A stretch of DNA of 64,000 nt from Eubacterium sp. GTDB lineage: Bacteria > Bacillota > Clostridia > Oscillospirales > Acutalibacteraceae. The stretch lies in assembly GCA_017886765.1 (NCBI GenBank), contig JAGHJI010000018.1:19369-83368 (forward strand), in the 5' to 3' direction. Positions 1 through 64,000 of this stretch are shown piece after piece. The position numbers and the translations under genes were made by a program. Each line of letters opens with the position of its first letter. The stretch's first letter is position 1. The notes under the pieces are model-generated. The model ran no database searches. It was not told the DNA's origin and was given only the letters and a program-made list of their open reading frames with translations.

Positions 1-467
1 ATGTTGTTTGCTGCCGCAAGGTCTGCGTCACGGACAGCTATTGTAAGCTGTGCGCCTGCCATTACGCTTTCAAAGGCAAACATTCTTGAAACGCCGCCGC
101 TGCCGCAGAGAAGCGCCCTGCCCTCAAGGGTAATACCCGCCATATCCATCGCCCGCAAAAAGCCGAAGCAATCCGTGTTATAACCGGTCAGCACACCGTT
201 CTTATTCGCCACGGTATTGACCGCGCCGAAAAGCTCCGCCCTTTCGGAAAGGCCGTCAAGAAAAGGAATGATCTCCGTTTTATGAGGAATCGTAACATTA
301 AAACCCTCATACTTTTTCAGATTTGAAATCCTGCCTGAAAGGTTGTCCGGATGGATTTCCTCCAGCTCATACGAAGCGCTGATTTTGTTAATTTTAAAAA
401 GCTCCCTGTGAATCACCGGGGACATGGAATGTCCCAGAGGGTAACCGATAAGACCGAATTTTTTCAT
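1..467 (-). CDS. aroE: shikimate dehydrogenase, partial (3' end beyond window edge)
   Basis: Minus-strand reading from 467: MKKFGLIGYPLGHSMSPVIHRELFKINKISASYELEEI...FNVTIPHK...NTDCFGF, typical AroE N-terminus. Confidence 0.9.
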   Translation of the reverse strand, partial: MKKFGLIGYPLGHSMSPVIHRELFKINKISASYELEEIHPDNLSGRISNLKKYEGFNVTIPHKTEIIPFLDGLSERAELFGAVNTVANKNGVLTGYNTDCFGFLRAMDMAGITLEGRALLCGSGGVSRMFAFESVMAGAQLTIAVRDADLAAANN

Positions 468-578
468 GAATTATGACCTCATTTATAAAAAATTATTGAC
501 AATTGAATATGAATTATATAATATGATAATAACATAACAAAACAATATTAACAACTACTTTTTGAGGTGAAGGTTATT

Positions 579-806
579 ATGGTATTTGAAAAAATCAAGG
601 CAATTCTTGCTGAACAGCTTGACGTAGACGAGGATAGCATCACTGCCGACAGCCTTATTGTTGAGGACCTGGGCGCCGACAGTCTTGACGCTATTGATAT
701 TGTTATGTCTGTTGAGGATGAATTCGGAATTGAAGTACCTGATGAGATCGTTGAAAAGATGGAGAGTGTAAACGACATTATCACCTTTGTTGAAAACAAT
801 ATTTAG
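579..806 (+). CDS. acpP: acyl carrier protein
   Basis: MVFEKIKAILAEQLDVDEDSI...EDLGADSLDAIDIVMSVEDEF; DSL phosphopantetheine site; start set at 579 after RBS. Confidence 0.95.
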   Translation: MVFEKIKAILAEQLDVDEDSITADSLIVEDLGADSLDAIDIVMSVEDEFGIEVPDEIVEKMESVNDIITFVENNI

Positions 807-886
807 TACACATGGACGCAAGTGTGTATTTCGGCGCTGAAAAAGCGCAATCGTCATTGACAATAAAAATGAAATAAAGTAAAATA

Positions 887-912
887 AAAGCAGGTGAAAC
901 ACCTGCTTTTTT
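887..912 (+). terminator. intrinsic terminator after acpP
   Basis: AAAAGCAGGTGaaaCACCTGCTTTTTT. Confidence 0.85.
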
Positions 913-979
913 GCTTTGTAATTTATGAAAATATATGACGCATGTCATCTGTATAAAAATTTTGAGAGGGGTAATTCGT

Positions 980-2482
980 ATGGCTGAAAAATATGTTATG
1001 GCGCTGGACCAGGGCACGACCTCGTCAAGGGCTATCATATTCAACAAAAAGGGTGAAATCGTAGCTAAAGCGCAAAATGAATTTACCCAGTATTATCCGG
1101 AAAACGGCTGGGTCGAGCACGACCCTATGGAAATCCTGTTTTCACAGATCAGCGCCATTTTATCCTGTCTCAGGCTGGAAAAGGTCGACCCCAAGGATAT
1201 AGCCGGCATAGGCATCACAAACCAGAGGGAAACGACTATCGTCTGGGACAAAAAAACGGGAAAGCCGGTTTGCAACGCCATTGTATGGCAGTGCCGCAGA
1301 ACCGCCCAGTATTGCGAGGAACTGAAGGCGCAGGGGCTCAGTGATTATATAAAGGACACCACCGGACTGCTGATTGACGCGTATTTCAGCGCCACAAAAA
1401 TCAAGTGGATTCTGGACAATATTGACGGCGCAAGGGAAAAGGCGGAAAAGGGCGAACTGCTGTTCGGCACCGTAGACACCTGGCTGATATGGAATCTGAC
1501 CAACGGCAAGGTACATGTAACCGATTATTCAAACGCCTGCCGCACCATGCTTTTTGATATCGACAAGCTTTGCTGGGACCCCTTCCTTTGCGAGACGATG
1601 GGCATACCCATGAGCATGCTGCCTGAAGTCAAACCCTCCAGCTGTATTTACGGCAATGTTGCCAAAATCACGGGAATTGAAGACATAGAAGGCGTACCTA
1701 TCGCCGGCGCCATCGGCGACCAGCCGGGAGCGTTGTTCGGCCAGGGCTGCTTTAAAGAAGGTCAGGCGAAAAACACCTACGGCACAGGTTGCTTCCTTTT
1801 AATGAACACCGGCGAAAAGCGGGTCAACTCCCGTTCCAATCTCCTTTCCGGCATAGCATGGGGCATAGACAATAAAATCACATACGCTCTGGAAGGTTCC
1901 GCTTTCAACGCGGGATCCGTTATCAAATGGCTCAGAGATGAGGTAGAGCTGATACACTCCGCTCCGGAATGTGATGAATTAGCTGCCGAAGTTCCGGATT
2001 CCGGAGGCCTGTACTTTGTCCCCGCCTTTACCGGCCTGGGCGCTCCCTACTGGGATATGTACGCCAGGGGAACGATGATAGGCCTGACACGCAGCGTAAA
2101 CAGGAAGCATATATGCAGAGCCGTTCTGGAAAGCATAACATATCAGATGACCGACCTGCTGGAAGCCATGATGAAAGACTCCGACATTATGCTCAAGGAC
2201 CTGCGCGTTGACGGCGGCGCGTCGGTTTCCGATATCATGATGCAGATACAGGCGGATATGACCGGCGTCACCGTAAACAGGCCGAAAAACATTGAGACCA
2301 CCGCTCTCGGAGCCGCATACTGCGCCGGACTGGCAACAGGCGTCTGGTCCGGACTGGATGAGATTGAAGAGAACAGACAGGTTGACAAAGTATTCATCCC
2401 GTCAATGGAAACGACGGTGAGAAACAAAAAATATTCCGACTGGAAGCGCGCGGTTGAACGCTCACGAAACTGGGAAAGATAA
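980..2482 (+). CDS. glpK: glycerol kinase
   Basis: [22 protein letters not shown]...GLGAPYWD...[12 protein letters not shown] kinase family. Confidence 0.95.
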
Positions 2483-2514
2483 TAAAAGAATAAATATTTG
2501 AAAGGAGTTTTATT

Positions 2515-3624
2515 ATGGGCAAGGTAATATGTCCCTGGGATCTGATCACGAATTTTGTCACAGACGCGTTTGTGGGTTACGGCGTACCGAAAGAAGACGC
2601 CGAAATCTGCACTGACGTCCTGCTGGAATCGGACAGACGTGGAATAGAAAGCCACGGCTGTAACAGATTCAAGCCCATCTACCTTGACAGAATCAAGGCG
2701 GGTATTCAGAAACCGGTAACTGAATTTGAAATCATCAGAGAAACACCGACAACCGCCGTTGTAGACGGTCACGACGGTATGGGTCAGGTCATCAGCCATA
2801 GGGCAATGCAAATGGCTATTGATAAAGCGAAGGAATACGGTATGGGAATGGTTGCCGTGCGCAACTCCTGTCACTACGGTATCGCCGGCTATTACGCCAC
2901 TATGGCTACAAAGCAGGGCTGTATCGGCATAACGGGAACGAACGCCAGACCCTCTGTCGCCCCCACCTTTGGCGTGGACGGTATGTTCGGTACCAATCCC
3001 CTTACAATTGGTATTCCGACAGATGAGGAATTTGATTTTGTCATCGACTGCGCCACCTCCATCACACAAAACGGTAAAATTGAGTATTATGAGAGAATCG
3101 GCGAGGATGTTCATCCCGGCACAATCATAGGCAGGGACGGAAAACAGCTGGAGGGGGACGCCGGAGCGGCGCTGAAAAAAATACGCAATGGCGAAGCGGC
3201 TCTCACAACACTGGGCGGCATCGGCGAGGCCCTGGGCGGATACAAGGGCTACGGCTACGCTATGGTAATCGAGTTGCTGTCCGCGATTCTTCAGGACGGC
3301 GACTACGGAAAAGCCCTGGACGGCAAGGATGAAAACGGAAACATCAGACCCTACCACCTGGGTCACTTCTTTATCGCTATTGATACGGAGCATTTCCTGG
3401 GAGAAGATCTCACCAGGAAAAAGGCGGGAGAGATCGTCCGTTCCGTCCGCAACTCGACAAAAGCCCCCGGATGTGACAGGATATACACCGCCGGTGAAAA
3501 GGAATGGGACGTATGGCAGGAGCGAAAGGACAGCGGTGTACCCATCAACGAGTCCGTACAAAAAGAGCTTGTTGAGATACGCGACGAGCTGGGACTCACG
3601 CAGTACAAATTCCCGTGGGAGTAA
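2515..3624 (+). CDS. Ldh family oxidoreductase (malate/L-lactate dehydrogenase, MDH2/LDH2 type)
   Basis: Protein shows the LDH2 family pattern (SDRRGIESHG, NSCHYGIAGYYA, FVIDCATS). Confidence 0.85.
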   Translation: MGKVICPWDLITNFVTDAFVGYGVPKEDAEICTDVLLESDRRGIESHGCNRFKPIYLDRIKAGIQKPVTEFEIIRETPTTAVVDGHDGMGQVISHRAMQMAIDKAKEYGMGMVAVRNSCHYGIAGYYATMATKQGCIGITGTNARPSVAPTFGVDGMFGTNPLTIGIPTDEEFDFVIDCATSITQNGKIEYYERIGEDVHPGTIIGRDGKQLEGDAGAALKKIRNGEAALTTLGGIGEALGGYKGYGYAMVIELLSAILQDGDYGKALDGKDENGNIRPYHLGHFFIAIDTEHFLGEDLTRKKAGEIVRSVRNSTKAPGCDRIYTAGEKEWDVWQERKDSGVPINESVQKELVEIRDELGLTQYKFPWE

Positions 3625-3677
3625 TCACGCTGCATTCCATTCAGTAATAATTAAGTAAAATCAGAGGTATATAAACA

Positions 3678-4847
3678 ATGGACTATCGTAAAGAATCGTT
3701 AAAACTGCACGGCGAATGGAAAGGCAAGGTTGAGGTAACCGCCAGAGCAAAGGTAAACGACAAGGATTCTCTTTCCCTCGCCTATACCCCCGGCGTTGCC
3801 GAGCCCTGTCTCGCCATTAAAGAGGATTATAAAAAGAGCTGGGAACTTACACGGCGCTGGAATATGGTAGCCGTTATCACCGACGGCACCGCTGTACTGG
3901 GCCTTGGAGATATCGGACCTGAAGCAGGTATGCCCGTTATGGAAGGCAAATGCGTGCTCTTCAAGGAATTCGGCGACGTGGACGCATTCCCGCTTTGCGT
4001 ACGCACAAAGGATGTGGACGAGTTTGTTGAAACGGTCTACAACATCAGCGGCTCATTCGGCGGAATCAATCTTGAGGACATTGCGGCTCCCCGCTGCTTT
4101 GAAATTGAGGAAAAGCTCAAGAAAAAATGTGATATTCCCATTTTCCATGACGACCAGCACGGCACGGCAGTGGTTGTCTCCGCCGCCCTCATAAACGCTA
4201 CAAAGCTTACCGGCAAAGCCCTGTCAGACTGCAAGGCGGTCATCAACGGCGCAGGCGCCGCAGGCATCGCTATTGCAAAACTGCTGATGACGCTCGGTCT
4301 GCGTGACGTGATTCTCTGTGACAGAACCGGCGCCATTTACGAGGGCAGGGAAAATCTCAATCCCTCCAAGGAAGCGATAGCAAAAGCGACCAACAGGGAA
4401 ATGACAAAGGGGTCCCTTTCCGAAGCCGTTAAGGGTACGGATATCTTCATAGGCGTTTCCGCACCCGGTGTGCTGACGCAGGATATGATCCGGACCATGA
4501 ACAGCGATCCGATCATTCTTGCCATGGCAAACCCCACGCCGGAAATTATGCCGGAGGAAGCAAAAGCCGCCGGCGCTAAGATTGTGGGCACAGGCCGCTC
4601 GGATTTCCCCAACCAGATCAACAATGTTGTCGCTTTCCCGGGAATCTTCCGCGGCGCGCTGGACGTGCGGGCAAGCGATATTACGGAAAATATGAAAATC
4701 GCCGCGGCATATGCCATCGCCTCGCTGGCTGAGGATAAGCTGTCAGCGGACTATATCCTCCCCTATGCTTTTGACGAGAGGATAAAGGATACCGTCGCAA
4801 AAGCGGTCGCCGACGCGGCAGTCAAGGACGGCGTCGCAAGAATTTAA
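3678..4847 (+). CDS. NAD(P)-dependent malic enzyme
   Basis: SLAYTPGVAEPCLAI, FHDDQHGTAVV, INGAGAAGIAIAKLL motifs. Confidence 0.93.
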   Translation: MDYRKESLKLHGEWKGKVEVTARAKVNDKDSLSLAYTPGVAEPCLAIKEDYKKSWELTRRWNMVAVITDGTAVLGLGDIGPEAGMPVMEGKCVLFKEFGDVDAFPLCVRTKDVDEFVETVYNISGSFGGINLEDIAAPRCFEIEEKLKKKCDIPIFHDDQHGTAVVVSAALINATKLTGKALSDCKAVINGAGAAGIAIAKLLMTLGLRDVILCDRTGAIYEGRENLNPSKEAIAKATNREMTKGSLSEAVKGTDIFIGVSAPGVLTQDMIRTMNSDPIILAMANPTPEIMPEEAKAAGAKIVGTGRSDFPNQINNVVAFPGIFRGALDVRASDITENMKIAAAYAIASLAEDKLSADYILPYAFDERIKDTVAKAVADAAVKDGVARI

Positions 4848-4866
4848 TGAAACATAGCATACTAAC

Positions 4867-4899
4867 AAAAAGGAAGCGGTTATTAATCGCTTCCTTTTT
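4867..4899. terminator. bidirectional terminator between convergent genes
   Basis: AAAAAGGAAGCG...CGCTTCCTTTTT. Confidence 0.85.
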
Positions 4900-4908
4900 T
4901 GTTGATAT

Positions 4909-5394
4909 TTACAAATCCAGTTCGTCTATCCACGCTTGGATTGCACAAAGGTTTTCCGAACTGCTGAACCTTTTACCCGTTTTCCATTTTGTCGAGTCAG
5001 GACAGGACTTTTTGAGAACCTCATCTGTTTTTCCCATGCCGCTTGAGCCGGAGGTGGCAAAGGGAATAACCGTCTTGCCGGAGAAATCATAGCTTTCAAG
5101 AAAAGTCTGTATAATACGCGGCGCTACATACCACCAGATGGGAAATCCCACAAAAACAACGTCATATTCATCCATATTCTCCACCTTACCGCTGATCTGC
5201 GGACGCGCGGATTCGTCAGCCATTTCTATACTGCTGCGGCTGTTTTTATCATGCCAGTTCAAGTCTGCCAAAGTATATTTCTCCGCAGGGCATATTTCAA
5301 AAAGGTCCGCGTTTGCCGCTTGGGCAATCGTACCCGCAAGCCTTGCAGTCTGTCCGCTGGCTGAAAAATACGCTACCAGAATCTTTTTGCTCAT
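4909..5394 (-). CDS. flavodoxin
   Basis: MSKKILVAYFSASGQTARLA...VFVGFPIWWYVAP. Confidence 0.9.
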   Translation of the reverse strand: MSKKILVAYFSASGQTARLAGTIAQAANADLFEICPAEKYTLADLNWHDKNSRSSIEMADESARPQISGKVENMDEYDVVFVGFPIWWYVAPRIIQTFLESYDFSGKTVIPFATSGSSGMGKTDEVLKKSCPDSTKWKTGKRFSSSENLCAIQAWIDELDL

Positions 5395-5412
5395 AGAATC
5401 ACCTCGTCTATT

Positions 5413-6105
5413 TTATTCCGTAGCGTTTTGAATGCAGGTAAGCGCGTTCAGGCTGCGGGGATATCCCACATACGGCAGACACTGGGAAACGACTTTTATA
5501 AGAAATTCCTTATCGTTGCCCAAGTTCATATTTCCCTTAGCATGACCTGTCAGCTGGGGCTCGCATCCGTCCTGAGCAAGCAGAAAGCAGAAGGTAATCA
5601 TTTCTCTCTGGGCAAGAGTAAGGCAGGTCCTTGTATAGTAATCACCGAAACAGTTTGCGGCAAGCCATCTGTTGACATGTCCTGTTTTCCATGCGTCTTT
5701 CATCGCCTCGCCGAAAATATCGACCTGTAACTGGGCGCCTTTTTCAAGGCGGTCATCAAAACTGGTGGTCGCCTGACCTTCCAAGGGGAGCTTTATTCCT
5801 CTTTCCGAGAAAATATCGTTTGCGGCTTTAAGGAACTGCCACATTCTGCCCATTCCGACATAATCAACGGACTGATATACGATTTCCTTTACAGCAACCG
5901 GGGACAATCCTGCATCCAATGCTTTTGGCAGAATCTCCTTATAAGCATCAAGTCCCTGACAGCCGATAAGCGCTGCCAGAATTGCCATATACCGGGTAAC
6001 CGGTTCCATCTGCTGACCTTCTTCATTCACAGCCTCATCAAACGCGAAATGTTCAAATCTCTCCATAAATTCAGGGTCTGTTTTACGAAAAGCTTCTGTA
6101 TACAT
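5413..6105 (-). CDS. carboxymuconolactone decarboxylase family protein
   Basis: Two CMD-like segments (ILAALIGCQGLDAYKEILPKALDAG; LAQREMITFCFLLAQDGCEPQLTGH). Confidence 0.85.
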   Translation of the reverse strand: MYTEAFRKTDPEFMERFEHFAFDEAVNEEGQQMEPVTRYMAILAALIGCQGLDAYKEILPKALDAGLSPVAVKEIVYQSVDYVGMGRMWQFLKAANDIFSERGIKLPLEGQATTSFDDRLEKGAQLQVDIFGEAMKDAWKTGHVNRWLAANCFGDYYTRTCLTLAQREMITFCFLLAQDGCEPQLTGHAKGNMNLGNDKEFLIKVVSQCLPYVGYPRSLNALTCIQNATE

Positions 6106-6135
6106 ACGAATACCTCCTATAGTATTTATTAGTAT

Positions 6136-7158
6136 TTATATTTTCTGATCGCCTGTTGACCAGACATGGCTGCTTTTTGCCTGCGCCATGACTCCAACCA
6201 GATTATGCGCAACATAAGGCTCTTCCAGATACGAAAGCTCGCTTTCGTCAAGAACAAGTTCCGTCGCCCTTGCGGCGCCCTCAACATGATGAAGTTTCGT
6301 TGCGCCGACAACAGGCGACGTTACCTTTGTCAAAAGCCATGCCAGCGCTATTTCCGTCATAGAAACCCCATGTTTATCCGCAAGCTCCGCGACACGTTCA
6401 AGGATCACTCCATCCTGCTGTGCTGTGGCATCATATTTCAGCCGGGCATAGCTGTCCTCCTGCAAGCGTTTGGAGGTTTCACCCGGATGCTTGGAAAGTC
6501 TGCCCCCTGCCAAGGCGCTGTACGGCGTCATGGCGACGTTGTCCTCCGCGCAGAGTTTTTCCATTTCACGTTCCTCTTCACGGAAAATCAGGTTGTAGTG
6601 CCCCTGTACCGATATAAATTTTGCAAAGCCTTCTTTTTCCGCCAGAGCGTTCGCCTTGGCAAGCTGATAGGCAAAGCAGTTTGATATGCCGATATAACGG
6701 GCTTTCCCGGCTTTAACCATATTGTTGAGCCCTTCCATAATATCATAAAGAGGCGTCTGGTAGTCCCACATATGATAAATATACAGATCGACATAATCCA
6801 TACCGAGATTCTGAAGACTTTTATCTATCATTTTTTCAATATGCTTCTGACCTGAAATGCCCGACGCGATTTCCTCGTTGGTACGGGGCAGAAACTTAGT
6901 GGCTACTACCACTTTGTCACGGTCTGCAAAGTCCCTGAGCGCTTTGCCCAGATACTGCTCGCTGGTGCCGCTCTGATAAGCGATTGCCGTATCAAAGAAA
7001 TTTATACCCAGCTCCAGACCGCGCTGTATGATTTCACGGGTCTGTTTTTCATCAACGGTCCAGCTGTGCTGCCCGTTTTTTGAATCGCCGAATCCCATAC
7101 AGCCCATACAGATACGAGACACGGTCAAATCGGAATTACCCAGTTTTGTGTACTTCAT
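6136..7158 (-). CDS. aldo/keto reductase
   Basis: MKYTKLGNSDLTVSRICMGCMGFG...NFFDTAIAYQSGTSEQYLGKAL. Confidence 0.93.
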   Translation of the reverse strand: MKYTKLGNSDLTVSRICMGCMGFGDSKNGQHSWTVDEKQTREIIQRGLELGINFFDTAIAYQSGTSEQYLGKALRDFADRDKVVVATKFLPRTNEEIASGISGQKHIEKMIDKSLQNLGMDYVDLYIYHMWDYQTPLYDIMEGLNNMVKAGKARYIGISNCFAYQLAKANALAEKEGFAKFISVQGHYNLIFREEEREMEKLCAEDNVAMTPYSALAGGRLSKHPGETSKRLQEDSYARLKYDATAQQDGVILERVAELADKHGVSMTEIALAWLLTKVTSPVVGATKLHHVEGAARATELVLDESELSYLEEPYVAHNLVGVMAQAKSSHVWSTGDQKI

Positions 7159-7176
7159 ACTTCATTCTCCTAACGT

Positions 7177-7800
7177 TTAAATATCAAGAAGCTTCTTTAT
7201 TTCCATATATGCCATTTCATATACGGACAAATATTTAAATTCAACACCTGCCTTTTTCATAGCCTCCCGCTGTTTTTCAGTAACATACGTATATGGATAA
7301 ATTCCGTAAATAAACGGGAAAAAAGTAAATATAAAGTTTTCTGCATCCCTTTCCGCCATTTGCGGAAAAAATTTTTTCAGGCATACTTTCAGCGCGTTTA
7401 TGGACCTCCCGTAAGCGTACTTGAATGCAACAAGACTGTCCATTGAGCTGTTTTCCTCCATATCATACATATTCATGGAAAGCAGTTTAAGCAGCCTTTG
7501 CCTTTTTTCCAAACTGGAAGCCAGCTTCGAGGCGAAGTCATCCGCAGACAATCTCTGATTGTCACCCGCCAAGTGGGTCAGGTCATCGATCCAGAGCTCA
7601 TATTCCCTCTGAAACAGGGCGAGAAAGATCTCCTCCTTCGTACGGAAATAATTATAAATAGAAGTTCTTGTAAAGGAAGTATACTTGCTGATCTCTTTTA
7701 TCGTAATATCTTTGAAATTCATTTTTTCATATAATGCTGCGCAGGCGTCAATAATTTCCTCCCTGCGTGAATTTGTCAGCTGCTTTGAACCTTTAGGCAT
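7177..7800 (-). CDS. TetR/AcrR family transcriptional regulator
   Basis: N-terminal HTH: IIDACAALYEKMNFKDITIKEISKYTSFTRTSIYNYFRTKEEIFLALF. Confidence 0.9.
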   Translation of the reverse strand: MPKGSKQLTNSRREEIIDACAALYEKMNFKDITIKEISKYTSFTRTSIYNYFRTKEEIFLALFQREYELWIDDLTHLAGDNQRLSADDFASKLASSLEKRQRLLKLLSMNMYDMEENSSMDSLVAFKYAYGRSINALKVCLKKFFPQMAERDAENFIFTFFPFIYGIYPYTYVTEKQREAMKKAGVEFKYLSVYEMAYMEIKKLLDI

Positions 7801-7836
7801 ATTTGTTTCCTCTGTTTCCTGAATTCAATAATATAC

Positions 7837-7887
7837 TGACATCGTGTCAGCACACTGTTATTGTACCACATTCTGACACCGTGTCAA
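7837..7887 (-). promoter_or_regulatory. TetR operon promoter with two palindromic operators
   Basis: TGACATCGTGTCA (7837-7849) and TGACACCGTGTCA (7874-7886); minus-strand TTGACA (7882-7887), 16-bp spacer, TACAAT (7860-7865). Confidence 0.75.
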
Positions 7888-8179
7888 TATCTATTTGTGA
7901 AATATGAATAAATTACTGAAATTTACTTACGAATAATACAAAGGAAAACACAGCCCAACCGTACATTATCAGACTTTTGTCGTTTAACAGGTAACATTTT
8001 GTCAAGAGTTAAGGCTATTTTTTGTAAATTAGTAACAATTATTACAAAAAGGTTACAAGCAACATTGTTTACCATTGCCATAGATTACTGAACACAATTT
8101 ATGATAAAATGCAAAACGATGTTGAACAAACGGCATATTCTGCCAAGGATTGACTCTGCCGTTTGTAAAGGAGGCAGCA

Positions 8180-8833
8180 ATGAGAAAGCTGATAAAAAAC
8201 AGTATTCTTACCGTTTTATTGACTATTATCGTATTGAGCGTTTTCCCCACAACAGTATTTGCAGATGAATTTGAGCCAAGGCTTACCGCGCCAAACGGAG
8301 AGCCGTATTACACATCGGAGCTTAACACCTATTCACAAACCGGATACGGTATGCCAAACTGCGTTGCGTACGCGTTCGGCAGGATTTATGAGCTAAACGG
8401 AGAAAAACCGAAGATCGACCGCGGAAACGCAGGCGAGTGGTGGTTTATCAACAAGTACAACAACTACTATGAATACGGCAGCGAACCCAGATTGGGCGCA
8501 ATCGCCTGTTGGTCCGGACATGTTGCCGTCGTCGAGGAAATTGCAGAGGACGGCGCGATAACCGTTTCCGAATCCCACTGGGGCGGAACATATTTTAACA
8601 CCAGTGTTTATTATGATATGTATGCACACTATGGTCAGTCCTTTTACGGTTACATCTATGCCTACAACGAACCGGAACCTGAAGAAGAACCTGTCGTTAA
8701 GGAGCCTTCATACAAAATGGAGGAGGCATACTTTGAGCCGCAGGAAATGACCTGCTTTACCGCGCTTGAATTTGCTCAGAGTAATAACACCATTATGAAT
8801 CCGAATACCAACTCACTATTAAATACATTATAA
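8180..8833 (+). CDS. secreted CHAP-domain protein (putative peptidoglycan amidase/endopeptidase)
   Basis: Signal peptide; MPNCVAYAFGR ... GAIACWSGHVAVVEEIAEDGAITVSESHWGG (CHAP Cys/His pattern); start after AAAGGAGG. Confidence 0.8.
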   Translation: MRKLIKNSILTVLLTIIVLSVFPTTVFADEFEPRLTAPNGEPYYTSELNTYSQTGYGMPNCVAYAFGRIYELNGEKPKIDRGNAGEWWFINKYNNYYEYGSEPRLGAIACWSGHVAVVEEIAEDGAITVSESHWGGTYFNTSVYYDMYAHYGQSFYGYIYAYNEPEPEEEPVVKEPSYKMEEAYFEPQEMTCFTALEFAQSNNTIMNPNTNSLLNTL

Positions 8834-8854
8834 TTAATAACATTTTATTTGTAT

Positions 8855-8886
8855 AAAATCCGCAAGCAAAACACTTGCGGATTTTT
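8855..8886 (+). terminator. intrinsic terminator
   Basis: AAAATCCGCAAG caaaaca CTTGCGGATTTTT. Confidence 0.85.
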
Positions 8887-9024
8887 GATTTTAATTAAAA
8901 AACAATATTTTAGACACAAAAGCAAAGATTATGAATCACATTTATTTCCAAATCATGAATTTTTTACTTTTTTGAGAAAAAACTATTGACAAATCAGAAA
9001 AATGGTTATACTATTATAGCAGAG

Positions 9025-9051
9025 TTAGCACTCAGGTGCTGAGAGTGCTAA
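9025..9051 (+). promoter_or_regulatory. CIRCE element (HrcA operator)
   Basis: TTAGCACTC-N9-GAGTGCTAA, exact consensus, just upstream of hrcA; TTGACA at 8986. Confidence 0.97.
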
Positions 9052-9082
9052 CAACAAGATAACAAAAAGAGGTGCCGAAGGA

Positions 9083-10108
9083 ATGATCAGTGAAAGACGT
9101 CTGGCGATACTCAATTTAATCATTGAGCATTACATTCAGACGGGCGAGCCCATGGGTTCCAAAACACTGTGCAGTCTTTTGCCCTACTCCGTCTCCAGCG
9201 CCACCGTAAGAAATGAGATGGCTTATCTGTCACAGCTGGGTTATCTTGAGCAAAGGCACACAAGCGGAGGTCGTATCCCCAGCAAAGCTTCTTACAGATA
9301 TTATGTTGACAATCTTATGGTGCCCCGGGAGTTATCCGATTACGACAAACAGAGCATCGACGAAGCGCTTTCCGTTAACGCCGGAGATCCGGAACGTCTG
9401 CTGGCAGATGCGGCAAGGCTGCTTTCTCAATATACCAACTGCACCGGTTTTTGCTGTTCGTTAGAGGATCCGCTGGACTGTATACAGGGCGTTGATCTTA
9501 TTCCGGCCGGCAATTCAAAAGCGATGCTCGTCATGCTGACGGCAGGAAGCAAAATAAAATCTTCCCTTATCAATATCCAGCGTCCGATAAACGACGATTT
9601 CAGATATCTCTTTTATGAGGTAGTAAAAAGGTTATTTGCAGGCACCGCGCTGAGCGAGGTAAATACATCCCTGATTCAGCGCTCCGTACTGATTGCCGGC
9701 GAACAGGTCTTTGACCTGGTGCCGATACTGACTTCCCTCTGCTCGCTGTGCAGTGAAGCGTCAAAAAGCAAGCTGGTTCTTGAGGGAGAAACGAATCTCC
9801 TTTCCCACAGCGAACTGGGAAACGAAGTTTACAGAATTTTGTCATTCCTTACCGACAGGAAGCGGCTCATAGATTTTTCAGAATGGTTTGCTGAATCAAA
9901 CGCAAAATACAATTTATTCATCGGGGATGAAAATCCGCTGTATGAACTGAAAAACACAGCCACCGCCATTTCAAAATTCACATACGGCAACAATCAGACC
10001 GCCGCGCTCGGATTAATAGGTTCAACGAGAATCGACTACAAAAGCGTCATTCCCGTTTCCGAATACATTTTTAATAAAGTGGATAATCTGCTTTCCAGTA
10101 GCCACTGA
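9083..10108 (+). CDS. hrcA: heat-inducible transcription repressor HrcA
   Basis: MISERRLAILNLIIEHYIQTGEPMGSKTL...VSSATVRNEMAYLSQLGYLEQRHTSGGRIPS. Confidence 0.95.
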   Translation: MISERRLAILNLIIEHYIQTGEPMGSKTLCSLLPYSVSSATVRNEMAYLSQLGYLEQRHTSGGRIPSKASYRYYVDNLMVPRELSDYDKQSIDEALSVNAGDPERLLADAARLLSQYTNCTGFCCSLEDPLDCIQGVDLIPAGNSKAMLVMLTAGSKIKSSLINIQRPINDDFRYLFYEVVKRLFAGTALSEVNTSLIQRSVLIAGEQVFDLVPILTSLCSLCSEASKSKLVLEGETNLLSHSELGNEVYRILSFLTDRKRLIDFSEWFAESNAKYNLFIGDENPLYELKNTATAISKFTYGNNQTAALGLIGSTRIDYKSVIPVSEYIFNKVDNLLSSSH

Positions 10109-10130
10109 TTACCCGTAAAGGAGGTACAAA

Positions 10131-10658
10131 ATGAGCAAAAAGAAAACGGAAAAAGCCAAGGAAGAAGAAATCAAGAAAGATGTAAATCAGAAAGAAGAAA
10201 AAGAGGAAAAAACCGAAGAGCAGGCAAACCCTCTTGAAAAAGAGCTTGCCGATACCAAGGAACAGCTTTTGAGAGTTACTGCGGAATACGCAAATTTCCG
10301 CAAGCGCTCGGAAAAAGAAAAGAATGAAAGCTATGCCTACGCAACGGCAAAAACAGTAGGAGAAATCCTGACGGTCATTGACAACCTGGAAAGGGCGCTG
10401 TCAAATGAACAGGAGGATTACGAAGGGCTGAAAAAAGGCGTCCAGATGACCTATGACGGTTTGATGGCGTCCCTAGAAAAGCTTGGTGTTACAGCCTTTG
10501 GGGAAAGCGGTGATCAATTTGACCCGAACTTCCACAACGCAGTAATGCATGTCGAGGACGACAGTCTGGAGGCAAACGTGATTACCGACGTATTCCAGAA
10601 AGGCTATAAGATAAATGATAAGGTTGTAAGACCCGCAATGGTCAAAACAGCCAACTGA
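10131..10658 (+). CDS. grpE: nucleotide exchange factor GrpE
   Basis: AEYANFRKRSEKEKNESYAYA...FDPNFHNAVMHVEDDSLEANVITDVFQKGYKINDKVVRPAMVKTAN. Confidence 0.95.
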   Translation: MSKKKTEKAKEEEIKKDVNQKEEKEEKTEEQANPLEKELADTKEQLLRVTAEYANFRKRSEKEKNESYAYATAKTVGEILTVIDNLERALSNEQEDYEGLKKGVQMTYDGLMASLEKLGVTAFGESGDQFDPNFHNAVMHVEDDSLEANVITDVFQKGYKINDKVVRPAMVKTAN

Positions 10659-10661
10659 TAA

Positions 10662-12527
<1,866 letters not shown>

Positions 12528-12627
12528 TAAATCATATATAATCAACAAGCAATGCGGCGGGATGTAAAAATATCCCGCCTCTGCAATGTCTTAAATAAAA
12601 CAGTTATAACAATTAATGGATTTTTTT

Positions 12628-12715
12628 GTTAGGCAAGGCTTTGGCAAAATTTCGTCGACGGAAGCATACGTGTTGTATGTGACCGAGCGGAATTTTGTCA
12701 GTAACGACGCCTAAC
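12628..12715. repeat. 88-bp imperfect palindromic intergenic element
   Basis: GTTAGGC...CAAAATT...CATACgtgttGTATG...AATTTTG...GCCTAAC nested inverted repeats between dnaK and dnaJ. Confidence 0.7.
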
Positions 12716-12743
12716 GGAAAAAGACATAATTGGAGGTGTATCA

Positions 12744-13886
12744 ATGCCTGAAGAAAAAAGAGATTATTACGAAGTGCTGGGCGTCAGCAAAAACGCCAGC
12801 GAGGATGAAATAAAAAAAGCGTACAGAAAAACCGCAAAGAAATATCATCCCGACCTTAACCCGGGAGATGCTGAGGCGGAAGCTAAATTCAAGGAGTGTA
12901 ACGAGGCTTACGAGGTCCTGTCCGACCCGCAGAAAAAAGCGCGTTATGACCAGTTCGGCTTTGCCGGAGTTGACCCGAATTACGGCGCCGGTCAGGGCGG
13001 AGCCGGCTTCGGCGGCGGTTTCGGTTTTGACGGTGATATTGATCTGGGCGATATCTTTTCTTCCTTTTTCGGCGGTGGTTTTGGCGGCGGAAGAAATCCC
13101 AACGCGCCGCAAAGGGGACGCGACCTTCAGACATCGGTCAGCCTTACATTTGAGGAGGCTGCCAAGGGATGTAAGAAAACGGTTGAGGTTATGCGCGTTA
13201 TGGACTGCAGCGAATGCGGCGGAACAGGCGCAGCAAAAGGAACCTCTCCCACCACCTGTCCCGAATGTCAGGGCAGAGGCGTTATCAGCGTTCAGCAGAG
13301 AAGTCCTTTCGGCGTGATGACTACGCAGAAGACCTGCACACGCTGCGGCGGTACAGGAAAAATAATTACCTCACCCTGTCACAAATGTAACGGCAAAGGA
13401 AAAGTTCGTACAAGGAAGAAAATCGACATCAACATCCCCGCCGGTATTGACAACAATCAGGTAGTAAACGTAAGGGGCTTTGGCAACGCCGGTTCAAACG
13501 GCGGACCCGCCGGTGACCTTAAAGTTGTGGTCAATATCAAGAAACATCCGTACTTTAACCGTGACGGATATGACGTATGGGTCGATAGACATATTTCCAT
13601 TGTTCAGGCAACGCTCGGCGCTGAGGTCAAGGTGCCTACTCTTGACGGTGATGTTAAACTCAACATTCCGGCAGGAACACAACCGGGAGAGGTATTCACC
13701 CTTAAGGGAAACAAAGGTATCCAGAGGCTTAACGGCATCGGAAGAGGCGAGGAATACGTAAGAGTAGTCGTGGATATTCCCAAGAATATTTCAAATGAGC
13801 AAAAAGAACTTTTAAAGCAGTTTGATACAGACTATGTTCCGCCGAAAAGCAAGGAAGGTTTTTTTGATAAATTCAAGAAAAAATGA
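12744..13886 (+). CDS. dnaJ: molecular chaperone DnaJ
   Basis: J domain, G/F-rich region, four CxxCxGxG-type zinc-binding repeats. Confidence 0.97.
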
Positions 13887-13905
13887 AAAATAAAGTAAGC
13901 GAACA

Positions 13906-13935
13906 AAGGGCGGTGAGAAAATCACTGCCCTTAAT
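13906..13935 (+). terminator. terminator after dnaJ
   Basis: AAGGGCgGTGAgaaaaTCACtGCCCTT. Confidence 0.6.
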
Positions 13936-13971
13936 TTATATAATAAATTTATAATTTAACGTATTAAATCC

Positions 13972-13990
13972 GGGCGATGGACAATCGCCC
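13972..13990. repeat. short REP-like palindrome
   Basis: GGGCGATggacaATCGCCC followed by TACAA. Confidence 0.4.
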
Positions 13991-14105
13991 TACAATCATA
14001 TAGTAACGACCCTGCACCTCTGTTCGCAAATCTCCATTTCTTGAACGGTTTATAAAAATTATAAAAAAACAACACATTAATTATTCAAGTGTTCAAAATA
14101 AAAAG

Positions 14106-14142
14106 ATACCGGCTAAGCTGCAGCGCCAAGCCGGTATTTTTT
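14106..14142 (+). terminator. terminator hairpin
   Basis: ATACCGGCT...AGCCGGTATTTTTT. Confidence 0.7.
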
Positions 14143-14317
14143 ATAAATCATCCGCATCCTGAACAGGCTGTTCAAGCTCGTCATTATAGTACATATCCGC
14201 CGGAATACCCGTGTAGCTGCCGTCCACATCACAGTTTACCATATCCGGACTGATATAGGATGTCAAATCAATGATTGGTTTCTTTGTCTGCTTTTTCTTA
14301 TCGTCTTTCTTTTTCAT
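14141..14317 (-). CDS. 58-aa hypothetical protein (below ORF track cutoff)
   Basis: MKKKDDKKKQTKKPIIDLTSYISPDMVNCDVDGSYTGIPADMYYNDELEQPVQDADDL*; RBS AGGGGTGA upstream on minus strand. Confidence 0.6.
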   Translation of the reverse strand: MKKKDDKKKQTKKPIIDLTSYISPDMVNCDVDGSYTGIPADMYYNDELEQPVQDADDL

Positions 14318-14362
14318 AAAAAATCACCCCTATTTATTTTATACAGGGGTGTGTTTTTTTAT

Positions 14363-14989
14363 TTATATTTTTTCAACGTCAATAACTGATATTTTTTCCA
14401 TAAATTGTTTGGGATTTATAATTTCTCCCATTTCAAAATACTCGTCCATATTCATATTAAAATTATTTACAAAAACGGGCACATGGTTATACTCCACGTC
14501 AATATGAAGGACCTCCGCGTCTGACATAACCTTTTTCGCGTCGCAGGTATGGATATCATAAAGTTTTTTTACCACGGTCTCGTTATTGCGCACGTATTCA
14601 AGAATGACATTTCTGGAGGATTTTGAGACGGAAATATACCGGATCTCCGTTTTTGAAAGCGCCAGCGCCATCGGCATTTGCGCCACTGCCTTGCAGGCTC
14701 CGGAATTGACAAAAAATTCATTGATGAAAATGGACTCCAGCTTGCTCGTATCATCCGGTACGATAATGGCAAGGATATATTTATTGAGCTTTTTGCCGTA
14801 TATCCCCTTCATAAACTCCTTAAAATAATACTGATCCTCAGCAATTTTTTCCGCAAATTCATGATAAAACGGAATATTCGGTGACGGGTTTAAGGACGGC
14901 ATATTAAAGGTTTTAAACTCATCGCTTTCCCTGTCCTTAACAAGAATGCTGTTATTTGTAATGATCATCGGAACCGTTTTGGCCATCAT
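14363..14989 (-). CDS. hypothetical protein
   Basis: Uninterrupted ORF, no strong overlapping alternative, no family recognised. Confidence 0.65.
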   Translation of the reverse strand: MMAKTVPMIITNNSILVKDRESDEFKTFNMPSLNPSPNIPFYHEFAEKIAEDQYYFKEFMKGIYGKKLNKYILAIIVPDDTSKLESIFINEFFVNSGACKAVAQMPMALALSKTEIRYISVSKSSRNVILEYVRNNETVVKKLYDIHTCDAKKVMSDAEVLHIDVEYNHVPVFVNNFNMNMDEYFEMGEIINPKQFMEKISVIDVEKI

Positions 14990-15131
14990 GTCACCTCAGT
15001 ACATTTATCTTTATTATTTTACTACATACTATTCTTTAAATCAATAAAATTTAAAATTTTAAAAAACATAGTGCAATCACTTACAATATATGGTACAATA
15101 TCATAGTGACAAATCTGAAAGGAGAGAAGCA

Positions 15132-16565
15132 GTGTCAAACCAGAATGAAATTGATGATATCCTGAACGAGCTGAAAAGAAAAAGAGAAAGCGGAAACAAT
15201 CCGCCGCAGCCTCAGAAAAAAGCGGAGGATTTCTTTTATTCATTCACTCCGCCAAAAAAAGAAGAAAGTACAATATCTGAAAAAAGTCAGATTTTTAATA
15301 TTGATTTTGATAACAATCAAAAAAAGAAAACAGAAAAAAATCTCAACAACAATTTCGATTTAATCAACGATTCATTTAACAAAGCGCCCCGGAGAGGCAA
15401 CATCCAGAATGAGATATTTACCAGCCCTCCCGATGACGGCGCTCCAAAAAACAAAAAGAAAATCGCCGTTATCGCTGTAGCGGCTGTCCTTGTCGTGGCA
15501 ATCATAGCCAGTGTGATCTTCGCGGTGGCGAAAAGCAGAAACAAGGAAGAGGAAACAACCACCACAACGACAACGACGGAAGTTTCAACCGAGGCCGCCG
15601 TTCAGGTCTTCAATCCCCTTACCGGCGAAAGCGCATATAATGAGAACGCCGTGGGCAAAAGACCCGTTGCCTGCGTAGTAGAAAACGCCTATGCGGCAAG
15701 GCCCCAGTGGGGTATTGACGACAGCAGCGCTGCTCCGGACATTATACTTGAGGGAGAGGTGGAAGGCGGAGAAACCAGAATGCTCTGGTTTTACGCGGAC
15801 TACACCGCCCTGCCTGACCAGATAGGGCCTGTGCGCAGCGCCAGACCGCCCTACATCAAATTTTCAGAGCTTTTTGACTCCATATTTATTCACTGGGGAC
15901 AGAGCGAAAGCAGGGATAACTATGTGGGCGCGGACGCGGTTTTTGAAACGGACGATGTTGACCATATCAATCAGATGGCTTTCAGCGACAGCGTAGGTCT
16001 CTTTGGCAGGGATTCGTCCAGGGGCGTATCTTCCGAACACACCGGTGTACTGTACGGCGACGCTCTTGAAGCGGCCATCAAAGAAGCCGGCTTCAGAACG
16101 GATATTGAGGAAAGCAGCTTCACGCAGTTCAGCTTTAACGAGGAAGCGGCGGCAGTAGGCACGGAAAGCTGTATGTCTTTCTCCCTTGCTTTTTCAAAAA
16201 ACACAAAAACAAGGGACTGGACTTACAGTGAAGACGATAAAATGTATCACTGCTCGGATTACCTGACAGATGTGGCAAGAACAAATCTGCTGGTACTTTA
16301 CGATGAAACCGAATATATTTCCAAGGCAAATTATAAGGGAACCGGCAATGCTGAAATTTACTGCGACTACAAGCTGTCCGGCGGAAACGGCAAGCTGGTA
16401 AGCCTCGGTACCATAACGGATATCACATGGACAGTCAGCGACGGAACACTTGTGATAAAAGGCACTGACGGAAGCGAAGTAAAGCTGAATCCCGGAAAGA
16501 CCTGGATAGGCTACGCCTCATCAAATAACGGCGGAACGGATACAAACCATACCTCCGCTGAATAA
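15132..16565 (+). CDS. DUF3048 domain-containing membrane-anchored protein (YerB-like)
   Basis: GTG start after GGAGAG; TM segment; NPLTGESAYNENAVGKRPVACVVENAYAARPQWGI...GPVRSARPPYI. Confidence 0.85.
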   Translation: MSNQNEIDDILNELKRKRESGNNPPQPQKKAEDFFYSFTPPKKEESTISEKSQIFNIDFDNNQKKKTEKNLNNNFDLINDSFNKAPRRGNIQNEIFTSPPDDGAPKNKKKIAVIAVAAVLVVAIIASVIFAVAKSRNKEEETTTTTTTTEVSTEAAVQVFNPLTGESAYNENAVGKRPVACVVENAYAARPQWGIDDSSAAPDIILEGEVEGGETRMLWFYADYTALPDQIGPVRSARPPYIKFSELFDSIFIHWGQSESRDNYVGADAVFETDDVDHINQMAFSDSVGLFGRDSSRGVSSEHTGVLYGDALEAAIKEAGFRTDIEESSFTQFSFNEEAAAVGTESCMSFSLAFSKNTKTRDWTYSEDDKMYHCSDYLTDVARTNLLVLYDETEYISKANYKGTGNAEIYCDYKLSGGNGKLVSLGTITDITWTVSDGTLVIKGTDGSEVKLNPGKTWIGYASSNNGGTDTNHTSAE

Positions 16566-16577
16566 TAAAACATTTAA

Positions 16578-16612
16578 AAACGACTCATTGTTAAATACAA
16601 CGAGTCGTTTTC
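16578..16612. terminator. bidirectional terminator
   Basis: AAACGACTCATTGTtaaatACAACGAGTCGTTTT. Confidence 0.85.
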
Positions 16613-16614
16613 TT

Positions 16615-17781
16615 TTATATATTATTCTGTTTTTCAAGATAATTGACTGTTTTTATTACTTTGCCGTCTTTTATGTAAACTCTCGGCACACGGCGGGCGA
16701 CACGGCACGGCAGCTCATAATTAAACGAATGGGCGAGCTCGGAAACCTCCTCCATTGTCAGGACAGCATTTCCTTCCCCTCCGACAAGAGTGACCTCATC
16801 CTCCGGCTTTACACCGGGTATACCTGTAATATCCACCATGAACTGGTCCATGCAGACTCTGCCGAGGATCGGCGCATACTGTCCGTTCACGATAACTCTG
16901 CCCATATTGGACAGGCATCTGGGGTAACCGTCAGCATAGCCCACCGGAATGGTGGCCACCACTGTTTCTTTTTCCGTAATATAGGTACCGCCGTAGGAAA
17001 TTTCACGTCCCGCGTCCAAAGTCTTTATATGACTGATATGCGCTTTCCACGCCATAGCCGGTTTGATATCAAGCAGAGACCTATCCACCTGGTCAGACGG
17101 ATAAAGCCCGTAGTTTACAATTCCCGAGCGGACCATATCAAAGGTCTCGTCAAACACCATGATTCCTGCTGAATTATTAAGATGCTTAACCGGGATCTCC
17201 ACATCTCTGTCAGACAGCATCGTTATGAAATTTTTAAATAATTCACGCTGCTTTTTAGCCTTTGTCAGATCGCTTTCATCTGCGGTGGCGAAATGTGAAA
17301 AAAGTCCCTCGGCAAAAACATTCGGCAGCTGCGTAATCTGTTTACAAATATCCGCGCTTTCCTCAGAAATCTGGAAACCTATACGGCTCATACCTGTATC
17401 CGCACAAAAATGGAAAGGCGCGTTTTTATGTTGTCTCACCGCTTCATCTGACAGCGCCTTTGCGGTTTCATAGGAAAAGATCGGTACACGAATATCATTT
17501 CTGACCGTTATTTCAAACTGCGACGGAGACACATATCCGAGTATAAGTATCGGTTTTCTGATACCGGCGTTTTTAAGCTCCATTGCCTCCTCAACACACG
17601 CCACGCCGAAAAAGTCGCATTTATCCTCCAGCAGCCTGCCTACCTCCACGGCTCCGTGCCCGTAAGCGTCAGCCTTGACAACGGCAAGGAGCTTTGCCCT
17701 GCCGGCAAGCTTTTTCCGCACGCTGTCTATATTGTATTCTATTGCATCCAGATCAATTTTCGCATATGTCCGCAGATACAT
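16615..17781 (-). CDS. alr: alanine racemase
   Basis: MYLRTYAKIDLDAIEYNI...LLAVVKADAYGHGAVEVG; start chosen at MYLRT (17781). Confidence 0.95.
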   Translation of the reverse strand: MYLRTYAKIDLDAIEYNIDSVRKKLAGRAKLLAVVKADAYGHGAVEVGRLLEDKCDFFGVACVEEAMELKNAGIRKPILILGYVSPSQFEITVRNDIRVPIFSYETAKALSDEAVRQHKNAPFHFCADTGMSRIGFQISEESADICKQITQLPNVFAEGLFSHFATADESDLTKAKKQRELFKNFITMLSDRDVEIPVKHLNNSAGIMVFDETFDMVRSGIVNYGLYPSDQVDRSLLDIKPAMAWKAHISHIKTLDAGREISYGGTYITEKETVVATIPVGYADGYPRCLSNMGRVIVNGQYAPILGRVCMDQFMVDITGIPGVKPEDEVTLVGGEGNAVLTMEEVSELAHSFNYELPCRVARRVPRVYIKDGKVIKTVNYLEKQNNI

Positions 17782-17857
17782 GGTTACGCCCCTTTTTCTG
17801 TACTGTATAATAAAATATATTTTAATACCGCGGAACAAAAAAGTAAAGTCAAATATA

Positions 17858-17961
17858 CAGAAAAAGAAAAGAAGACCGGAACTGTATGTCCGGTCTTCCC
17901 CTCTCTGTTATTACAAACTATGGAGGACACGAAGTGAAACGGTGCGGCCCGTTTCAAATCT
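17858..17961 (-). ncRNA. candidate sRNA or alr leader with terminator
   Basis: Minus strand TTGACA-N17-TATAAT (17991-17996 / 17968-17973), hairpin GAAACGG/CCGTTTC (17936-17955), terminator GAAGACCGGA...TCCGGTCTTC (17871-17898) then TTTTCTTTTT. Confidence 0.6.
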
Positions 17962-18106
17962 AACTATATTATAGTGTATGTTGCATAATTTGTCAATAGG
18001 AATGATGATATTTTTTATATAAAATTACAGTCAAAGGTTTTACCTCTTTGCGTAACACAAAAAATTTTTTACAGAGTAATTTTTTGGACTTATAAAATGC
18101 AGGCAA

Positions 18107-18135
18107 TTGACTTAGAACATACGTTCGTATAATAT
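18107..18135 (+). promoter_or_regulatory. promoter overlapped by LexA/DinR-type SOS box
   Basis: GAACATACGTTC (18115-18126), matching Gram-positive GAAC-N4-GTTC, between TTGACT (18107) and TATAAT/TAATAT (18128-18135). Confidence 0.6.
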
Positions 18136-18192
18136 ATAGGTTGTACGCAGGACAAACTACGTCGAATATCAAAGAGAAAGAAGGACAGCCCT

Positions 18193-18408
18193 ATGACGAT
18201 TGACGAATTAGCACATGAATACATGTCGCAGTACAAGGTCCTCTGCGCCAAAATGGACGGACTCAGACCTTTGCTATGCGTTTACAGCGGAGAAGACCTT
18301 TTACTGCTCAGAAGAAAAATAAAAATATATTATGATATGGCCTGTGACTGCAAGAGGATAGCGTCTTTGCTCACCGGCTATTACGACGGGGAGGAAGAAT
18401 ATGATTGA
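18193..18408 (+). CDS. hypothetical protein, 71 aa
   Basis: ORF with RBS, overlapping the start of the next ORF (translational coupling). Confidence 0.65.
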   Translation: MTIDELAHEYMSQYKVLCAKMDGLRPLLCVYSGEDLLLLRRKIKIYYDMACDCKRIASLLTGYYDGEEEYD

Positions 18409-18724
18409 TTTTGTAGAGGAGTATATGAGTGATAAAAGCATGCCCGATGACAACGGCTTTGACGAACAGAGAATACTAATCCGTTCCGTATCCAAGGCGC
18501 TCCCTCTTATTATCAAAAACGAGCTTACCCAGCGCCAAAGCCTTTGTCTGAGAATGTTTTATGTTTACGGTAAAAGTCAGGTAGAGATAGCTAAGGAGCT
18601 GAAGCTGTCACAGCCCACGGTGAGCAGGCATATCAAATCCGCAAAGGATATTGTAAATAAATTTCTTGCTTACAGCTTTTATTCGGTAAAACAGGCAAAT
18701 GAACAGTGGCTCAGGCTTGAATAG
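18401..18724 (+). CDS. sigma-70 region-4-like HTH protein
   Basis: LTQRQSLCLRMFYVYGKSQVEIAKELKLSQPTVSRHIKSAKDIVNKFL. Confidence 0.75.
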   Translation: MIDFVEEYMSDKSMPDDNGFDEQRILIRSVSKALPLIIKNELTQRQSLCLRMFYVYGKSQVEIAKELKLSQPTVSRHIKSAKDIVNKFLAYSFYSVKQANEQWLRLE

Positions 18725-18903
18725 CCCCGCGCCACTGTTCTATAGTACACAACGCAGAAAGCATAGGATTCAATGCGCTGCGTACTTTACCACAATTGAT
18801 ACAGCAACGGCTATTTTATAGGATTGCTCCACCGTTGCCAACAATTGAAAACGCACCTCTTGAATAACAAGGCTAATCACCCTTTATTCTATGAGGTGCG
18901 TTT
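18701..18903. other. four consecutive stem-loops
   Basis: GAACAGTGGC/GCCACTGTTC; CGCAG-GCAT/ATGC-CTGCG; CAATTG-GCAACGG/CCGTTGC-CAATTG; AAACGCACCTC/GAGGTGCGTTT. Confidence 0.7.
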
Positions 18904-18942
18904 GATTTTTGTTAAAGCTAAATACGTGTCCCTGCAAAGACG

Positions 18943-19701
18943 TTATGCAATGACAAAAGAAATGAGAAACAGAATAACATACAACACCGGCTGGTGCGCA
19001 AGATATACCCAAAGGCTGTTTTTCCCCACAAAGGATAAAAAAGCGCTGTGCTTCCTGTACATCATTTCAGGCAGCTTTTCATCAGCGGCGAGCTTACCTA
19101 TGAAATACCCCAGGAAAAACATAAATATCCACGGAATAACGGCAAAATAATCTGCGCTGTAAAAGCTTGAGCTATGCAGTCCCAGAGGCGCAAGGAAATC
19201 ATACTGATACCAGCTTTCAGGGAGCGTGATAAGGCCGAAACACAGCCCTCCTATCTCTATATCGTAAAAGAAAAGGAAAAGTAACAGGGAAACAACGGCG
19301 CCGATCTTATAATTAATTTTTTTCAAAACAGGCATAAAAAGCCCTGTCACGATCATACATACGCCCAGGCAGTGCAGAATACCGAAATAAATTTCTGCGC
19401 CGGTAAAACCAAGCAGGGGCATAAGCACCGCTGTTACCAGAGTAACCGCGCAGCCGCAGGCAAGCACGATTACGCCTCTTTTAACAGCGTTTCTGGAAAG
19501 TCTCGAACACATTCCGGAAATAAGAATAAACGCTGCCCAGAATACCGGCTGAACGATACACAGGGCGTCAAACACCTCATATCCCCAGGAAAAGCCCAGT
19601 ACGTCACCGATATCCAGAAACGTATGGTGAATGACCATACAGATAATGGCAAACCCCCTGATTTCATCAAGCATATGAATACGTCTTTTATCTTCACGCA
19701 T
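18943..19701 (-). CDS. heparan-alpha-glucosaminide N-acetyltransferase-like (DUF1624) membrane protein
   Basis: MLDEIRGFAIICMVIHHTFLD at N-terminus; multiple TM helices. Confidence 0.75.
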   Translation of the reverse strand: MREDKRRIHMLDEIRGFAIICMVIHHTFLDIGDVLGFSWGYEVFDALCIVQPVFWAAFILISGMCSRLSRNAVKRGVIVLACGCAVTLVTAVLMPLLGFTGAEIYFGILHCLGVCMIVTGLFMPVLKKINYKIGAVVSLLLFLFFYDIEIGGLCFGLITLPESWYQYDFLAPLGLHSSSFYSADYFAVIPWIFMFFLGYFIGKLAADEKLPEMMYRKHSAFLSFVGKNSLWVYLAHQPVLYVILFLISFVIA

Positions 19702-19777
19702 TTTGCCGGCACCCTTTCTGTTAATTTGTTATATTGTACCACAATTGTTTTATATTGTATATAACAAAAAAATATGA

Positions 19778-19841
19778 TATAATAGCCTAACGAAACATCG
19801 GCAAAATCAGAAGTTCTGATTGTTTCAGAGAACATTGTATC
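19778..19841 (+). repeat. 64-bp promoter/hairpin repeat, copy A
   Basis: TATAATAGCCTAACGAAAC...GTTTCAGAGAACATTGTATC; 53/64 identical to copy B, 52/64 to copy C. Confidence 0.85.
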
Positions 19842-19860
19842 ATCAGTTTGAGGTATTGTT

Positions 19861-20250
19861 ATGAAAGAATTTTCACAAAAACTAAACAGCAAAGCCACCG
19901 CTACAGTCAGCGGAGAAAATACTGCGGCAGCGGTGAAATCCGGTTCTCTTGACGTGTTCGCAACCCCGATGATGCTGGCGCTTATGGAGGAGGCAACATG
20001 TCTTGCCTGCGCGCCGCTCCTTGACGAGGGGGAAACGACAGTGGGTACGGGCGTCAGTATTTCCCATGACAAGGCAAGCGGTCTCGGCACGGTGATAACG
20101 GCTTGCGCCACCCTGGAAAAATCGGAAGGCAGGAAACTGACCTTTTCCGTATATGCAGAGGACGACAAGGGAGATCGGATCGGAAAGGGCACCATTGAAA
20201 GATTTGTTGTGCTTGCTGATAAATTTATGAAAAGAGTAAACGGCGTATGA
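19861..20250 (+). CDS. thioesterase family protein (FlK-like hotdog fold)
   Basis: SGSLDVFATPMMLALMEEATCLA...TVGTGVSISHDKASGLG. Confidence 0.85.
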   Translation: MKEFSQKLNSKATATVSGENTAAAVKSGSLDVFATPMMLALMEEATCLACAPLLDEGETTVGTGVSISHDKASGLGTVITACATLEKSEGRKLTFSVYAEDDKGDRIGKGTIERFVVLADKFMKRVNGV

Positions 20251-21422
20251 GATACAGTGCGGTAATTTTTGATTTTGACGGAACGATATGCGATACCGGC
20301 GAAGGCATACTGAAAAGCGCGAAATACGCGCTGGAGGCTTTCGGTTACGACGCGCCCGATTATGAGGAGCTGACCTGTTTTATCGGTCCCCCGCTGCTGA
20401 TAACCTTCCAGGAAAAATTCGGTGCGGATGCGGCAACGGCAGATGAGCTTGTGAGAAAATTCCGTGAACGCTATACCAACAAAGGTGTGTTTGAAAGCAA
20501 GCTTTACGACGGAGTAAAAGAACTGCTGATAACGCTGAAAAAGGACAATATTAAAATCGGTATCGCCTCCTCCAAGCCACAGGATTATATTGAGACACTG
20601 CTTGACCATTTCGGAATCAAGTCTTATTTTGACGTCATCTGCGGCGTATCCTTTACCGCGGACTGCGAGTCCAAGGCAAGCATTATTGCCCGCTGCCAAA
20701 AGGAGCTTGACACAGCCGGCAATCTCTGCCTGATGGTGGGGGACAAGAAATATGACATGGAGGGAGCAAAGGCAAACCTGATTGATTCCGCCGGCGTATT
20801 ATGGGGCTACGGCACAAAATTTGAGCACATCGAGGCGGGAGCAAAATTTATTCTTGAAAAAGTGGACGATGTGGAAGCCATTGCGCTGGGATTTTACGAA
20901 CAGACGGAAGAAACACAGGGCATTTTCAGCGGTAAAATTATCAGCGTGCATACCGACACGGTTACGCTGGTGGATGGAACGGAGGCCCAGCGCGAGGTGG
21001 TGGACCACCCGGGCGGCGTAGCAGTCGTAGGCCTTACTGAAAATAACGAGGTACTGATGGTAAGGCAGTTTCGGTATCCGTATAAAGAAATCATTTATGA
21101 AATCCCTGCCGGCAAGCTTGAAAAAGGCGAGGATATACGCCAGGCGGGCATCCGTGAATTCCATGAGGAATGCGGCGCCGAAGCCCAGAATTTCGAGGCG
21201 CTGGGTGAAATCTATCCTACGCCAGGATATTGCAGTGAGATCATACATCTTTTCTACGCAACCGATTTAACATTTACCCAGCAGGAACTGGATGATGACG
21301 AATATCTTGACGTTATTAAGATGCCCTTGGGCGAATGTGTTGCCAAGATCATGAGCGGTGAAATAAAGGACGCTAAAACCATCGTGGGCATACTCAAATT
21401 AAAGGAACTGAAAAAATTATGA
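20247..21422 (+). CDS. HAD-family phosphatase fused to Nudix hydrolase (ADP-ribose pyrophosphatase-like)
   Basis: HAD motif FDFDGTICDTG at N-terminus; C-terminal Nudix box GKLEKGEDIRQAGIREFHEECGA. Confidence 0.9.
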   Translation: MRYSAVIFDFDGTICDTGEGILKSAKYALEAFGYDAPDYEELTCFIGPPLLITFQEKFGADAATADELVRKFRERYTNKGVFESKLYDGVKELLITLKKDNIKIGIASSKPQDYIETLLDHFGIKSYFDVICGVSFTADCESKASIIARCQKELDTAGNLCLMVGDKKYDMEGAKANLIDSAGVLWGYGTKFEHIEAGAKFILEKVDDVEAIALGFYEQTEETQGIFSGKIISVHTDTVTLVDGTEAQREVVDHPGGVAVVGLTENNEVLMVRQFRYPYKEIIYEIPAGKLEKGEDIRQAGIREFHEECGAEAQNFEALGEIYPTPGYCSEIIHLFYATDLTFTQQELDDDEYLDVIKMPLGECVAKIMSGEIKDAKTIVGILKLKELKKL

Positions 21423-22573
21423 CGGCTTATTTCGACAATTCGGCAACTACCAGGCCCTGCCGTGAAACGATCAGCGCCGTAATGGATATGCTGGAAAACA
21501 ACTGGGGGAATCCCTCAAGCCTTCACAATCCGGGGATACACGCAATGAAAGAGATCATCGCCTCCAGAGCCGTTATTGCTGATTCACTGGGCGCGGACCG
21601 GGAGGAAATCATTTTTACTTCCGGCGGAACGGAGGCAAACAATCTGGCTCTTTTCGGCGCAGTAAAGGCGAGAAAAAGACTGGGCAACAGAATCGTTACC
21701 ACGGCAATCGAGCATGAGAGCGTTCTGCAATCTGCCCAGGAGCTTGAAAAGCAGGGTTTTGAAGTCATATATCTTAAGCCGGACAAGTACGGCAATATAA
21801 CGAAAGAACAGCTTTTTGAAGCGGTGAACAGCGACACGATTCTTGTTTCCATGATGTATATCAACAATGAGGTCGGCTCTGTAATGCCGGTGGAAGCAAT
21901 AAAAAGAGCGGTAAAAAAAGCGAACTCTCCAGCCCTTATTCATATAGACTGCGTACAGGCATACGGTAAAGTTGCCATAAATGCGAAAAAAATCGGAGCG
22001 GACCTGATCACCGTATCGGCGCATAAAGTGCACGGACCCAAAGGGACGGGCGCGCTTTATATAAACAAAGACGCCAATCTGACAAAGCAGAATTTTGCCG
22101 TTGTCTTCGGCGGTGAGCAGGAGAAAAAAATACGTCCGGGAACGGAGTGTTCCCCTCTCATTGCGGGCTTCGCGGCGGCGGTCAGAGCCTTTGCGCCCCT
22201 GCAGGAACAGAAAAGCCATATAAAAGAGCTGAACCGATACGCAAGGGAGAGACTCGGTCAGATCAACGGGATAAAATTCAATAATGACGTCCAGGCGTCG
22301 CCGTATATAATAAATATGTATATCCCCACTTTTATGCGAAGTCAGACGGTTATACAAGAGCTCAGCAGCGAATATAATATATACGTCAGCAGCGGCTCCG
22401 CCTGCGCCAAAGGCAAAAAAAGTCACGTGCTGACAGCAATGGGACTGGACAGCGAAATCATTGACAAAAGCATCAGAATAAGCTTTTGCAGAAATAATAC
22501 AAAAGAAGAAATCGACTATTTAACGGATGCATTAAAGAATTTGATTGAAAAACATCCGGCGGAGAAAATATGA
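21419..22573 (+). CDS. cysteine desulfurase
   Basis: MTAYFDNSATTRP...FTSGGTEANNLA...SAHKVHGPKGTGALY...SSGSACAKG. Confidence 0.95.
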   Translation: MTAYFDNSATTRPCRETISAVMDMLENNWGNPSSLHNPGIHAMKEIIASRAVIADSLGADREEIIFTSGGTEANNLALFGAVKARKRLGNRIVTTAIEHESVLQSAQELEKQGFEVIYLKPDKYGNITKEQLFEAVNSDTILVSMMYINNEVGSVMPVEAIKRAVKKANSPALIHIDCVQAYGKVAINAKKIGADLITVSAHKVHGPKGTGALYINKDANLTKQNFAVVFGGEQEKKIRPGTECSPLIAGFAAAVRAFAPLQEQKSHIKELNRYARERLGQINGIKFNNDVQASPYIINMYIPTFMRSQTVIQELSSEYNIYVSSGSACAKGKKSHVLTAMGLDSEIIDKSIRISFCRNNTKEEIDYLTDALKNLIEKHPAEKI

Positions 22574-23742
22574 AGGAAATTATACTTATAAAAAACGGTG
22601 AGCTTGCTCTCAAAGGGCTCAACAGAAACAGCTTTGAGGACAAACTCATAAAGAACATGAAAATAAGACTGGCTGATTTGGGGAAATTTACATTCACAAA
22701 AAGCCAGTCCACAATCATGATTGACTCTGAGGACGAGGATATCGACCTGGACGACGCGGCTGACAGACTTTCAAAAGTATTCGGCATTGCGGCGCTTTCA
22801 CGCGCATGCGTATGCGAAAAGGATTTTGACTGTATCAAAACAGCCGCCGTAAGCTATTTGGAGGAACAGCTTGAGGATGCCCGGACATTCAAGGTGGAAG
22901 CCAAGCGTTCCGACAAAAAATTCCCGATGAAATCACCTGAAATTTGCAGAGAAGCGGGCGGATATATCCTTTCCAAATTCCATCATCTGAAAGTTGACGT
23001 ACACAACCCCGATATTATCGTTACAATAGAGGTAAGGGAACAGTACGCATTTATCCATGGAAACCGTATCAAAGGCGCCGGAGGTATGCCCACGGGAACA
23101 AGCGGCAGAGCTGCCGTTCTGATAAGCGGAGGCATTGATTCGCCCGTTGCGGCATATATGATGGCAAAGCGCGGTATCGAGCTTTGCGCCGTTCATTTCG
23201 CTTCTCCGCCGTACACCTCGGAGCTTGCGGAAATGAAAGTTATGGAGCTGCTGAAAAGGGTCGCCAAATATTCCGGCACCATTACGACATACGTTGTTCC
23301 CTTTACAAAGATCCAGGAACAGATAAGGAACCTGTGCCCCGAGGAGTATTTCACCATCATCATGCGCCGCATTATGATGATCGTATCGGAAAAAATCGCG
23401 CAGGGTCAGAATTGCAGCGCTCTCATAACCGGTGAAAGCGTCGGTCAGGTGGCAAGTCAGACCATTTACGCTCTGGCGTGTACCGACTGCGTTGTAAACA
23501 TGCCTGTTTTCAGACCATGTATCGGTATGGATAAGGAAGAGATCATAAGTATTTCAAGAAAAATCGATACTTTTGAAACTTCCATCCAGCCTTATGAAGA
23601 CTGCTGCACCGTATTCACACCGAGACACCCAAAAACAAGACCGCATCTTGATGACGTCGTCAGGGCGCAGAGCAAAATCGAAGACCTTGATCAGCTTATC
23701 GACGAAGCAGTAAAGAACGCTAAAAAGGTGATTATAAAATAA
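22570..23742 (+). CDS. thiI: tRNA 4-thiouridine synthase ThiI
   Basis: THUMP-like N-terminus; VLISGGIDSPVAAYMMAKRG PP-loop. Confidence 0.95.
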   Translation: MKEIILIKNGELALKGLNRNSFEDKLIKNMKIRLADLGKFTFTKSQSTIMIDSEDEDIDLDDAADRLSKVFGIAALSRACVCEKDFDCIKTAAVSYLEEQLEDARTFKVEAKRSDKKFPMKSPEICREAGGYILSKFHHLKVDVHNPDIIVTIEVREQYAFIHGNRIKGAGGMPTGTSGRAAVLISGGIDSPVAAYMMAKRGIELCAVHFASPPYTSELAEMKVMELLKRVAKYSGTITTYVVPFTKIQEQIRNLCPEEYFTIIMRRIMMIVSEKIAQGQNCSALITGESVGQVASQTIYALACTDCVVNMPVFRPCIGMDKEEIISISRKIDTFETSIQPYEDCCTVFTPRHPKTRPHLDDVVRAQSKIEDLDQLIDEAVKNAKKVIIK

Positions 23743-24902
23743 TGAGCGAAGAAAAGGACGATATTCTCGAAATCCTTTCTGATTTCAAAGAGAAAAAGGA
23801 AAGACGGGAAACCGAGCCCGACGAACCGCTTCAGCCGCCAAAGCGCAGAGACGGTGAAAGCTATATAGATTTTGCCAAACCGGAAGAAGGCGAAGAAGCG
23901 GAGGAAGCAGAGCGGAAAACGCTTTTCAAAAGAAAAAAAGAGTCTAAGCCTGAAAAGACACCGGAAGAAATTGAGGCATTAAAAGCGCAGAAACAAGAAA
24001 AGCGTGAAAGCAGAAAGAACAAAGCAAAAACGGTATGGATTAAAGTTAAAAACGCCGTATTCAACAAAAAGGTATTGGCCGCAGTTGCGGCACTGGCTGT
24101 AATCATTGCCGCCGTATTCGGAATCAGATACGGGGTGGAACAGGCAAAGGTTGCGTATCTGAAACCCTATCAGGAAAAATATCCGGATGTGGAATTCCCT
24201 GCCGGAATCCTTGAAAAATACTGCGACGCTTACGGTGAAAATCCCGACACCGCAGGATATATTGAAATACTGGACATCAATTTAAAATCAACTGTCAGCC
24301 GTGACACGCAGACCTATCCCTATGCGCAGCCTTGCACAGACGGATGTGAGCAGTTCAACTATGTTGTATATCTGAATGACGACAGTCTGGAGGATATCTA
24401 TTCCAGTGCCGAGGGCTATAACAGCGCAAGCGGATATATGACTTACTCCAATCTGTTCCAAGATTATACCTTTAAGATTGTAGGCGCTTTTTACACAAAC
24501 ACCAAAGCTCAGGATGACAGCGGCTATATCTTTCCCTACAATGTTACGGAAAAAATGACTGCTGACTCTCAAAATGAATATATTTCAAGACTGCAGAGCA
24601 GATTCATTTACAGCACGGGAATCGACATTACCAGGCAGGATACGATACTGACAGTCTCCTGTCCCACAGATTACAGAGAAGATTTCCGTTTTGTCGTTAT
24701 CGGCGTTATGAGAGAGGATACGGACAGCAAGCTTACTGCAGAGGATAAAAGTGATGTCCATTATCCGCAGATCATCTATGATGAAACGAACACAGAAAAC
24801 CCATACAGATTTTCATCGCAATGGTATCCGGAAATCATCGTCACCGACAGCGAAGGAACACAAACAACCATTCAGAAAACCATTGAAGATTATGAGCAGT
24901 AA
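23742..24902 (+). CDS. membrane-anchored class B sortase-like protein, probably degenerate
   Basis: Charged N-terminus, one TM, C-terminal RFIYSTGIDITRQDTILTVSCPTDYREDFRFVVIGVMRE resembling the sortase B Cys/Arg region. Confidence 0.65.
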   Translation: MSEEKDDILEILSDFKEKKERRETEPDEPLQPPKRRDGESYIDFAKPEEGEEAEEAERKTLFKRKKESKPEKTPEEIEALKAQKQEKRESRKNKAKTVWIKVKNAVFNKKVLAAVAALAVIIAAVFGIRYGVEQAKVAYLKPYQEKYPDVEFPAGILEKYCDAYGENPDTAGYIEILDINLKSTVSRDTQTYPYAQPCTDGCEQFNYVVYLNDDSLEDIYSSAEGYNSASGYMTYSNLFQDYTFKIVGAFYTNTKAQDDSGYIFPYNVTEKMTADSQNEYISRLQSRFIYSTGIDITRQDTILTVSCPTDYREDFRFVVIGVMREDTDSKLTAEDKSDVHYPQIIYDETNTENPYRFSSQWYPEIIVTDSEGTQTTIQKTIEDYEQ

Positions 24903-25087
24903 GTTTTGTACCGCTCAGCGAAATAAAAAGACACCGGATAAAACCGAGGTGCTATAACGAAGTTTTATAATTAAATAAATACGACATAATGCATGTAACC
25001 CACTTTACTGCTTTCAATGATTTGATAATAGTAAAGTGGATTATTTTGATATTGAAAAACAAATTTCTTTATGATAAAATATAACTG

Positions 25088-25201
25088 CCAAACAAATTAA
25101 ATAAATGTATCACTTGATAAGTGTGTCTTTTTATCTTTTGATAAAAAATGCATGCTCTTATTTCACATGCTTATTTAGTGATGCGTGTTTAATTTGTTTG
25201 G
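25088..25201. repeat. long-range inverted repeat in leader of inserted gene
   Basis: CCAAACAAATTAAA (25088-25101) and TTTAATTTGTTTGG (25188-25201), plus ATCACT/AGTGAT inside. Confidence 0.75.
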
Positions 25202-25226
25202 CGACAGTTGAGCTATGCGTTTTTTG

Positions 25227-25257
25227 GCGTACGGCTTTGCTGTACGCATTTTTTATT
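25227..25257 (+). terminator. terminator-like hairpin just upstream of RBS
   Basis: GCGTACgGCtttGCtGTACGC then ATTTTTTATT. Confidence 0.65.
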
Positions 25258-25272
25258 ATAAGGAGAAAAAAG

Positions 25273-26346
25273 ATGAAAGAGAAATTATTAATAATCGTAT
25301 TTTCTATAATTGTTGTTATATCAATTATAATAGTAATGGTTTTAGCTAACCGGCAAAGCGAAAATTCAACTGAATCTGCTTCTGGTGATAGTTTGAGCTA
25401 TGATTATTCAGAAGAAAATAACGAAAATGATTATACCGATTATTATGAGGAAGAAACTACTCAAGCAATTAAACTTAGTGATAGTTGTGATAAGATTTTT
25501 GCAACGGGAACTGATGAAAATGGTAATTTCTACGAACTTGTTGCCAATCAAGAAGAGACATATGATAATGTTAAAATTGAAATAGGTGTTATAAAAAACA
25601 ATAAATGGTTATTAGAACCAACATCTGATATACCATTTATAGATGAAGAAACAGGCTTGATAAAAGCGGGAAATTCTACTTTTGGAATAGATGATGTGTT
25701 AATTAATGATTATGAATTTGATAATGTTTACGGCACTTTTAAATATGTTGCCGACGGTTGTTTTTGCATTTGTAAAGGAAAACAAAAAAACAGAAGTGCA
25801 ACCGGAGCTTCTCAATGCACAATAATATATAATGCGGAAAATAAAAAAGCTTATTATAATAACGGTGAACCGTATCTTCGTTATGATGAAGAATCGAATT
25901 TTGTTTTAGTTGATTTAGACAAAGAAGCTAAACACGGAAACCACCTATTGATTCAACATCGATATTCTATCGGCGGTCTTCCCTTTGAAGAATTTAGAAG
26001 TGATTTCTATGTCCTTGATACCAATACAATGAAAACAAAGATGATTGTTGAAGGTACGGAATATAATATTGTTGCTCCGATAGGTGATGGCTTATTTGCA
26101 GTTGGTGATTCACTTTACAGTAATACGGTTGGCAATGCGATTATGTATTTTTATGATTTAGAAGGTAATGAAGTTATTGATTTAACGTCTTATAATGATG
26201 GTGAGGTATATAGCGCTGGTGAATCGTACTTTGTTGATGAAAAATTTACATTTTTGGCTGAAAACGATGCTGGAACAGAGTTTCAAGTTACTATTGATAC
26301 AAAAGGAAAGGTTATTAGTAGTGTCGAAAAATTAAAACAAAATTAA
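25273..26346 (+). CDS. hypothetical membrane-anchored protein
   Basis: ATG after AAGGAG; N-terminal hydrophobic helix MKEKLLIIVFSIIVVISIIIVMVLANRQ; no family recognised. Confidence 0.8.
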   Translation: MKEKLLIIVFSIIVVISIIIVMVLANRQSENSTESASGDSLSYDYSEENNENDYTDYYEEETTQAIKLSDSCDKIFATGTDENGNFYELVANQEETYDNVKIEIGVIKNNKWLLEPTSDIPFIDEETGLIKAGNSTFGIDDVLINDYEFDNVYGTFKYVADGCFCICKGKQKNRSATGASQCTIIYNAENKKAYYNNGEPYLRYDEESNFVLVDLDKEAKHGNHLLIQHRYSIGGLPFEEFRSDFYVLDTNTMKTKMIVEGTEYNIVAPIGDGLFAVGDSLYSNTVGNAIMYFYDLEGNEVIDLTSYNDGEVYSAGESYFVDEKFTFLAENDAGTEFQVTIDTKGKVISSVEKLKQN

Positions 26347-26404
26347 ACTAAAACATATTTATATTAGCTATATTATACCGACTTAAGATAACATAAAATA
26401 TTTA

Positions 26405-26445
26405 ACCCACTATGACACTTTCAAGTGAAAGATGTCATAGTGGGT
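26405..26445 (+). terminator. strong stem-loop after inserted gene
   Basis: ACCCACTATGACA CTTTCaagtGAAAG a TGTCATAGTGGGT. Confidence 0.65.
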
Positions 26446-26548
26446 CTTGTTACATTTATATTTTTTGTAGAAATACCTTTTATGCAACACTTCTTTACAG
26501 CACGTCAGCTAAAATCCGGTGTCTTTTTTATTCCAATCAATATAATAT

Positions 26549-27406
26549 TTAATTTGTCTCTGACGGCTCGTAGCTGAAATAAGAAGCGTTATATCCGAAA
26601 TATTCCTCAACGATCGGGGTAAACTCATCCGCGTCATTGTACTCCGGGCTTTTCAGCTCATATATCGCATCGTTAAATGTAGTGGCGTTCCCGTCCCATT
26701 TTTTGAAAGCAAATACATATCCGATAGTATCCAGCTCACCGTTGAGGACTGTGAAATCATCCTTGCCGTCCGCTACATTAAAATGGAATTCATCAACGAT
26801 AAGCACATCAATCTCCCCTGCGCTCAGCGCCGCAAGAGCCTGTGAAACATCACTGTATTCCTGAACGCTGTCCAGCCCGTCTCTAATAACCGCATTTTTA
26901 TCAAGGGCCGTCTTTGCCGCTTCCGACACAACACCGGCACGAACGCCGCCCAGCTGCGCATAGGACGTAACAGAACTTCCCTGCGCCGTTACGGCGATGA
27001 TCCTGTTATCAATAATATCATCGGTAAAAGAATAGTCTTTATTAAAAGAGCCGCTGTTCTTGGTGATACCGCCTACCATAACATTAGCAACATACTCATT
27101 ACCCTCGTCATCGGTATACGCCGTATCCTCACCTATATCATAGCCCTCTTCTACCTGTACGAATTTATAGGTTTTATAATCGCCTTTAACATCGTTAAAT
27201 ATTTTCTTTACCAGTTCAACGTCAAAGCCGGTGAGATTACCGTCTTCGTCAGTATAAATAAACGGACTGTTTTCCGCAGTATAAGCGATCAGCATGGTCT
27301 CATCGTCGATCACATCCGCCTCCGTGGATGAAGAGCAGCCTGCAAAACACAGTACAACCAGCATTGCGCAGAGAACAACTGCTATAATCTTTTTCCAATT
27401 CTTCAT
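26549..27406 (-). CDS. amino-acid ABC transporter substrate-binding lipoprotein (SBP family 3)
   Basis: Lipobox VLCFAGCSS; AYTAENSPFIYTDEDGNLTGFDVELVKKIF. Confidence 0.9.
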   Translation of the reverse strand: MKNWKKIIAVVLCAMLVVLCFAGCSSSTEADVIDDETMLIAYTAENSPFIYTDEDGNLTGFDVELVKKIFNDVKGDYKTYKFVQVEEGYDIGEDTAYTDDEGNEYVANVMVGGITKNSGSFNKDYSFTDDIIDNRIIAVTAQGSSVTSYAQLGGVRAGVVSEAAKTALDKNAVIRDGLDSVQEYSDVSQALAALSAGEIDVLIVDEFHFNVADGKDDFTVLNGELDTIGYVFAFKKWDGNATTFNDAIYELKSPEYNDADEFTPIVEEYFGYNASYFSYEPSETN

Positions 27407-27587
27407 ATAACTATGTATCCTCCCTTTCGGATAGCTTATTATTAATTTTATAATATAACAGATATAAAGTCAATAGAAAATGCAATAAGTTACGCTGACA
27501 GATTGCGTCTTAAACCGTTTTTTATGGTGGATTTATCTCTCTGTTTCAGCCTTGACAGTTTACAAATATTGTTATAATCTTAAAGCT

Positions 27588-28268
27588 ATGAAATACAAAA
27601 ATATAGTGCAGGGCAGTTTTTTATCCAGGCCCAACAGATTTATCTCGAAAGTGAATATTGACGGCGCCGAACACACAGTACACGTGAAAAACACCGGCAG
27701 ATGCAGGGAACTTTTAAAAGAAGGCGCAACGGTCTTTCTGGAAAAAAGCAATAACCCGGGCAGAAAAACGCAGTTTGATCTAATCGCGGTTTATAAGGGC
27801 GATACGCTTGTAAACATGGATTCCCAAAGCCCGAATAAAGTAGTAAGAGAATGGCTTGAGAACGGCGGTCTTTTAAAAAATCCCACTCTTATAAAATCCG
27901 AAGCGGTATACGGCAGCTCACGCCTGGACTTCTATCTTGAAAATGAAACCGAAAAGGCATATGTTGAAGTAAAAGGCGTAACCCTTGAAACGCAGGGAAT
28001 CGCACGTTTTCCTGACGCACCGACAGAAAGAGGACGCAAACATCTGAACGAATTGATAAGGGTGCGGGAAAACGGATATACGGCGGCAGTCGTTTTTGTC
28101 ATTCAGATGAAAGGCTGCAGATACTTTGAGCCAAATACCGAAACGGATCTGCCCTTTGCAAATGAGCTTAAGAGAGCAAAGGATAACGGGGTGAAAATCA
28201 TCGCTCTTGACTGTATTGTGACGCCCGACAGTATAATTACAGACAAAGAAATCCGGGTCAATATATAA
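27588..28268 (+). CDS. sfsA: DNA/RNA nuclease SfsA
   Basis: SFLSRPNRFISKVNIDGAEHTVHVKNTGRCRELLKEGATVFLE. Confidence 0.93.
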   Translation: MKYKNIVQGSFLSRPNRFISKVNIDGAEHTVHVKNTGRCRELLKEGATVFLEKSNNPGRKTQFDLIAVYKGDTLVNMDSQSPNKVVREWLENGGLLKNPTLIKSEAVYGSSRLDFYLENETEKAYVEVKGVTLETQGIARFPDAPTERGRKHLNELIRVRENGYTAAVVFVIQMKGCRYFEPNTETDLPFANELKRAKDNGVKIIALDCIVTPDSIITDKEIRVNI

Positions 28269-28392
28269 TAACCGGTGATTCCGGTTGTTATCCAGAAAAT
28301 ACATGAACATAAGATAAAACGGCCCCGGCAATTGACAAAACCTTTTTCAAAGAGTAATATATTATTTCAGAAATATAAAAGAGGCGAAAATC

Positions 28393-29592
28393 ATGTTGAC
28401 ATTAGACAGAGTATATAAAGCGAAAAGGGTGCTTTCGGAAATTGTAAGGGAAACGGATATGATCCTTGCGAAAAACCTCTGCCCCAATACAAGCGTTTAT
28501 CTGAAAACAGAGAATCTTCAGGTCACGGGCTCCTTTAAAATCAGAGGCTCCTATTTTAAAATCAGCCAGCTTTCCGATGAAGAAAAGAAAAAGGGCGTTA
28601 TCGCATGCTCCGCCGGAAATCATGCCCAGGGCGTTGCACTTGCCGCCACAAAAAATAATATCAAGTCCCTGATCTGTCTGCCCGACGGCGCGCCCATCAG
28701 CAAGGTGGAGGCGACAAAGCGTTACGGCGCGGAGGTATGCATGGTAAAGGGCGTTTATGATGACGCTTACAACAAAGCGCTTGCGCTTAAGGAGGAAAAG
28801 GGATACACCTTCATTCATCCTTTCGACGACCCGGACGTTATAGCAGGGCAGGGTACCATCGGACTTGAAATTCTTGAGCAGCTCCCCGATGCTGACGCGG
28901 TTGTGGTTCCTATCGGCGGGGGCGGTCTTATTGCCGGAGTGGCTTATACAATAAAGCAGATCAACCCGAACTGTAAGGTATACGGCGTTCAGGCAAGCGG
29001 CGCTCCGTCTATGGAAAGGGCGATAAAGGACGGCAAGATTGAGACCCTGGAAAAGGTCCAAACCATAGCCGACGGAATCGCTGTAAAGACTCCGGGCGAC
29101 ATTACCTTTGATCTGGTCAACAAATATGTCGACGGAATCTATACAGTAAGCGACGACGAGATAGCCCTCGCCATCCTGACGCTTATGGAACAGGAGAAGC
29201 TCGTGGCGGAGGGCGCAGGAGCAGTCCCCGTAGCCGCAGTTATGAACGGCAAAATTCCTGACATCGACGGGAAAAAGGTATGCTGCCTTGTGTCCGGCGG
29301 TAATATCGACGTTACGATCCTTTCACGCGTTATTGAAAGAGGTCTTAAAATGGGAGGCAGAACGGCGAATATCACCATTGCTCTTTCAGACAAGCCGGGA
29401 CAGCTTATGGGCGTCAGCCAGATTATCGCCCAGTTGGGTGCAAATGTTGTGTCCGTTAATTATGACAGCACCGACCTGGATATGAACATCACTGACTGTT
29501 ATCTTAAAATCGGCGTTGAGACCAGGGATTACGCGCATATCGCCCAGGTCAAGCAGGCGCTCAAAGACGCAGGATTTGAGGTATGCGATTAA
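28393..29592 (+). CDS. ilvA: threonine ammonia-lyase
   Basis: LKTENLQVTGSFKIRGSYFKI, SAGNHAQGVA, PIGGGGLIAGVA; C-terminal ACT region. Confidence 0.93.
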   Translation: MLTLDRVYKAKRVLSEIVRETDMILAKNLCPNTSVYLKTENLQVTGSFKIRGSYFKISQLSDEEKKKGVIACSAGNHAQGVALAATKNNIKSLICLPDGAPISKVEATKRYGAEVCMVKGVYDDAYNKALALKEEKGYTFIHPFDDPDVIAGQGTIGLEILEQLPDADAVVVPIGGGGLIAGVAYTIKQINPNCKVYGVQASGAPSMERAIKDGKIETLEKVQTIADGIAVKTPGDITFDLVNKYVDGIYTVSDDEIALAILTLMEQEKLVAEGAGAVPVAAVMNGKIPDIDGKKVCCLVSGGNIDVTILSRVIERGLKMGGRTANITIALSDKPGQLMGVSQIIAQLGANVVSVNYDSTDLDMNITDCYLKIGVETRDYAHIAQVKQALKDAGFEVCD

Positions 29593-29637
29593 ATAAACCT
29601 GCAATATTATTTACATAACAAAAAGGAGATAATCACT

Positions 29638-30009
29638 ATGGAATATGTATCAACTAAAAACGCACCGGACGCAATCGGTCCTTACTCACAGGCGGTAAAG
29701 GCAAACGGACTCCTTTTCACCTCCGGTCAGATTGCCATTGACCCCAAAACCAATACTGTCGAGGCGGAAACCATTGAGGAGCAGACGACGCAGGTGTGCG
29801 AAAATCTCAAGGCGGTAGTTGAAGCCGCAGGTACGACAATGGATAAGGTCGTTAAGACGGTTTGTTTTTTGGCAGACATTAATGATTTTGCCAAATTCAA
29901 CGAGATCTACGGAACGTACTTCACCTCAAAACCGGCTCGTTCCTGTGTAGCTGTGAAAGACCTGCCCAAAGGCGTACTCTGTGAAATTGAGGTCATAGCC
30001 GAGCTGTAA
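29638..30009 (+). CDS. RidA family protein (imine/enamine deaminase)
   Basis: APDAIGPYSQAVKANGLLFTSGQIAIDP; ends PARSCVAVKDLPKGVLCEIEVIAEL. Confidence 0.95.
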   Translation: MEYVSTKNAPDAIGPYSQAVKANGLLFTSGQIAIDPKTNTVEAETIEEQTTQVCENLKAVVEAAGTTMDKVVKTVCFLADINDFAKFNEIYGTYFTSKPARSCVAVKDLPKGVLCEIEVIAEL

Positions 30010-30025
30010 GCATTTTCTTAAATTA

Positions 30026-30059
30026 GAAAAAAGACATCGGAACTGTCCGGTGTCTTTTT
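30026..30059 (+). terminator. intrinsic terminator
   Basis: AAAAAAGACAtCGGAactgTCCGgTGTCTTTTTT. Confidence 0.85.
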
Positions 30060-30140
30060 TGTTTTCATTTTTCTGCTATACAAAAAAGGCTGCCACATAC
30101 TGTTGCATAAGGCAGCCTCTTTGTTTTAATACCTATTTTA

Positions 30141-31223
<1,083 letters not shown>

Positions 31224-31235
31224 TCATATTATATA

Positions 31236-31254
31236 TTGTATGATGTCTAATGTC
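31236..31254 (-). promoter_or_regulatory. putative operator upstream of ilvC
   Basis: TTGTATGATGTCTAATGT, 16/18 identical to the site at 31987-32004. Confidence 0.5.
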
Positions 31255-31269
31255 AATATCAAATTTAAA

Positions 31270-31932
31270 TTATTTTTTCAGCCCTTCCATCGCATGTATG
31301 ATATGGAGCCTCATAGCCGTTCTGGCGCCGTCGGCATTTCTTTTTTTGATAAAGTCCATAATCAGCCTATCGTCCTGAAGATTGTCTTCGCTGACATCTT
31401 TATCCTTAGTAAGAACAACAACCCCTTTTTTTATGGCGTTGAATATAATCGGCATAAACTGTTTGACAAAAGCGTTATGGGTGGCGTTTGCGATACTCTC
31501 ATGAAATTTCTGTTCCTCTGAGGTTCGGTCTTCGCCGCTCAAAATCTTTTTTTCAACCTCGCCGCCGTAATAACATATGGTTTCAATCTCCTCATCCGTA
31601 GCCCTCTGTGCCGCAAGATAAGCGCAATCCGGCTCAAACATCAGCCTCATCTCAAACAAATCATCCAGTCCCGACGCAATATCGCTGAGGTCCTCCGAGT
31701 TAATGATCGTATTCGCCGTTACAAAAGTGCCCTTGCCCCTTCTGATTTCCAGAATACCGTTTGTGGTGAGGATCTTTACCGCCTCTCTCAGCGTTGAGCG
31801 GCTGACGCCCAGCTCCGCCGCAAGGTCATTTTCATTGGGCAGCTTGTCGCCCACTGAAAAGCGGTTTTCCTCCTCTATCATTTTTAATATCTGCTGCGCC
31901 GTACTGTCCGCAAGCATAGCCGATCTGCTCAT
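31270..31932 (-). CDS. GntR (FadR subfamily) transcriptional regulator
   Basis: FSVGDKLPNENDLAAELGVSRSTLREAVKILTTNGILEIRRGKGTFV; FCD-like C-terminus. Confidence 0.92.
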   Translation of the reverse strand: MSRSAMLADSTAQQILKMIEEENRFSVGDKLPNENDLAAELGVSRSTLREAVKILTTNGILEIRRGKGTFVTANTIINSEDLSDIASGLDDLFEMRLMFEPDCAYLAAQRATDEEIETICYYGGEVEKKILSGEDRTSEEQKFHESIANATHNAFVKQFMPIIFNAIKKGVVVLTKDKDVSEDNLQDDRLIMDFIKKRNADGARTAMRLHIIHAMEGLKK

Positions 31933-31986
31933 AGTTACACCTCTTTTGTTTCATAATATCACATATAGGTATAAAAAGTCAATACG

Positions 31987-32004
31987 TTGTCTGATGTCTT
32001 ATGT
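31987..32004 (-). promoter_or_regulatory. putative operator upstream of the GntR gene
   Basis: TTGTCTGATGTCTTATGT, shared with ilvC upstream region. Confidence 0.5.
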
Positions 32005-32129
32005 TTAAAACCCTGTGTTTTTAAACACTTCCGCATGCAAATATCCAATTATGAACAAACCGCTTGTAAATTTTTATATAATGTTTTATTATATTATTAT
32101 AGCTTTACAAGCTATACGGAGGTGAAAGA

Positions 32130-33365
32130 ATGGATAAACTGACGAAAATAAAATATTATATAGACTCGCTTTGTATTTACGATTTAAAAAACGACTGCAT
32201 CATCCGCGCGCTTTATAAATTAATAGACAGCGTGGGCAGAGAAGATGTTTTGACACGACAAAGCGAATTTTTTAAAACCGTATCAAAAAACAAATCCCTT
32301 AAGGAATATATATCCAAGTGTATTTTGACGGATGACAACCCCTTTACCAGAGCGGCCTGCGCCGGCAAAACGGAGGAGCTTGAGGAATCCATAATCGACG
32401 CCGTAAAGCTTGACCTTATGAAGCTGGAGGAGATAGCCTCGGTAACAGCCAACGACATATCGGAAATTGTTACGGATAAAGATATAAAGGAAATTATAAA
32501 AACGATTCCCTCCTGGGAAACAGGAAAGGCAGTCCCTCCGCTTTCGGTAAACTGGAGCAGTCAGATTGACGAGCTTATCGCGTATCACAAAACAAACGGC
32601 TACGGCAAATACGCAAAGCATATTGCCTTTACCTGGAGAAATCGGGAAATCTGCCCTGTTACATCCATCGACCTTATCACCCTGTCTGATCTAAAAAATT
32701 ATGAAGAGCAGAGAAAAAAGGTCATTGACAATACGGAAAGTTTCTTAGCCGGACAGCCGGCAAACAACGTGCTGCTTTACGGTGACAGGGGTACCGGAAA
32801 AAGCTCAACGGTACACGCGCTGCTCAACGAATATCACAGCCAGGGGCTCAGAATGATCGAGATACCAAAAAGCGCCGTTGCCGATCTTGGATTGATCAGA
32901 GAGCAGATTGCGAAATCCCCTATGAAATTCATTATATATATTGACGATTTAAGCTTTGATTCAAACGATACCTCGTTCAGCGAGCTTAAGGCGGCGCTGG
33001 AGGGCTCCCTCTCCGGCAGACAGTCAAATATACTGATATACGCCACGTCAAACAGACGTCATCTGATAAAAGAAAATTTCTCCGACAGAGAAAATGACGT
33101 GAACCGGGGAGACACGATGCAAGAACAACTGAGCCTATCTGACAGATTCGGACTGACTATCACATTTATGAATCCGGATAAAAAAGAATATCTGGACATC
33201 GTGGAAAAAATCGCCGACGACAGAGGGCTCCATACTATTGACAAAGAGCATCTTCTGTTTATGGCAGAGCGCTGGGCAATGCGCAAAGGCGGCAGATCCC
33301 CCCGGTGCGCAAAGCAGTTTGTGGACTATGTTCAAAGCTGTGAAAACCGCGGAAAAGAATGGTAA
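32130..33365 (+). CDS. DUF815 family AAA-type ATPase
   Basis: LLYGDRGTGKSSTVHALLNEY (Walker A); FIIYIDDLSFD (Walker B). Confidence 0.88.
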   Translation: MDKLTKIKYYIDSLCIYDLKNDCIIRALYKLIDSVGREDVLTRQSEFFKTVSKNKSLKEYISKCILTDDNPFTRAACAGKTEELEESIIDAVKLDLMKLEEIASVTANDISEIVTDKDIKEIIKTIPSWETGKAVPPLSVNWSSQIDELIAYHKTNGYGKYAKHIAFTWRNREICPVTSIDLITLSDLKNYEEQRKKVIDNTESFLAGQPANNVLLYGDRGTGKSSTVHALLNEYHSQGLRMIEIPKSAVADLGLIREQIAKSPMKFIIYIDDLSFDSNDTSFSELKAALEGSLSGRQSNILIYATSNRRHLIKENFSDRENDVNRGDTMQEQLSLSDRFGLTITFMNPDKKEYLDIVEKIADDRGLHTIDKEHLLFMAERWAMRKGGRSPRCAKQFVDYVQSCENRGKEW

Positions 33366-33488
33366 AAATATAGTAATTTTAAATTTAAAAATTGTTAAAA
33401 ATCTTTATAGATTGTTTACCAAAAAAACAAAAAAACACCGATTTAAGCTGGTAGAATTAGCTTAACGAAAGCAAAGGAGAAAAATGAA

Positions 33489-34184
33489 ATGAGTACAAAA
33501 ATTCTTGTAGTGGATGACGATCATAATATCTGCGAACTGCTGAAATTATATCTTGAAAACGACGGATATACGGTTTTCGTCGCAAACGACGGACAGGAAG
33601 CGGTCAATATGTTCCAGGCGAAATCACCGGACCTTGTACTGCTTGATATTATGCTTCCCAAGATGGACGGCTGGCAGGTCTGCCGTGAGATCAGAAAAAC
33701 ATCCAGCGCGCCGATTATCATGCTTACCGCAAAGGGTGAGACCTTTGACAAGGTACTGGGGCTTGAGCTGGGCGCCGATGACTATGTCACCAAGCCTTTT
33801 GACGCTAAGGAAGTTATGGCGAGGGTAAAGGCAGTCTTAAGAAGGACAAACGGCAATTCCCAGACTGACGATAACAGCAAAAAGGTCGTTGTATATGACA
33901 ATCTTGAAATAAACATTGTTAATTATGAGCTTAAAGTTAAGGGCGTACCTGTGGATACCCCGCCGAAAGAGCTTGAGCTTATTTATCACTTTGCTTCAAA
34001 TCCAAACAGGGTTTACACCCGCGACCAACTCCTTGACGAGGTATGGGGCTTTGATTACTACGGCGATTCCCGTACGGTTGACGTTCACGTTAAACGTCTG
34101 CGTGAAAAGCTCGAGGGTGTATCTGACAAATGGTCCCTTAAAACCGTTTGGGGCGTGGGTTATAAATTTGAAACAAAGGAATAA
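33489..34184 (+). CDS. response regulator, OmpR/PhoB family (WalR-like)
   Basis: KILVVDDDHNICELLKLYLENDGY...LLDIMLPKMDGW; winged-helix C-terminus. Confidence 0.93.
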   Translation: MSTKILVVDDDHNICELLKLYLENDGYTVFVANDGQEAVNMFQAKSPDLVLLDIMLPKMDGWQVCREIRKTSSAPIIMLTAKGETFDKVLGLELGADDYVTKPFDAKEVMARVKAVLRRTNGNSQTDDNSKKVVVYDNLEINIVNYELKVKGVPVDTPPKELELIYHFASNPNRVYTRDQLLDEVWGFDYYGDSRTVDVHVKRLREKLEGVSDKWSLKTVWGVGYKFETKE

Positions 34185-34189
34185 TATAA

Positions 34190-35704
34190 ATGTCTGTAAA
34201 GGAATCTCTTAAAGGGAAATACCTGAAAAACAATATTTTCGCCAAGTTTTTTATACTTTTCGCGGCAATATTTCTGGTAGTCCTGTCTATTCTCGGTACC
34301 ACGCTGACAATTCTGGTCAATGTGTATACACAAAACGAGAATACCCGGTTACTAAAAGAGAATACGCAGACGGTTGCTCAGAGTGTAGAGTTAACGCTTA
34401 CCGCGCAGGATATGAACGATATTTACTCTGTGGAAAAAGAAATGATATGCAGTTCCCTGTATATCATTTCAAATTATATTGACTCAGATTTGTTTATCTG
34501 CGATGTTGAGGGAAATATAATTCTGTGTAAGGAAAAGGCCAACGCGGTTTCGATTTACGGCGAACTCCCGGAATGCTCATACCACAATCAGTTCAAAGTC
34601 GGAGACGTGCTTTTAAAAAGCGTGTATGAAGGCGGTTATGTGGGAAGGGGAAGTGTCAGCGGTAAGCTTTCATATATAGTAGGCTATCCTATTTACAGCA
34701 ACAATCAGATTATCGGTTCTGTTTTCGCTACCTCTCAGACAAATGTTGACACCCTTACGGTAGCCGTTTTCAGAATGTTCCTGGTCAGCGCCTTGGCATG
34801 TCTGGCAATCGCGTTCATCTGTATCTGGCACCTGACAAAGCATTTTGTCAAGCCGCTTCGCCAGATGAGCAATGCTGCAAAGCAGTTTGCTGTGGGTGAT
34901 TTCTCCTACAGGGTAAAAGTCACCGGCGATGACGAGCTGGCTGAGCTTGGCAGAGCTTTTAATGAAATGGCAAGCGCCCTGGACACACTGGAATCCTCAA
35001 GACGCAGCTTTGTATCAAACGTTTCTCATGAGCTTAGAACACCCATGACCTCCATAGGAGGATTTATTGACGGTATTCTTGACGGTACGATACCCAGGGA
35101 AAAGGCAGATTATTACCTAAAAATCGTCAGCGGCGAAATTCGCCGGCTTTCACGTCTGGTTGTTGCTATGCTTAATATGAGCAAGATCGAGTCGGGCAGC
35201 TTTGAAATGAAGCCGAGCAATTATGATATTTCGGATCAGATTATTCATATTCTTCTCACCTTTGAACAGAGAATTGACGAAAAAAACATTGAGATACAGG
35301 GACTTGAAAATCTGACGCCGACATATATCGTGGCAGATACCGATATGATCTATCAGGTCATTTACAACATATTTGACAACGCTGTAAAATTTGCCAACGA
35401 GGGCGGATATATCCGGGTTGAAATGAAGGACCTGAATGACTCCATAGAAGTTCACATAAAGAACAGCGGTATCGGTATAAACGCTGACGAGCTTTCCAAG
35501 GTGTTTGAAAGATTTTACAAAGTTGACAAGTCAAGGAGCCTTGACGCCAAGGGCGCGGGCCTGGGACTTTATATAGTAAAAATGATGGTTGAAATGCACG
35601 GAGGAAGTATCTGGGCAAAAAGCGATGATGAAAAATCAGCGGAATTTATCTTTAGACTTCCGAAGACATATCATCCCATCTACAAAAAGGAGACGAAGAA
35701 ATAA
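34190..35704 (+). CDS. HAMP-domain sensor histidine kinase (WalK-like)
   Basis: Two TMs, HAMP, FVSNVSHELRTPMTSIGGFIDGIL, GAGLGLYIVKMMVEMHGG. Confidence 0.93.
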   Translation: MSVKESLKGKYLKNNIFAKFFILFAAIFLVVLSILGTTLTILVNVYTQNENTRLLKENTQTVAQSVELTLTAQDMNDIYSVEKEMICSSLYIISNYIDSDLFICDVEGNIILCKEKANAVSIYGELPECSYHNQFKVGDVLLKSVYEGGYVGRGSVSGKLSYIVGYPIYSNNQIIGSVFATSQTNVDTLTVAVFRMFLVSALACLAIAFICIWHLTKHFVKPLRQMSNAAKQFAVGDFSYRVKVTGDDELAELGRAFNEMASALDTLESSRRSFVSNVSHELRTPMTSIGGFIDGILDGTIPREKADYYLKIVSGEIRRLSRLVVAMLNMSKIESGSFEMKPSNYDISDQIIHILLTFEQRIDEKNIEIQGLENLTPTYIVADTDMIYQVIYNIFDNAVKFANEGGYIRVEMKDLNDSIEVHIKNSGIGINADELSKVFERFYKVDKSRSLDAKGAGLGLYIVKMMVEMHGGSIWAKSDDEKSAEFIFRLPKTYHPIYKKETKK

Positions 35705-37179
35705 TGGATGACTTCAACAACATGAACCATAATACCGGTAACGGCAGCGGCTCGCAGCCGGGAGGTTCAAGGCCGGATTATTATCAGCCAAACGACAGCA
35801 AAACGTATTATACTTCCCCGACCCAGGAGGAAAACACCACATATCATTATGCCTACAGTCAGAGCAATCAGCAGGCAGAGCAAAATCAATCCTATCAGCC
35901 AAATGACAGCGGATATCATTATTCCCAGGCAACGGGAGGCAGCGAGCCTGTTAAACCGCCGAAGAAAAGTAATGCCGCAAAAATAATTATTATTGTGCTG
36001 GTAATCTGTCTTGTAGCTGCGGCAGTGGGCATAGGCGTCGCGATTGCTTCCTCAACCACAGCAAATAATGACAGCGCGCAGAGCACCACACAGTCACAGT
36101 CCGCTGACGACGCGGCAAAAACACAGCAAAGCGGCGAAGTCGCCCTTACGGACAGCGACAATAATTACACGGTTGCCGGCGTGGCAAATAAGGTTCTGGA
36201 CTCTTGTGTAGGAATAACCGTTTACTCCCAGCAGTCAGACGCTTATAACTACTTCTACGGATATGGTCAGGACAATAACTCCAGCAGTGAACCCACGCAG
36301 TCCGGCGAGGGCTCCGGCGTGCTGATGGCGGAGCAGGACGGAAAAACATATATTCTTACCTGCGCTCATGTTATCAGCGACGGTGACAGCTTTACTGTAA
36401 CGCTTAACGACGGCACCGAGGAAGAGGCACAGATGGTAGGCTATGACGCCCAGACCGATATCGGCGTGCTTTCCATTAACAAAACAGGACTTCAGATTGC
36501 TGAATTTGCGGACAGCGACAATCTCGTAGTCGGCGAGCAGGTCGTTGCAATTGGATGCCCGGGCGGTCTGGAGTTTATGAACTCTCTGACGAGCGGTCAT
36601 ATTTCAGCGCTGGCAAGGCCCATCTCTTCCTCTATCGGATATGATACCGACTGTATCCAGATAGACGCGGCTATCAACCCCGGAAACAGCGGCGGCGCGC
36701 TTTTCAACATGCAGGGACAGGTAATCGGAATCAACTCTTCAAAAATTGCCGCCACGGAGTACGAGGGCATGGGATTTGCCGTTCCTTCATCTACCGCAAT
36801 CGCTACAGCCAACAGTCTGATCAAAGTTGGATACGTTGAAGGCAGAGCCAAACTCGGTATAACCTACAACCAGCTCACCAACTTTAACAATGCGGAAGCC
36901 GTGATCCAGGCTCTTGCGCAGCAGGGCTTTGAGGACGCGGAAGGCGTAATGGTAATAGACAGTGTGGATGAAGAGTCAGACCTTGCGGACAAGGATATCA
37001 GACAGTATGACATGATCGTTGCCGTAAACGGAGAAACCATGACATCAACCGACGTAATGACATCCGTACTCTCTGATTCCAAACCCGGCGACACAATAAA
37101 GCTGACCATCGCCCGTATTGAAAACAATAATATCCGGACCTTTGAGGTGGATTGTGTATTAATTGAATCAAAGGGTTAA
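35704..37179 (+). CDS. HtrA-like trypsin-fold serine protease with PDZ domain
   Basis: TM segment; GSGVLM...TCAHVI; AINPGNSGGALFNMQGQVIGIN. Confidence 0.93.
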   Translation: MDDFNNMNHNTGNGSGSQPGGSRPDYYQPNDSKTYYTSPTQEENTTYHYAYSQSNQQAEQNQSYQPNDSGYHYSQATGGSEPVKPPKKSNAAKIIIIVLVICLVAAAVGIGVAIASSTTANNDSAQSTTQSQSADDAAKTQQSGEVALTDSDNNYTVAGVANKVLDSCVGITVYSQQSDAYNYFYGYGQDNNSSSEPTQSGEGSGVLMAEQDGKTYILTCAHVISDGDSFTVTLNDGTEEEAQMVGYDAQTDIGVLSINKTGLQIAEFADSDNLVVGEQVVAIGCPGGLEFMNSLTSGHISALARPISSSIGYDTDCIQIDAAINPGNSGGALFNMQGQVIGINSSKIAATEYEGMGFAVPSSTAIATANSLIKVGYVEGRAKLGITYNQLTNFNNAEAVIQALAQQGFEDAEGVMVIDSVDEESDLADKDIRQYDMIVAVNGETMTSTDVMTSVLSDSKPGDTIKLTIARIENNNIRTFEVDCVLIESKG

Positions 37180-37186
37180 AATATAA

Positions 37187-37226
37187 CAACAAAAAGCGCT
37201 CGGTTTCAGCCGAGCGCTTTTTGTTG
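37187..37226. terminator. bidirectional terminator
   Basis: CAACAAAAAGCGCTCGG tttcag CCGAGCGCTTTTTGTTG, 17 bp perfect. Confidence 0.92.
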
Positions 37227-37243
37227 TATTCGTTTTTATTAAA

Positions 37244-38446
37244 TTAATCATTTGGAATGAATTTTCTGTGTACGGCCGATACGGCTCTGTCCGCGTCCTC
37301 AGCGTCAATGATGACAGAAATCTTGATTTCAGAGGTTGAGATCATCTGTATATTGATGTTTGTCTCATAGAGCGCTTCAAACATTTTTGACGCAGTGCCG
37401 GGGTGAGACTCCATTCCGGCGCCGACGATGGAAACCTTTGCAACATTTGTATTGCACACGATTTTGCAGTTATCGAGCAGATCCTCCAGAAGCTCAACGG
37501 CAACCGGACCGTTTTCCTTGCTTACGCTGAACACGATATCCTTGGTGCCGTCTCTGCCAAAGGACTGAAGAATGATATCAACATTGATATTCTTGGCAGA
37601 AAGCTTTGAAAAGATTTTAAACGCGATACCCGGGGTATCCTGTAAATTTAAGATTGAAACAAGCGCTACGTCATTGTCCTTGGTTACGCCGCGAATTAAC
37701 ATTTTTTCCATTTTTGTTGCCTCCTTAACAATTGTTCCTGGTACTGGATTAAGTGATGAGAGCACCTCAAGCTCCACTCCGTATTTTTTTGCCATCTCAA
37801 CCGAGCGGTTATTAAGCACCTGCGCGCCCAGCGTAGCCAGCTCAAGCATCTCGTCATATGTGATCTCCTTAAGCTTTTTCGCACCTTCTACTTTTCTCGG
37901 GTCCGCTGTATATACGCCTTCAACATCTGTGAATATCTGGCATCTGTCCGCTTTCAGTGCAGCCGCAATCGCCACTGCCGACGTGTCAGAACCGCCTCTG
38001 CCCAGGGTAGTCAGATCATCATACCTGTTAATACCCTGAAAGCCTGCCACAACCACGATGTTGTGCTTGGCAAGCTCCGCCTGAAGTCTGTTGGGCCTGA
38101 TATTCTTAATTCTTGCCTGGGTATAAATGGAATTTGTGTTAAATCCCGCCTGCCAGCCCAAAAGGCTGATGACCGGATATCCCAGCTTTTCAATTGCCAT
38201 TGCAAGAAGTGAAATGGAGATCTGCTCACCGGCGGTGAGAAGCTGGTCCATTTCTCTCTTATGCGCGTTTGGATTAATCTCGTTTGCCTTGGCAATCAGA
38301 TCATCCGTTGTGTCGCCCTGCGCAGAAACAACAACAATAACGTCGTTACCCTGCTTGTAGGTATCCGTAACGATACGGGCAACATTCATAACTCTTTCAG
38401 CGTCCGCCACTGACGAGCCGCCGAATTTCTGAACAATAAGTCCCAT
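37244..38446 (-). CDS. aspartate kinase
   Basis: MGLIVQKFGGSSVADAERVMNVARIV; C-terminal ACT domains. Confidence 0.95.
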   Translation of the reverse strand: MGLIVQKFGGSSVADAERVMNVARIVTDTYKQGNDVIVVVSAQGDTTDDLIAKANEINPNAHKREMDQLLTAGEQISISLLAMAIEKLGYPVISLLGWQAGFNTNSIYTQARIKNIRPNRLQAELAKHNIVVVAGFQGINRYDDLTTLGRGGSDTSAVAIAAALKADRCQIFTDVEGVYTADPRKVEGAKKLKEITYDEMLELATLGAQVLNNRSVEMAKKYGVELEVLSSLNPVPGTIVKEATKMEKMLIRGVTKDNDVALVSILNLQDTPGIAFKIFSKLSAKNINVDIILQSFGRDGTKDIVFSVSKENGPVAVELLEDLLDNCKIVCNTNVAKVSIVGAGMESHPGTASKMFEALYETNINIQMISTSEIKISVIIDAEDADRAVSAVHRKFIPND

Positions 38447-38470
38447 AGTTATGTGTCCTCCTTATTATGA

Positions 38471-39688
38471 TTAATAGTTTGTAACCTTAATTATGTTCAT
38501 GACTTCCATGCCGTTTAACTTTTCTTTCAGTTCATTTTCCGTCATATCGTCTGTTATAAACGCAACCTCATCGGATGGCTGACCGGTACGGGACAGGTAT
38601 TTCACCTCTGAGAACGCGCCGTTTACCTGCGCGTAATCCGCTTTTGCCCTGACATAGAACGGCATTTTTATTGTGCTCTTATAATCGACAACATAATCCT
38701 CGTCGCCTGCGCCCCAGCCAAAGATCTTCTTTCGCTCCGTATGCTTTGCACAGTCAATAATATCAGCAACAACGGCTGAAGCAGTGGGCAGCTTGCCGGC
38801 TCCCGGACCGTAGAAGCACACGTCTCCCACTGCGTCACCGCGAACAAGCACCGCATTGAAAACATCTTTGACCGACGCAAGCTGAGAACCGTTATAGACC
38901 ACAGCCGGACTGACAAAGGCTGCAATGGCATCATCGCTGATATATTTTATCTGACCCAGAAGCTTAATAACGCCGTTGGCAGAATGGATATAGGAAACGT
39001 CCTCGAGGGTAATATTCGATATTCCCTCCGTTTCGACCTGAGAGGGATACACATGCTTTCCGAAAGCAAGGGAAGCCAGAATACATACTTTTCTGCAGGC
39101 GTCATGACCTTCAACATCCGCCGTGGGATCCTTTTCCGCATAGCCTTTATCTTGGGCAAGCTTCAGCGCGTCGGCAAAGGACATACCCTCTTCGATCATC
39201 ATGGTAAGGATAAAGTTCGTAGTGCCGTTAAGTATACCGGCAATGCCCTCAATATGATTTGCGGCAAGGCACTGGGTAAGGGGTCTGATAATCGGGATAC
39301 CGCCGCCCACGGACGCCTCAAACAAATAGTTTGATCCGCTTTCCTCGGCAGCCTGCAGGAGTTCCAGTCCCTTCTGGGCAACAAGCTCCTTATTGGAGGT
39401 AACCACACTTTTACCTGCCTTTAAAAGTTTCATCGTGAAATCAAAAGCGGGATTTACGCCGCCCATCGTCTCCGCAACGATTTTAATTTCAGGATCATTT
39501 AAAATATCGTTAAAATCCTTGGTAAACAGAGCCTCATGCGCGTCTCCAGGAAATTCACGCAAATCCAGTATGCGTGAAACCTCCAGCGTTTCTCCGCCCG
39601 TTTTTTTGGGAATAATATCACTGTGCGTTTCAATGACTTCAACCACTCCGGAACCTACCGTTCCGTATCCCATAACTGCAACTTTCAT
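38471..39688 (-). CDS. hom: homoserine dehydrogenase
   Basis: MKVAVMGYGTVGSGVVEVI; GILNGTTNFIL. Confidence 0.94.
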   Translation of the reverse strand: MKVAVMGYGTVGSGVVEVIETHSDIIPKKTGGETLEVSRILDLREFPGDAHEALFTKDFNDILNDPEIKIVAETMGGVNPAFDFTMKLLKAGKSVVTSNKELVAQKGLELLQAAEESGSNYLFEASVGGGIPIIRPLTQCLAANHIEGIAGILNGTTNFILTMMIEEGMSFADALKLAQDKGYAEKDPTADVEGHDACRKVCILASLAFGKHVYPSQVETEGISNITLEDVSYIHSANGVIKLLGQIKYISDDAIAAFVSPAVVYNGSQLASVKDVFNAVLVRGDAVGDVCFYGPGAGKLPTASAVVADIIDCAKHTERKKIFGWGAGDEDYVVDYKSTIKMPFYVRAKADYAQVNGAFSEVKYLSRTGQPSDEVAFITDDMTENELKEKLNGMEVMNIIKVTNY

Positions 39689-39691
39689 TTA

Positions 39692-40147
39692 TTAACCTCC
39701 TGATAACACATTTTTATCGCTTAAATTCACGGAATTTACACCGTTGATTTTTTTTATTTTTTCAATCATCTGCTGAGAGGTGACGGTCATCTCAGTAACT
39801 CTGACCGTTACCGACACATCGGCAACGGAATTTACCGGAACGCTCTGGCTGACAGAAAGCACATTCGCCCCCGCCCTGTAAAGCTCGTTCATCAGCGCGG
39901 AAAGCACACCGGCGTTGTCCTTAAGCTTAGCATTTATTGTAACGGTCTCCTCACTGGCGAGGGGATTGTATTCAAAAATCGCGTCCTTGTATTTATAGTA
40001 TGTGCTTCTTGAAATTCCTGCCATTCTGGCAGCCTGGGTAGCATTTGCCGCTTCTCCCGACGCAAGATAATTTTTGGCTTTGATAACCTTTTCAAAAACA
40101 GGGGGAAGGATGCTTGAATTGACAAGAAAATAATTTACATTACTCAT
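39692..40147 (-). CDS. ACT domain-containing protein (UPF0735/PheB-like)
   Basis: HTH-like N-terminus plus ACT domain DNAGVLSALMNELYRAGANVLSVSQSVP. Confidence 0.88.
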   Translation of the reverse strand: MSNVNYFLVNSSILPPVFEKVIKAKNYLASGEAANATQAARMAGISRSTYYKYKDAIFEYNPLASEETVTINAKLKDNAGVLSALMNELYRAGANVLSVSQSVPVNSVADVSVTVRVTEMTVTSQQMIEKIKKINGVNSVNLSDKNVLSGG

Positions 40148-40347
40148 TATAATTGTCCTCCGTGTGCGGACAGTTGTTCTGCTGTGAAAAACACTTTCTA
40201 TATATTAGCAAAAAACGTCAAAAGTATCAAGCCCTAATTTAAAAAAAGTTCACATATTTATTCTATTTTTCCCTTGATAAATACCCATAGTTGAATTATT
40301 ATAATATTAACCATATATAAGCGTATATATAAAAAGGAAGTTGAATT

Positions 40348-41496
40348 ATGCCGGATAAGGTGAAAAAAAGAAGAGACGCGATAATTAACGTTGCTTTCGC
40401 CGCGATGATACTGGGACTGATCTATGTTTTCTTTAAGTATTGTTTCGGCGTTACCGCTCCGTTTCTTCTGTCGTTCTTCTTTGCGGTTCTGCTTCAGAAG
40501 CCGCTGAGACATCTCGACAAAAAAACAAAAAACAAGTTTCACACGCTTTGGTCGCTGCTGCTTGTACTGCTGTGTATCATCATCATCCTTGGTCCCGTCA
40601 TTACAATCATTGCGTTGATCGGGCGCGAGATCGGCAGCTTTATATCCTATCTCACGGACCAGCTCAGCGATCTGCCCGCATTTCTGGCAACTCTGGAAAA
40701 AGAAATTCTTAATCTGCTGCAATTTTTGCCGGACAGTGTTTACACCACCGTTTCTGACACGATCTCGGATTTTTTCAGCAGAATGATTAACAATTTTGAT
40801 TTAAGCGAGCTTGGAATTGATATGAACTCAATCACAAGCGGCCTGACGACAGGCGTAAGCGGAATTTTCGGCGTGGTAAGGAACATACCCTCCATACTGA
40901 TTGGAATCGTTATTGGTATTATCGCGTGGATATTCTTTACCAAGGATTACGATTATATTGTTCATTTCATTAAGCTGCAGCTGCCTGAAGGAAAGAAAAA
41001 CATACTGAGCGAAATGAAGCAGATCTTTTCCAGCACGGTGCTGAAAATGGTGAGAGCTTACGCACTGATCATGTTCATCACCTTCTGCGAGCTTTTCCTT
41101 GGTCTGTCCATACTCAACTGGACGGGCATTATGCACAATAATTATATATTTATGATCGCCATAGCCATAGCTGTTTTTGACATTCTTCCGGTGGCTGGCT
41201 CCGGCGGAATCCTGATTCCCTGGTCCATTATAAGTCTTGTCCTCGGTGATTACTCAAAAGCGATAGGACTGATTGTCATCTATGTAGTCATATCGGTTAT
41301 CCGTCAGTATATTGAGCCTAAGATTGTCGGCTCATCCCTGGGTGTTCATCCCATTGTCACGCTTGCCGGACTTTATTTCGGCCTAAAGTTGTTCGGCTTT
41401 TTGGGTATGTTTATCGTACCGATTACCGTTATGACATTAAAAGCGTTTAACGATGCCGGCAGAATCCACCTTTACAATTCTCCGGACAGGAATTAA
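40348..41496 (+). CDS. AI-2E family transporter (YtvI-like)
   Basis: Polytopic; GSSLGVHPIVTLAGLYFGLKLFGFLGMFIVPI. Confidence 0.88.
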   Translation: MPDKVKKRRDAIINVAFAAMILGLIYVFFKYCFGVTAPFLLSFFFAVLLQKPLRHLDKKTKNKFHTLWSLLLVLLCIIIILGPVITIIALIGREIGSFISYLTDQLSDLPAFLATLEKEILNLLQFLPDSVYTTVSDTISDFFSRMINNFDLSELGIDMNSITSGLTTGVSGIFGVVRNIPSILIGIVIGIIAWIFFTKDYDYIVHFIKLQLPEGKKNILSEMKQIFSSTVLKMVRAYALIMFITFCELFLGLSILNWTGIMHNNYIFMIAIAIAVFDILPVAGSGGILIPWSIISLVLGDYSKAIGLIVIYVVISVIRQYIEPKIVGSSLGVHPIVTLAGLYFGLKLFGFLGMFIVPITVMTLKAFNDAGRIHLYNSPDRN

Positions 41497-41527
41497 CCTA
41501 TAGCATAATATCGTTTTGAGCAACAAA

Positions 41528-41558
41528 AAATCGGGCGGTTTTACTGCCCGATTCTTTA
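41528..41558. terminator. bidirectional terminator
   Basis: AATCGGGCggttttactGCCCGATT with flanking A/T tracts. Confidence 0.8.
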
Positions 41559-41562
41559 TATT

Positions 41563-42462
41563 TTAAAGCCCCGTGTTTTCAGCAATATACTTTCTTGCCT
41601 TGACGGCATACGCAAACGGATTCGCTTTGGCAGGGTCCTGCTCAGCCTCAACAACTACCCAGCCCTCATAATCATTTTCAGCAAGGATATCAAATATAGG
41701 CTTGAAATCAACGTCGCCGTCCCCGGGTACGGTGAACACACCCGCCCTTACCGCGTCAAGGAAAGACATATGCTGCGGTACAACCTGATTGTTATAAACA
41801 TCCAGCCTTACATCTTTAAGGTGAACGTGCTTAACTCTGTTTATGTACTTTTTAAGCACGGGAACAGGGTCAATACCTGCAAAGGTAAGATGACCGGAGT
41901 CGAAAAGGAGGTACACAAGCTCCGGATCGGTAAGCTCCATGAGCTTGTCGATTTCCTCAACGGTCTGCACGCCGGTGCCCATATGGTGATGCACCGTAAA
42001 GTACATACCCTTTGACCTGGCATAAGCGCCCATCTCATTAAACCCTTTTGCAACCGTTTCCCATTCCTCGTCGGTATAATAGGGCTTTTCATCCAGGATA
42101 GATTTGTCAAGACAGCCCTGGATGGAATTGCCCTGCTCAGAAGCGCCGATAACCTTGGCGCCTAACTTATGCAGCTTGTCGCAATGCGCCTTGAACGCCT
42201 CAATGGTTTCTTCATAAGGCTTTGAGGTCAGGTAGGAAGAGAACCAGGCATTGCAGATCTGAAGCCCTCTGATGTCAAGATACTGCTTTAAAACATCGGG
42301 GTCAGCGGGATATTTATTGCCGATTTCCGAGCCCTTAAAACCGGCGAGCGCCATTTCGCTTATGCACTGCTCAAAGGTATTTTCAGCGCCCAGATCCGGC
42401 ATATCGTCATTTGTCCAGCCGATTGGAGCAATAGCAAGTTTTACTTTGTTTGAATCCAGCAT
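41563..42462 (-). CDS. iolE: myo-inosose-2 dehydratase
   Basis: [45 protein letters not shown]. Confidence 0.93.
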
Positions 42463-42507
42463 TTTTTATTCCTTTCAAAAATATATTTAACAAATAAAGA
42501 TATAAAT

Positions 42508-44361
42508 TTAGTAATCAAAAGTTTCTTTAATATGCGCCTGCATATCCTCATAGGCCGCCGCAACGGTTTCTGACTTTGAAACCTCGGCAACACCGACTCT
42601 CCACCAGGACTCAAAACCGGGCGTCATCGTCTTTGGCAGGACTTTGATATCAAACAGGCAGGAAACCGTCTGCTTTTTCGCGTCCTCAAGAGCGGCACGC
42701 AGTTCGTCGGAGGTACGGCAGGTATATCCCTTTGCGCCGTAGCCTTCAGCGATTTTCGCAAAATCCGGATCAATTTCGGCACCGTCTAGCATACCCGTTA
42801 CCGGATTTCTTGCGCGGAATATTGTACCGAAAGTATCTGTTCCCTGATTATTCTGGAGATTTTCAATACAGCCCCATCCCATATTGTCAAAGAGACAGAC
42901 GTTGATCTTAAGACCCTCCTGCAGTGCGGTATAGAGCTCACTGTGGCCCATAAGGAAGGAACCGTCACCGCAGAACGTATAAACCTCCGACTCCGGCTTG
43001 GCAAGCTTTGCGCCGAGAGCGCCGTTCACCTCATAGCCCATATTGGAATAACCGTATTCCATATGGTATGTACCTCTGTCCTTGGGTCTGAACAATCTCT
43101 GCATATCGCCGGGAAGTGAGCCTGCGGAGCCCAGGGCGATGGCATCGTCGTCCATAAATTCATTAATGATACCGAGAGCAAGCGTCTGGTTGAGTCCGCC
43201 TTCCAGCTCCGTTGAATAATATTCATCAACGATTGCGTCCCATTCCGCCTTGGCTTTGGCAATTTCATCCGTATAAACGGATTTATAACCGTCACAGGAT
43301 TGGATAAGTGCCGAAATGGCTTCCTTCGCGTCGGCGATAATCGCCTCAGCGTCCATTTTATAAGCGTCAAAGGGACAGACATTGATGCCCAGAACTTTTC
43401 TGTTTTCATTGAACAGCCACTTGGAAGAGGTTGTGAAATCGGAAAAACGGGTGCCCACACCGATAACAAGATCGGCATCTTTGGCAATCACATTTGCCGC
43501 CTTGCCGCCCGTTACGCCGATACCGCCGAGATTGAGCGGATGCTTCCAGTCGATAATACCCTTACCTGCCTGGGTCTCACCGATAGGTATATTATATTTT
43601 TCGGCAAATTCCTGCAATTTCTTTTCAGCCTCGCTGTATCTTACGCCGCCGCCGCAGACAATAATCGGCTTTTTCGCGCTCTTGATAAGCTTGGTGGCTC
43701 TTTCAAGCTGTGACGCCGAAATCGGACGTCTGTCCATATGCCATACACGTTTAGCAAGAAAATGCTCGGGATAATCATATGCTTCTCCCTCCACATCCTG
43801 CGGCATGGCAAGGCAAACGGCGCCCGTGTCAGCAGGGTCTGTCAGAACACGCATTGCGTTAAGGCAGGCAGTCATAAGCTGCTCAGGCCTGCTGATCCTG
43901 TCAAAATAGTGGCATACGCCTTTGAAAGCGTCCGTTACCGTTCTCCCGTAGTTGTCAAAAAACTCAGCCTGCTGCAGAACAGGGTCGGGCTGACGGCAGG
44001 CGAAAGTATCGCCGGGAAGAACAAGCAGCGGAATTCTGTTCGCCGTAGCGCAGCCGCAGGCGGTCACCATATTTGTGGCCCCGGGGCCGATGGAGGAAAC
44101 GCAGGGAATAATCGCTTTTCTGTCCATCTGCTTTGCGTAAGCCACGGCGGCAAGCGCCATATTCTGCTCATTTTTCCCCTGATAGAATTTCAGGTTGTGG
44201 CCGCCCTGCTCCAGCGCCTGACCGACGCCCACAACGCAGCCGTGACCGAAAATGCCGAAAATGCCGTTTACAAATTTGGTTTCGACACCGTCACATTCAA
44301 TATACTGATTGTCAAGGAACTTTACAAGCGCCTGTGACATGGTAAGTCTGATACGTTTCAT
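42508..44361 (-). CDS. iolD: 3D-(3,5/4)-trihydroxycyclohexane-1,2-dione acylhydrolase
   Basis: RLTMSQALVKFLDNQYIE...VNGIFGIFGHGCVVGVGQAL; ThDP enzyme. Confidence 0.95.
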   Translation of the reverse strand: MKRIRLTMSQALVKFLDNQYIECDGVETKFVNGIFGIFGHGCVVGVGQALEQGGHNLKFYQGKNEQNMALAAVAYAKQMDRKAIIPCVSSIGPGATNMVTACGCATANRIPLLVLPGDTFACRQPDPVLQQAEFFDNYGRTVTDAFKGVCHYFDRISRPEQLMTACLNAMRVLTDPADTGAVCLAMPQDVEGEAYDYPEHFLAKRVWHMDRRPISASQLERATKLIKSAKKPIIVCGGGVRYSEAEKKLQEFAEKYNIPIGETQAGKGIIDWKHPLNLGGIGVTGGKAANVIAKDADLVIGVGTRFSDFTTSSKWLFNENRKVLGINVCPFDAYKMDAEAIIADAKEAISALIQSCDGYKSVYTDEIAKAKAEWDAIVDEYYSTELEGGLNQTLALGIINEFMDDDAIALGSAGSLPGDMQRLFRPKDRGTYHMEYGYSNMGYEVNGALGAKLAKPESEVYTFCGDGSFLMGHSELYTALQEGLKINVCLFDNMGWGCIENLQNNQGTDTFGTIFRARNPVTGMLDGAEIDPDFAKIAEGYGAKGYTCRTSDELRAALEDAKKQTVSCLFDIKVLPKTMTPGFESWWRVGVAEVSKSETVAAAYEDMQAHIKETFDY

Positions 44362-44367
44362 TCTAAT

Positions 44368-45381
44368 TTAATCCTCTATTTCCGAAAGTTTGACCGGTCT
44401 GTTTTCCTTTACCGAAAGCTTGGCGGCAAGGCCCAGACGAAGCGCCTCCAGCCCGTCATATACCGTTGTCTTGGTTTCCTTATCATGAACGACACAGTCG
44501 ATGAACTCCGTCATTTCGTCCGTAAAGGACTGCATATATCTTTCAAGGAAGAAATAAAGCGGCTTATCCGTAGTGGCGCCGTTTTCATCCATAAACTCAA
44601 CACGGGTAGGCGTATCATTTGAAGCGCTTGCTTGACCCTTTTTGCCGAACACCTCAAGTCTCTGGTCATAGCCGTAAGCAGCCTTGCGGCAGTTATCAAT
44701 AACGCCGATGGCACCGCTCTTGAACTTAAGCGCTACAAGAGCTGTATCCACATCCCCTGCTTCGCCGATAGCCGGATCGACAGTTACGGCCGCGTTTGCA
44801 TAGACCTCTTCCACCTCGCCGCCGATAAAGCGCGCCATATCAAAATCATGTACCGTCATATCAAGGAAGATACCGCCGGATACCTTAACATATGAAATGG
44901 GGGGCGGTTCCGGATCTCTTGAAGTGATCTTGATGGTCTGGAGCTCACCGATCTTTCCTTTGTTCGCCAGATCCTTGATGTGAGCGAAATTATGGTCATA
45001 ACGGCGGTTAAAGCCGATCTGGAGCTTGACTCCGGCTTCATCAACAGCTTTAATAACAGCCTTGATTTTTTCTACCGTCAGATCAACGGGTTTTTCACAA
45101 AAGATATGCTTGCCTGCTTTGGCAGCCTCAATAGCGATATCCGCGTGCGTGTCCGTAGACGAGCAGATGAGCACCGCCTTGATTTCCGGATTGTTTAATA
45201 TCTCATGATAGTCCTCATAATAATTGGGAATACCCAGCTCACCGGCTAATTTCTTTGCTCCGTCCACATAAATGTCGGAAACAGCCACGATCTCAGCCTG
45301 TGGTATGTGGTATGTAATTGACTTTGCGTGCACCTGACCGATGCGTCCGGCACCTATGATACCGACCTTAAGCTTTTCCAT
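44368..45381 (-). CDS. iolG: inositol 2-dehydrogenase
   Basis: LKVGIIGAGRIGQVHAKSI...IFCEKPVDL; adjacent to iolD/iolE. Confidence 0.9.
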   Translation of the reverse strand: MEKLKVGIIGAGRIGQVHAKSITYHIPQAEIVAVSDIYVDGAKKLAGELGIPNYYEDYHEILNNPEIKAVLICSSTDTHADIAIEAAKAGKHIFCEKPVDLTVEKIKAVIKAVDEAGVKLQIGFNRRYDHNFAHIKDLANKGKIGELQTIKITSRDPEPPPISYVKVSGGIFLDMTVHDFDMARFIGGEVEEVYANAAVTVDPAIGEAGDVDTALVALKFKSGAIGVIDNCRKAAYGYDQRLEVFGKKGQASASNDTPTRVEFMDENGATTDKPLYFFLERYMQSFTDEMTEFIDCVVHDKETKTTVYDGLEALRLGLAAKLSVKENRPVKLSEIED

Positions 45382-45611
45382 AAATTTTACCTCTCATTTT
45401 GTATTTTCAGGCATGTTTTACACACGCCTTATTTTACCGTTTTTAATGATACCATAACGAAATATAGAATTCAATAAATAATAATAAACAATTGTAAATA
45501 TTTTTTGTGACAAGTGTTAAAATATTGCAATAGAGAAAAAATATATGTATAATGTTATATATACTATAAAAAGCAGAAAAATATGTGTACATAACTAAGG
45601 AGAATAAAAAG

Positions 45612-45866
45612 ATGACATACACTTACAAACCTGTCGGCGTTTGCTCTCAGCAGATCACGATTGAAACCAACGACGACAATACAATAAAAGAAATAAAATT
45701 TTTGGGCGGCTGCAACGGTAATCTGAAAGGCATATCCGCGCTGGCGAAAGGAAAGACCCTGGATGAGATTATCGGCTCCCTGAAAGGTATCCAGTGCGGT
45801 TTCAAGGGGACCTCATGCCCGGACCAGCTTGCCAGAGCCCTTGAAAAGATCAAGGAAGAAATTTGA
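45612..45866 (+). CDS. TIGR03905-type TSCPD domain protein
   Basis: MTYTYKPVGVCSQQITIE...GGCNGNLKGIS...GTSCPDQLARAL; TTGCAA-N17-TATAAT upstream. Confidence 0.9.
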   Translation: MTYTYKPVGVCSQQITIETNDDNTIKEIKFLGGCNGNLKGISALAKGKTLDEIIGSLKGIQCGFKGTSCPDQLARALEKIKEEI

Positions 45867-45901
45867 TTGCAGAACAGTTTCATAACTGAGAGGATTAAAA
45901 T

Positions 45902-48253
45902 ATGTTAAGACTTGAAAGCAGAATACTTCAGCGTGAATTCAAGGTTTTTGAGGGAAATCTGTACGCTTCGCAGATCAGAAACACCCTTTCTAAAATGGAC
46001 CTTGTACCCGATGGGAACAGCGTTGAATTTTTATTTCACTTTACGGACGGTACGGAATTTACCTCCAAGGGATTAAAGGTTACCGATCACAAGCAGGAAA
46101 AGGGCAGATTATCCTTTACCTTTGAGGAGTGCAGCGGCATAACCGTTACGATGACCTACTGGGCCGGCGAGGACGGAAACACCCTGAGAAAGCAGATATC
46201 CTTTGTTCAGTCAAATGACAAAATCATAGACTATATACTGCTTGAACATATAGGTATCATTAACTCAAAGACCCATTTCTGTGTTCCTGCCGATATTGAG
46301 GGGAACGAGCTGAGCGGTTTTCACGCATCACTCGGTCAGCCGTTTTATATCGACAGCCTTTTCTTCGGCTGTGAATTTCCCGCTACCCAGAATTCCATTA
46401 TTTACGGAATCGGTCAGGTAAAATATTATTTGGGTAAAAACATACAAGGTAAATTCAGCTGCCCCGTAACGGTAATGGGCGGAGCCAAAAGCAATACCAT
46501 GGTTGATGTGCAAAGGGCTTTCTTTGATTACATCGACGATATTGCGGTGCGCACGGATTTCCGCCTGCAGTATAACAGCTGGTACGACCATATGCTGAAT
46601 ATTGACGCCGACAATATAGAAAAATCATTTTTTGAGATAGAAAAGCACCTTTCCGCCAACGGTATTCCGCCCCTTGACGCATACGTTATTGATGACGGAT
46701 GGAACGATTACAAGGCGCCTTTCTGGAGTATTAATAAAAAATTCCCGAATAAATTTTATGATGCGACAACGATTACAAAACGCCTTGGCTCCTCCTTCGG
46801 ACTATGGCTGGGTCCCAGAGGCGGATATAATTATCAGACCGGGTTTGCAAAACGTATGGAAAAGAAGGGACTGGGCGCCTATAACGCCCAGTCAAGAGAC
46901 ATATGCGTGGCAGATAAGACCTATCAGAAAAACATTAAAGATTTTCTGCTTAAGATCACAAGGGAGTTTGACATAAATTACTGGAAACTGGACGGCTTCT
47001 GTCTTGCGCCCTGTACCAATCCGAAGCACAACCACATGGTAGGCGGAGAAAATGATATGTATTATATCACGGAAATGTGGGAGGGCTGGATCGAAATATT
47101 CAAATCCCTGCGTGAATTCCGGAAAAAGCAGAACAAGGATATCTGGATCAATATGACCTGTTATGTGAATCCGTCTCCCTGGTGGCTGCAATATGTCAAC
47201 AGCATCTGGCTGCAGAACAGTAAGGATATCGGCTTTGCCGAAAATCTTGAGGATCAGTCCCAGCTTGATGCCGAACTGACTTACAGGGACGCCAGATATT
47301 ATGACACGCTTTGTAAAAGAGCGCTGCAGCTGCCCAATAAATATATTTATAATCACGAGCCTATATACGGCAACTGCGCCAAGGTGGATTACACCGATGA
47401 GGAATTTGAAAAATTCCTTTATTTCAACGCCTGCAGGGGACAGGCTTTAAACGAGCTGTATTTCAGCTACAATATGATGAACAAAACAAAATGGCGTACC
47501 CTGGCTTCCGTTTTACAATGGCAGAAAAGCAATTTTGACATTCTGCAGCGGGTCAGCTTTTTCGGCGGTAATCCTGAGGAAAATAATGTTTACGGCTATT
47601 TCGGCTGGACGGAAAAGGGCGACGGAATCATTGCGCTGAGAAATCCCACTGACGAAAAGGCGCCCCTTACCCTTACGCTCAACAAGCTCATGGGCTGCCC
47701 TGAGAATTTAAAAGACGTTAAGAGATACAATGTATACAACGAAAGCGGTATAGAAAGCTATGACAGCTACGCCTACGGAGATAAGATTGATATGACGCTC
47801 AAGCCCTTTGAGGTCAAGATCTTCCAGTTCGGCCATAAGGACAGAAGATATGATTATATCAAGGGTTCCAACGAGTTTACCGTATCTTTTCAGTACGCCG
47901 GCGAGGAAAACTGCCTGATTGCCGAAAACGACGATATCCGCATCGCTGTTGAAAAAGGATTTATAAAAATCAAATGCGGCGACTGTGAAATTCAGTCTGA
48001 AAGCATTATCAGCGGTAACAAACATAAAATTACTATTGTAAGAGAAAAGAACAGAATGATTAAGCTCTATATCGACCGGAGCCTCGACTGTTCCGGATAT
48101 TCGCCTGATTCAAAGGCGGAGCTTTCCACAGAATTTTACGGCGGAGCGGAAGGATTTACGGTTAACGATAAAGCAACGCCTTATGATGAGATTATTACGC
48201 TTAAGGAACTGCTCACAAATGTTGGCAGGAGAAGAAAGAAGAACGGAATATGA
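45902..48253 (+). CDS. GH36/clan-D-like glycoside hydrolase (alpha-galactosidase-type)
   Basis: PLDAYVIDDGWNDYKAPFWSINKKFPN...INYWKLDGFCLAP. Confidence 0.8.
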   Translation: MLRLESRILQREFKVFEGNLYASQIRNTLSKMDLVPDGNSVEFLFHFTDGTEFTSKGLKVTDHKQEKGRLSFTFEECSGITVTMTYWAGEDGNTLRKQISFVQSNDKIIDYILLEHIGIINSKTHFCVPADIEGNELSGFHASLGQPFYIDSLFFGCEFPATQNSIIYGIGQVKYYLGKNIQGKFSCPVTVMGGAKSNTMVDVQRAFFDYIDDIAVRTDFRLQYNSWYDHMLNIDADNIEKSFFEIEKHLSANGIPPLDAYVIDDGWNDYKAPFWSINKKFPNKFYDATTITKRLGSSFGLWLGPRGGYNYQTGFAKRMEKKGLGAYNAQSRDICVADKTYQKNIKDFLLKITREFDINYWKLDGFCLAPCTNPKHNHMVGGENDMYYITEMWEGWIEIFKSLREFRKKQNKDIWINMTCYVNPSPWWLQYVNSIWLQNSKDIGFAENLEDQSQLDAELTYRDARYYDTLCKRALQLPNKYIYNHEPIYGNCAKVDYTDEEFEKFLYFNACRGQALNELYFSYNMMNKTKWRTLASVLQWQKSNFDILQRVSFFGGNPEENNVYGYFGWTEKGDGIIALRNPTDEKAPLTLTLNKLMGCPENLKDVKRYNVYNESGIESYDSYAYGDKIDMTLKPFEVKIFQFGHKDRRYDYIKGSNEFTVSFQYAGEENCLIAENDDIRIAVEKGFIKIKCGDCEIQSESIISGNKHKITIVREKNRMIKLYIDRSLDCSGYSPDSKAELSTEFYGGAEGFTVNDKATPYDEIITLKELLTNVGRRRKKNGI

Positions 48254-48999
48254 AATGTAAAAAATGCGGATGCGATACTTTAATTAAAACCGGCGACTGG
48301 TACAAATGCGCCAACTGCGGAGCGGAGTTTTTTGATACGCAGGTCCAGCTGGGAGATATGAAAAGTCCTACAATGGAAGTTGAGAGCATAGAACAGAACG
48401 CCGCTGTTTTAAATAATAACGAAAACGACAAGCCCGAAGAAACAGACAACGGCAAAAAGAAAAAAAAGAAAAGCAAACTGCGGGACGCCATTGATTTTTG
48501 CATTCCCATTGTCCTGGCTGTCATTGTGGCGATTATTCTGAAAACCTTTGTATTTGCCAACGCCATCGTACCCACCGGCTCAATGGAAAATACCATTGAG
48601 GAAAAGGACCGAATCATTGCCAGCCGCCTGGCTTATATCAACAGCGACCCTGAAAGATATGATGTTGTCATTTTCAAATATCCTGATGACGAGACGCAGT
48701 TTTTTGTAAAAAGAGTTATCGGACTCCCCGGAGAGACCGTGGAGATTGTCAACGGCATCGTTTATGTTACAAAAACGGACGGAGAAACGATACAGCTCGA
48801 TGACAGCTTTGTTACAAACTGCACGCCCACAGGTGATTTCGGACCCTATGAGGTGCCGGCGGACAGCTATTTTATGCTGGGGGACAACAGAAACTCCAGC
48901 TGGGATTCACGTTACTGGGATAACAAATACGTTCACAAGAGCAAAATCGAGGGACAGGTTAAATTCAGATATTATCCGAGCTTCGGTAAAATCGAATAA
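48250..48999 (+). CDS. lepB: signal peptidase I with N-terminal zinc ribbon
   Basis: MKCKKCGCDTLIKTGDWYKCANCGAEFF then TM and VPTGSMENTI, FVKRVIGLPGE, MLGDNRNSSWDSR. Confidence 0.92.
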   Translation: MKCKKCGCDTLIKTGDWYKCANCGAEFFDTQVQLGDMKSPTMEVESIEQNAAVLNNNENDKPEETDNGKKKKKKSKLRDAIDFCIPIVLAVIVAIILKTFVFANAIVPTGSMENTIEEKDRIIASRLAYINSDPERYDVVIFKYPDDETQFFVKRVIGLPGETVEIVNGIVYVTKTDGETIQLDDSFVTNCTPTGDFGPYEVPADSYFMLGDNRNSSWDSRYWDNKYVHKSKIEGQVKFRYYPSFGKIE

Positions 49000-49020
49000 A
49001 ATCATTACAGGAGAATCAGT

Positions 49021-49359
49021 ATGCCTTTTATTGAAGTTAAAACGAATCGTGATTTAAGTGAAGTCAAGACGAGTATAAAATCCGAGCTTGGCTCTGCGAT
49101 TACTGCCATACCCGGCAAAAGCGAGGGCTGGCTTATGGTGGAAATCAGAGATCATCTTGACATGTGGTTTAAGGGCAGCGACGAGCCCTGCGCAATGTTT
49201 GAGGTGGCAATCTACGGAAAAGCTTCAAACATAGCCTATGACGAGCTGACAAGACGTCTTTGCTCCATAGCGGAAAAATATATCGGCGTTTCTGCCGACC
49301 GAGTGTATGTAAAATACACGGAAATTGAGCATTGGGGATATAACAACTTTAATTTTTAA
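49021..49359 (+). CDS. MIF/phenylpyruvate tautomerase family protein
   Basis: MPFIEVKTN... Pro-1 terminus, MIF-like ending. Confidence 0.85.
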   Translation: MPFIEVKTNRDLSEVKTSIKSELGSAITAIPGKSEGWLMVEIRDHLDMWFKGSDEPCAMFEVAIYGKASNIAYDELTRRLCSIAEKYIGVSADRVYVKYTEIEHWGYNNFNF

Positions 49360-49367
49360 TGACCGTG

Positions 49368-49400
49368 ACCTGCTGATTATATGTCAGCAGGTTTTTTTAC
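49368..49400 (+). terminator. intrinsic terminator
   Basis: ACCTGCTGattatatgtCAGCAGGTTTTTTT. Confidence 0.88.
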
Positions 49401-49424
49401 TTGATAGATGTGATTGGGTTGTGT

Positions 49425-49488
49425 TATAATAACCTCACGAAACGTTGGCAAAATCAAAGATTTTGACCGTTTCGGAGAACATTGTATC
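49425..49488 (+). repeat. 64-bp promoter/hairpin repeat, copy B
   Basis: TATAATAACCTCACGAAACG...CGTTTCGGAGAACATTGTATC; 57/64 to copy C. Confidence 0.88.
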
Positions 49489-49525
49489 GCAACGCTCGGC
49501 GACAGTTCCCGCCTCTCTCTTGCGG

Positions 49526-49589
49526 TATAATAACCTCACGAAACAATAACTAAATCAAAGATTTTGATTGTTTCGGAGAACATTGTATC
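49526..49589 (+). repeat. 64-bp promoter/hairpin repeat, copy C
   Basis: TATAATAACCTCACGAAACA...TGTTTCGGAGAACATTGTATC; 101 bp after copy B. Confidence 0.88.
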
Positions 49590-49679
49590 ATCCATTTGAG
49601 CTGCGCTCTGCGGCGGCTTCGCCACCCTCCGCGCTTGCGCGCGGGACATTGTAGTATAATCTTTTCAGAGGTGATAAAG

Positions 49680-50015
49680 ATGATGGCGTTAGGCGCGTTA
49701 TTTCTATTAGAGGTCGTTATCCTATTTTCTTTTATTGTGACAAGTCTTTTTATGTTTGTGCCCAAAAAGAATATAACCGTTCATAAGATATTCTTTTCCC
49801 TTGCCGTAATGCTCAGTGTGCTGGTTACGGTTATCGACGCCACGTCGCTTCCCGCAAATTACACTCCGCAGATCATTTTGGCATGGCTGGGACTGGTACC
49901 CTCGGCAATCGCCGTTATCATTACAGTGGCAAAAGGTCAGCCGAATATACCTGCAAAGCTGCTTGTCATGCTGTCCAGTATTTACGGCGCTGTGGGATAT
50001 TTATTTATATTCTGA
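49680..50015 (+). CDS. small integral membrane protein
   Basis: MMALGALFLLEVVILFSFIVTSLFMFVPKKN...; four hydrophobic segments; RBS GAGGTGA. Confidence 0.7.
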   Translation: MMALGALFLLEVVILFSFIVTSLFMFVPKKNITVHKIFFSLAVMLSVLVTVIDATSLPANYTPQIILAWLGLVPSAIAVIITVAKGQPNIPAKLLVMLSSIYGAVGYLFIF

Positions 50016-50034
50016 TTATTGCATACATTACACA

Positions 50035-50068
50035 TAAAAAACTTGCGGCTAAAACAGCCGCAAGTTTT
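50035..50068. terminator. bidirectional terminator
   Basis: AAAACTTGCGGCTaaaacAGCCGCAAGTTTT. Confidence 0.88.
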
Positions 50069-50071
50069 CTT

Positions 50072-50782
50072 TTACATACAGAATTTATGATCGCCGATTA
50101 CCTTTACTACCGGGCGGGAATGCATAAACGCGTCATTGGTCTTACTTGCATTGAAATAATATATTGCCCCGCCGGAGGGATCCCATCCGTTGATTGCGTC
50201 AATAGCCGCCCGTTTTGATGATTCCGCCACCGGTTCGTACCAGTTGGAATCGTTTACGCAGGAAAAAGCACCGTTCTGGTAAACAACACCGCTGATGGTA
50301 TCCGGAAATGACGGATGCTTGACACGGTTAAGAACTACCGCTCCTACCGCCACCTGACCTTCATAGCTCTCTCCCCTTGCCTCAGCGCTGATAACCTTTG
50401 CAAGAAGCTGGACATCGGAATTGGAATAGCTTGTGCTGTTTGACGAGCTTCCTCCGCCCAGTCCCAGATAAAGCAATGTCTGCTGGCCGCATATGCCGTC
50501 CGCCGTTATTCCGCAGTTACGCTGAAAGGACGTAACTGCCGCTTTGGTCGCCTGACCGTAGATGCCGTCTATAGAGCCGTTATAATAACCCAGTGACGAA
50601 AGTTTTCTCTGTATTGACCTTACCTCATCGCCGGTGGAGCCAAGCTTGGATACGGCATAGGAGGTCTGGACGTTATCAGAAAAGGCAAGATAACCTATCC
50701 CGCCCAAAACCGACGCGCCGGCAATTATGGCAAGCGCAACTGCCACCGCAACAAATCTTTTAAATGCTTTATATACTGTCAT
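50072..50782 (-). CDS. SleB-like cell wall hydrolase with peptidoglycan-binding domain
   Basis: LGSTGDEVRSIQRKLSSLGYYNGSIDGIYGQATKAAV; LAKVISAEARGESYEGQVAVGAVVLNRV. Confidence 0.9.
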   Translation of the reverse strand: MTVYKAFKRFVAVAVALAIIAGASVLGGIGYLAFSDNVQTSYAVSKLGSTGDEVRSIQRKLSSLGYYNGSIDGIYGQATKAAVTSFQRNCGITADGICGQQTLLYLGLGGGSSSNSTSYSNSDVQLLAKVISAEARGESYEGQVAVGAVVLNRVKHPSFPDTISGVVYQNGAFSCVNDSNWYEPVAESSKRAAIDAINGWDPSGGAIYYFNASKTNDAFMHSRPVVKVIGDHKFCM

Positions 50783-50916
50783 AATAATCACCATAGCCTT
50801 TCAGGCTACAAATAGTTTATTAAATCATCAACACCCTGCTGTAGCCTGACAAGGCGTTAATGGGGATTACAGCCATCTCAAAATTATGCCGCAGGCAAAT
50901 TTTGAGGGGTTCGTTT

Positions 50917-50966
50917 GCGACCGCTCGCAGTGCGAGATGAAGGGAGCAAAAAGAACTGGCAGCGGT
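50917..50966. repeat. imperfect palindromic repeat
   Basis: GTTCgTTTGC...CTCGCAgTGCGAG...GCAAAaaGAAC. Confidence 0.5.
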
Positions 50967-51043
50967 CAAAATTCCAACAGGAATTTGGGGTACCGCAACT
51001 GAGCTATAATTCGGTTAGTGTGATTTTTCACACTAATCTCCCT

Positions 51044-51340
51044 TTACACAAATGTATTAATCAAAAAAGATAAGGCAAATCCTGCCATGGCAAAAAGCGC
51101 GGAATGAAATACGATTCTGACGATTTTCTTTTTACTCATTCTTACGCGGGGAGGTTTTTGGGCGATGGTGGCCAGCGCCTCCGCCTCCTTTTGTAGTTTT
51201 TTCCTGTCTTCATTTTTATATTCCGGTTTTACAAAAAAAATAATTTTTTCGAAATACGGATTTTCAGTATTCGTAACTTCTAAAATCTGTTTGTTGACGC
51301 CCTTAATCATTTCAGAATTTATCCTTTCATTTTTATACAA
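51044..51340 (-). CDS. hypothetical protein with C-terminal TM
   Basis: ORF ending IVRIVFHSALFAMAGFALSFLINTFV. Confidence 0.65.
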   Translation of the reverse strand: MYKNERINSEMIKGVNKQILEVTNTENPYFEKIIFFVKPEYKNEDRKKLQKEAEALATIAQKPPRVRMSKKKIVRIVFHSALFAMAGFALSFLINTFV

Positions 51341-51717
51341 TTAGTGTAGGATTTTTATATGGCAAATATACGAAAATCTTTTTGTCGAAATTTGTGTATT
51401 TTTTCAAAAATTATCGCTTGACAAACCGTCCGTATAACCAAAAGTATATTGTTAAGGCTGATTTTTTATTGCGGAAAACCATGTGGAAAATGTTAAAAAT
51501 TATGCATATTTTCCCTGTTTTCAGTGGTTTTTTCCTGTTGAAAACTTGATTTTCAATTAAATTTTTTCAGATTTCATAAATTTACACATAGTTTTCAACA
51601 TTTTTAAATGTTACCGAAATGCAATAAATTTTTGTACAAATTGCTCTTTTTTACTTTCCCTCTTGACAAAAAAATGTTATACTCTGAGTAAGATGTAAAA
51701 GGAGAATCCACAGAACA

Positions 51718-52545
51718 ATGTATGTTAAATATTCCGGCAACGATATCGTGCTGGAGGATGTAAAATGCCTTGACCTGGATCTGACCCTGGACTGCGGTCA
51801 GGCGTTCCGCTGGGAAAAGCAGCCGGACGGAAGCTGGAGCGGTGTGGCAAAAGGCGTATTTCTTAACATTTCTAAAAAGAACGATACGGTCATTTTGAAA
51901 AATACGACAAAAGAGGATTTTGAAAATATCTGGTTTGATTATTTTGATTTTAATAAAGACTATGTAGCTATATGCGATACACTGAAAAAGGATAAGCTGC
52001 TGGCGCCCACAGTGGACGAATACTATGGCATAAGAATACTGAATCAGGACAGCTGGGAGGTACTCTGCTCTTTTGTCATCAGCCAGCAGAACAATATCAA
52101 GCGTATAAAGGGCATTATAAGCCGCCTTTGCACCGCATACGGAGAAAAGATCGGCAATGGCTGTTATTCCTTTCCCTCCGCTGAAAAACTGAGCACACTG
52201 ACTGTCCGGGATTTTGAAACACTGGGCACAGGATACCGTGCAAAATATCTGGAAAAGCTGTCAAAAGATGTCGCCGCCGGAAAAATTGATTTTGAAAAAA
52301 TAAAAAACCTGCCTCTTGATGAGGCAAGAAAGGAACTGCTTAAATTATACGGCGTGGGCGTCAAGGTTGCCAACTGCGTGCTGCTTTTCGGCTTTGGATT
52401 TTATGACGCTTTTCCCGTTGATGTCTGGATGAAAAGGGTTATGGAATATTATCCGGACGGTCTGCCGGCGTGCTTTGACGGTATCGGCGGCATTGCCCAG
52501 CAATATCTTTTTCACTGGGCAAGAAATCATTTGAAATCATACTAA
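51718..52545 (+). CDS. ogg: 8-oxoguanine DNA glycosylase (HhH-GPD)
   Basis: DCGQAFRWEKQPDGSWSG...FVISQQNNIKRIKGIISRLC...LYGVGVKVANCVLLFGF. Confidence 0.92.
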   Translation: MYVKYSGNDIVLEDVKCLDLDLTLDCGQAFRWEKQPDGSWSGVAKGVFLNISKKNDTVILKNTTKEDFENIWFDYFDFNKDYVAICDTLKKDKLLAPTVDEYYGIRILNQDSWEVLCSFVISQQNNIKRIKGIISRLCTAYGEKIGNGCYSFPSAEKLSTLTVRDFETLGTGYRAKYLEKLSKDVAAGKIDFEKIKNLPLDEARKELLKLYGVGVKVANCVLLFGFGFYDAFPVDVWMKRVMEYYPDGLPACFDGIGGIAQQYLFHWARNHLKSY

Positions 52546-52557
52546 AAAGGATTTGCC

Positions 52558-53280
52558 ATGCAGAAATTATTTGTTGATTTTACACCTGAAAACAAGGTGG
52601 TTCTTAACGAGGAACAGTCCCGTCATATAGCCAAATCCCTGCGTATGCGCCGGGGCGATATGCTGACCCTTACCTGCGGTGACGGTCATAACTACGGCTG
52701 CATGATTGAGGAAATCATCCCGGGGCAGATAACGCTGTCCGTTTGCTACAAACAGGCGGACAACAGCGAGCCGGACGTGAAAGTAACGCTCTATCAGGGC
52801 GTGCCGAAGGGCGATAAAATGGAAGATATTATCCAGAAATGCACGGAGCTGGGCATAACGGCAATAAACCCGGTGCTGACCCACAGATCCGTCAGCAGAC
52901 CGGACGATAAAGCCGCAAAGAAAAAGCAGGCAAGATACCAAAAAATCGCTCTGGAGGCGGCGCAGCAAAGCGGGCGCGGTATCGTGCCCGAGATCTGTAC
53001 TATGGAAAGCCTTTTAAATGCGGTGAAAAACGACGACAGCGATTTAAAAATACTTTTTTACGAAGGCGGAGGACAACCCCTGCGCAAAATGATATCTGAG
53101 AATATAAAATCCGTTTCCGTTTATATCGGACCCGAGGGGGGCTTTGAAAAGGACGAGGTTGCGCTTATCCGGGAATACGGCGGCGTAGTTGCGACCCTGG
53201 GCAAAAGGATCCTGCGCACCCAAACAGCGCCTGTTGCCGCTCTGACCTCCATCATGCTTTTAACTGGAAATCTGGAATAA
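52558..53280 (+). CDS. rsmE: 16S rRNA (uracil1498-N3)-methyltransferase
   Basis: QSRHIAKSLRMRRGDML...YIGPEGGFEKDEV...LGKRILRTQTAPVAAL. Confidence 0.94.
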   Translation: MQKLFVDFTPENKVVLNEEQSRHIAKSLRMRRGDMLTLTCGDGHNYGCMIEEIIPGQITLSVCYKQADNSEPDVKVTLYQGVPKGDKMEDIIQKCTELGITAINPVLTHRSVSRPDDKAAKKKQARYQKIALEAAQQSGRGIVPEICTMESLLNAVKNDDSDLKILFYEGGGQPLRKMISENIKSVSVYIGPEGGFEKDEVALIREYGGVVATLGKRILRTQTAPVAALTSIMLLTGNLE

Positions 53281-53315
53281 CAATAGCTATTAACCAAAAT
53301 ATCGGAGGAAAAAAT

Positions 53316-53663
53316 ATGGCGTCCAATCCGGAATTTGTGCAGTATATTGCCGACCAGTTGTCAGATGCCGGTCATATTACATACAGAAAAATGTTCGGCG
53401 AATACGCATTATACTGTGACGGCAAAATATTCGCGCTGGTGTGTGACAATCAGCTCCTTGTTAAAAAAACGGAGATCGGCAGGCAAATCGCACCGTATCT
53501 GGATCTGGTTCCTATTCCCGGGTACAGTGAAAAGAAATTTTTTCTCATTGAGGATATCGACAATAAAGAATTTCTTACGCATTTTGTTCTTGCATCCTGC
53601 AGGGAGCTTCCCATGCAAAAGGCAAGAAAACATAAAAATAACAAACAAAAGGAGAGAACATAA
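53316..53663 (+). CDS. TfoX/Sxy N-terminal family protein
   Basis: YIADQLSDAGHITYRKMFGEYALYCDGKIFALV. Confidence 0.88.
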   Translation: MASNPEFVQYIADQLSDAGHITYRKMFGEYALYCDGKIFALVCDNQLLVKKTEIGRQIAPYLDLVPIPGYSEKKFFLIEDIDNKEFLTHFVLASCRELPMQKARKHKNNKQKERT

Positions 53664-54013
53664 TGTTATTTATTGAATACCCTAAATGCACCACTTGTCA
53701 GAAAGCCAGGAAATGGCTGGATGAGAACGGGATCAAATATGAAAGCAGACACATCAAAGAGGATAATCCCACATATGATGAGCTTACGGAATGGTACAAT
53801 CGGAGCGGACTGCCGCTGAAAAGATTTTTTAACACCAGCGGTATGCTCTATAAATCCATGGGACTGAAGGATAAGCTGGACACAATGAGCGAGGAAGAAC
53901 AGCTTAAATTACTGGCAACGGACGGTATGCTGGTCAAACGTCCGCTGATTATTTCCGACAATATGATTCTTACGGGATTCCGGCAAAAGGAATGGGAAGA
54001 AAAATTAAAATAA
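53663..54013 (+). CDS. ArsC/Spx family protein
   Basis: FIEYPKCTTCQKARKWLDENGIKYE...KRPLIISDNMILTGF. Confidence 0.9.
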   Translation: MLFIEYPKCTTCQKARKWLDENGIKYESRHIKEDNPTYDELTEWYNRSGLPLKRFFNTSGMLYKSMGLKDKLDTMSEEEQLKLLATDGMLVKRPLIISDNMILTGFRQKEWEEKLK

Positions 54014-54041
54014 AACACACTGAACAGACTTCGAGAAATCG

Positions 54042-54095
54042 AGGTGAATTTCGTTTTCTTGCGAGCGGGAGATGTACCGAGCAAAAAACGAAAAA
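54042..54095. repeat. imperfect palindromic repeat related to 50917-50966
   Basis: TTTCGTTTTCTTGC...GAGCAAAAAACGAAA; shared GAGATG....GAGCAAAAA core. Confidence 0.45.
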
Positions 54096-54103
54096 CGCCG
54101 AAC

Positions 54104-54140
54104 AGCGGTAAGGATTCAATATCCTTACCGCTGTTTTTTT
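54104..54140 (+). terminator. intrinsic terminator
   Basis: AGCGGTAAGGATtcaatATCCTTACCGCT then GTTTTTTT. Confidence 0.92.
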
Positions 54141-54250
54141 GCAATCCCTCTGTCAGAACGGAACGGCAGGGACACCGTCCCCTACAAAGGAGAATGTAAT
54201 ATTGTGCACTTTTATTTCGGCGTGGTTCAGCCGACTTTATCGGCAGTCTA

Positions 54251-54285
54251 AAACCGGCTCTCAGTTTGAGAGCCGGTTGATTTTT
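54251..54285. terminator. terminator hairpin
   Basis: AACCGGCTCTCagtttGAGAGCCGGTTgattttt. Confidence 0.8.
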
Positions 54286-54290
54286 TATAT

Positions 54291-55613
54291 TCAAAATGTT
54301 TTTATAAGCTGTGCGTAATCCTTGGCATTGATATATCCGTCTGCCACAACATCCAGATATTCGCAGTAATTACTGTCGCCGGTTTTCGCGTTTATACAGT
54401 TGCTGAATGCCACCGTATAACTGTCCGCGCAGTTAGCGCAGGTAATTGTCGCAATATCGTTTTCAAAATTTGTAAGGACATATGCATGCGCGTCTTTCCA
54501 AATAATATAAACATCCATATCGCTTGTGACATTTGTCACATCCTGACTCCATCTGTCAAAGGCCATGCACTGCGGCGCCGCGGGAAGCGACGGCGCATAG
54601 GCGGTGCCGTTTTCATTAACAAAGCTCCTGCCCAAAAGCTCCTGCATATCTTCATCAGCATAAAAGCTTACCTGATAAAAATCTCTTGTTACGTCAATAT
54701 GGACTTCCATATCCACGCTGCTTGCCAATCCGGTGGAATATGTATAATCAATTCCGTTTTCAATATCCTCAACGGAATATGCCACAAACTCCCCTGCGGA
54801 ATAGCCGATCAAATCATTTTTGTCAAGTGAAGATGACGTAACACGGGTGTAATCGTCCACCTCAAAGGGTATCACAATCTCCACACCGTTGGCAGCAGCT
54901 GCGGCTGTAGTCGTCTGGTCACCGATAGACGGACCGACCACCGAAGCAAGGGAAGTATTTTTACTCAAATCAAGTGACGTCAGATGATTCATGGAACAAG
55001 TAAATTCCTGTAAAAGTGTATTATTCGTTACATCAAGGGATGTAAGTTCATTCTGGTTACATCTGAAATCAATAAGATTTACAAGCTGAGACACATCAAT
55101 ACTCATAAGGTAATTTGCATAGCAGTGCAGCATTTGCAGAGAACTGAGACTGCCCAGCGTTAATGAAGTCAGTTCATTACTCGCGCAGTTAAGGGTAACC
55201 AGTTTTGAATTGTTTGACACGTCAAGCTGTGTCAATGCGTTTCCCTGACAGGTGAGGGAGGTAAGGTTATAGAGCGCGGATACGTCGAGCTCCGCAAGTC
55301 CTATACCTCCGCACCTTAAAACACTGAGCGAATCGGCAAAAAATTCAATACCTTTAAGGGTTTTAATTTCCTGTCCGTCCTCCAGTCTGCCAGACAGAGA
55401 AATGAGCCTTACATTTCTCTCCTGCGCGCTCAATCCTTCAATGCCGTCGGTATCATAGGAGGAAACAATTTCTCTGAAAACGGGGTCCGGGAAATTCGTT
55501 GCATTGATTTCCACCACATCGTCACCGAAGGTGGTGAATCCGATACTGAAACAGCACAGCAGAATCATAAGAGATAAGAAGAGGGACAGATATCTTTTTA
55601 ATTTATTTTTCAT
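54291..55613 (-). CDS. secreted leucine-rich-repeat protein with InlB-like repeat and C-terminal dockerin-like segment
   Basis: Signal peptide MKNKLKRYLSLFLSLMILL; LRR repeats (LTSLTCQGNALTQLDVSNNSKLVTLNC...); C-terminus EYLDVVADGYINAKDYAQLIKTF. Confidence 0.82.
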   Translation of the reverse strand: MKNKLKRYLSLFLSLMILLCCFSIGFTTFGDDVVEINATNFPDPVFREIVSSYDTDGIEGLSAQERNVRLISLSGRLEDGQEIKTLKGIEFFADSLSVLRCGGIGLAELDVSALYNLTSLTCQGNALTQLDVSNNSKLVTLNCASNELTSLTLGSLSSLQMLHCYANYLMSIDVSQLVNLIDFRCNQNELTSLDVTNNTLLQEFTCSMNHLTSLDLSKNTSLASVVGPSIGDQTTTAAAAANGVEIVIPFEVDDYTRVTSSSLDKNDLIGYSAGEFVAYSVEDIENGIDYTYSTGLASSVDMEVHIDVTRDFYQVSFYADEDMQELLGRSFVNENGTAYAPSLPAAPQCMAFDRWSQDVTNVTSDMDVYIIWKDAHAYVLTNFENDIATITCANCADSYTVAFSNCINAKTGDSNYCEYLDVVADGYINAKDYAQLIKTF

Positions 55614-55626
55614 TTTGTCCTCCCCT

Positions 55627-58600
55627 TTATCTTCTTGTAATAGTAACTGAAACAGAGGCTGTTGCGGTTGACCCATCCAAATTTGTTACGGTACAGGTAA
55701 TGATAGCCGTATTGGAAGACCTGATTTTTCCAAGGGTCGTAAGTTCAATCAAACCGTTGCTGTCTACCGTAATATAAGCCGAAGCAGAGGAAGTATAGCT
55801 TACGCTCGTAATGGAATTGGCATTTTCCGGAGTCGGAATATATCCGATGGTAATTCCGTCAAAATTCGTATAGGTTCCCCCGCAGGCGTGAACAATGGAA
55901 TCTGTTATCAGTTCGCCGTCAGCGGTAAGCGCAATAGATGTTACCGGAATAGGGGTGGCAATCACATTAAATGTATAGGTGTTTACGGTCTCCCTGTCAT
56001 AATCGTCCACCGTTTTAACCGTAAGCGTGAATGATCCGGTTTCAGCTGTCTTGGTTATGGTCAGCTGATTGCCGCTTAACTGAGCGGTAACACCGTTTTC
56101 GTCAGATGTTGTTATCTCTGTTGACTTTACCATTGCGCCTTCGTTAAGCGAAATGTCAACAACTGCGGCATTATTCTCATCAACTTCCACATAACCGCCG
56201 TTTTCCAAAGCTTCACCGTTCTGTGAAACAGTAACCTCAGGCAAGATAAATTCATGTCCCTCCAGGGCTGTTGTTGCCTCTGTCAAAGCCGTACATACAA
56301 GGTCAATTTCATCCTGCGTCGAATAAATATTGGCGTAAACTTCCACCGCATTGTCATAAGCGGCTTTAAATGCTGTACCGTAGTTGTACGCGTAATCCAT
56401 ATAGTTAATTGCTTCCGCCGCTTCTATAGCGCCCTTAAGCGCGGTTGTGTCCCACGTTGTATATGCCTTTATTGTTGCCGTATAACCACCGTCAAGGGTT
56501 GTGGCGGTTATGGTCGCCTCACCCTGCGAGTTAAAGGTTACCACTCCGTTTTCGTCAACCGAGGCGATTTCCTCATTGTCGGAAACATATATACAATCCA
56601 CAACGATAGATGTACTTAGTGATGTGTTGTTGCTGTTGGTGATATTCGGCGAAAGGGTTACGGTCTGCGCCGGAGCGCCGAATACCAGTTCATCATCAAA
56701 GCTGATTCCGGTGGTTCCCGACCTTACAAACGATACATAGGCGCTGGCGCTGTATTCTCCGCCGAACACGTTCTGTACTGTACAGGTAACCTTTGTCACC
56801 CCTGCGCTTGCCGAGTTATTTGTAAGCGTACCGTATTCATCTATGGTAATATCCGGATTGGAGGATTCCCACTTTATTGACGTGTATACAGAGCCTGCAG
56901 GCTGAATATCCGCTGTCAGATAAACGCTTCTGCCGTTTATCAGGAGATTGTTTGCATAGCGGATGAATCCTTCATTGGGCGAGATTACGCCGTCCGCTTC
57001 CTCGAATCCGATGGAAACGCCTGTTGTGGCAACATACTCAACCAGTGAATTATAAGCCTCATCCAGAACAGTGATCATCTGATTGACCTCCGCCTGCGTT
57101 GCCTTGCCGTCATTAATCATGGTCTGCGCGGCTGCTACAGCCTGGGACAAAACATCAAGAGATTCCTGGGTATACGTATACGAATCCTTAACATTTTCAA
57201 TTAAAGTATAATATTCATTCTGCTTTTGCGCAAGCGTGCTGAAATCCGTCAGTACGGTAACCTTGATACTGTCTGTATATCCGCCGTCAAGAGTCTTTCC
57301 GGTAACGGTAGCCTCCCCCTTATCAACCGGGATGAGTGTACCGTTTGCGTCGACCTTAACAGCATTTTCATTTGAAGATGTCCAGATGATGGACGGGAAT
57401 TCAGAGCTTCCGCTGGTGGTATAGGAAATCTGTCTGCCCGTTTCCGTGGCGTAAACAGTCATATCGGAATCCGTTATATCAAATCCTGTCATAACGCTGT
57501 CAGCCATTACAACTGTGACTGTTCTTGTATATGTCCTGTCATACTGGTCCGTAACCGTCGCTGTAATCGTTGCCCAGCCGCCGGAATTCCTTTCTCCGGG
57601 CGTAAGCGTGATGGAAGTGCCGCTGACCGATGTGTCCATATCAGATGCAGAATCTACAGACCAGGAAATGGTTTTATACATTGCGTTACCCGGAGAAACA
57701 CCGGCAGAAAGAGTTATATAGTTATAATCATTCCAGTTTGAATAACCATCGGAAAGATTCACCGAAAGCGCGTCATTTGACGTAACTGTTCCGCTTGTTA
57801 CACTACTTTCCGAGCCTATAAGCGGCCGTTTATAAGTGGTATATGAAACATCAATGGACTCAACCTTTACAAACGGATGATTCAGCATACTCTGATAAGC
57901 AAATATCAACTCACCAGCAGCATCGTCTATTTCCTGCTGTGAAACGGTATTGTCCGTCATTACCATCTCTGCGTTTTCATAAGCAGTCTTGAACGCCATA
58001 CCCAGTTCATAAGCATACTGCGTATAATCCACATCTTTATAATCTTCAAGAGCCTGTCTCAGCTGGCTTCTGTCACCCTCACAGGAAACCACACACTCAG
58101 CGGATATTCCGCCGTCATAAGAAACAGCGCGTACGACCGTTGAACCGGCGCTGACAAAGGTGACTGTTCCATCCTCGGAAACTGTAGCAATATCTTCGTT
58201 ATCAGATTCCCAATAGTAATCCTGAATGCTTGCTGCTCCGATGTGCGTCCAGGCTGTGCCCACAGGATATACTGTACAAGTCAATGTGTAGGTTTCTCCT
58301 ATGGAACCTGAAATATTATCATTGGAAAGCTCAAGAGAAGTTACGGGATAATAGGAGAAGGATACCCAGACCGAATCGGTAAACTCATTGCCGAAATGGT
58401 CCGTTACGGTACAGGTAATGCTGCCGTAGCAGGAATCATTAATGGTCGGCGAGCACTGACCCTCATTCGTTACGGAAATGTCCGTTGTTGATGACTCCCA
58501 TTTAACCGATGCATAGGAACCGTTATTCGGATAAAGTCTCACATTCAGATCAAGCACTGCGTTCTTATAACTGATGCCCTCTTTGAGCAGACTTAAATCA

Positions 58601-61600
58601 TACTGATAGAACTCTTTTGTCTGCTCGCCGTCAAGATAAAGTTCAACCTTCTGAATATAATTGTATTTTTCAAGACTGTTGTACGCATTTTCCAGTTCAG
58701 CAGTCATATCGTTGACTTCAGCCTGTGAATATCCGCCCTGAGCAAGCATATTCTGCGCCTTTGCCATAGCTTCGGTATAAACTCCCCACGAATCCGGATA
58801 ATAATTATCGGGATTAAGCGACAGGTCAGAATATTGCTGCACGAGCAGCTCAAGAGCCGAATAATTTGTTACGACATTTACGGCGCACTCAGCGGTATAA
58901 CCGCCGTCATATGTAGTACAGTAAATTGTACAGTCGCCGCCCTCAACGAAGGTGACCACACCGTTTTGGTCAACAGTGGCAATGCTTTCGTCACTTGAGG
59001 ACCAATAAACATCCGTGCAGTCGGCTCCGCCTACAATACCGACAGGCGTGGGCGAAACAGTGGCTGTAAGCGTCTGTGTTTCTCCTATTTTACCGCCCAC
59101 AATACTGTTTGTGTTAAGCGTAACGCCGGTAACGGCGGTTCGGGCGAAGGTTAGGAAGACGCTGTCACTGGACTGATTACCCATATAATCCGTAACCGTA
59201 CATGTGATGATCGCCGAGCACGGGTCGTTTGAAGACGGTGTGCAGACACCGTTTTTGTCAACGGTGATACCGTCGTTTAACGAAGTCCACTGAACATCGC
59301 TGTACATTGCGGTTACAGGGAGTATCTCATAATCCAAATCATAGCTGTATCTTGTATAATTGGTTACTGCGTCCACGTCCACCGTGATATGATCGCTTTC
59401 CAGCGCGGTCTTGTCAGTACCGAGAATGTTTACTCCTGCGATTCCCACAAATCCGCCGACCTTGTAAAATGCGTAAAGCAGCTCGTTGGCATATGTATCA
59501 CAGCTGGTCTGGGATGCCATCGGCTCATCATAAAGCACGTAATACGCAAGGTCAAGTTTTTTCATATAATCATTATAAAGAGACTTATTTTCATTCGTTC
59601 TCTTTACAATCGTTCTGTCACACAGATTAACTATATTCTTCAGTCTTTCCTTATCCGGGTAAACGGTTACCTGACACTCGTCCATTATACCACCGTCTGC
59701 TGATACGCAGTAAAGGGTTGCGGTGCCAACATCAACAGCTGTGAGCGTCGCGTCACAATTGTCATTATTTTTCGGAGTAACCGTAAACACGGATTCATCA
59801 CTTGAATACCAGTTACATTTATAACATGCTGCATAGGAAATATCGGAACCGTCAATGTCAACCGTATGCGTTGCGTCCGCTGTTTTTCCGTTGGTTATTT
59901 CAATGGAATCCTGGTCAATCACATTTGACTCGACACTATATTGCGTAACACATACGGTTATGGTATTTGATTTGATTCGCCCGTCTGCAGAAACTGCATA
60001 AATATTGAAAGTATCGGCGTGAAGATCTTTGCCTTCTTTAAATATAGTGGCTGTATGCGTATCTTCTGAAGTGTCTGATGAGAAAGCGCTGTTGTCAACG
60101 ACCCACGTAAGCGTCTGGTTTGATGCGCTGGCAGGATATACGGTAGCAGAAATTTCTGCGCCTACACGTGCATATTGTGTTGCTTTAACCGTAGCGTATG
60201 TATATTCCTCGCCGTTAATTGTAACTAAACTTTGGCTTTTGAGATCAGCGGTGCCTACTGCGCTGTTAACGCTTATTTGTATACTTTCAACAGGAACTCC
60301 GTTTGTAACATCAAGCGTACCGATATAGGAAGATATCTCATAGAAATTATCACTGGTAAGGTAATATCCGGTGGTGGCTTTTACCGCAATAGTACAGCTG
60401 CCGCCGTCCGTTGTGACATAGTGTCCCTTTGAATCAATGGTTCCAATCCCGTCGGTGGCAGGCGTTTCACTGTCCGCCCAAATATAGGTAGGATTGCCTT
60501 CTTCGTCCACACCGTTCTGAATACCCCAGCTTATATACAGGTTGTCGGATTCCGCAACCCTCTTGGGATATACGGTGTATGTGAAATCGGTCTCCTCCCC
60601 TAATTCAAGATACTGGTCACCCTGTATCTCCACATCCGACAGATATTTTCCCGTCTTTCCGGTGACAGTAATCGTATAGGATTTAGTGACATTATTTGCC
60701 GCGGAAGTGGCATATATGGTGCACTGCTGCGTTGAAAGACTTCCCAGTGAGCCGCCTGCGTCACGGCCCGTGATAACACCTGTTTGCGGGTCAACACTTG
60801 CGATAGACGGGTCAGATGAAGTCCATGTAATATCGCTTGTATCACCGGTCTCCGGCTTAACATTTGTTATGGACAATTGAATCTGGGACCCCTCTCTGAC
60901 AGAGGTGGCGCCCTCAATAGAGAAATCCGTAATGGGCTGCGCCTCAACGACAGTAAACGTAATGGTATCGTTATATACAAACTGCAGAACAAGATTACTG
61001 ATAACCTCTACTGCTGTAGCAGTAAGCTGAACAGGATCTGCCACATCCCCCGCAATGTCTTTTACGGCAAAGCATATATCCAGAATAGCAGCAAGAACCG
61101 TTCGGTTCATATCCAGACCGACATATTTAATAAGTATGTCCGCAATCTGGTCCGTATCCAGCGTACCGGTATTATCAAGCGCGTAAATATAGTTTACCAG
61201 TTTAAGAATACCCTCAATAATCGCTTCCGTATCGGGAGAAACCATTATTGTTACAGTACCGGTATTCTTAAAGGTAACAAGACCGCTGTCATCCACCGTG
61301 GCGACAACCTTGCCCTGATCGAAGATTGAGGAGCTCTTAACTGAATAAACCACACCGTAATTCAATCTTAAAGGCGTTGTTACCGCGTAAAGCTGCGTAG
61401 TTGAGCCAACGGCAACGGTAGTGTTGATCTGGGATTTGTTGGTGATATGGGTGCCGTTTGGCAAAAAGTTTGCATACCACGCGTCGTTCTTAACAACGCA
61501 AATCTGAACATAGTCATCATCAAGCAGTGTTCCGTCAGCGTCATAGAGCTGGACGTGAACATTTGAATTAATGTTGTCAAGGTACTCTCTTAACGAGTCA

Positions 61601-62160
61601 ATCAACTCGCCCTTATAAGACTCAATATATTTATCAAGCAGGGAATCCGAACCAAAAAGAGCTTCAACAACGTCAATAATCGCTTCCGTGTCCATTGTAT
61701 CGATATCAACATACTCATTAAACAGCGCCTTTTCAATTACCGTGGCAATAGCGCTTCCGATAAGCGGTATCGTCTTTACTTCATTATCGATCCAGGTCTG
61801 CACAACAGCGCCTTTTGAAGAGTCAAAGGCTTTTACAACACCCTCCTGTGTAACGTCTACAAGCGTAGGTGTTTCGCTGTACCATTTGATATAACCGTTA
61901 TCGGGCATCTCGGTATCAATAAGCTTATATGTAAGATTAAGCTCATCACCCTCCGTCATATACTCGATATAGTTACTTGTACCGTCCTCCTGGTAAGACG
62001 GTACAATGGTATCGCTGTCCTTATAGAAAAGCTCAATGTCATAATACCCTTCCACGCCGTCGGCGGCAAAAGCCGTAACCGCTGGCAGCATACCGGTGAA
62101 CGCCATAAGAACCGCAAGAATCACACTGCAGAATCTCTTTTTTGTAGTTACTCGTCCCAT
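55627..62160 (-). CDS. giant (2177 aa) secreted protein with Big_2-type Ig-like and FIVAR-like repeats
   Basis: Signal peptide; repeated Ig-like segments (e.g. WSSSDESIATVDQNGVVTF) and five helical FIVAR-like segments. Confidence 0.88.
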   Translation of the reverse strand: MGRVTTKKRFCSVILAVLMAFTGMLPAVTAFAADGVEGYYDIELFYKDSDTIVPSYQEDGTSNYIEYMTEGDELNLTYKLIDTEMPDNGYIKWYSETPTLVDVTQEGVVKAFDSSKGAVVQTWIDNEVKTIPLIGSAIATVIEKALFNEYVDIDTMDTEAIIDVVEALFGSDSLLDKYIESYKGELIDSLREYLDNINSNVHVQLYDADGTLLDDDYVQICVVKNDAWYANFLPNGTHITNKSQINTTVAVGSTTQLYAVTTPLRLNYGVVYSVKSSSIFDQGKVVATVDDSGLVTFKNTGTVTIMVSPDTEAIIEGILKLVNYIYALDNTGTLDTDQIADILIKYVGLDMNRTVLAAILDICFAVKDIAGDVADPVQLTATAVEVISNLVLQFVYNDTITFTVVEAQPITDFSIEGATSVREGSQIQLSITNVKPETGDTSDITWTSSDPSIASVDPQTGVITGRDAGGSLGSLSTQQCTIYATSAANNVTKSYTITVTGKTGKYLSDVEIQGDQYLELGEETDFTYTVYPKRVAESDNLYISWGIQNGVDEEGNPTYIWADSETPATDGIGTIDSKGHYVTTDGGSCTIAVKATTGYYLTSDNFYEISSYIGTLDVTNGVPVESIQISVNSAVGTADLKSQSLVTINGEEYTYATVKATQYARVGAEISATVYPASASNQTLTWVVDNSAFSSDTSEDTHTATIFKEGKDLHADTFNIYAVSADGRIKSNTITVCVTQYSVESNVIDQDSIEITNGKTADATHTVDIDGSDISYAACYKCNWYSSDESVFTVTPKNNDNCDATLTAVDVGTATLYCVSADGGIMDECQVTVYPDKERLKNIVNLCDRTIVKRTNENKSLYNDYMKKLDLAYYVLYDEPMASQTSCDTYANELLYAFYKVGGFVGIAGVNILGTDKTALESDHITVDVDAVTNYTRYSYDLDYEILPVTAMYSDVQWTSLNDGITVDKNGVCTPSSNDPCSAIITCTVTDYMGNQSSDSVFLTFARTAVTGVTLNTNSIVGGKIGETQTLTATVSPTPVGIVGGADCTDVYWSSSDESIATVDQNGVVTFVEGGDCTIYCTTYDGGYTAECAVNVVTNYSALELLVQQYSDLSLNPDNYYPDSWGVYTEAMAKAQNMLAQGGYSQAEVNDMTAELENAYNSLEKYNYIQKVELYLDGEQTKEFYQYDLSLLKEGISYKNAVLDLNVRLYPNNGSYASVKWESSTTDISVTNEGQCSPTINDSCYGSITCTVTDHFGNEFTDSVWVSFSYYPVTSLELSNDNISGSIGETYTLTCTVYPVGTAWTHIGAASIQDYYWESDNEDIATVSEDGTVTFVSAGSTVVRAVSYDGGISAECVVSCEGDRSQLRQALEDYKDVDYTQYAYELGMAFKTAYENAEMVMTDNTVSQQEIDDAAGELIFAYQSMLNHPFVKVESIDVSYTTYKRPLIGSESSVTSGTVTSNDALSVNLSDGYSNWNDYNYITLSAGVSPGNAMYKTISWSVDSASDMDTSVSGTSITLTPGERNSGGWATITATVTDQYDRTYTRTVTVVMADSVMTGFDITDSDMTVYATETGRQISYTTSGSSEFPSIIWTSSNENAVKVDANGTLIPVDKGEATVTGKTLDGGYTDSIKVTVLTDFSTLAQKQNEYYTLIENVKDSYTYTQESLDVLSQAVAAAQTMINDGKATQAEVNQMITVLDEAYNSLVEYVATTGVSIGFEEADGVISPNEGFIRYANNLLINGRSVYLTADIQPAGSVYTSIKWESSNPDITIDEYGTLTNNSASAGVTKVTCTVQNVFGGEYSASAYVSFVRSGTTGISFDDELVFGAPAQTVTLSPNITNSNNTSLSTSIVVDCIYVSDNEEIASVDENGVVTFNSQGEATITATTLDGGYTATIKAYTTWDTTALKGAIEAAEAINYMDYAYNYGTAFKAAYDNAVEVYANIYSTQDEIDLVCTALTEATTALEGHEFILPEVTVSQNGEALENGGYVEVDENNAAVVDISLNEGAMVKSTEITTSDENGVTAQLSGNQLTITKTAETGSFTLTVKTVDDYDRETVNTYTFNVIATPIPVTSIALTADGELITDSIVHACGGTYTNFDGITIGYIPTPENANSITSVSYTSSASAYITVDSNGLIELTTLGKIRSSNTAIITCTVTNLDGSTATASVSVTITRR

Positions 62161-62451
62161 AATTTTTCCTTCCTATAGTTTTTAAATGTGGAAACAACTA
62201 TCCCATTGTAGTAAACTATTTGTATACTTATTATATACTTTTTGAAAAACAATTTCAACATCAATGGTTTCGTTAAAACTGCCAAACTTTACCTGCCGTA
62301 TTTGTCTATTATCACCAAACATTGGCATTATACGACAAAATCGCAACCGTAAGTTTACACAATGCATACTTGTTTTTGATTGATATTTATCCGACTGTTT
62401 GCTATGATTAAACTGAAAGAGATAATAAAAAACAGAGAAGGAGGGATCATT

Positions 62452-63636
62452 ATGCGTTTCAGTGAAAATCTCAGAAAGCTGAGAAAAGAAAAAGAATATT
62501 CCCAGGAATACCTGGCGGAAAAATTAGGCGTTACACGTCAGACGATTTCAAAATGGGAAAACGCAACGGCAATGCCGGATCTGAAAAAGTTGACCGAAAC
62601 AGCAGATCTTTTCGGCGTTTCAATGGACGCTCTTTTAGGAATGGAACTGGGAGATAGCAGTAATGCATTCGATACCGATGAACAAAAAAAGTATACCGAG
62701 GAGCTTTTCTCTGTGGCTTATCAGACGCAGTATGAACAAAACCTTGCAAATCATAAAATGCTTAAGACGGTTTCCGTTGTTTTCGCTGTTGCCACGGCAT
62801 GCATCATTTTTTGTATTATTATAATGTTTAATGAAATGACAAGCTGGATAACGGATCTACAAAGCCAAATCAATCAACTTAATACAAACACGACCCAACA
62901 ATATTATGATGATGAAAGCGAAAGTGAGTTTGAATATACGCTTTTAAACTGTGATAAAGAAAAACCGTATATGGTTAATGTCGAGTTTACGTATTCCCCG
63001 AAAACATATCCGAAAAACGCACAGGTCTATTTCTGTGTTCCTCAGGCAGACGGCAGCATCCAGAGGATTGACGCAACAGAAGAAAACAGTCGTTTTGTTG
63101 CCACCGCATGCATTGATATAACCGCAAATGGCAGCAGTTATGTTTACATGGATGACGGCGAAAGCGTAACAAGAGATGAAATCATATCCGACGGATTTAC
63201 ATCAGAGGATTTTATATGGCCCACTATCGGAATAGGTTATTCCTGCACGGCCGATCAGGAAGGCATTTACTGCGAAAGTGACAGTCTGCTGTTTTCATAT
63301 ACGATACCCGAAAATAGTCTTGAGGAAATAAATGCAGTATACCTTATCGCCCAAAGCGGTGAAAGCCAGGTATTTAACAAACAACTGGAAATGTTCAAGG
63401 ATGAAGAAATCGATGCCGGCGGCGCGGGATATTCCGTTGAATTACCTAATTTTACAGCTCAAAACAGTCAAAAAGTAAGTTGCATTTATTTAAAACTCGT
63501 TACTGACAGCTACAGCATCAGATATTACTTTGTTTTGAACGACGTTTCCGATTCCATTGATTCTTCCTCTAACCAAATAACAAATAAAGTGGAAATTATT
63601 TTTTCCGACGGAAAAGTAATAACAGATGAATACTAA
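62452..63636 (+). CDS. XRE-family HTH regulator with TM helix and extracytoplasmic domain
   Basis: MRFSENLRKLRKEKEYSQEYLAEKLGVTRQTISKWENATAMPDL; TM VSVVFAVATACIIFCIIIMF. Confidence 0.88.
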   Translation: MRFSENLRKLRKEKEYSQEYLAEKLGVTRQTISKWENATAMPDLKKLTETADLFGVSMDALLGMELGDSSNAFDTDEQKKYTEELFSVAYQTQYEQNLANHKMLKTVSVVFAVATACIIFCIIIMFNEMTSWITDLQSQINQLNTNTTQQYYDDESESEFEYTLLNCDKEKPYMVNVEFTYSPKTYPKNAQVYFCVPQADGSIQRIDATEENSRFVATACIDITANGSSYVYMDDGESVTRDEIISDGFTSEDFIWPTIGIGYSCTADQEGIYCESDSLLFSYTIPENSLEEINAVYLIAQSGESQVFNKQLEMFKDEEIDAGGAGYSVELPNFTAQNSQKVSCIYLKLVTDSYSIRYYFVLNDVSDSIDSSSNQITNKVEIIFSDGKVITDEY

Positions 63637-63647
63637 ATAAAAAGCTG

Positions 63648-63675
63648 TGATTATCTCACAGCCTTAATTTTTTAG
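63648..63675 (+). terminator. terminator hairpin
   Basis: GCTGTGAttatcTCACAGC followed by ttaattttttt-like tract. Confidence 0.7.
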
Positions 63676-63803
63676 TAGAAAACAAATTATGGAGTTCGCT
63701 CATAGTATTTCTCCTACAAAGCCCAATCTACCAGCAGGAATCACCGATTAAACCTATTCGGATATAAAAACGAAAAAAAGACTTTTTCGAAGAACCGGAT
63801 AAA

Positions 63804-64000
63804 TTATTTGGATTTTTGTTTATTCAAAAGAAACCCGCATACAATGACCGCCGCACAGAATACAAGAATTAAATACCATAGATTTTCAAGGCAAAAACCA
63901 TTATCTAACATCAATCGGTATCCCCAAGAAGCGGGAAAAATACGCCCTATGGCTTCAAGAAAATCGGGCAGCAAGTCGATAGGGAACATAATCCCCGAAA
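63804..64000 (-). CDS. membrane protein C-terminus, possibly ABC-2 type permease, partial
   Basis: SGIMFPIDLLPDFLEAIGRIFPASWGYRLMLDNGFC...LVFCAAVIVCGFLL; runs off the window edge. Confidence 0.6.
   Translation of the reverse strand, partial: SGIMFPIDLLPDFLEAIGRIFPASWGYRLMLDNGFCLENLWYLILVFCAAVIVCGFLLNKQKSK

Follow-up and report, generated by a model that had tools for sequence, protein, structure and literature searches.

The 64,000-nucleotide stretch of DNA analysed here (hereafter the window) carries, within the loop of a transcription terminator, a single-gene insert that is very probably a non-autonomous cassette of a Tn4451/TndX-type element, bounded by half attachment sites of a TndX/TnpX-type large serine recombinase. 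Direct support comes from the anatomy of the insert, its recurrence, its specificity for terminators, the empty sites in relatives, the exchange of cargo between copies and the linkage of its ends to recombinase genes. Profile searches of the sole open reading frame of the window copy found no recombinase domain, and on its gene content we file it as a non-autonomous derivative, not itself a member of the Tn4451/TndX type.

Anatomy of the insert and its target site

The element (A24943 to T26510) splits the terminator AAAAAGACACCGG/CCGGTGTCTTTTT, which lies between two convergent genes, and has a GC content of 0.302 (vs 0.469 and 0.449, respectively, over 5 kb up- and downstream). The initial annotation had described an AT-rich insert with one open reading frame and near-inverted ends, flanked on either side by TAAAA and by complementary arms (24925-24938 and 26515-26528); all of these were recovered at the positions it gave, and the terminator that it used for comparison (30026-30059) is present and includes one U-G pair in the stem. 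The features are as follows.

24925-24938, plus strand: left arm of the split bidirectional terminator, AAAAAGACACCGGA; perfect complement of 26515-26528; ends the upstream convergent gene
24939-24942, unstranded: left copy of the terminator loop, TAAA, with the duplicated core AA/AAA (a 2-bp core being suggested by the family)
24943-26510, unstranded: entire insert, 1,568 bp, GC 0.302; boundaries placed by aligning family ends
24943-24966, plus strand: left terminal inverted repeat and presumed half attachment site, type B, ACCGAGGTGCTATAACGAAGTTTT
24998-25042, plus strand: left subterminal hairpin AACCCACTTTACTG...AGTAAAGTGGATT, from folding; presumably the element's own terminator, replacing the broken one
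25052-25080, plus strand: promoter-like TTGAAA - 17 nt - TAAAAT, conserved upstream of the leader RNA in ~30 related leaders
25087-25254, plus strand: conserved, structured leader RNA with its own terminator, outside Rfam
25273-26346, plus strand: cargo gene, 357 aa, with an N-terminal hydrophobic anchor (read from sequence) and no known domain
26405-26446, plus strand: right subterminal hairpin ACCCACTATGACA...TGTCATAGTGGGT, presumed cargo terminator, with counterparts in G007, G010, G038 and G070
26485-26510, minus strand: right terminal inverted repeat and presumed half attachment site, type B, AGCTGACGTGCTGTAAAGAAGTGTT; from aligned family ends
26511-26514, unstranded: right copy of the terminator loop, AAAA
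26515-26528, plus strand: right arm of the split terminator, TCCGGTGTCTTTTT

Alignment with the ends of related copies shifted the boundaries. C26509, previously taken for an extra base outside the right repeat, loses that status, as the family end AGCTGAGGTGCNRTAACGAAGTNTT puts T26510 inside the element; the left end of the window element (ACCGAGG...) is one base short in comparison with the same family end. Likewise, the duplication of the target was upheld but its proposed length of 5 bp was replaced, after the alignment, by a 2-bp core (AA/TT) at the loop centre, which best fits the family. In the window copy alone, AA/AAA within the A-run is indistinguishable from a TAAAA repeat, and since the core lies in this run and both reconstructions of the target (CACCGGAT-AAAA-ATCCGGTG and CACCGGA-TAAAA-TCCGGTG) fold as terminators, its repeat may have either length. 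The left-type hairpin recurs at both ends of a sister copy in genome G007, and the cargo protein of the window element was assigned no function by Pfam or NCBIfam profiles.

In four relatives (G003, G028, G076 and G073) a single intact terminator, lacking the insert, stands between the same two convergent genes. The G007 sister element, found in another species (protein 62% identical, DNA 77%), occupies a different split terminator, the arms of which (AAGCAGTACG and CGTACTGCTT) are unrelated to those in the window. In G069, the ortholog of the window's upstream gene ends at C19:11894 and is followed ~25 bp on (at 11920) by a different cassette, which carries an acyl-CoA-ligase-like gene, so independent insertions have made use of this kind of place. 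These empty sites, the second copy and the varied cargo sustain the non-autonomous mobile cassette in a terminator loop that had been proposed from the window alone; the two outcomes named beforehand as contradicting it (no empty site, no further copy of the terminal inverted repeat) did not occur. The window's own genome holds a single complete copy, and a search of phage records with the window element returned nothing.

The cassette family, its cargo and its RNAs

Judged by its ends, the window element is a member of a multi-copy family that is nearly restricted to the genus. The search of relatives for these ends, which the initial annotation had put forward, recovered type A (the sister type, GGGGCGTCCGTCATAAAGAAGGT) in 43 of the 80 genus genomes at <=3 mismatches, with up to ~43 matches per genome, and type B (the window type, AGCTGAGGTGCNRTAACGAAGTNTT) in 34 of the 80 at <=1 mismatch, the weaker matches within these limits including chance hits. 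Outside the genus, type-A ends are present in few genomes (7 of 398 in a family-wide sample), and the named records bearing them are gut and rumen Ruminococcaceae/Oscillospiraceae assemblies.

From the type-A set we extracted 40 complete elements, which range from 125 bp to 6.2 kb. Pairing between the flanks of true partners (mean 10.4) exceeds that in all of 20,000 partner permutations (maximum 6.65), and the arrangement is therefore beyond chance; a left A-run together with a right T-run is present in 32 of the 40. Of the earlier wording that terminators are either targeted or tolerated, the comparison upholds targeting and speaks against mere tolerance. The possibility that the inverted arms form part of the element was rejected, since they vary among copies and pair best with their own partner. 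Next to the fourth G of the end, most type-A elements have AA or TT, and an identical dinucleotide is found at both ends in 23 of the 40 (18% expected by chance), while 17 have no matching dinucleotide on both sides; the repeat thus resembles a 2-bp core placed centrally in a loop of ~4 bases. Type-B ends also bound miniature elements, several of them within split terminators (e.g. AAAACCACGAAC-GATT-GTTCGTGGTTTT), and some type-B copies lie beside a terminator and not inside it (L325, L330 and L332 are outside or beside). Family members of 88-277 bp have the hallmarks of MITEs (short, non-coding, inverted repeats, many copies).

Two further observations concern individual loci. The right flank of L130 and the left flank of L132 contain extra end-like fragments (GGGCGCCCC and GGGGTATCCC) between arm and element, which look like footprints of earlier insertions into the same terminator. 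In L163 and L200 (G043), the GGCTGAGTTAACTCAGCC hairpin located just within the type-A end harbours an IS3-like element; this element was considered as the mover and discarded because its ends differ.

Other copies of the family carry different genes. The cargoes comprise an ArsP-type permease gene with one for an ArsR-like regulator, a pair of HIT and HAD genes (present in two species, in different terminators) and a Fic protein, together with several that were read from sequence, namely an ABC transporter with a two-component system, acyl-CoA-ligase-like and metallophosphoesterase-like genes, secreted proteins and zinc-ribbon proteins; Pfam profiles were applied to ArsP, HIT (slightly under the cut-off) and Fic, the ArsR-like and HAD genes being likewise read from sequence. 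The recombinase gene is absent from these cargo-bearing cassettes. A 4-kb cassette at L328 (G033:C10) encodes, as read from sequence, a family-4-like glycosidase, a family-43-like glycosidase and an AraC-like regulator, and might possibly be a portable sugar-use unit.

The leader RNA of the window element (25087-25254) is preceded by promoter-like sequence (consensus TTGAC...TGMTAAAAT upstream of ~30 related leaders), and the cargo gene's ribosome-binding site comes after it. It matched no Rfam family at or above the gathering threshold. Its variable stem pairs within molecules (8.1 vs a permuted maximum of 4.6, 38 sequences), and double changes occur at 20 of the 32 modelled pairs. A covariance model located it in many cassettes, not all, and it is also found outside recognisable cassettes; a query with the whole window element matched 58 of the 80 genomes, nearly all of the matches listed falling on the leader. 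The leader presumably controls expression, given its place before the gene. Considered by itself, this leader (window 25040-25280, with the near-invariant TGTTTGGCGACAGTT and a terminator before the start codon) is a multi-copy, undescribed RNA that stands ahead of varied genes genus-wide (homologues at L011-L045, L096, L102, L106-L110, L117, L122, L126 and L127), and three copies are clustered at G073:C2:284530-285118 (10-25 bases between matches) and at G032:C60:23396-24354.

A second RNA is associated with the type-A elements: Gut-1 (RF01706), published as an orphan gut-metagenome RNA (PMC2864571), lies beside or directly inside the left end GGGAGARCCTTCRTAAAGAAGGTTCTCCC of terminator-lodged copies in 17 of the best 30 matches (loci L020, L022, L055, L060, L075, L079, L108, L110 and L294-L317). 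The window element differs from these copies in having no Gut-1 RNA.

Recombinase-bearing relatives, mechanism and rival explanations

The ends of the window copy align with those of related elements that encode recombinases. In L339, a 555-aa recombinase (Resolvase, PF00239; Recombinase, PF07508; zinc-ribbon, PF13408; DUF4368, PF14287) ends ~50 bp from a type-B end, and L356 and L357 begin within the same recombinase 3' end; in L152, the 80 bp after a 547-aa recombinase are 84-97% identical to the end of type-A miniature elements. The L328 cassette starts with 127 bp at 94% identity to the L339 end, including a remnant of the recombinase gene, which links this cassette directly to a recombinase element. 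TnpV (PF14198) is located at the opposite end of recombinase elements, where the left end of the G007 sister finds its match (34 bp, 91%), and TnpV with a truncated recombinase marks L273 as a deletion derivative. Large serine recombinases are encoded in L339, L347 and L353 (39% identity to annotated TndX), and TnpV and mobilisation genes are spread across related elements, none of which is assembled complete (TnpV in L340, a relaxase in L353, Mob_Pre in L347). On the question, raised in the initial annotation, of whether fuller copies encode a transposase, the enzyme encoded by them is a large serine recombinase and not a DDE transposase.

Some recombinase elements also occupy split terminators. 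The sequence of G033 contig C4 (reverse) is AAAAAACGGAACACTTT[TT]-end and that of C17 is end-[TT]GAAGTGTTCCGTTTTT; for C6 (reverse) it is AAAAAATCCTAATTCA[TA]-end, and for C11 it is end-[TA]CGAATTAGGATTTTTG. As the arms are exactly complementary within each pair (C4/C17 and C6/C11), each pair probably represents one recombinase element in one terminator, with its ends on separate contigs and the join unassembled. A third G033 copy (L339) sits at a gene start and not in a terminator. In Pusillibacter faecalis an element lies between AAAACAGGGGTGAAGC[TT] and [TT]ATGCTTCACCCCTGTTTT, with ATAAGGAAGTA in both ends and arms of 17 bp (<=14 in 50 shuffles). The 2-bp repeat at the ends is accordingly TT and TA in the two G033 elements, TT in Pusillibacter and AA/TT in most type-A copies. 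Two DUF4368 elements on Klebsiella and Bacillus plasmids have no split-terminator arms, so the terminator habit is not universal in the DUF4368 clade; among further plasmid DUF4368 elements examined for split terminators, one only was positive. Locus L363 (Klebsiella pneumoniae pD610-HI2, 14147-21650) is a Tn4451-like element carrying aac(6')-aph(2'') on an IncHI2 plasmid, with genes for TnpV, TnpW, a plasmid recombination protein and a DUF4368 recombinase, and no split terminator was found in its surroundings.

In the window's genome, a draft, we found no recombinase gene with such an end, and neither of its two Resolvase-family genes has such an end within the fetched stretches; a profile search of G006, G017 and G044, drafts with many type-A ends, gave no Resolvase match, and a partial recombinase was later found at a type-B-like end in G017. 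All the assemblies are drafts, which can lose repeats, and the absence of a recombinase from a genome is thus weak evidence.

Under the reading that we favour, the window copy would be moved in trans by a recombinase from fuller relatives, which would circularise the cassette so that its inverted ends meet around the 2-bp core. The putative circular intermediate would then be joined to another dyad with a matching core, namely the loop of an intrinsic terminator, whose layout (A-run, GC arm, AA/TT, GC arm, T-run) would provide two inverted half sites; the outcome would be a cassette between the arms of a split terminator, with 2 bp repeated. The terminators of convergent genes may offer a nearly harmless landing place, and the cassette would supply a promoter, a leader RNA, a gene and terminators. 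More broadly, it is about as likely as not that the multi-targeting TndX/DUF4368 recombinases evolved to read intrinsic terminators as attachment sites, and that in these gut bacteria this has produced a system of gene cassettes lodged in terminators throughout the genome, many of them sharing a regulatory leader RNA, which would work in the manner of a dispersed integron.

Selection could in principle account for the positions, if insertion were untargeted and only copies in intergenic terminators survived: such sites are harmless, and a few copies do lie elsewhere (at a gene start in L339, and outside or beside a terminator in L325, L330 and L332). The position at the loop centre, with both arms kept, is however far more exact than survival demands, and in human cells, which impose no selection on terminators, a related recombinase favours A-rich, AA, T-rich sites (PMC10083194); this explanation is quite improbable. 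We regard as very improbable a palindrome-preferring DDE transposase (cf. IS1397/ISKpn1 in REP loops, or the IS30 type), for which the loop repeat would be a classical target duplication; terminal inverted repeats, miniature copies and palindromic targets are compatible with it, and several IS families are documented to target REP loops (PMC1525189), but the enzymes encoded by elements with these ends are serine recombinases, most DDE families make repeats longer than 2 bp, and of eight genomes searched, mostly ones with abundant type-A ends, none yielded DDE_Tnp_1 and two only yielded rve, as an IS3-like element with other ends.

An integron-like process, in which a tyrosine or other recombinase exchanges single-stranded hairpins between the cassette junction and a terminator, would suit the hairpin form shared by the joined ends (e.g. 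CTTCTTTATGACGGACGCCC-CAAG-GGGCGTCCGTCATAAAGAAG) with the target, and the cargo of one or few genes per cassette. Yet no cassette arrays were seen, the loci read showed no integron integrase or attC site, and double-stranded serine recombination with a 2-bp core fits the same data and has its gene adjoining the ends, so that we consider such a process highly unlikely. Finally, the single complete copy in the window's genome might suggest that no mobile element is involved and that duplicated terminators came to enclose a gene which originated or degenerated on the spot; the sister copy in an unrelated terminator, the empty sites in relatives and the cargo exchanged among many copies refute this, and its probability is close to nil.

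Comparison with known systems

Tn4451-type elements have a 2-bp target of low specificity (PMC3158075, PMC5704250), TnpX likewise using a 2-bp target (PMC3158075), and the DUF4368 clade is multi-targeting, with Cp36 favouring a site composed of an A-rich stretch, an AA core and a T-rich stretch (PMC10083194). This preference has the layout of an intrinsic terminator; terminators and palindromes are nowhere mentioned in PMC10083194, which states no biological meaning for the motif, and a clade now used in genome engineering would thereby gain a natural target. The family described here would furthermore represent a safe-harbour strategy built on a transcription signal found at most operons, and an abundant system of mobile gene cassettes among uncultured bacteria of the rumen and gut, in which many copies of the orphan Gut-1 RNA may be explained as parts of mobile elements.

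With Tn4451, Tn4453 and Tn6104-type elements (TnpX, TnpV, MobL) the family shares the recombinase domains, TnpV and relaxase of its full relatives and the 2-bp repeat at the ends (PMC3158075, PMC5704250), but it differs from them in targeting terminator loops, in having clear inverted-repeat ends and in that most copies are non-autonomous cassettes or miniatures without a recombinase. The Cp36 clade (DUF4368, TndX-like) has in common with it the DUF4368 domain and the relaxed A-rich, AA core, T-rich targeting (PMC10083194), whereas it departs from the clade as published in its native targets, which are terminators, and in its many non-autonomous cassettes. A functional analogue is found in IS1397 and ISKpn1 (IS3 family) in REP loops, and in IS621 (IS110 family) in REPs, which also take a repeated extragenic palindrome as target (PMC1525189); they belong to other enzyme classes, and the targets here are terminators of many sequences and not one repeat family. 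Bacterial MITEs (RUP, BOX, SPRITE and others) are matched by the short non-autonomous inverted-repeat copies (88-277 bp here), with the differences that these stem from a serine-recombinase element and not from an IS, and that many copies hold one to several complete genes (the window copy, being protein-coding, is not a MITE). Lastly, integron gene cassettes are similarly small mobile gene units of varied functions that depend on a recombinase made elsewhere; in contrast to them, neither an array nor an integron platform came to light in the loci read, and each cassette of this family has two inverted ends, dispersed terminator targets and its own promoter and terminator.
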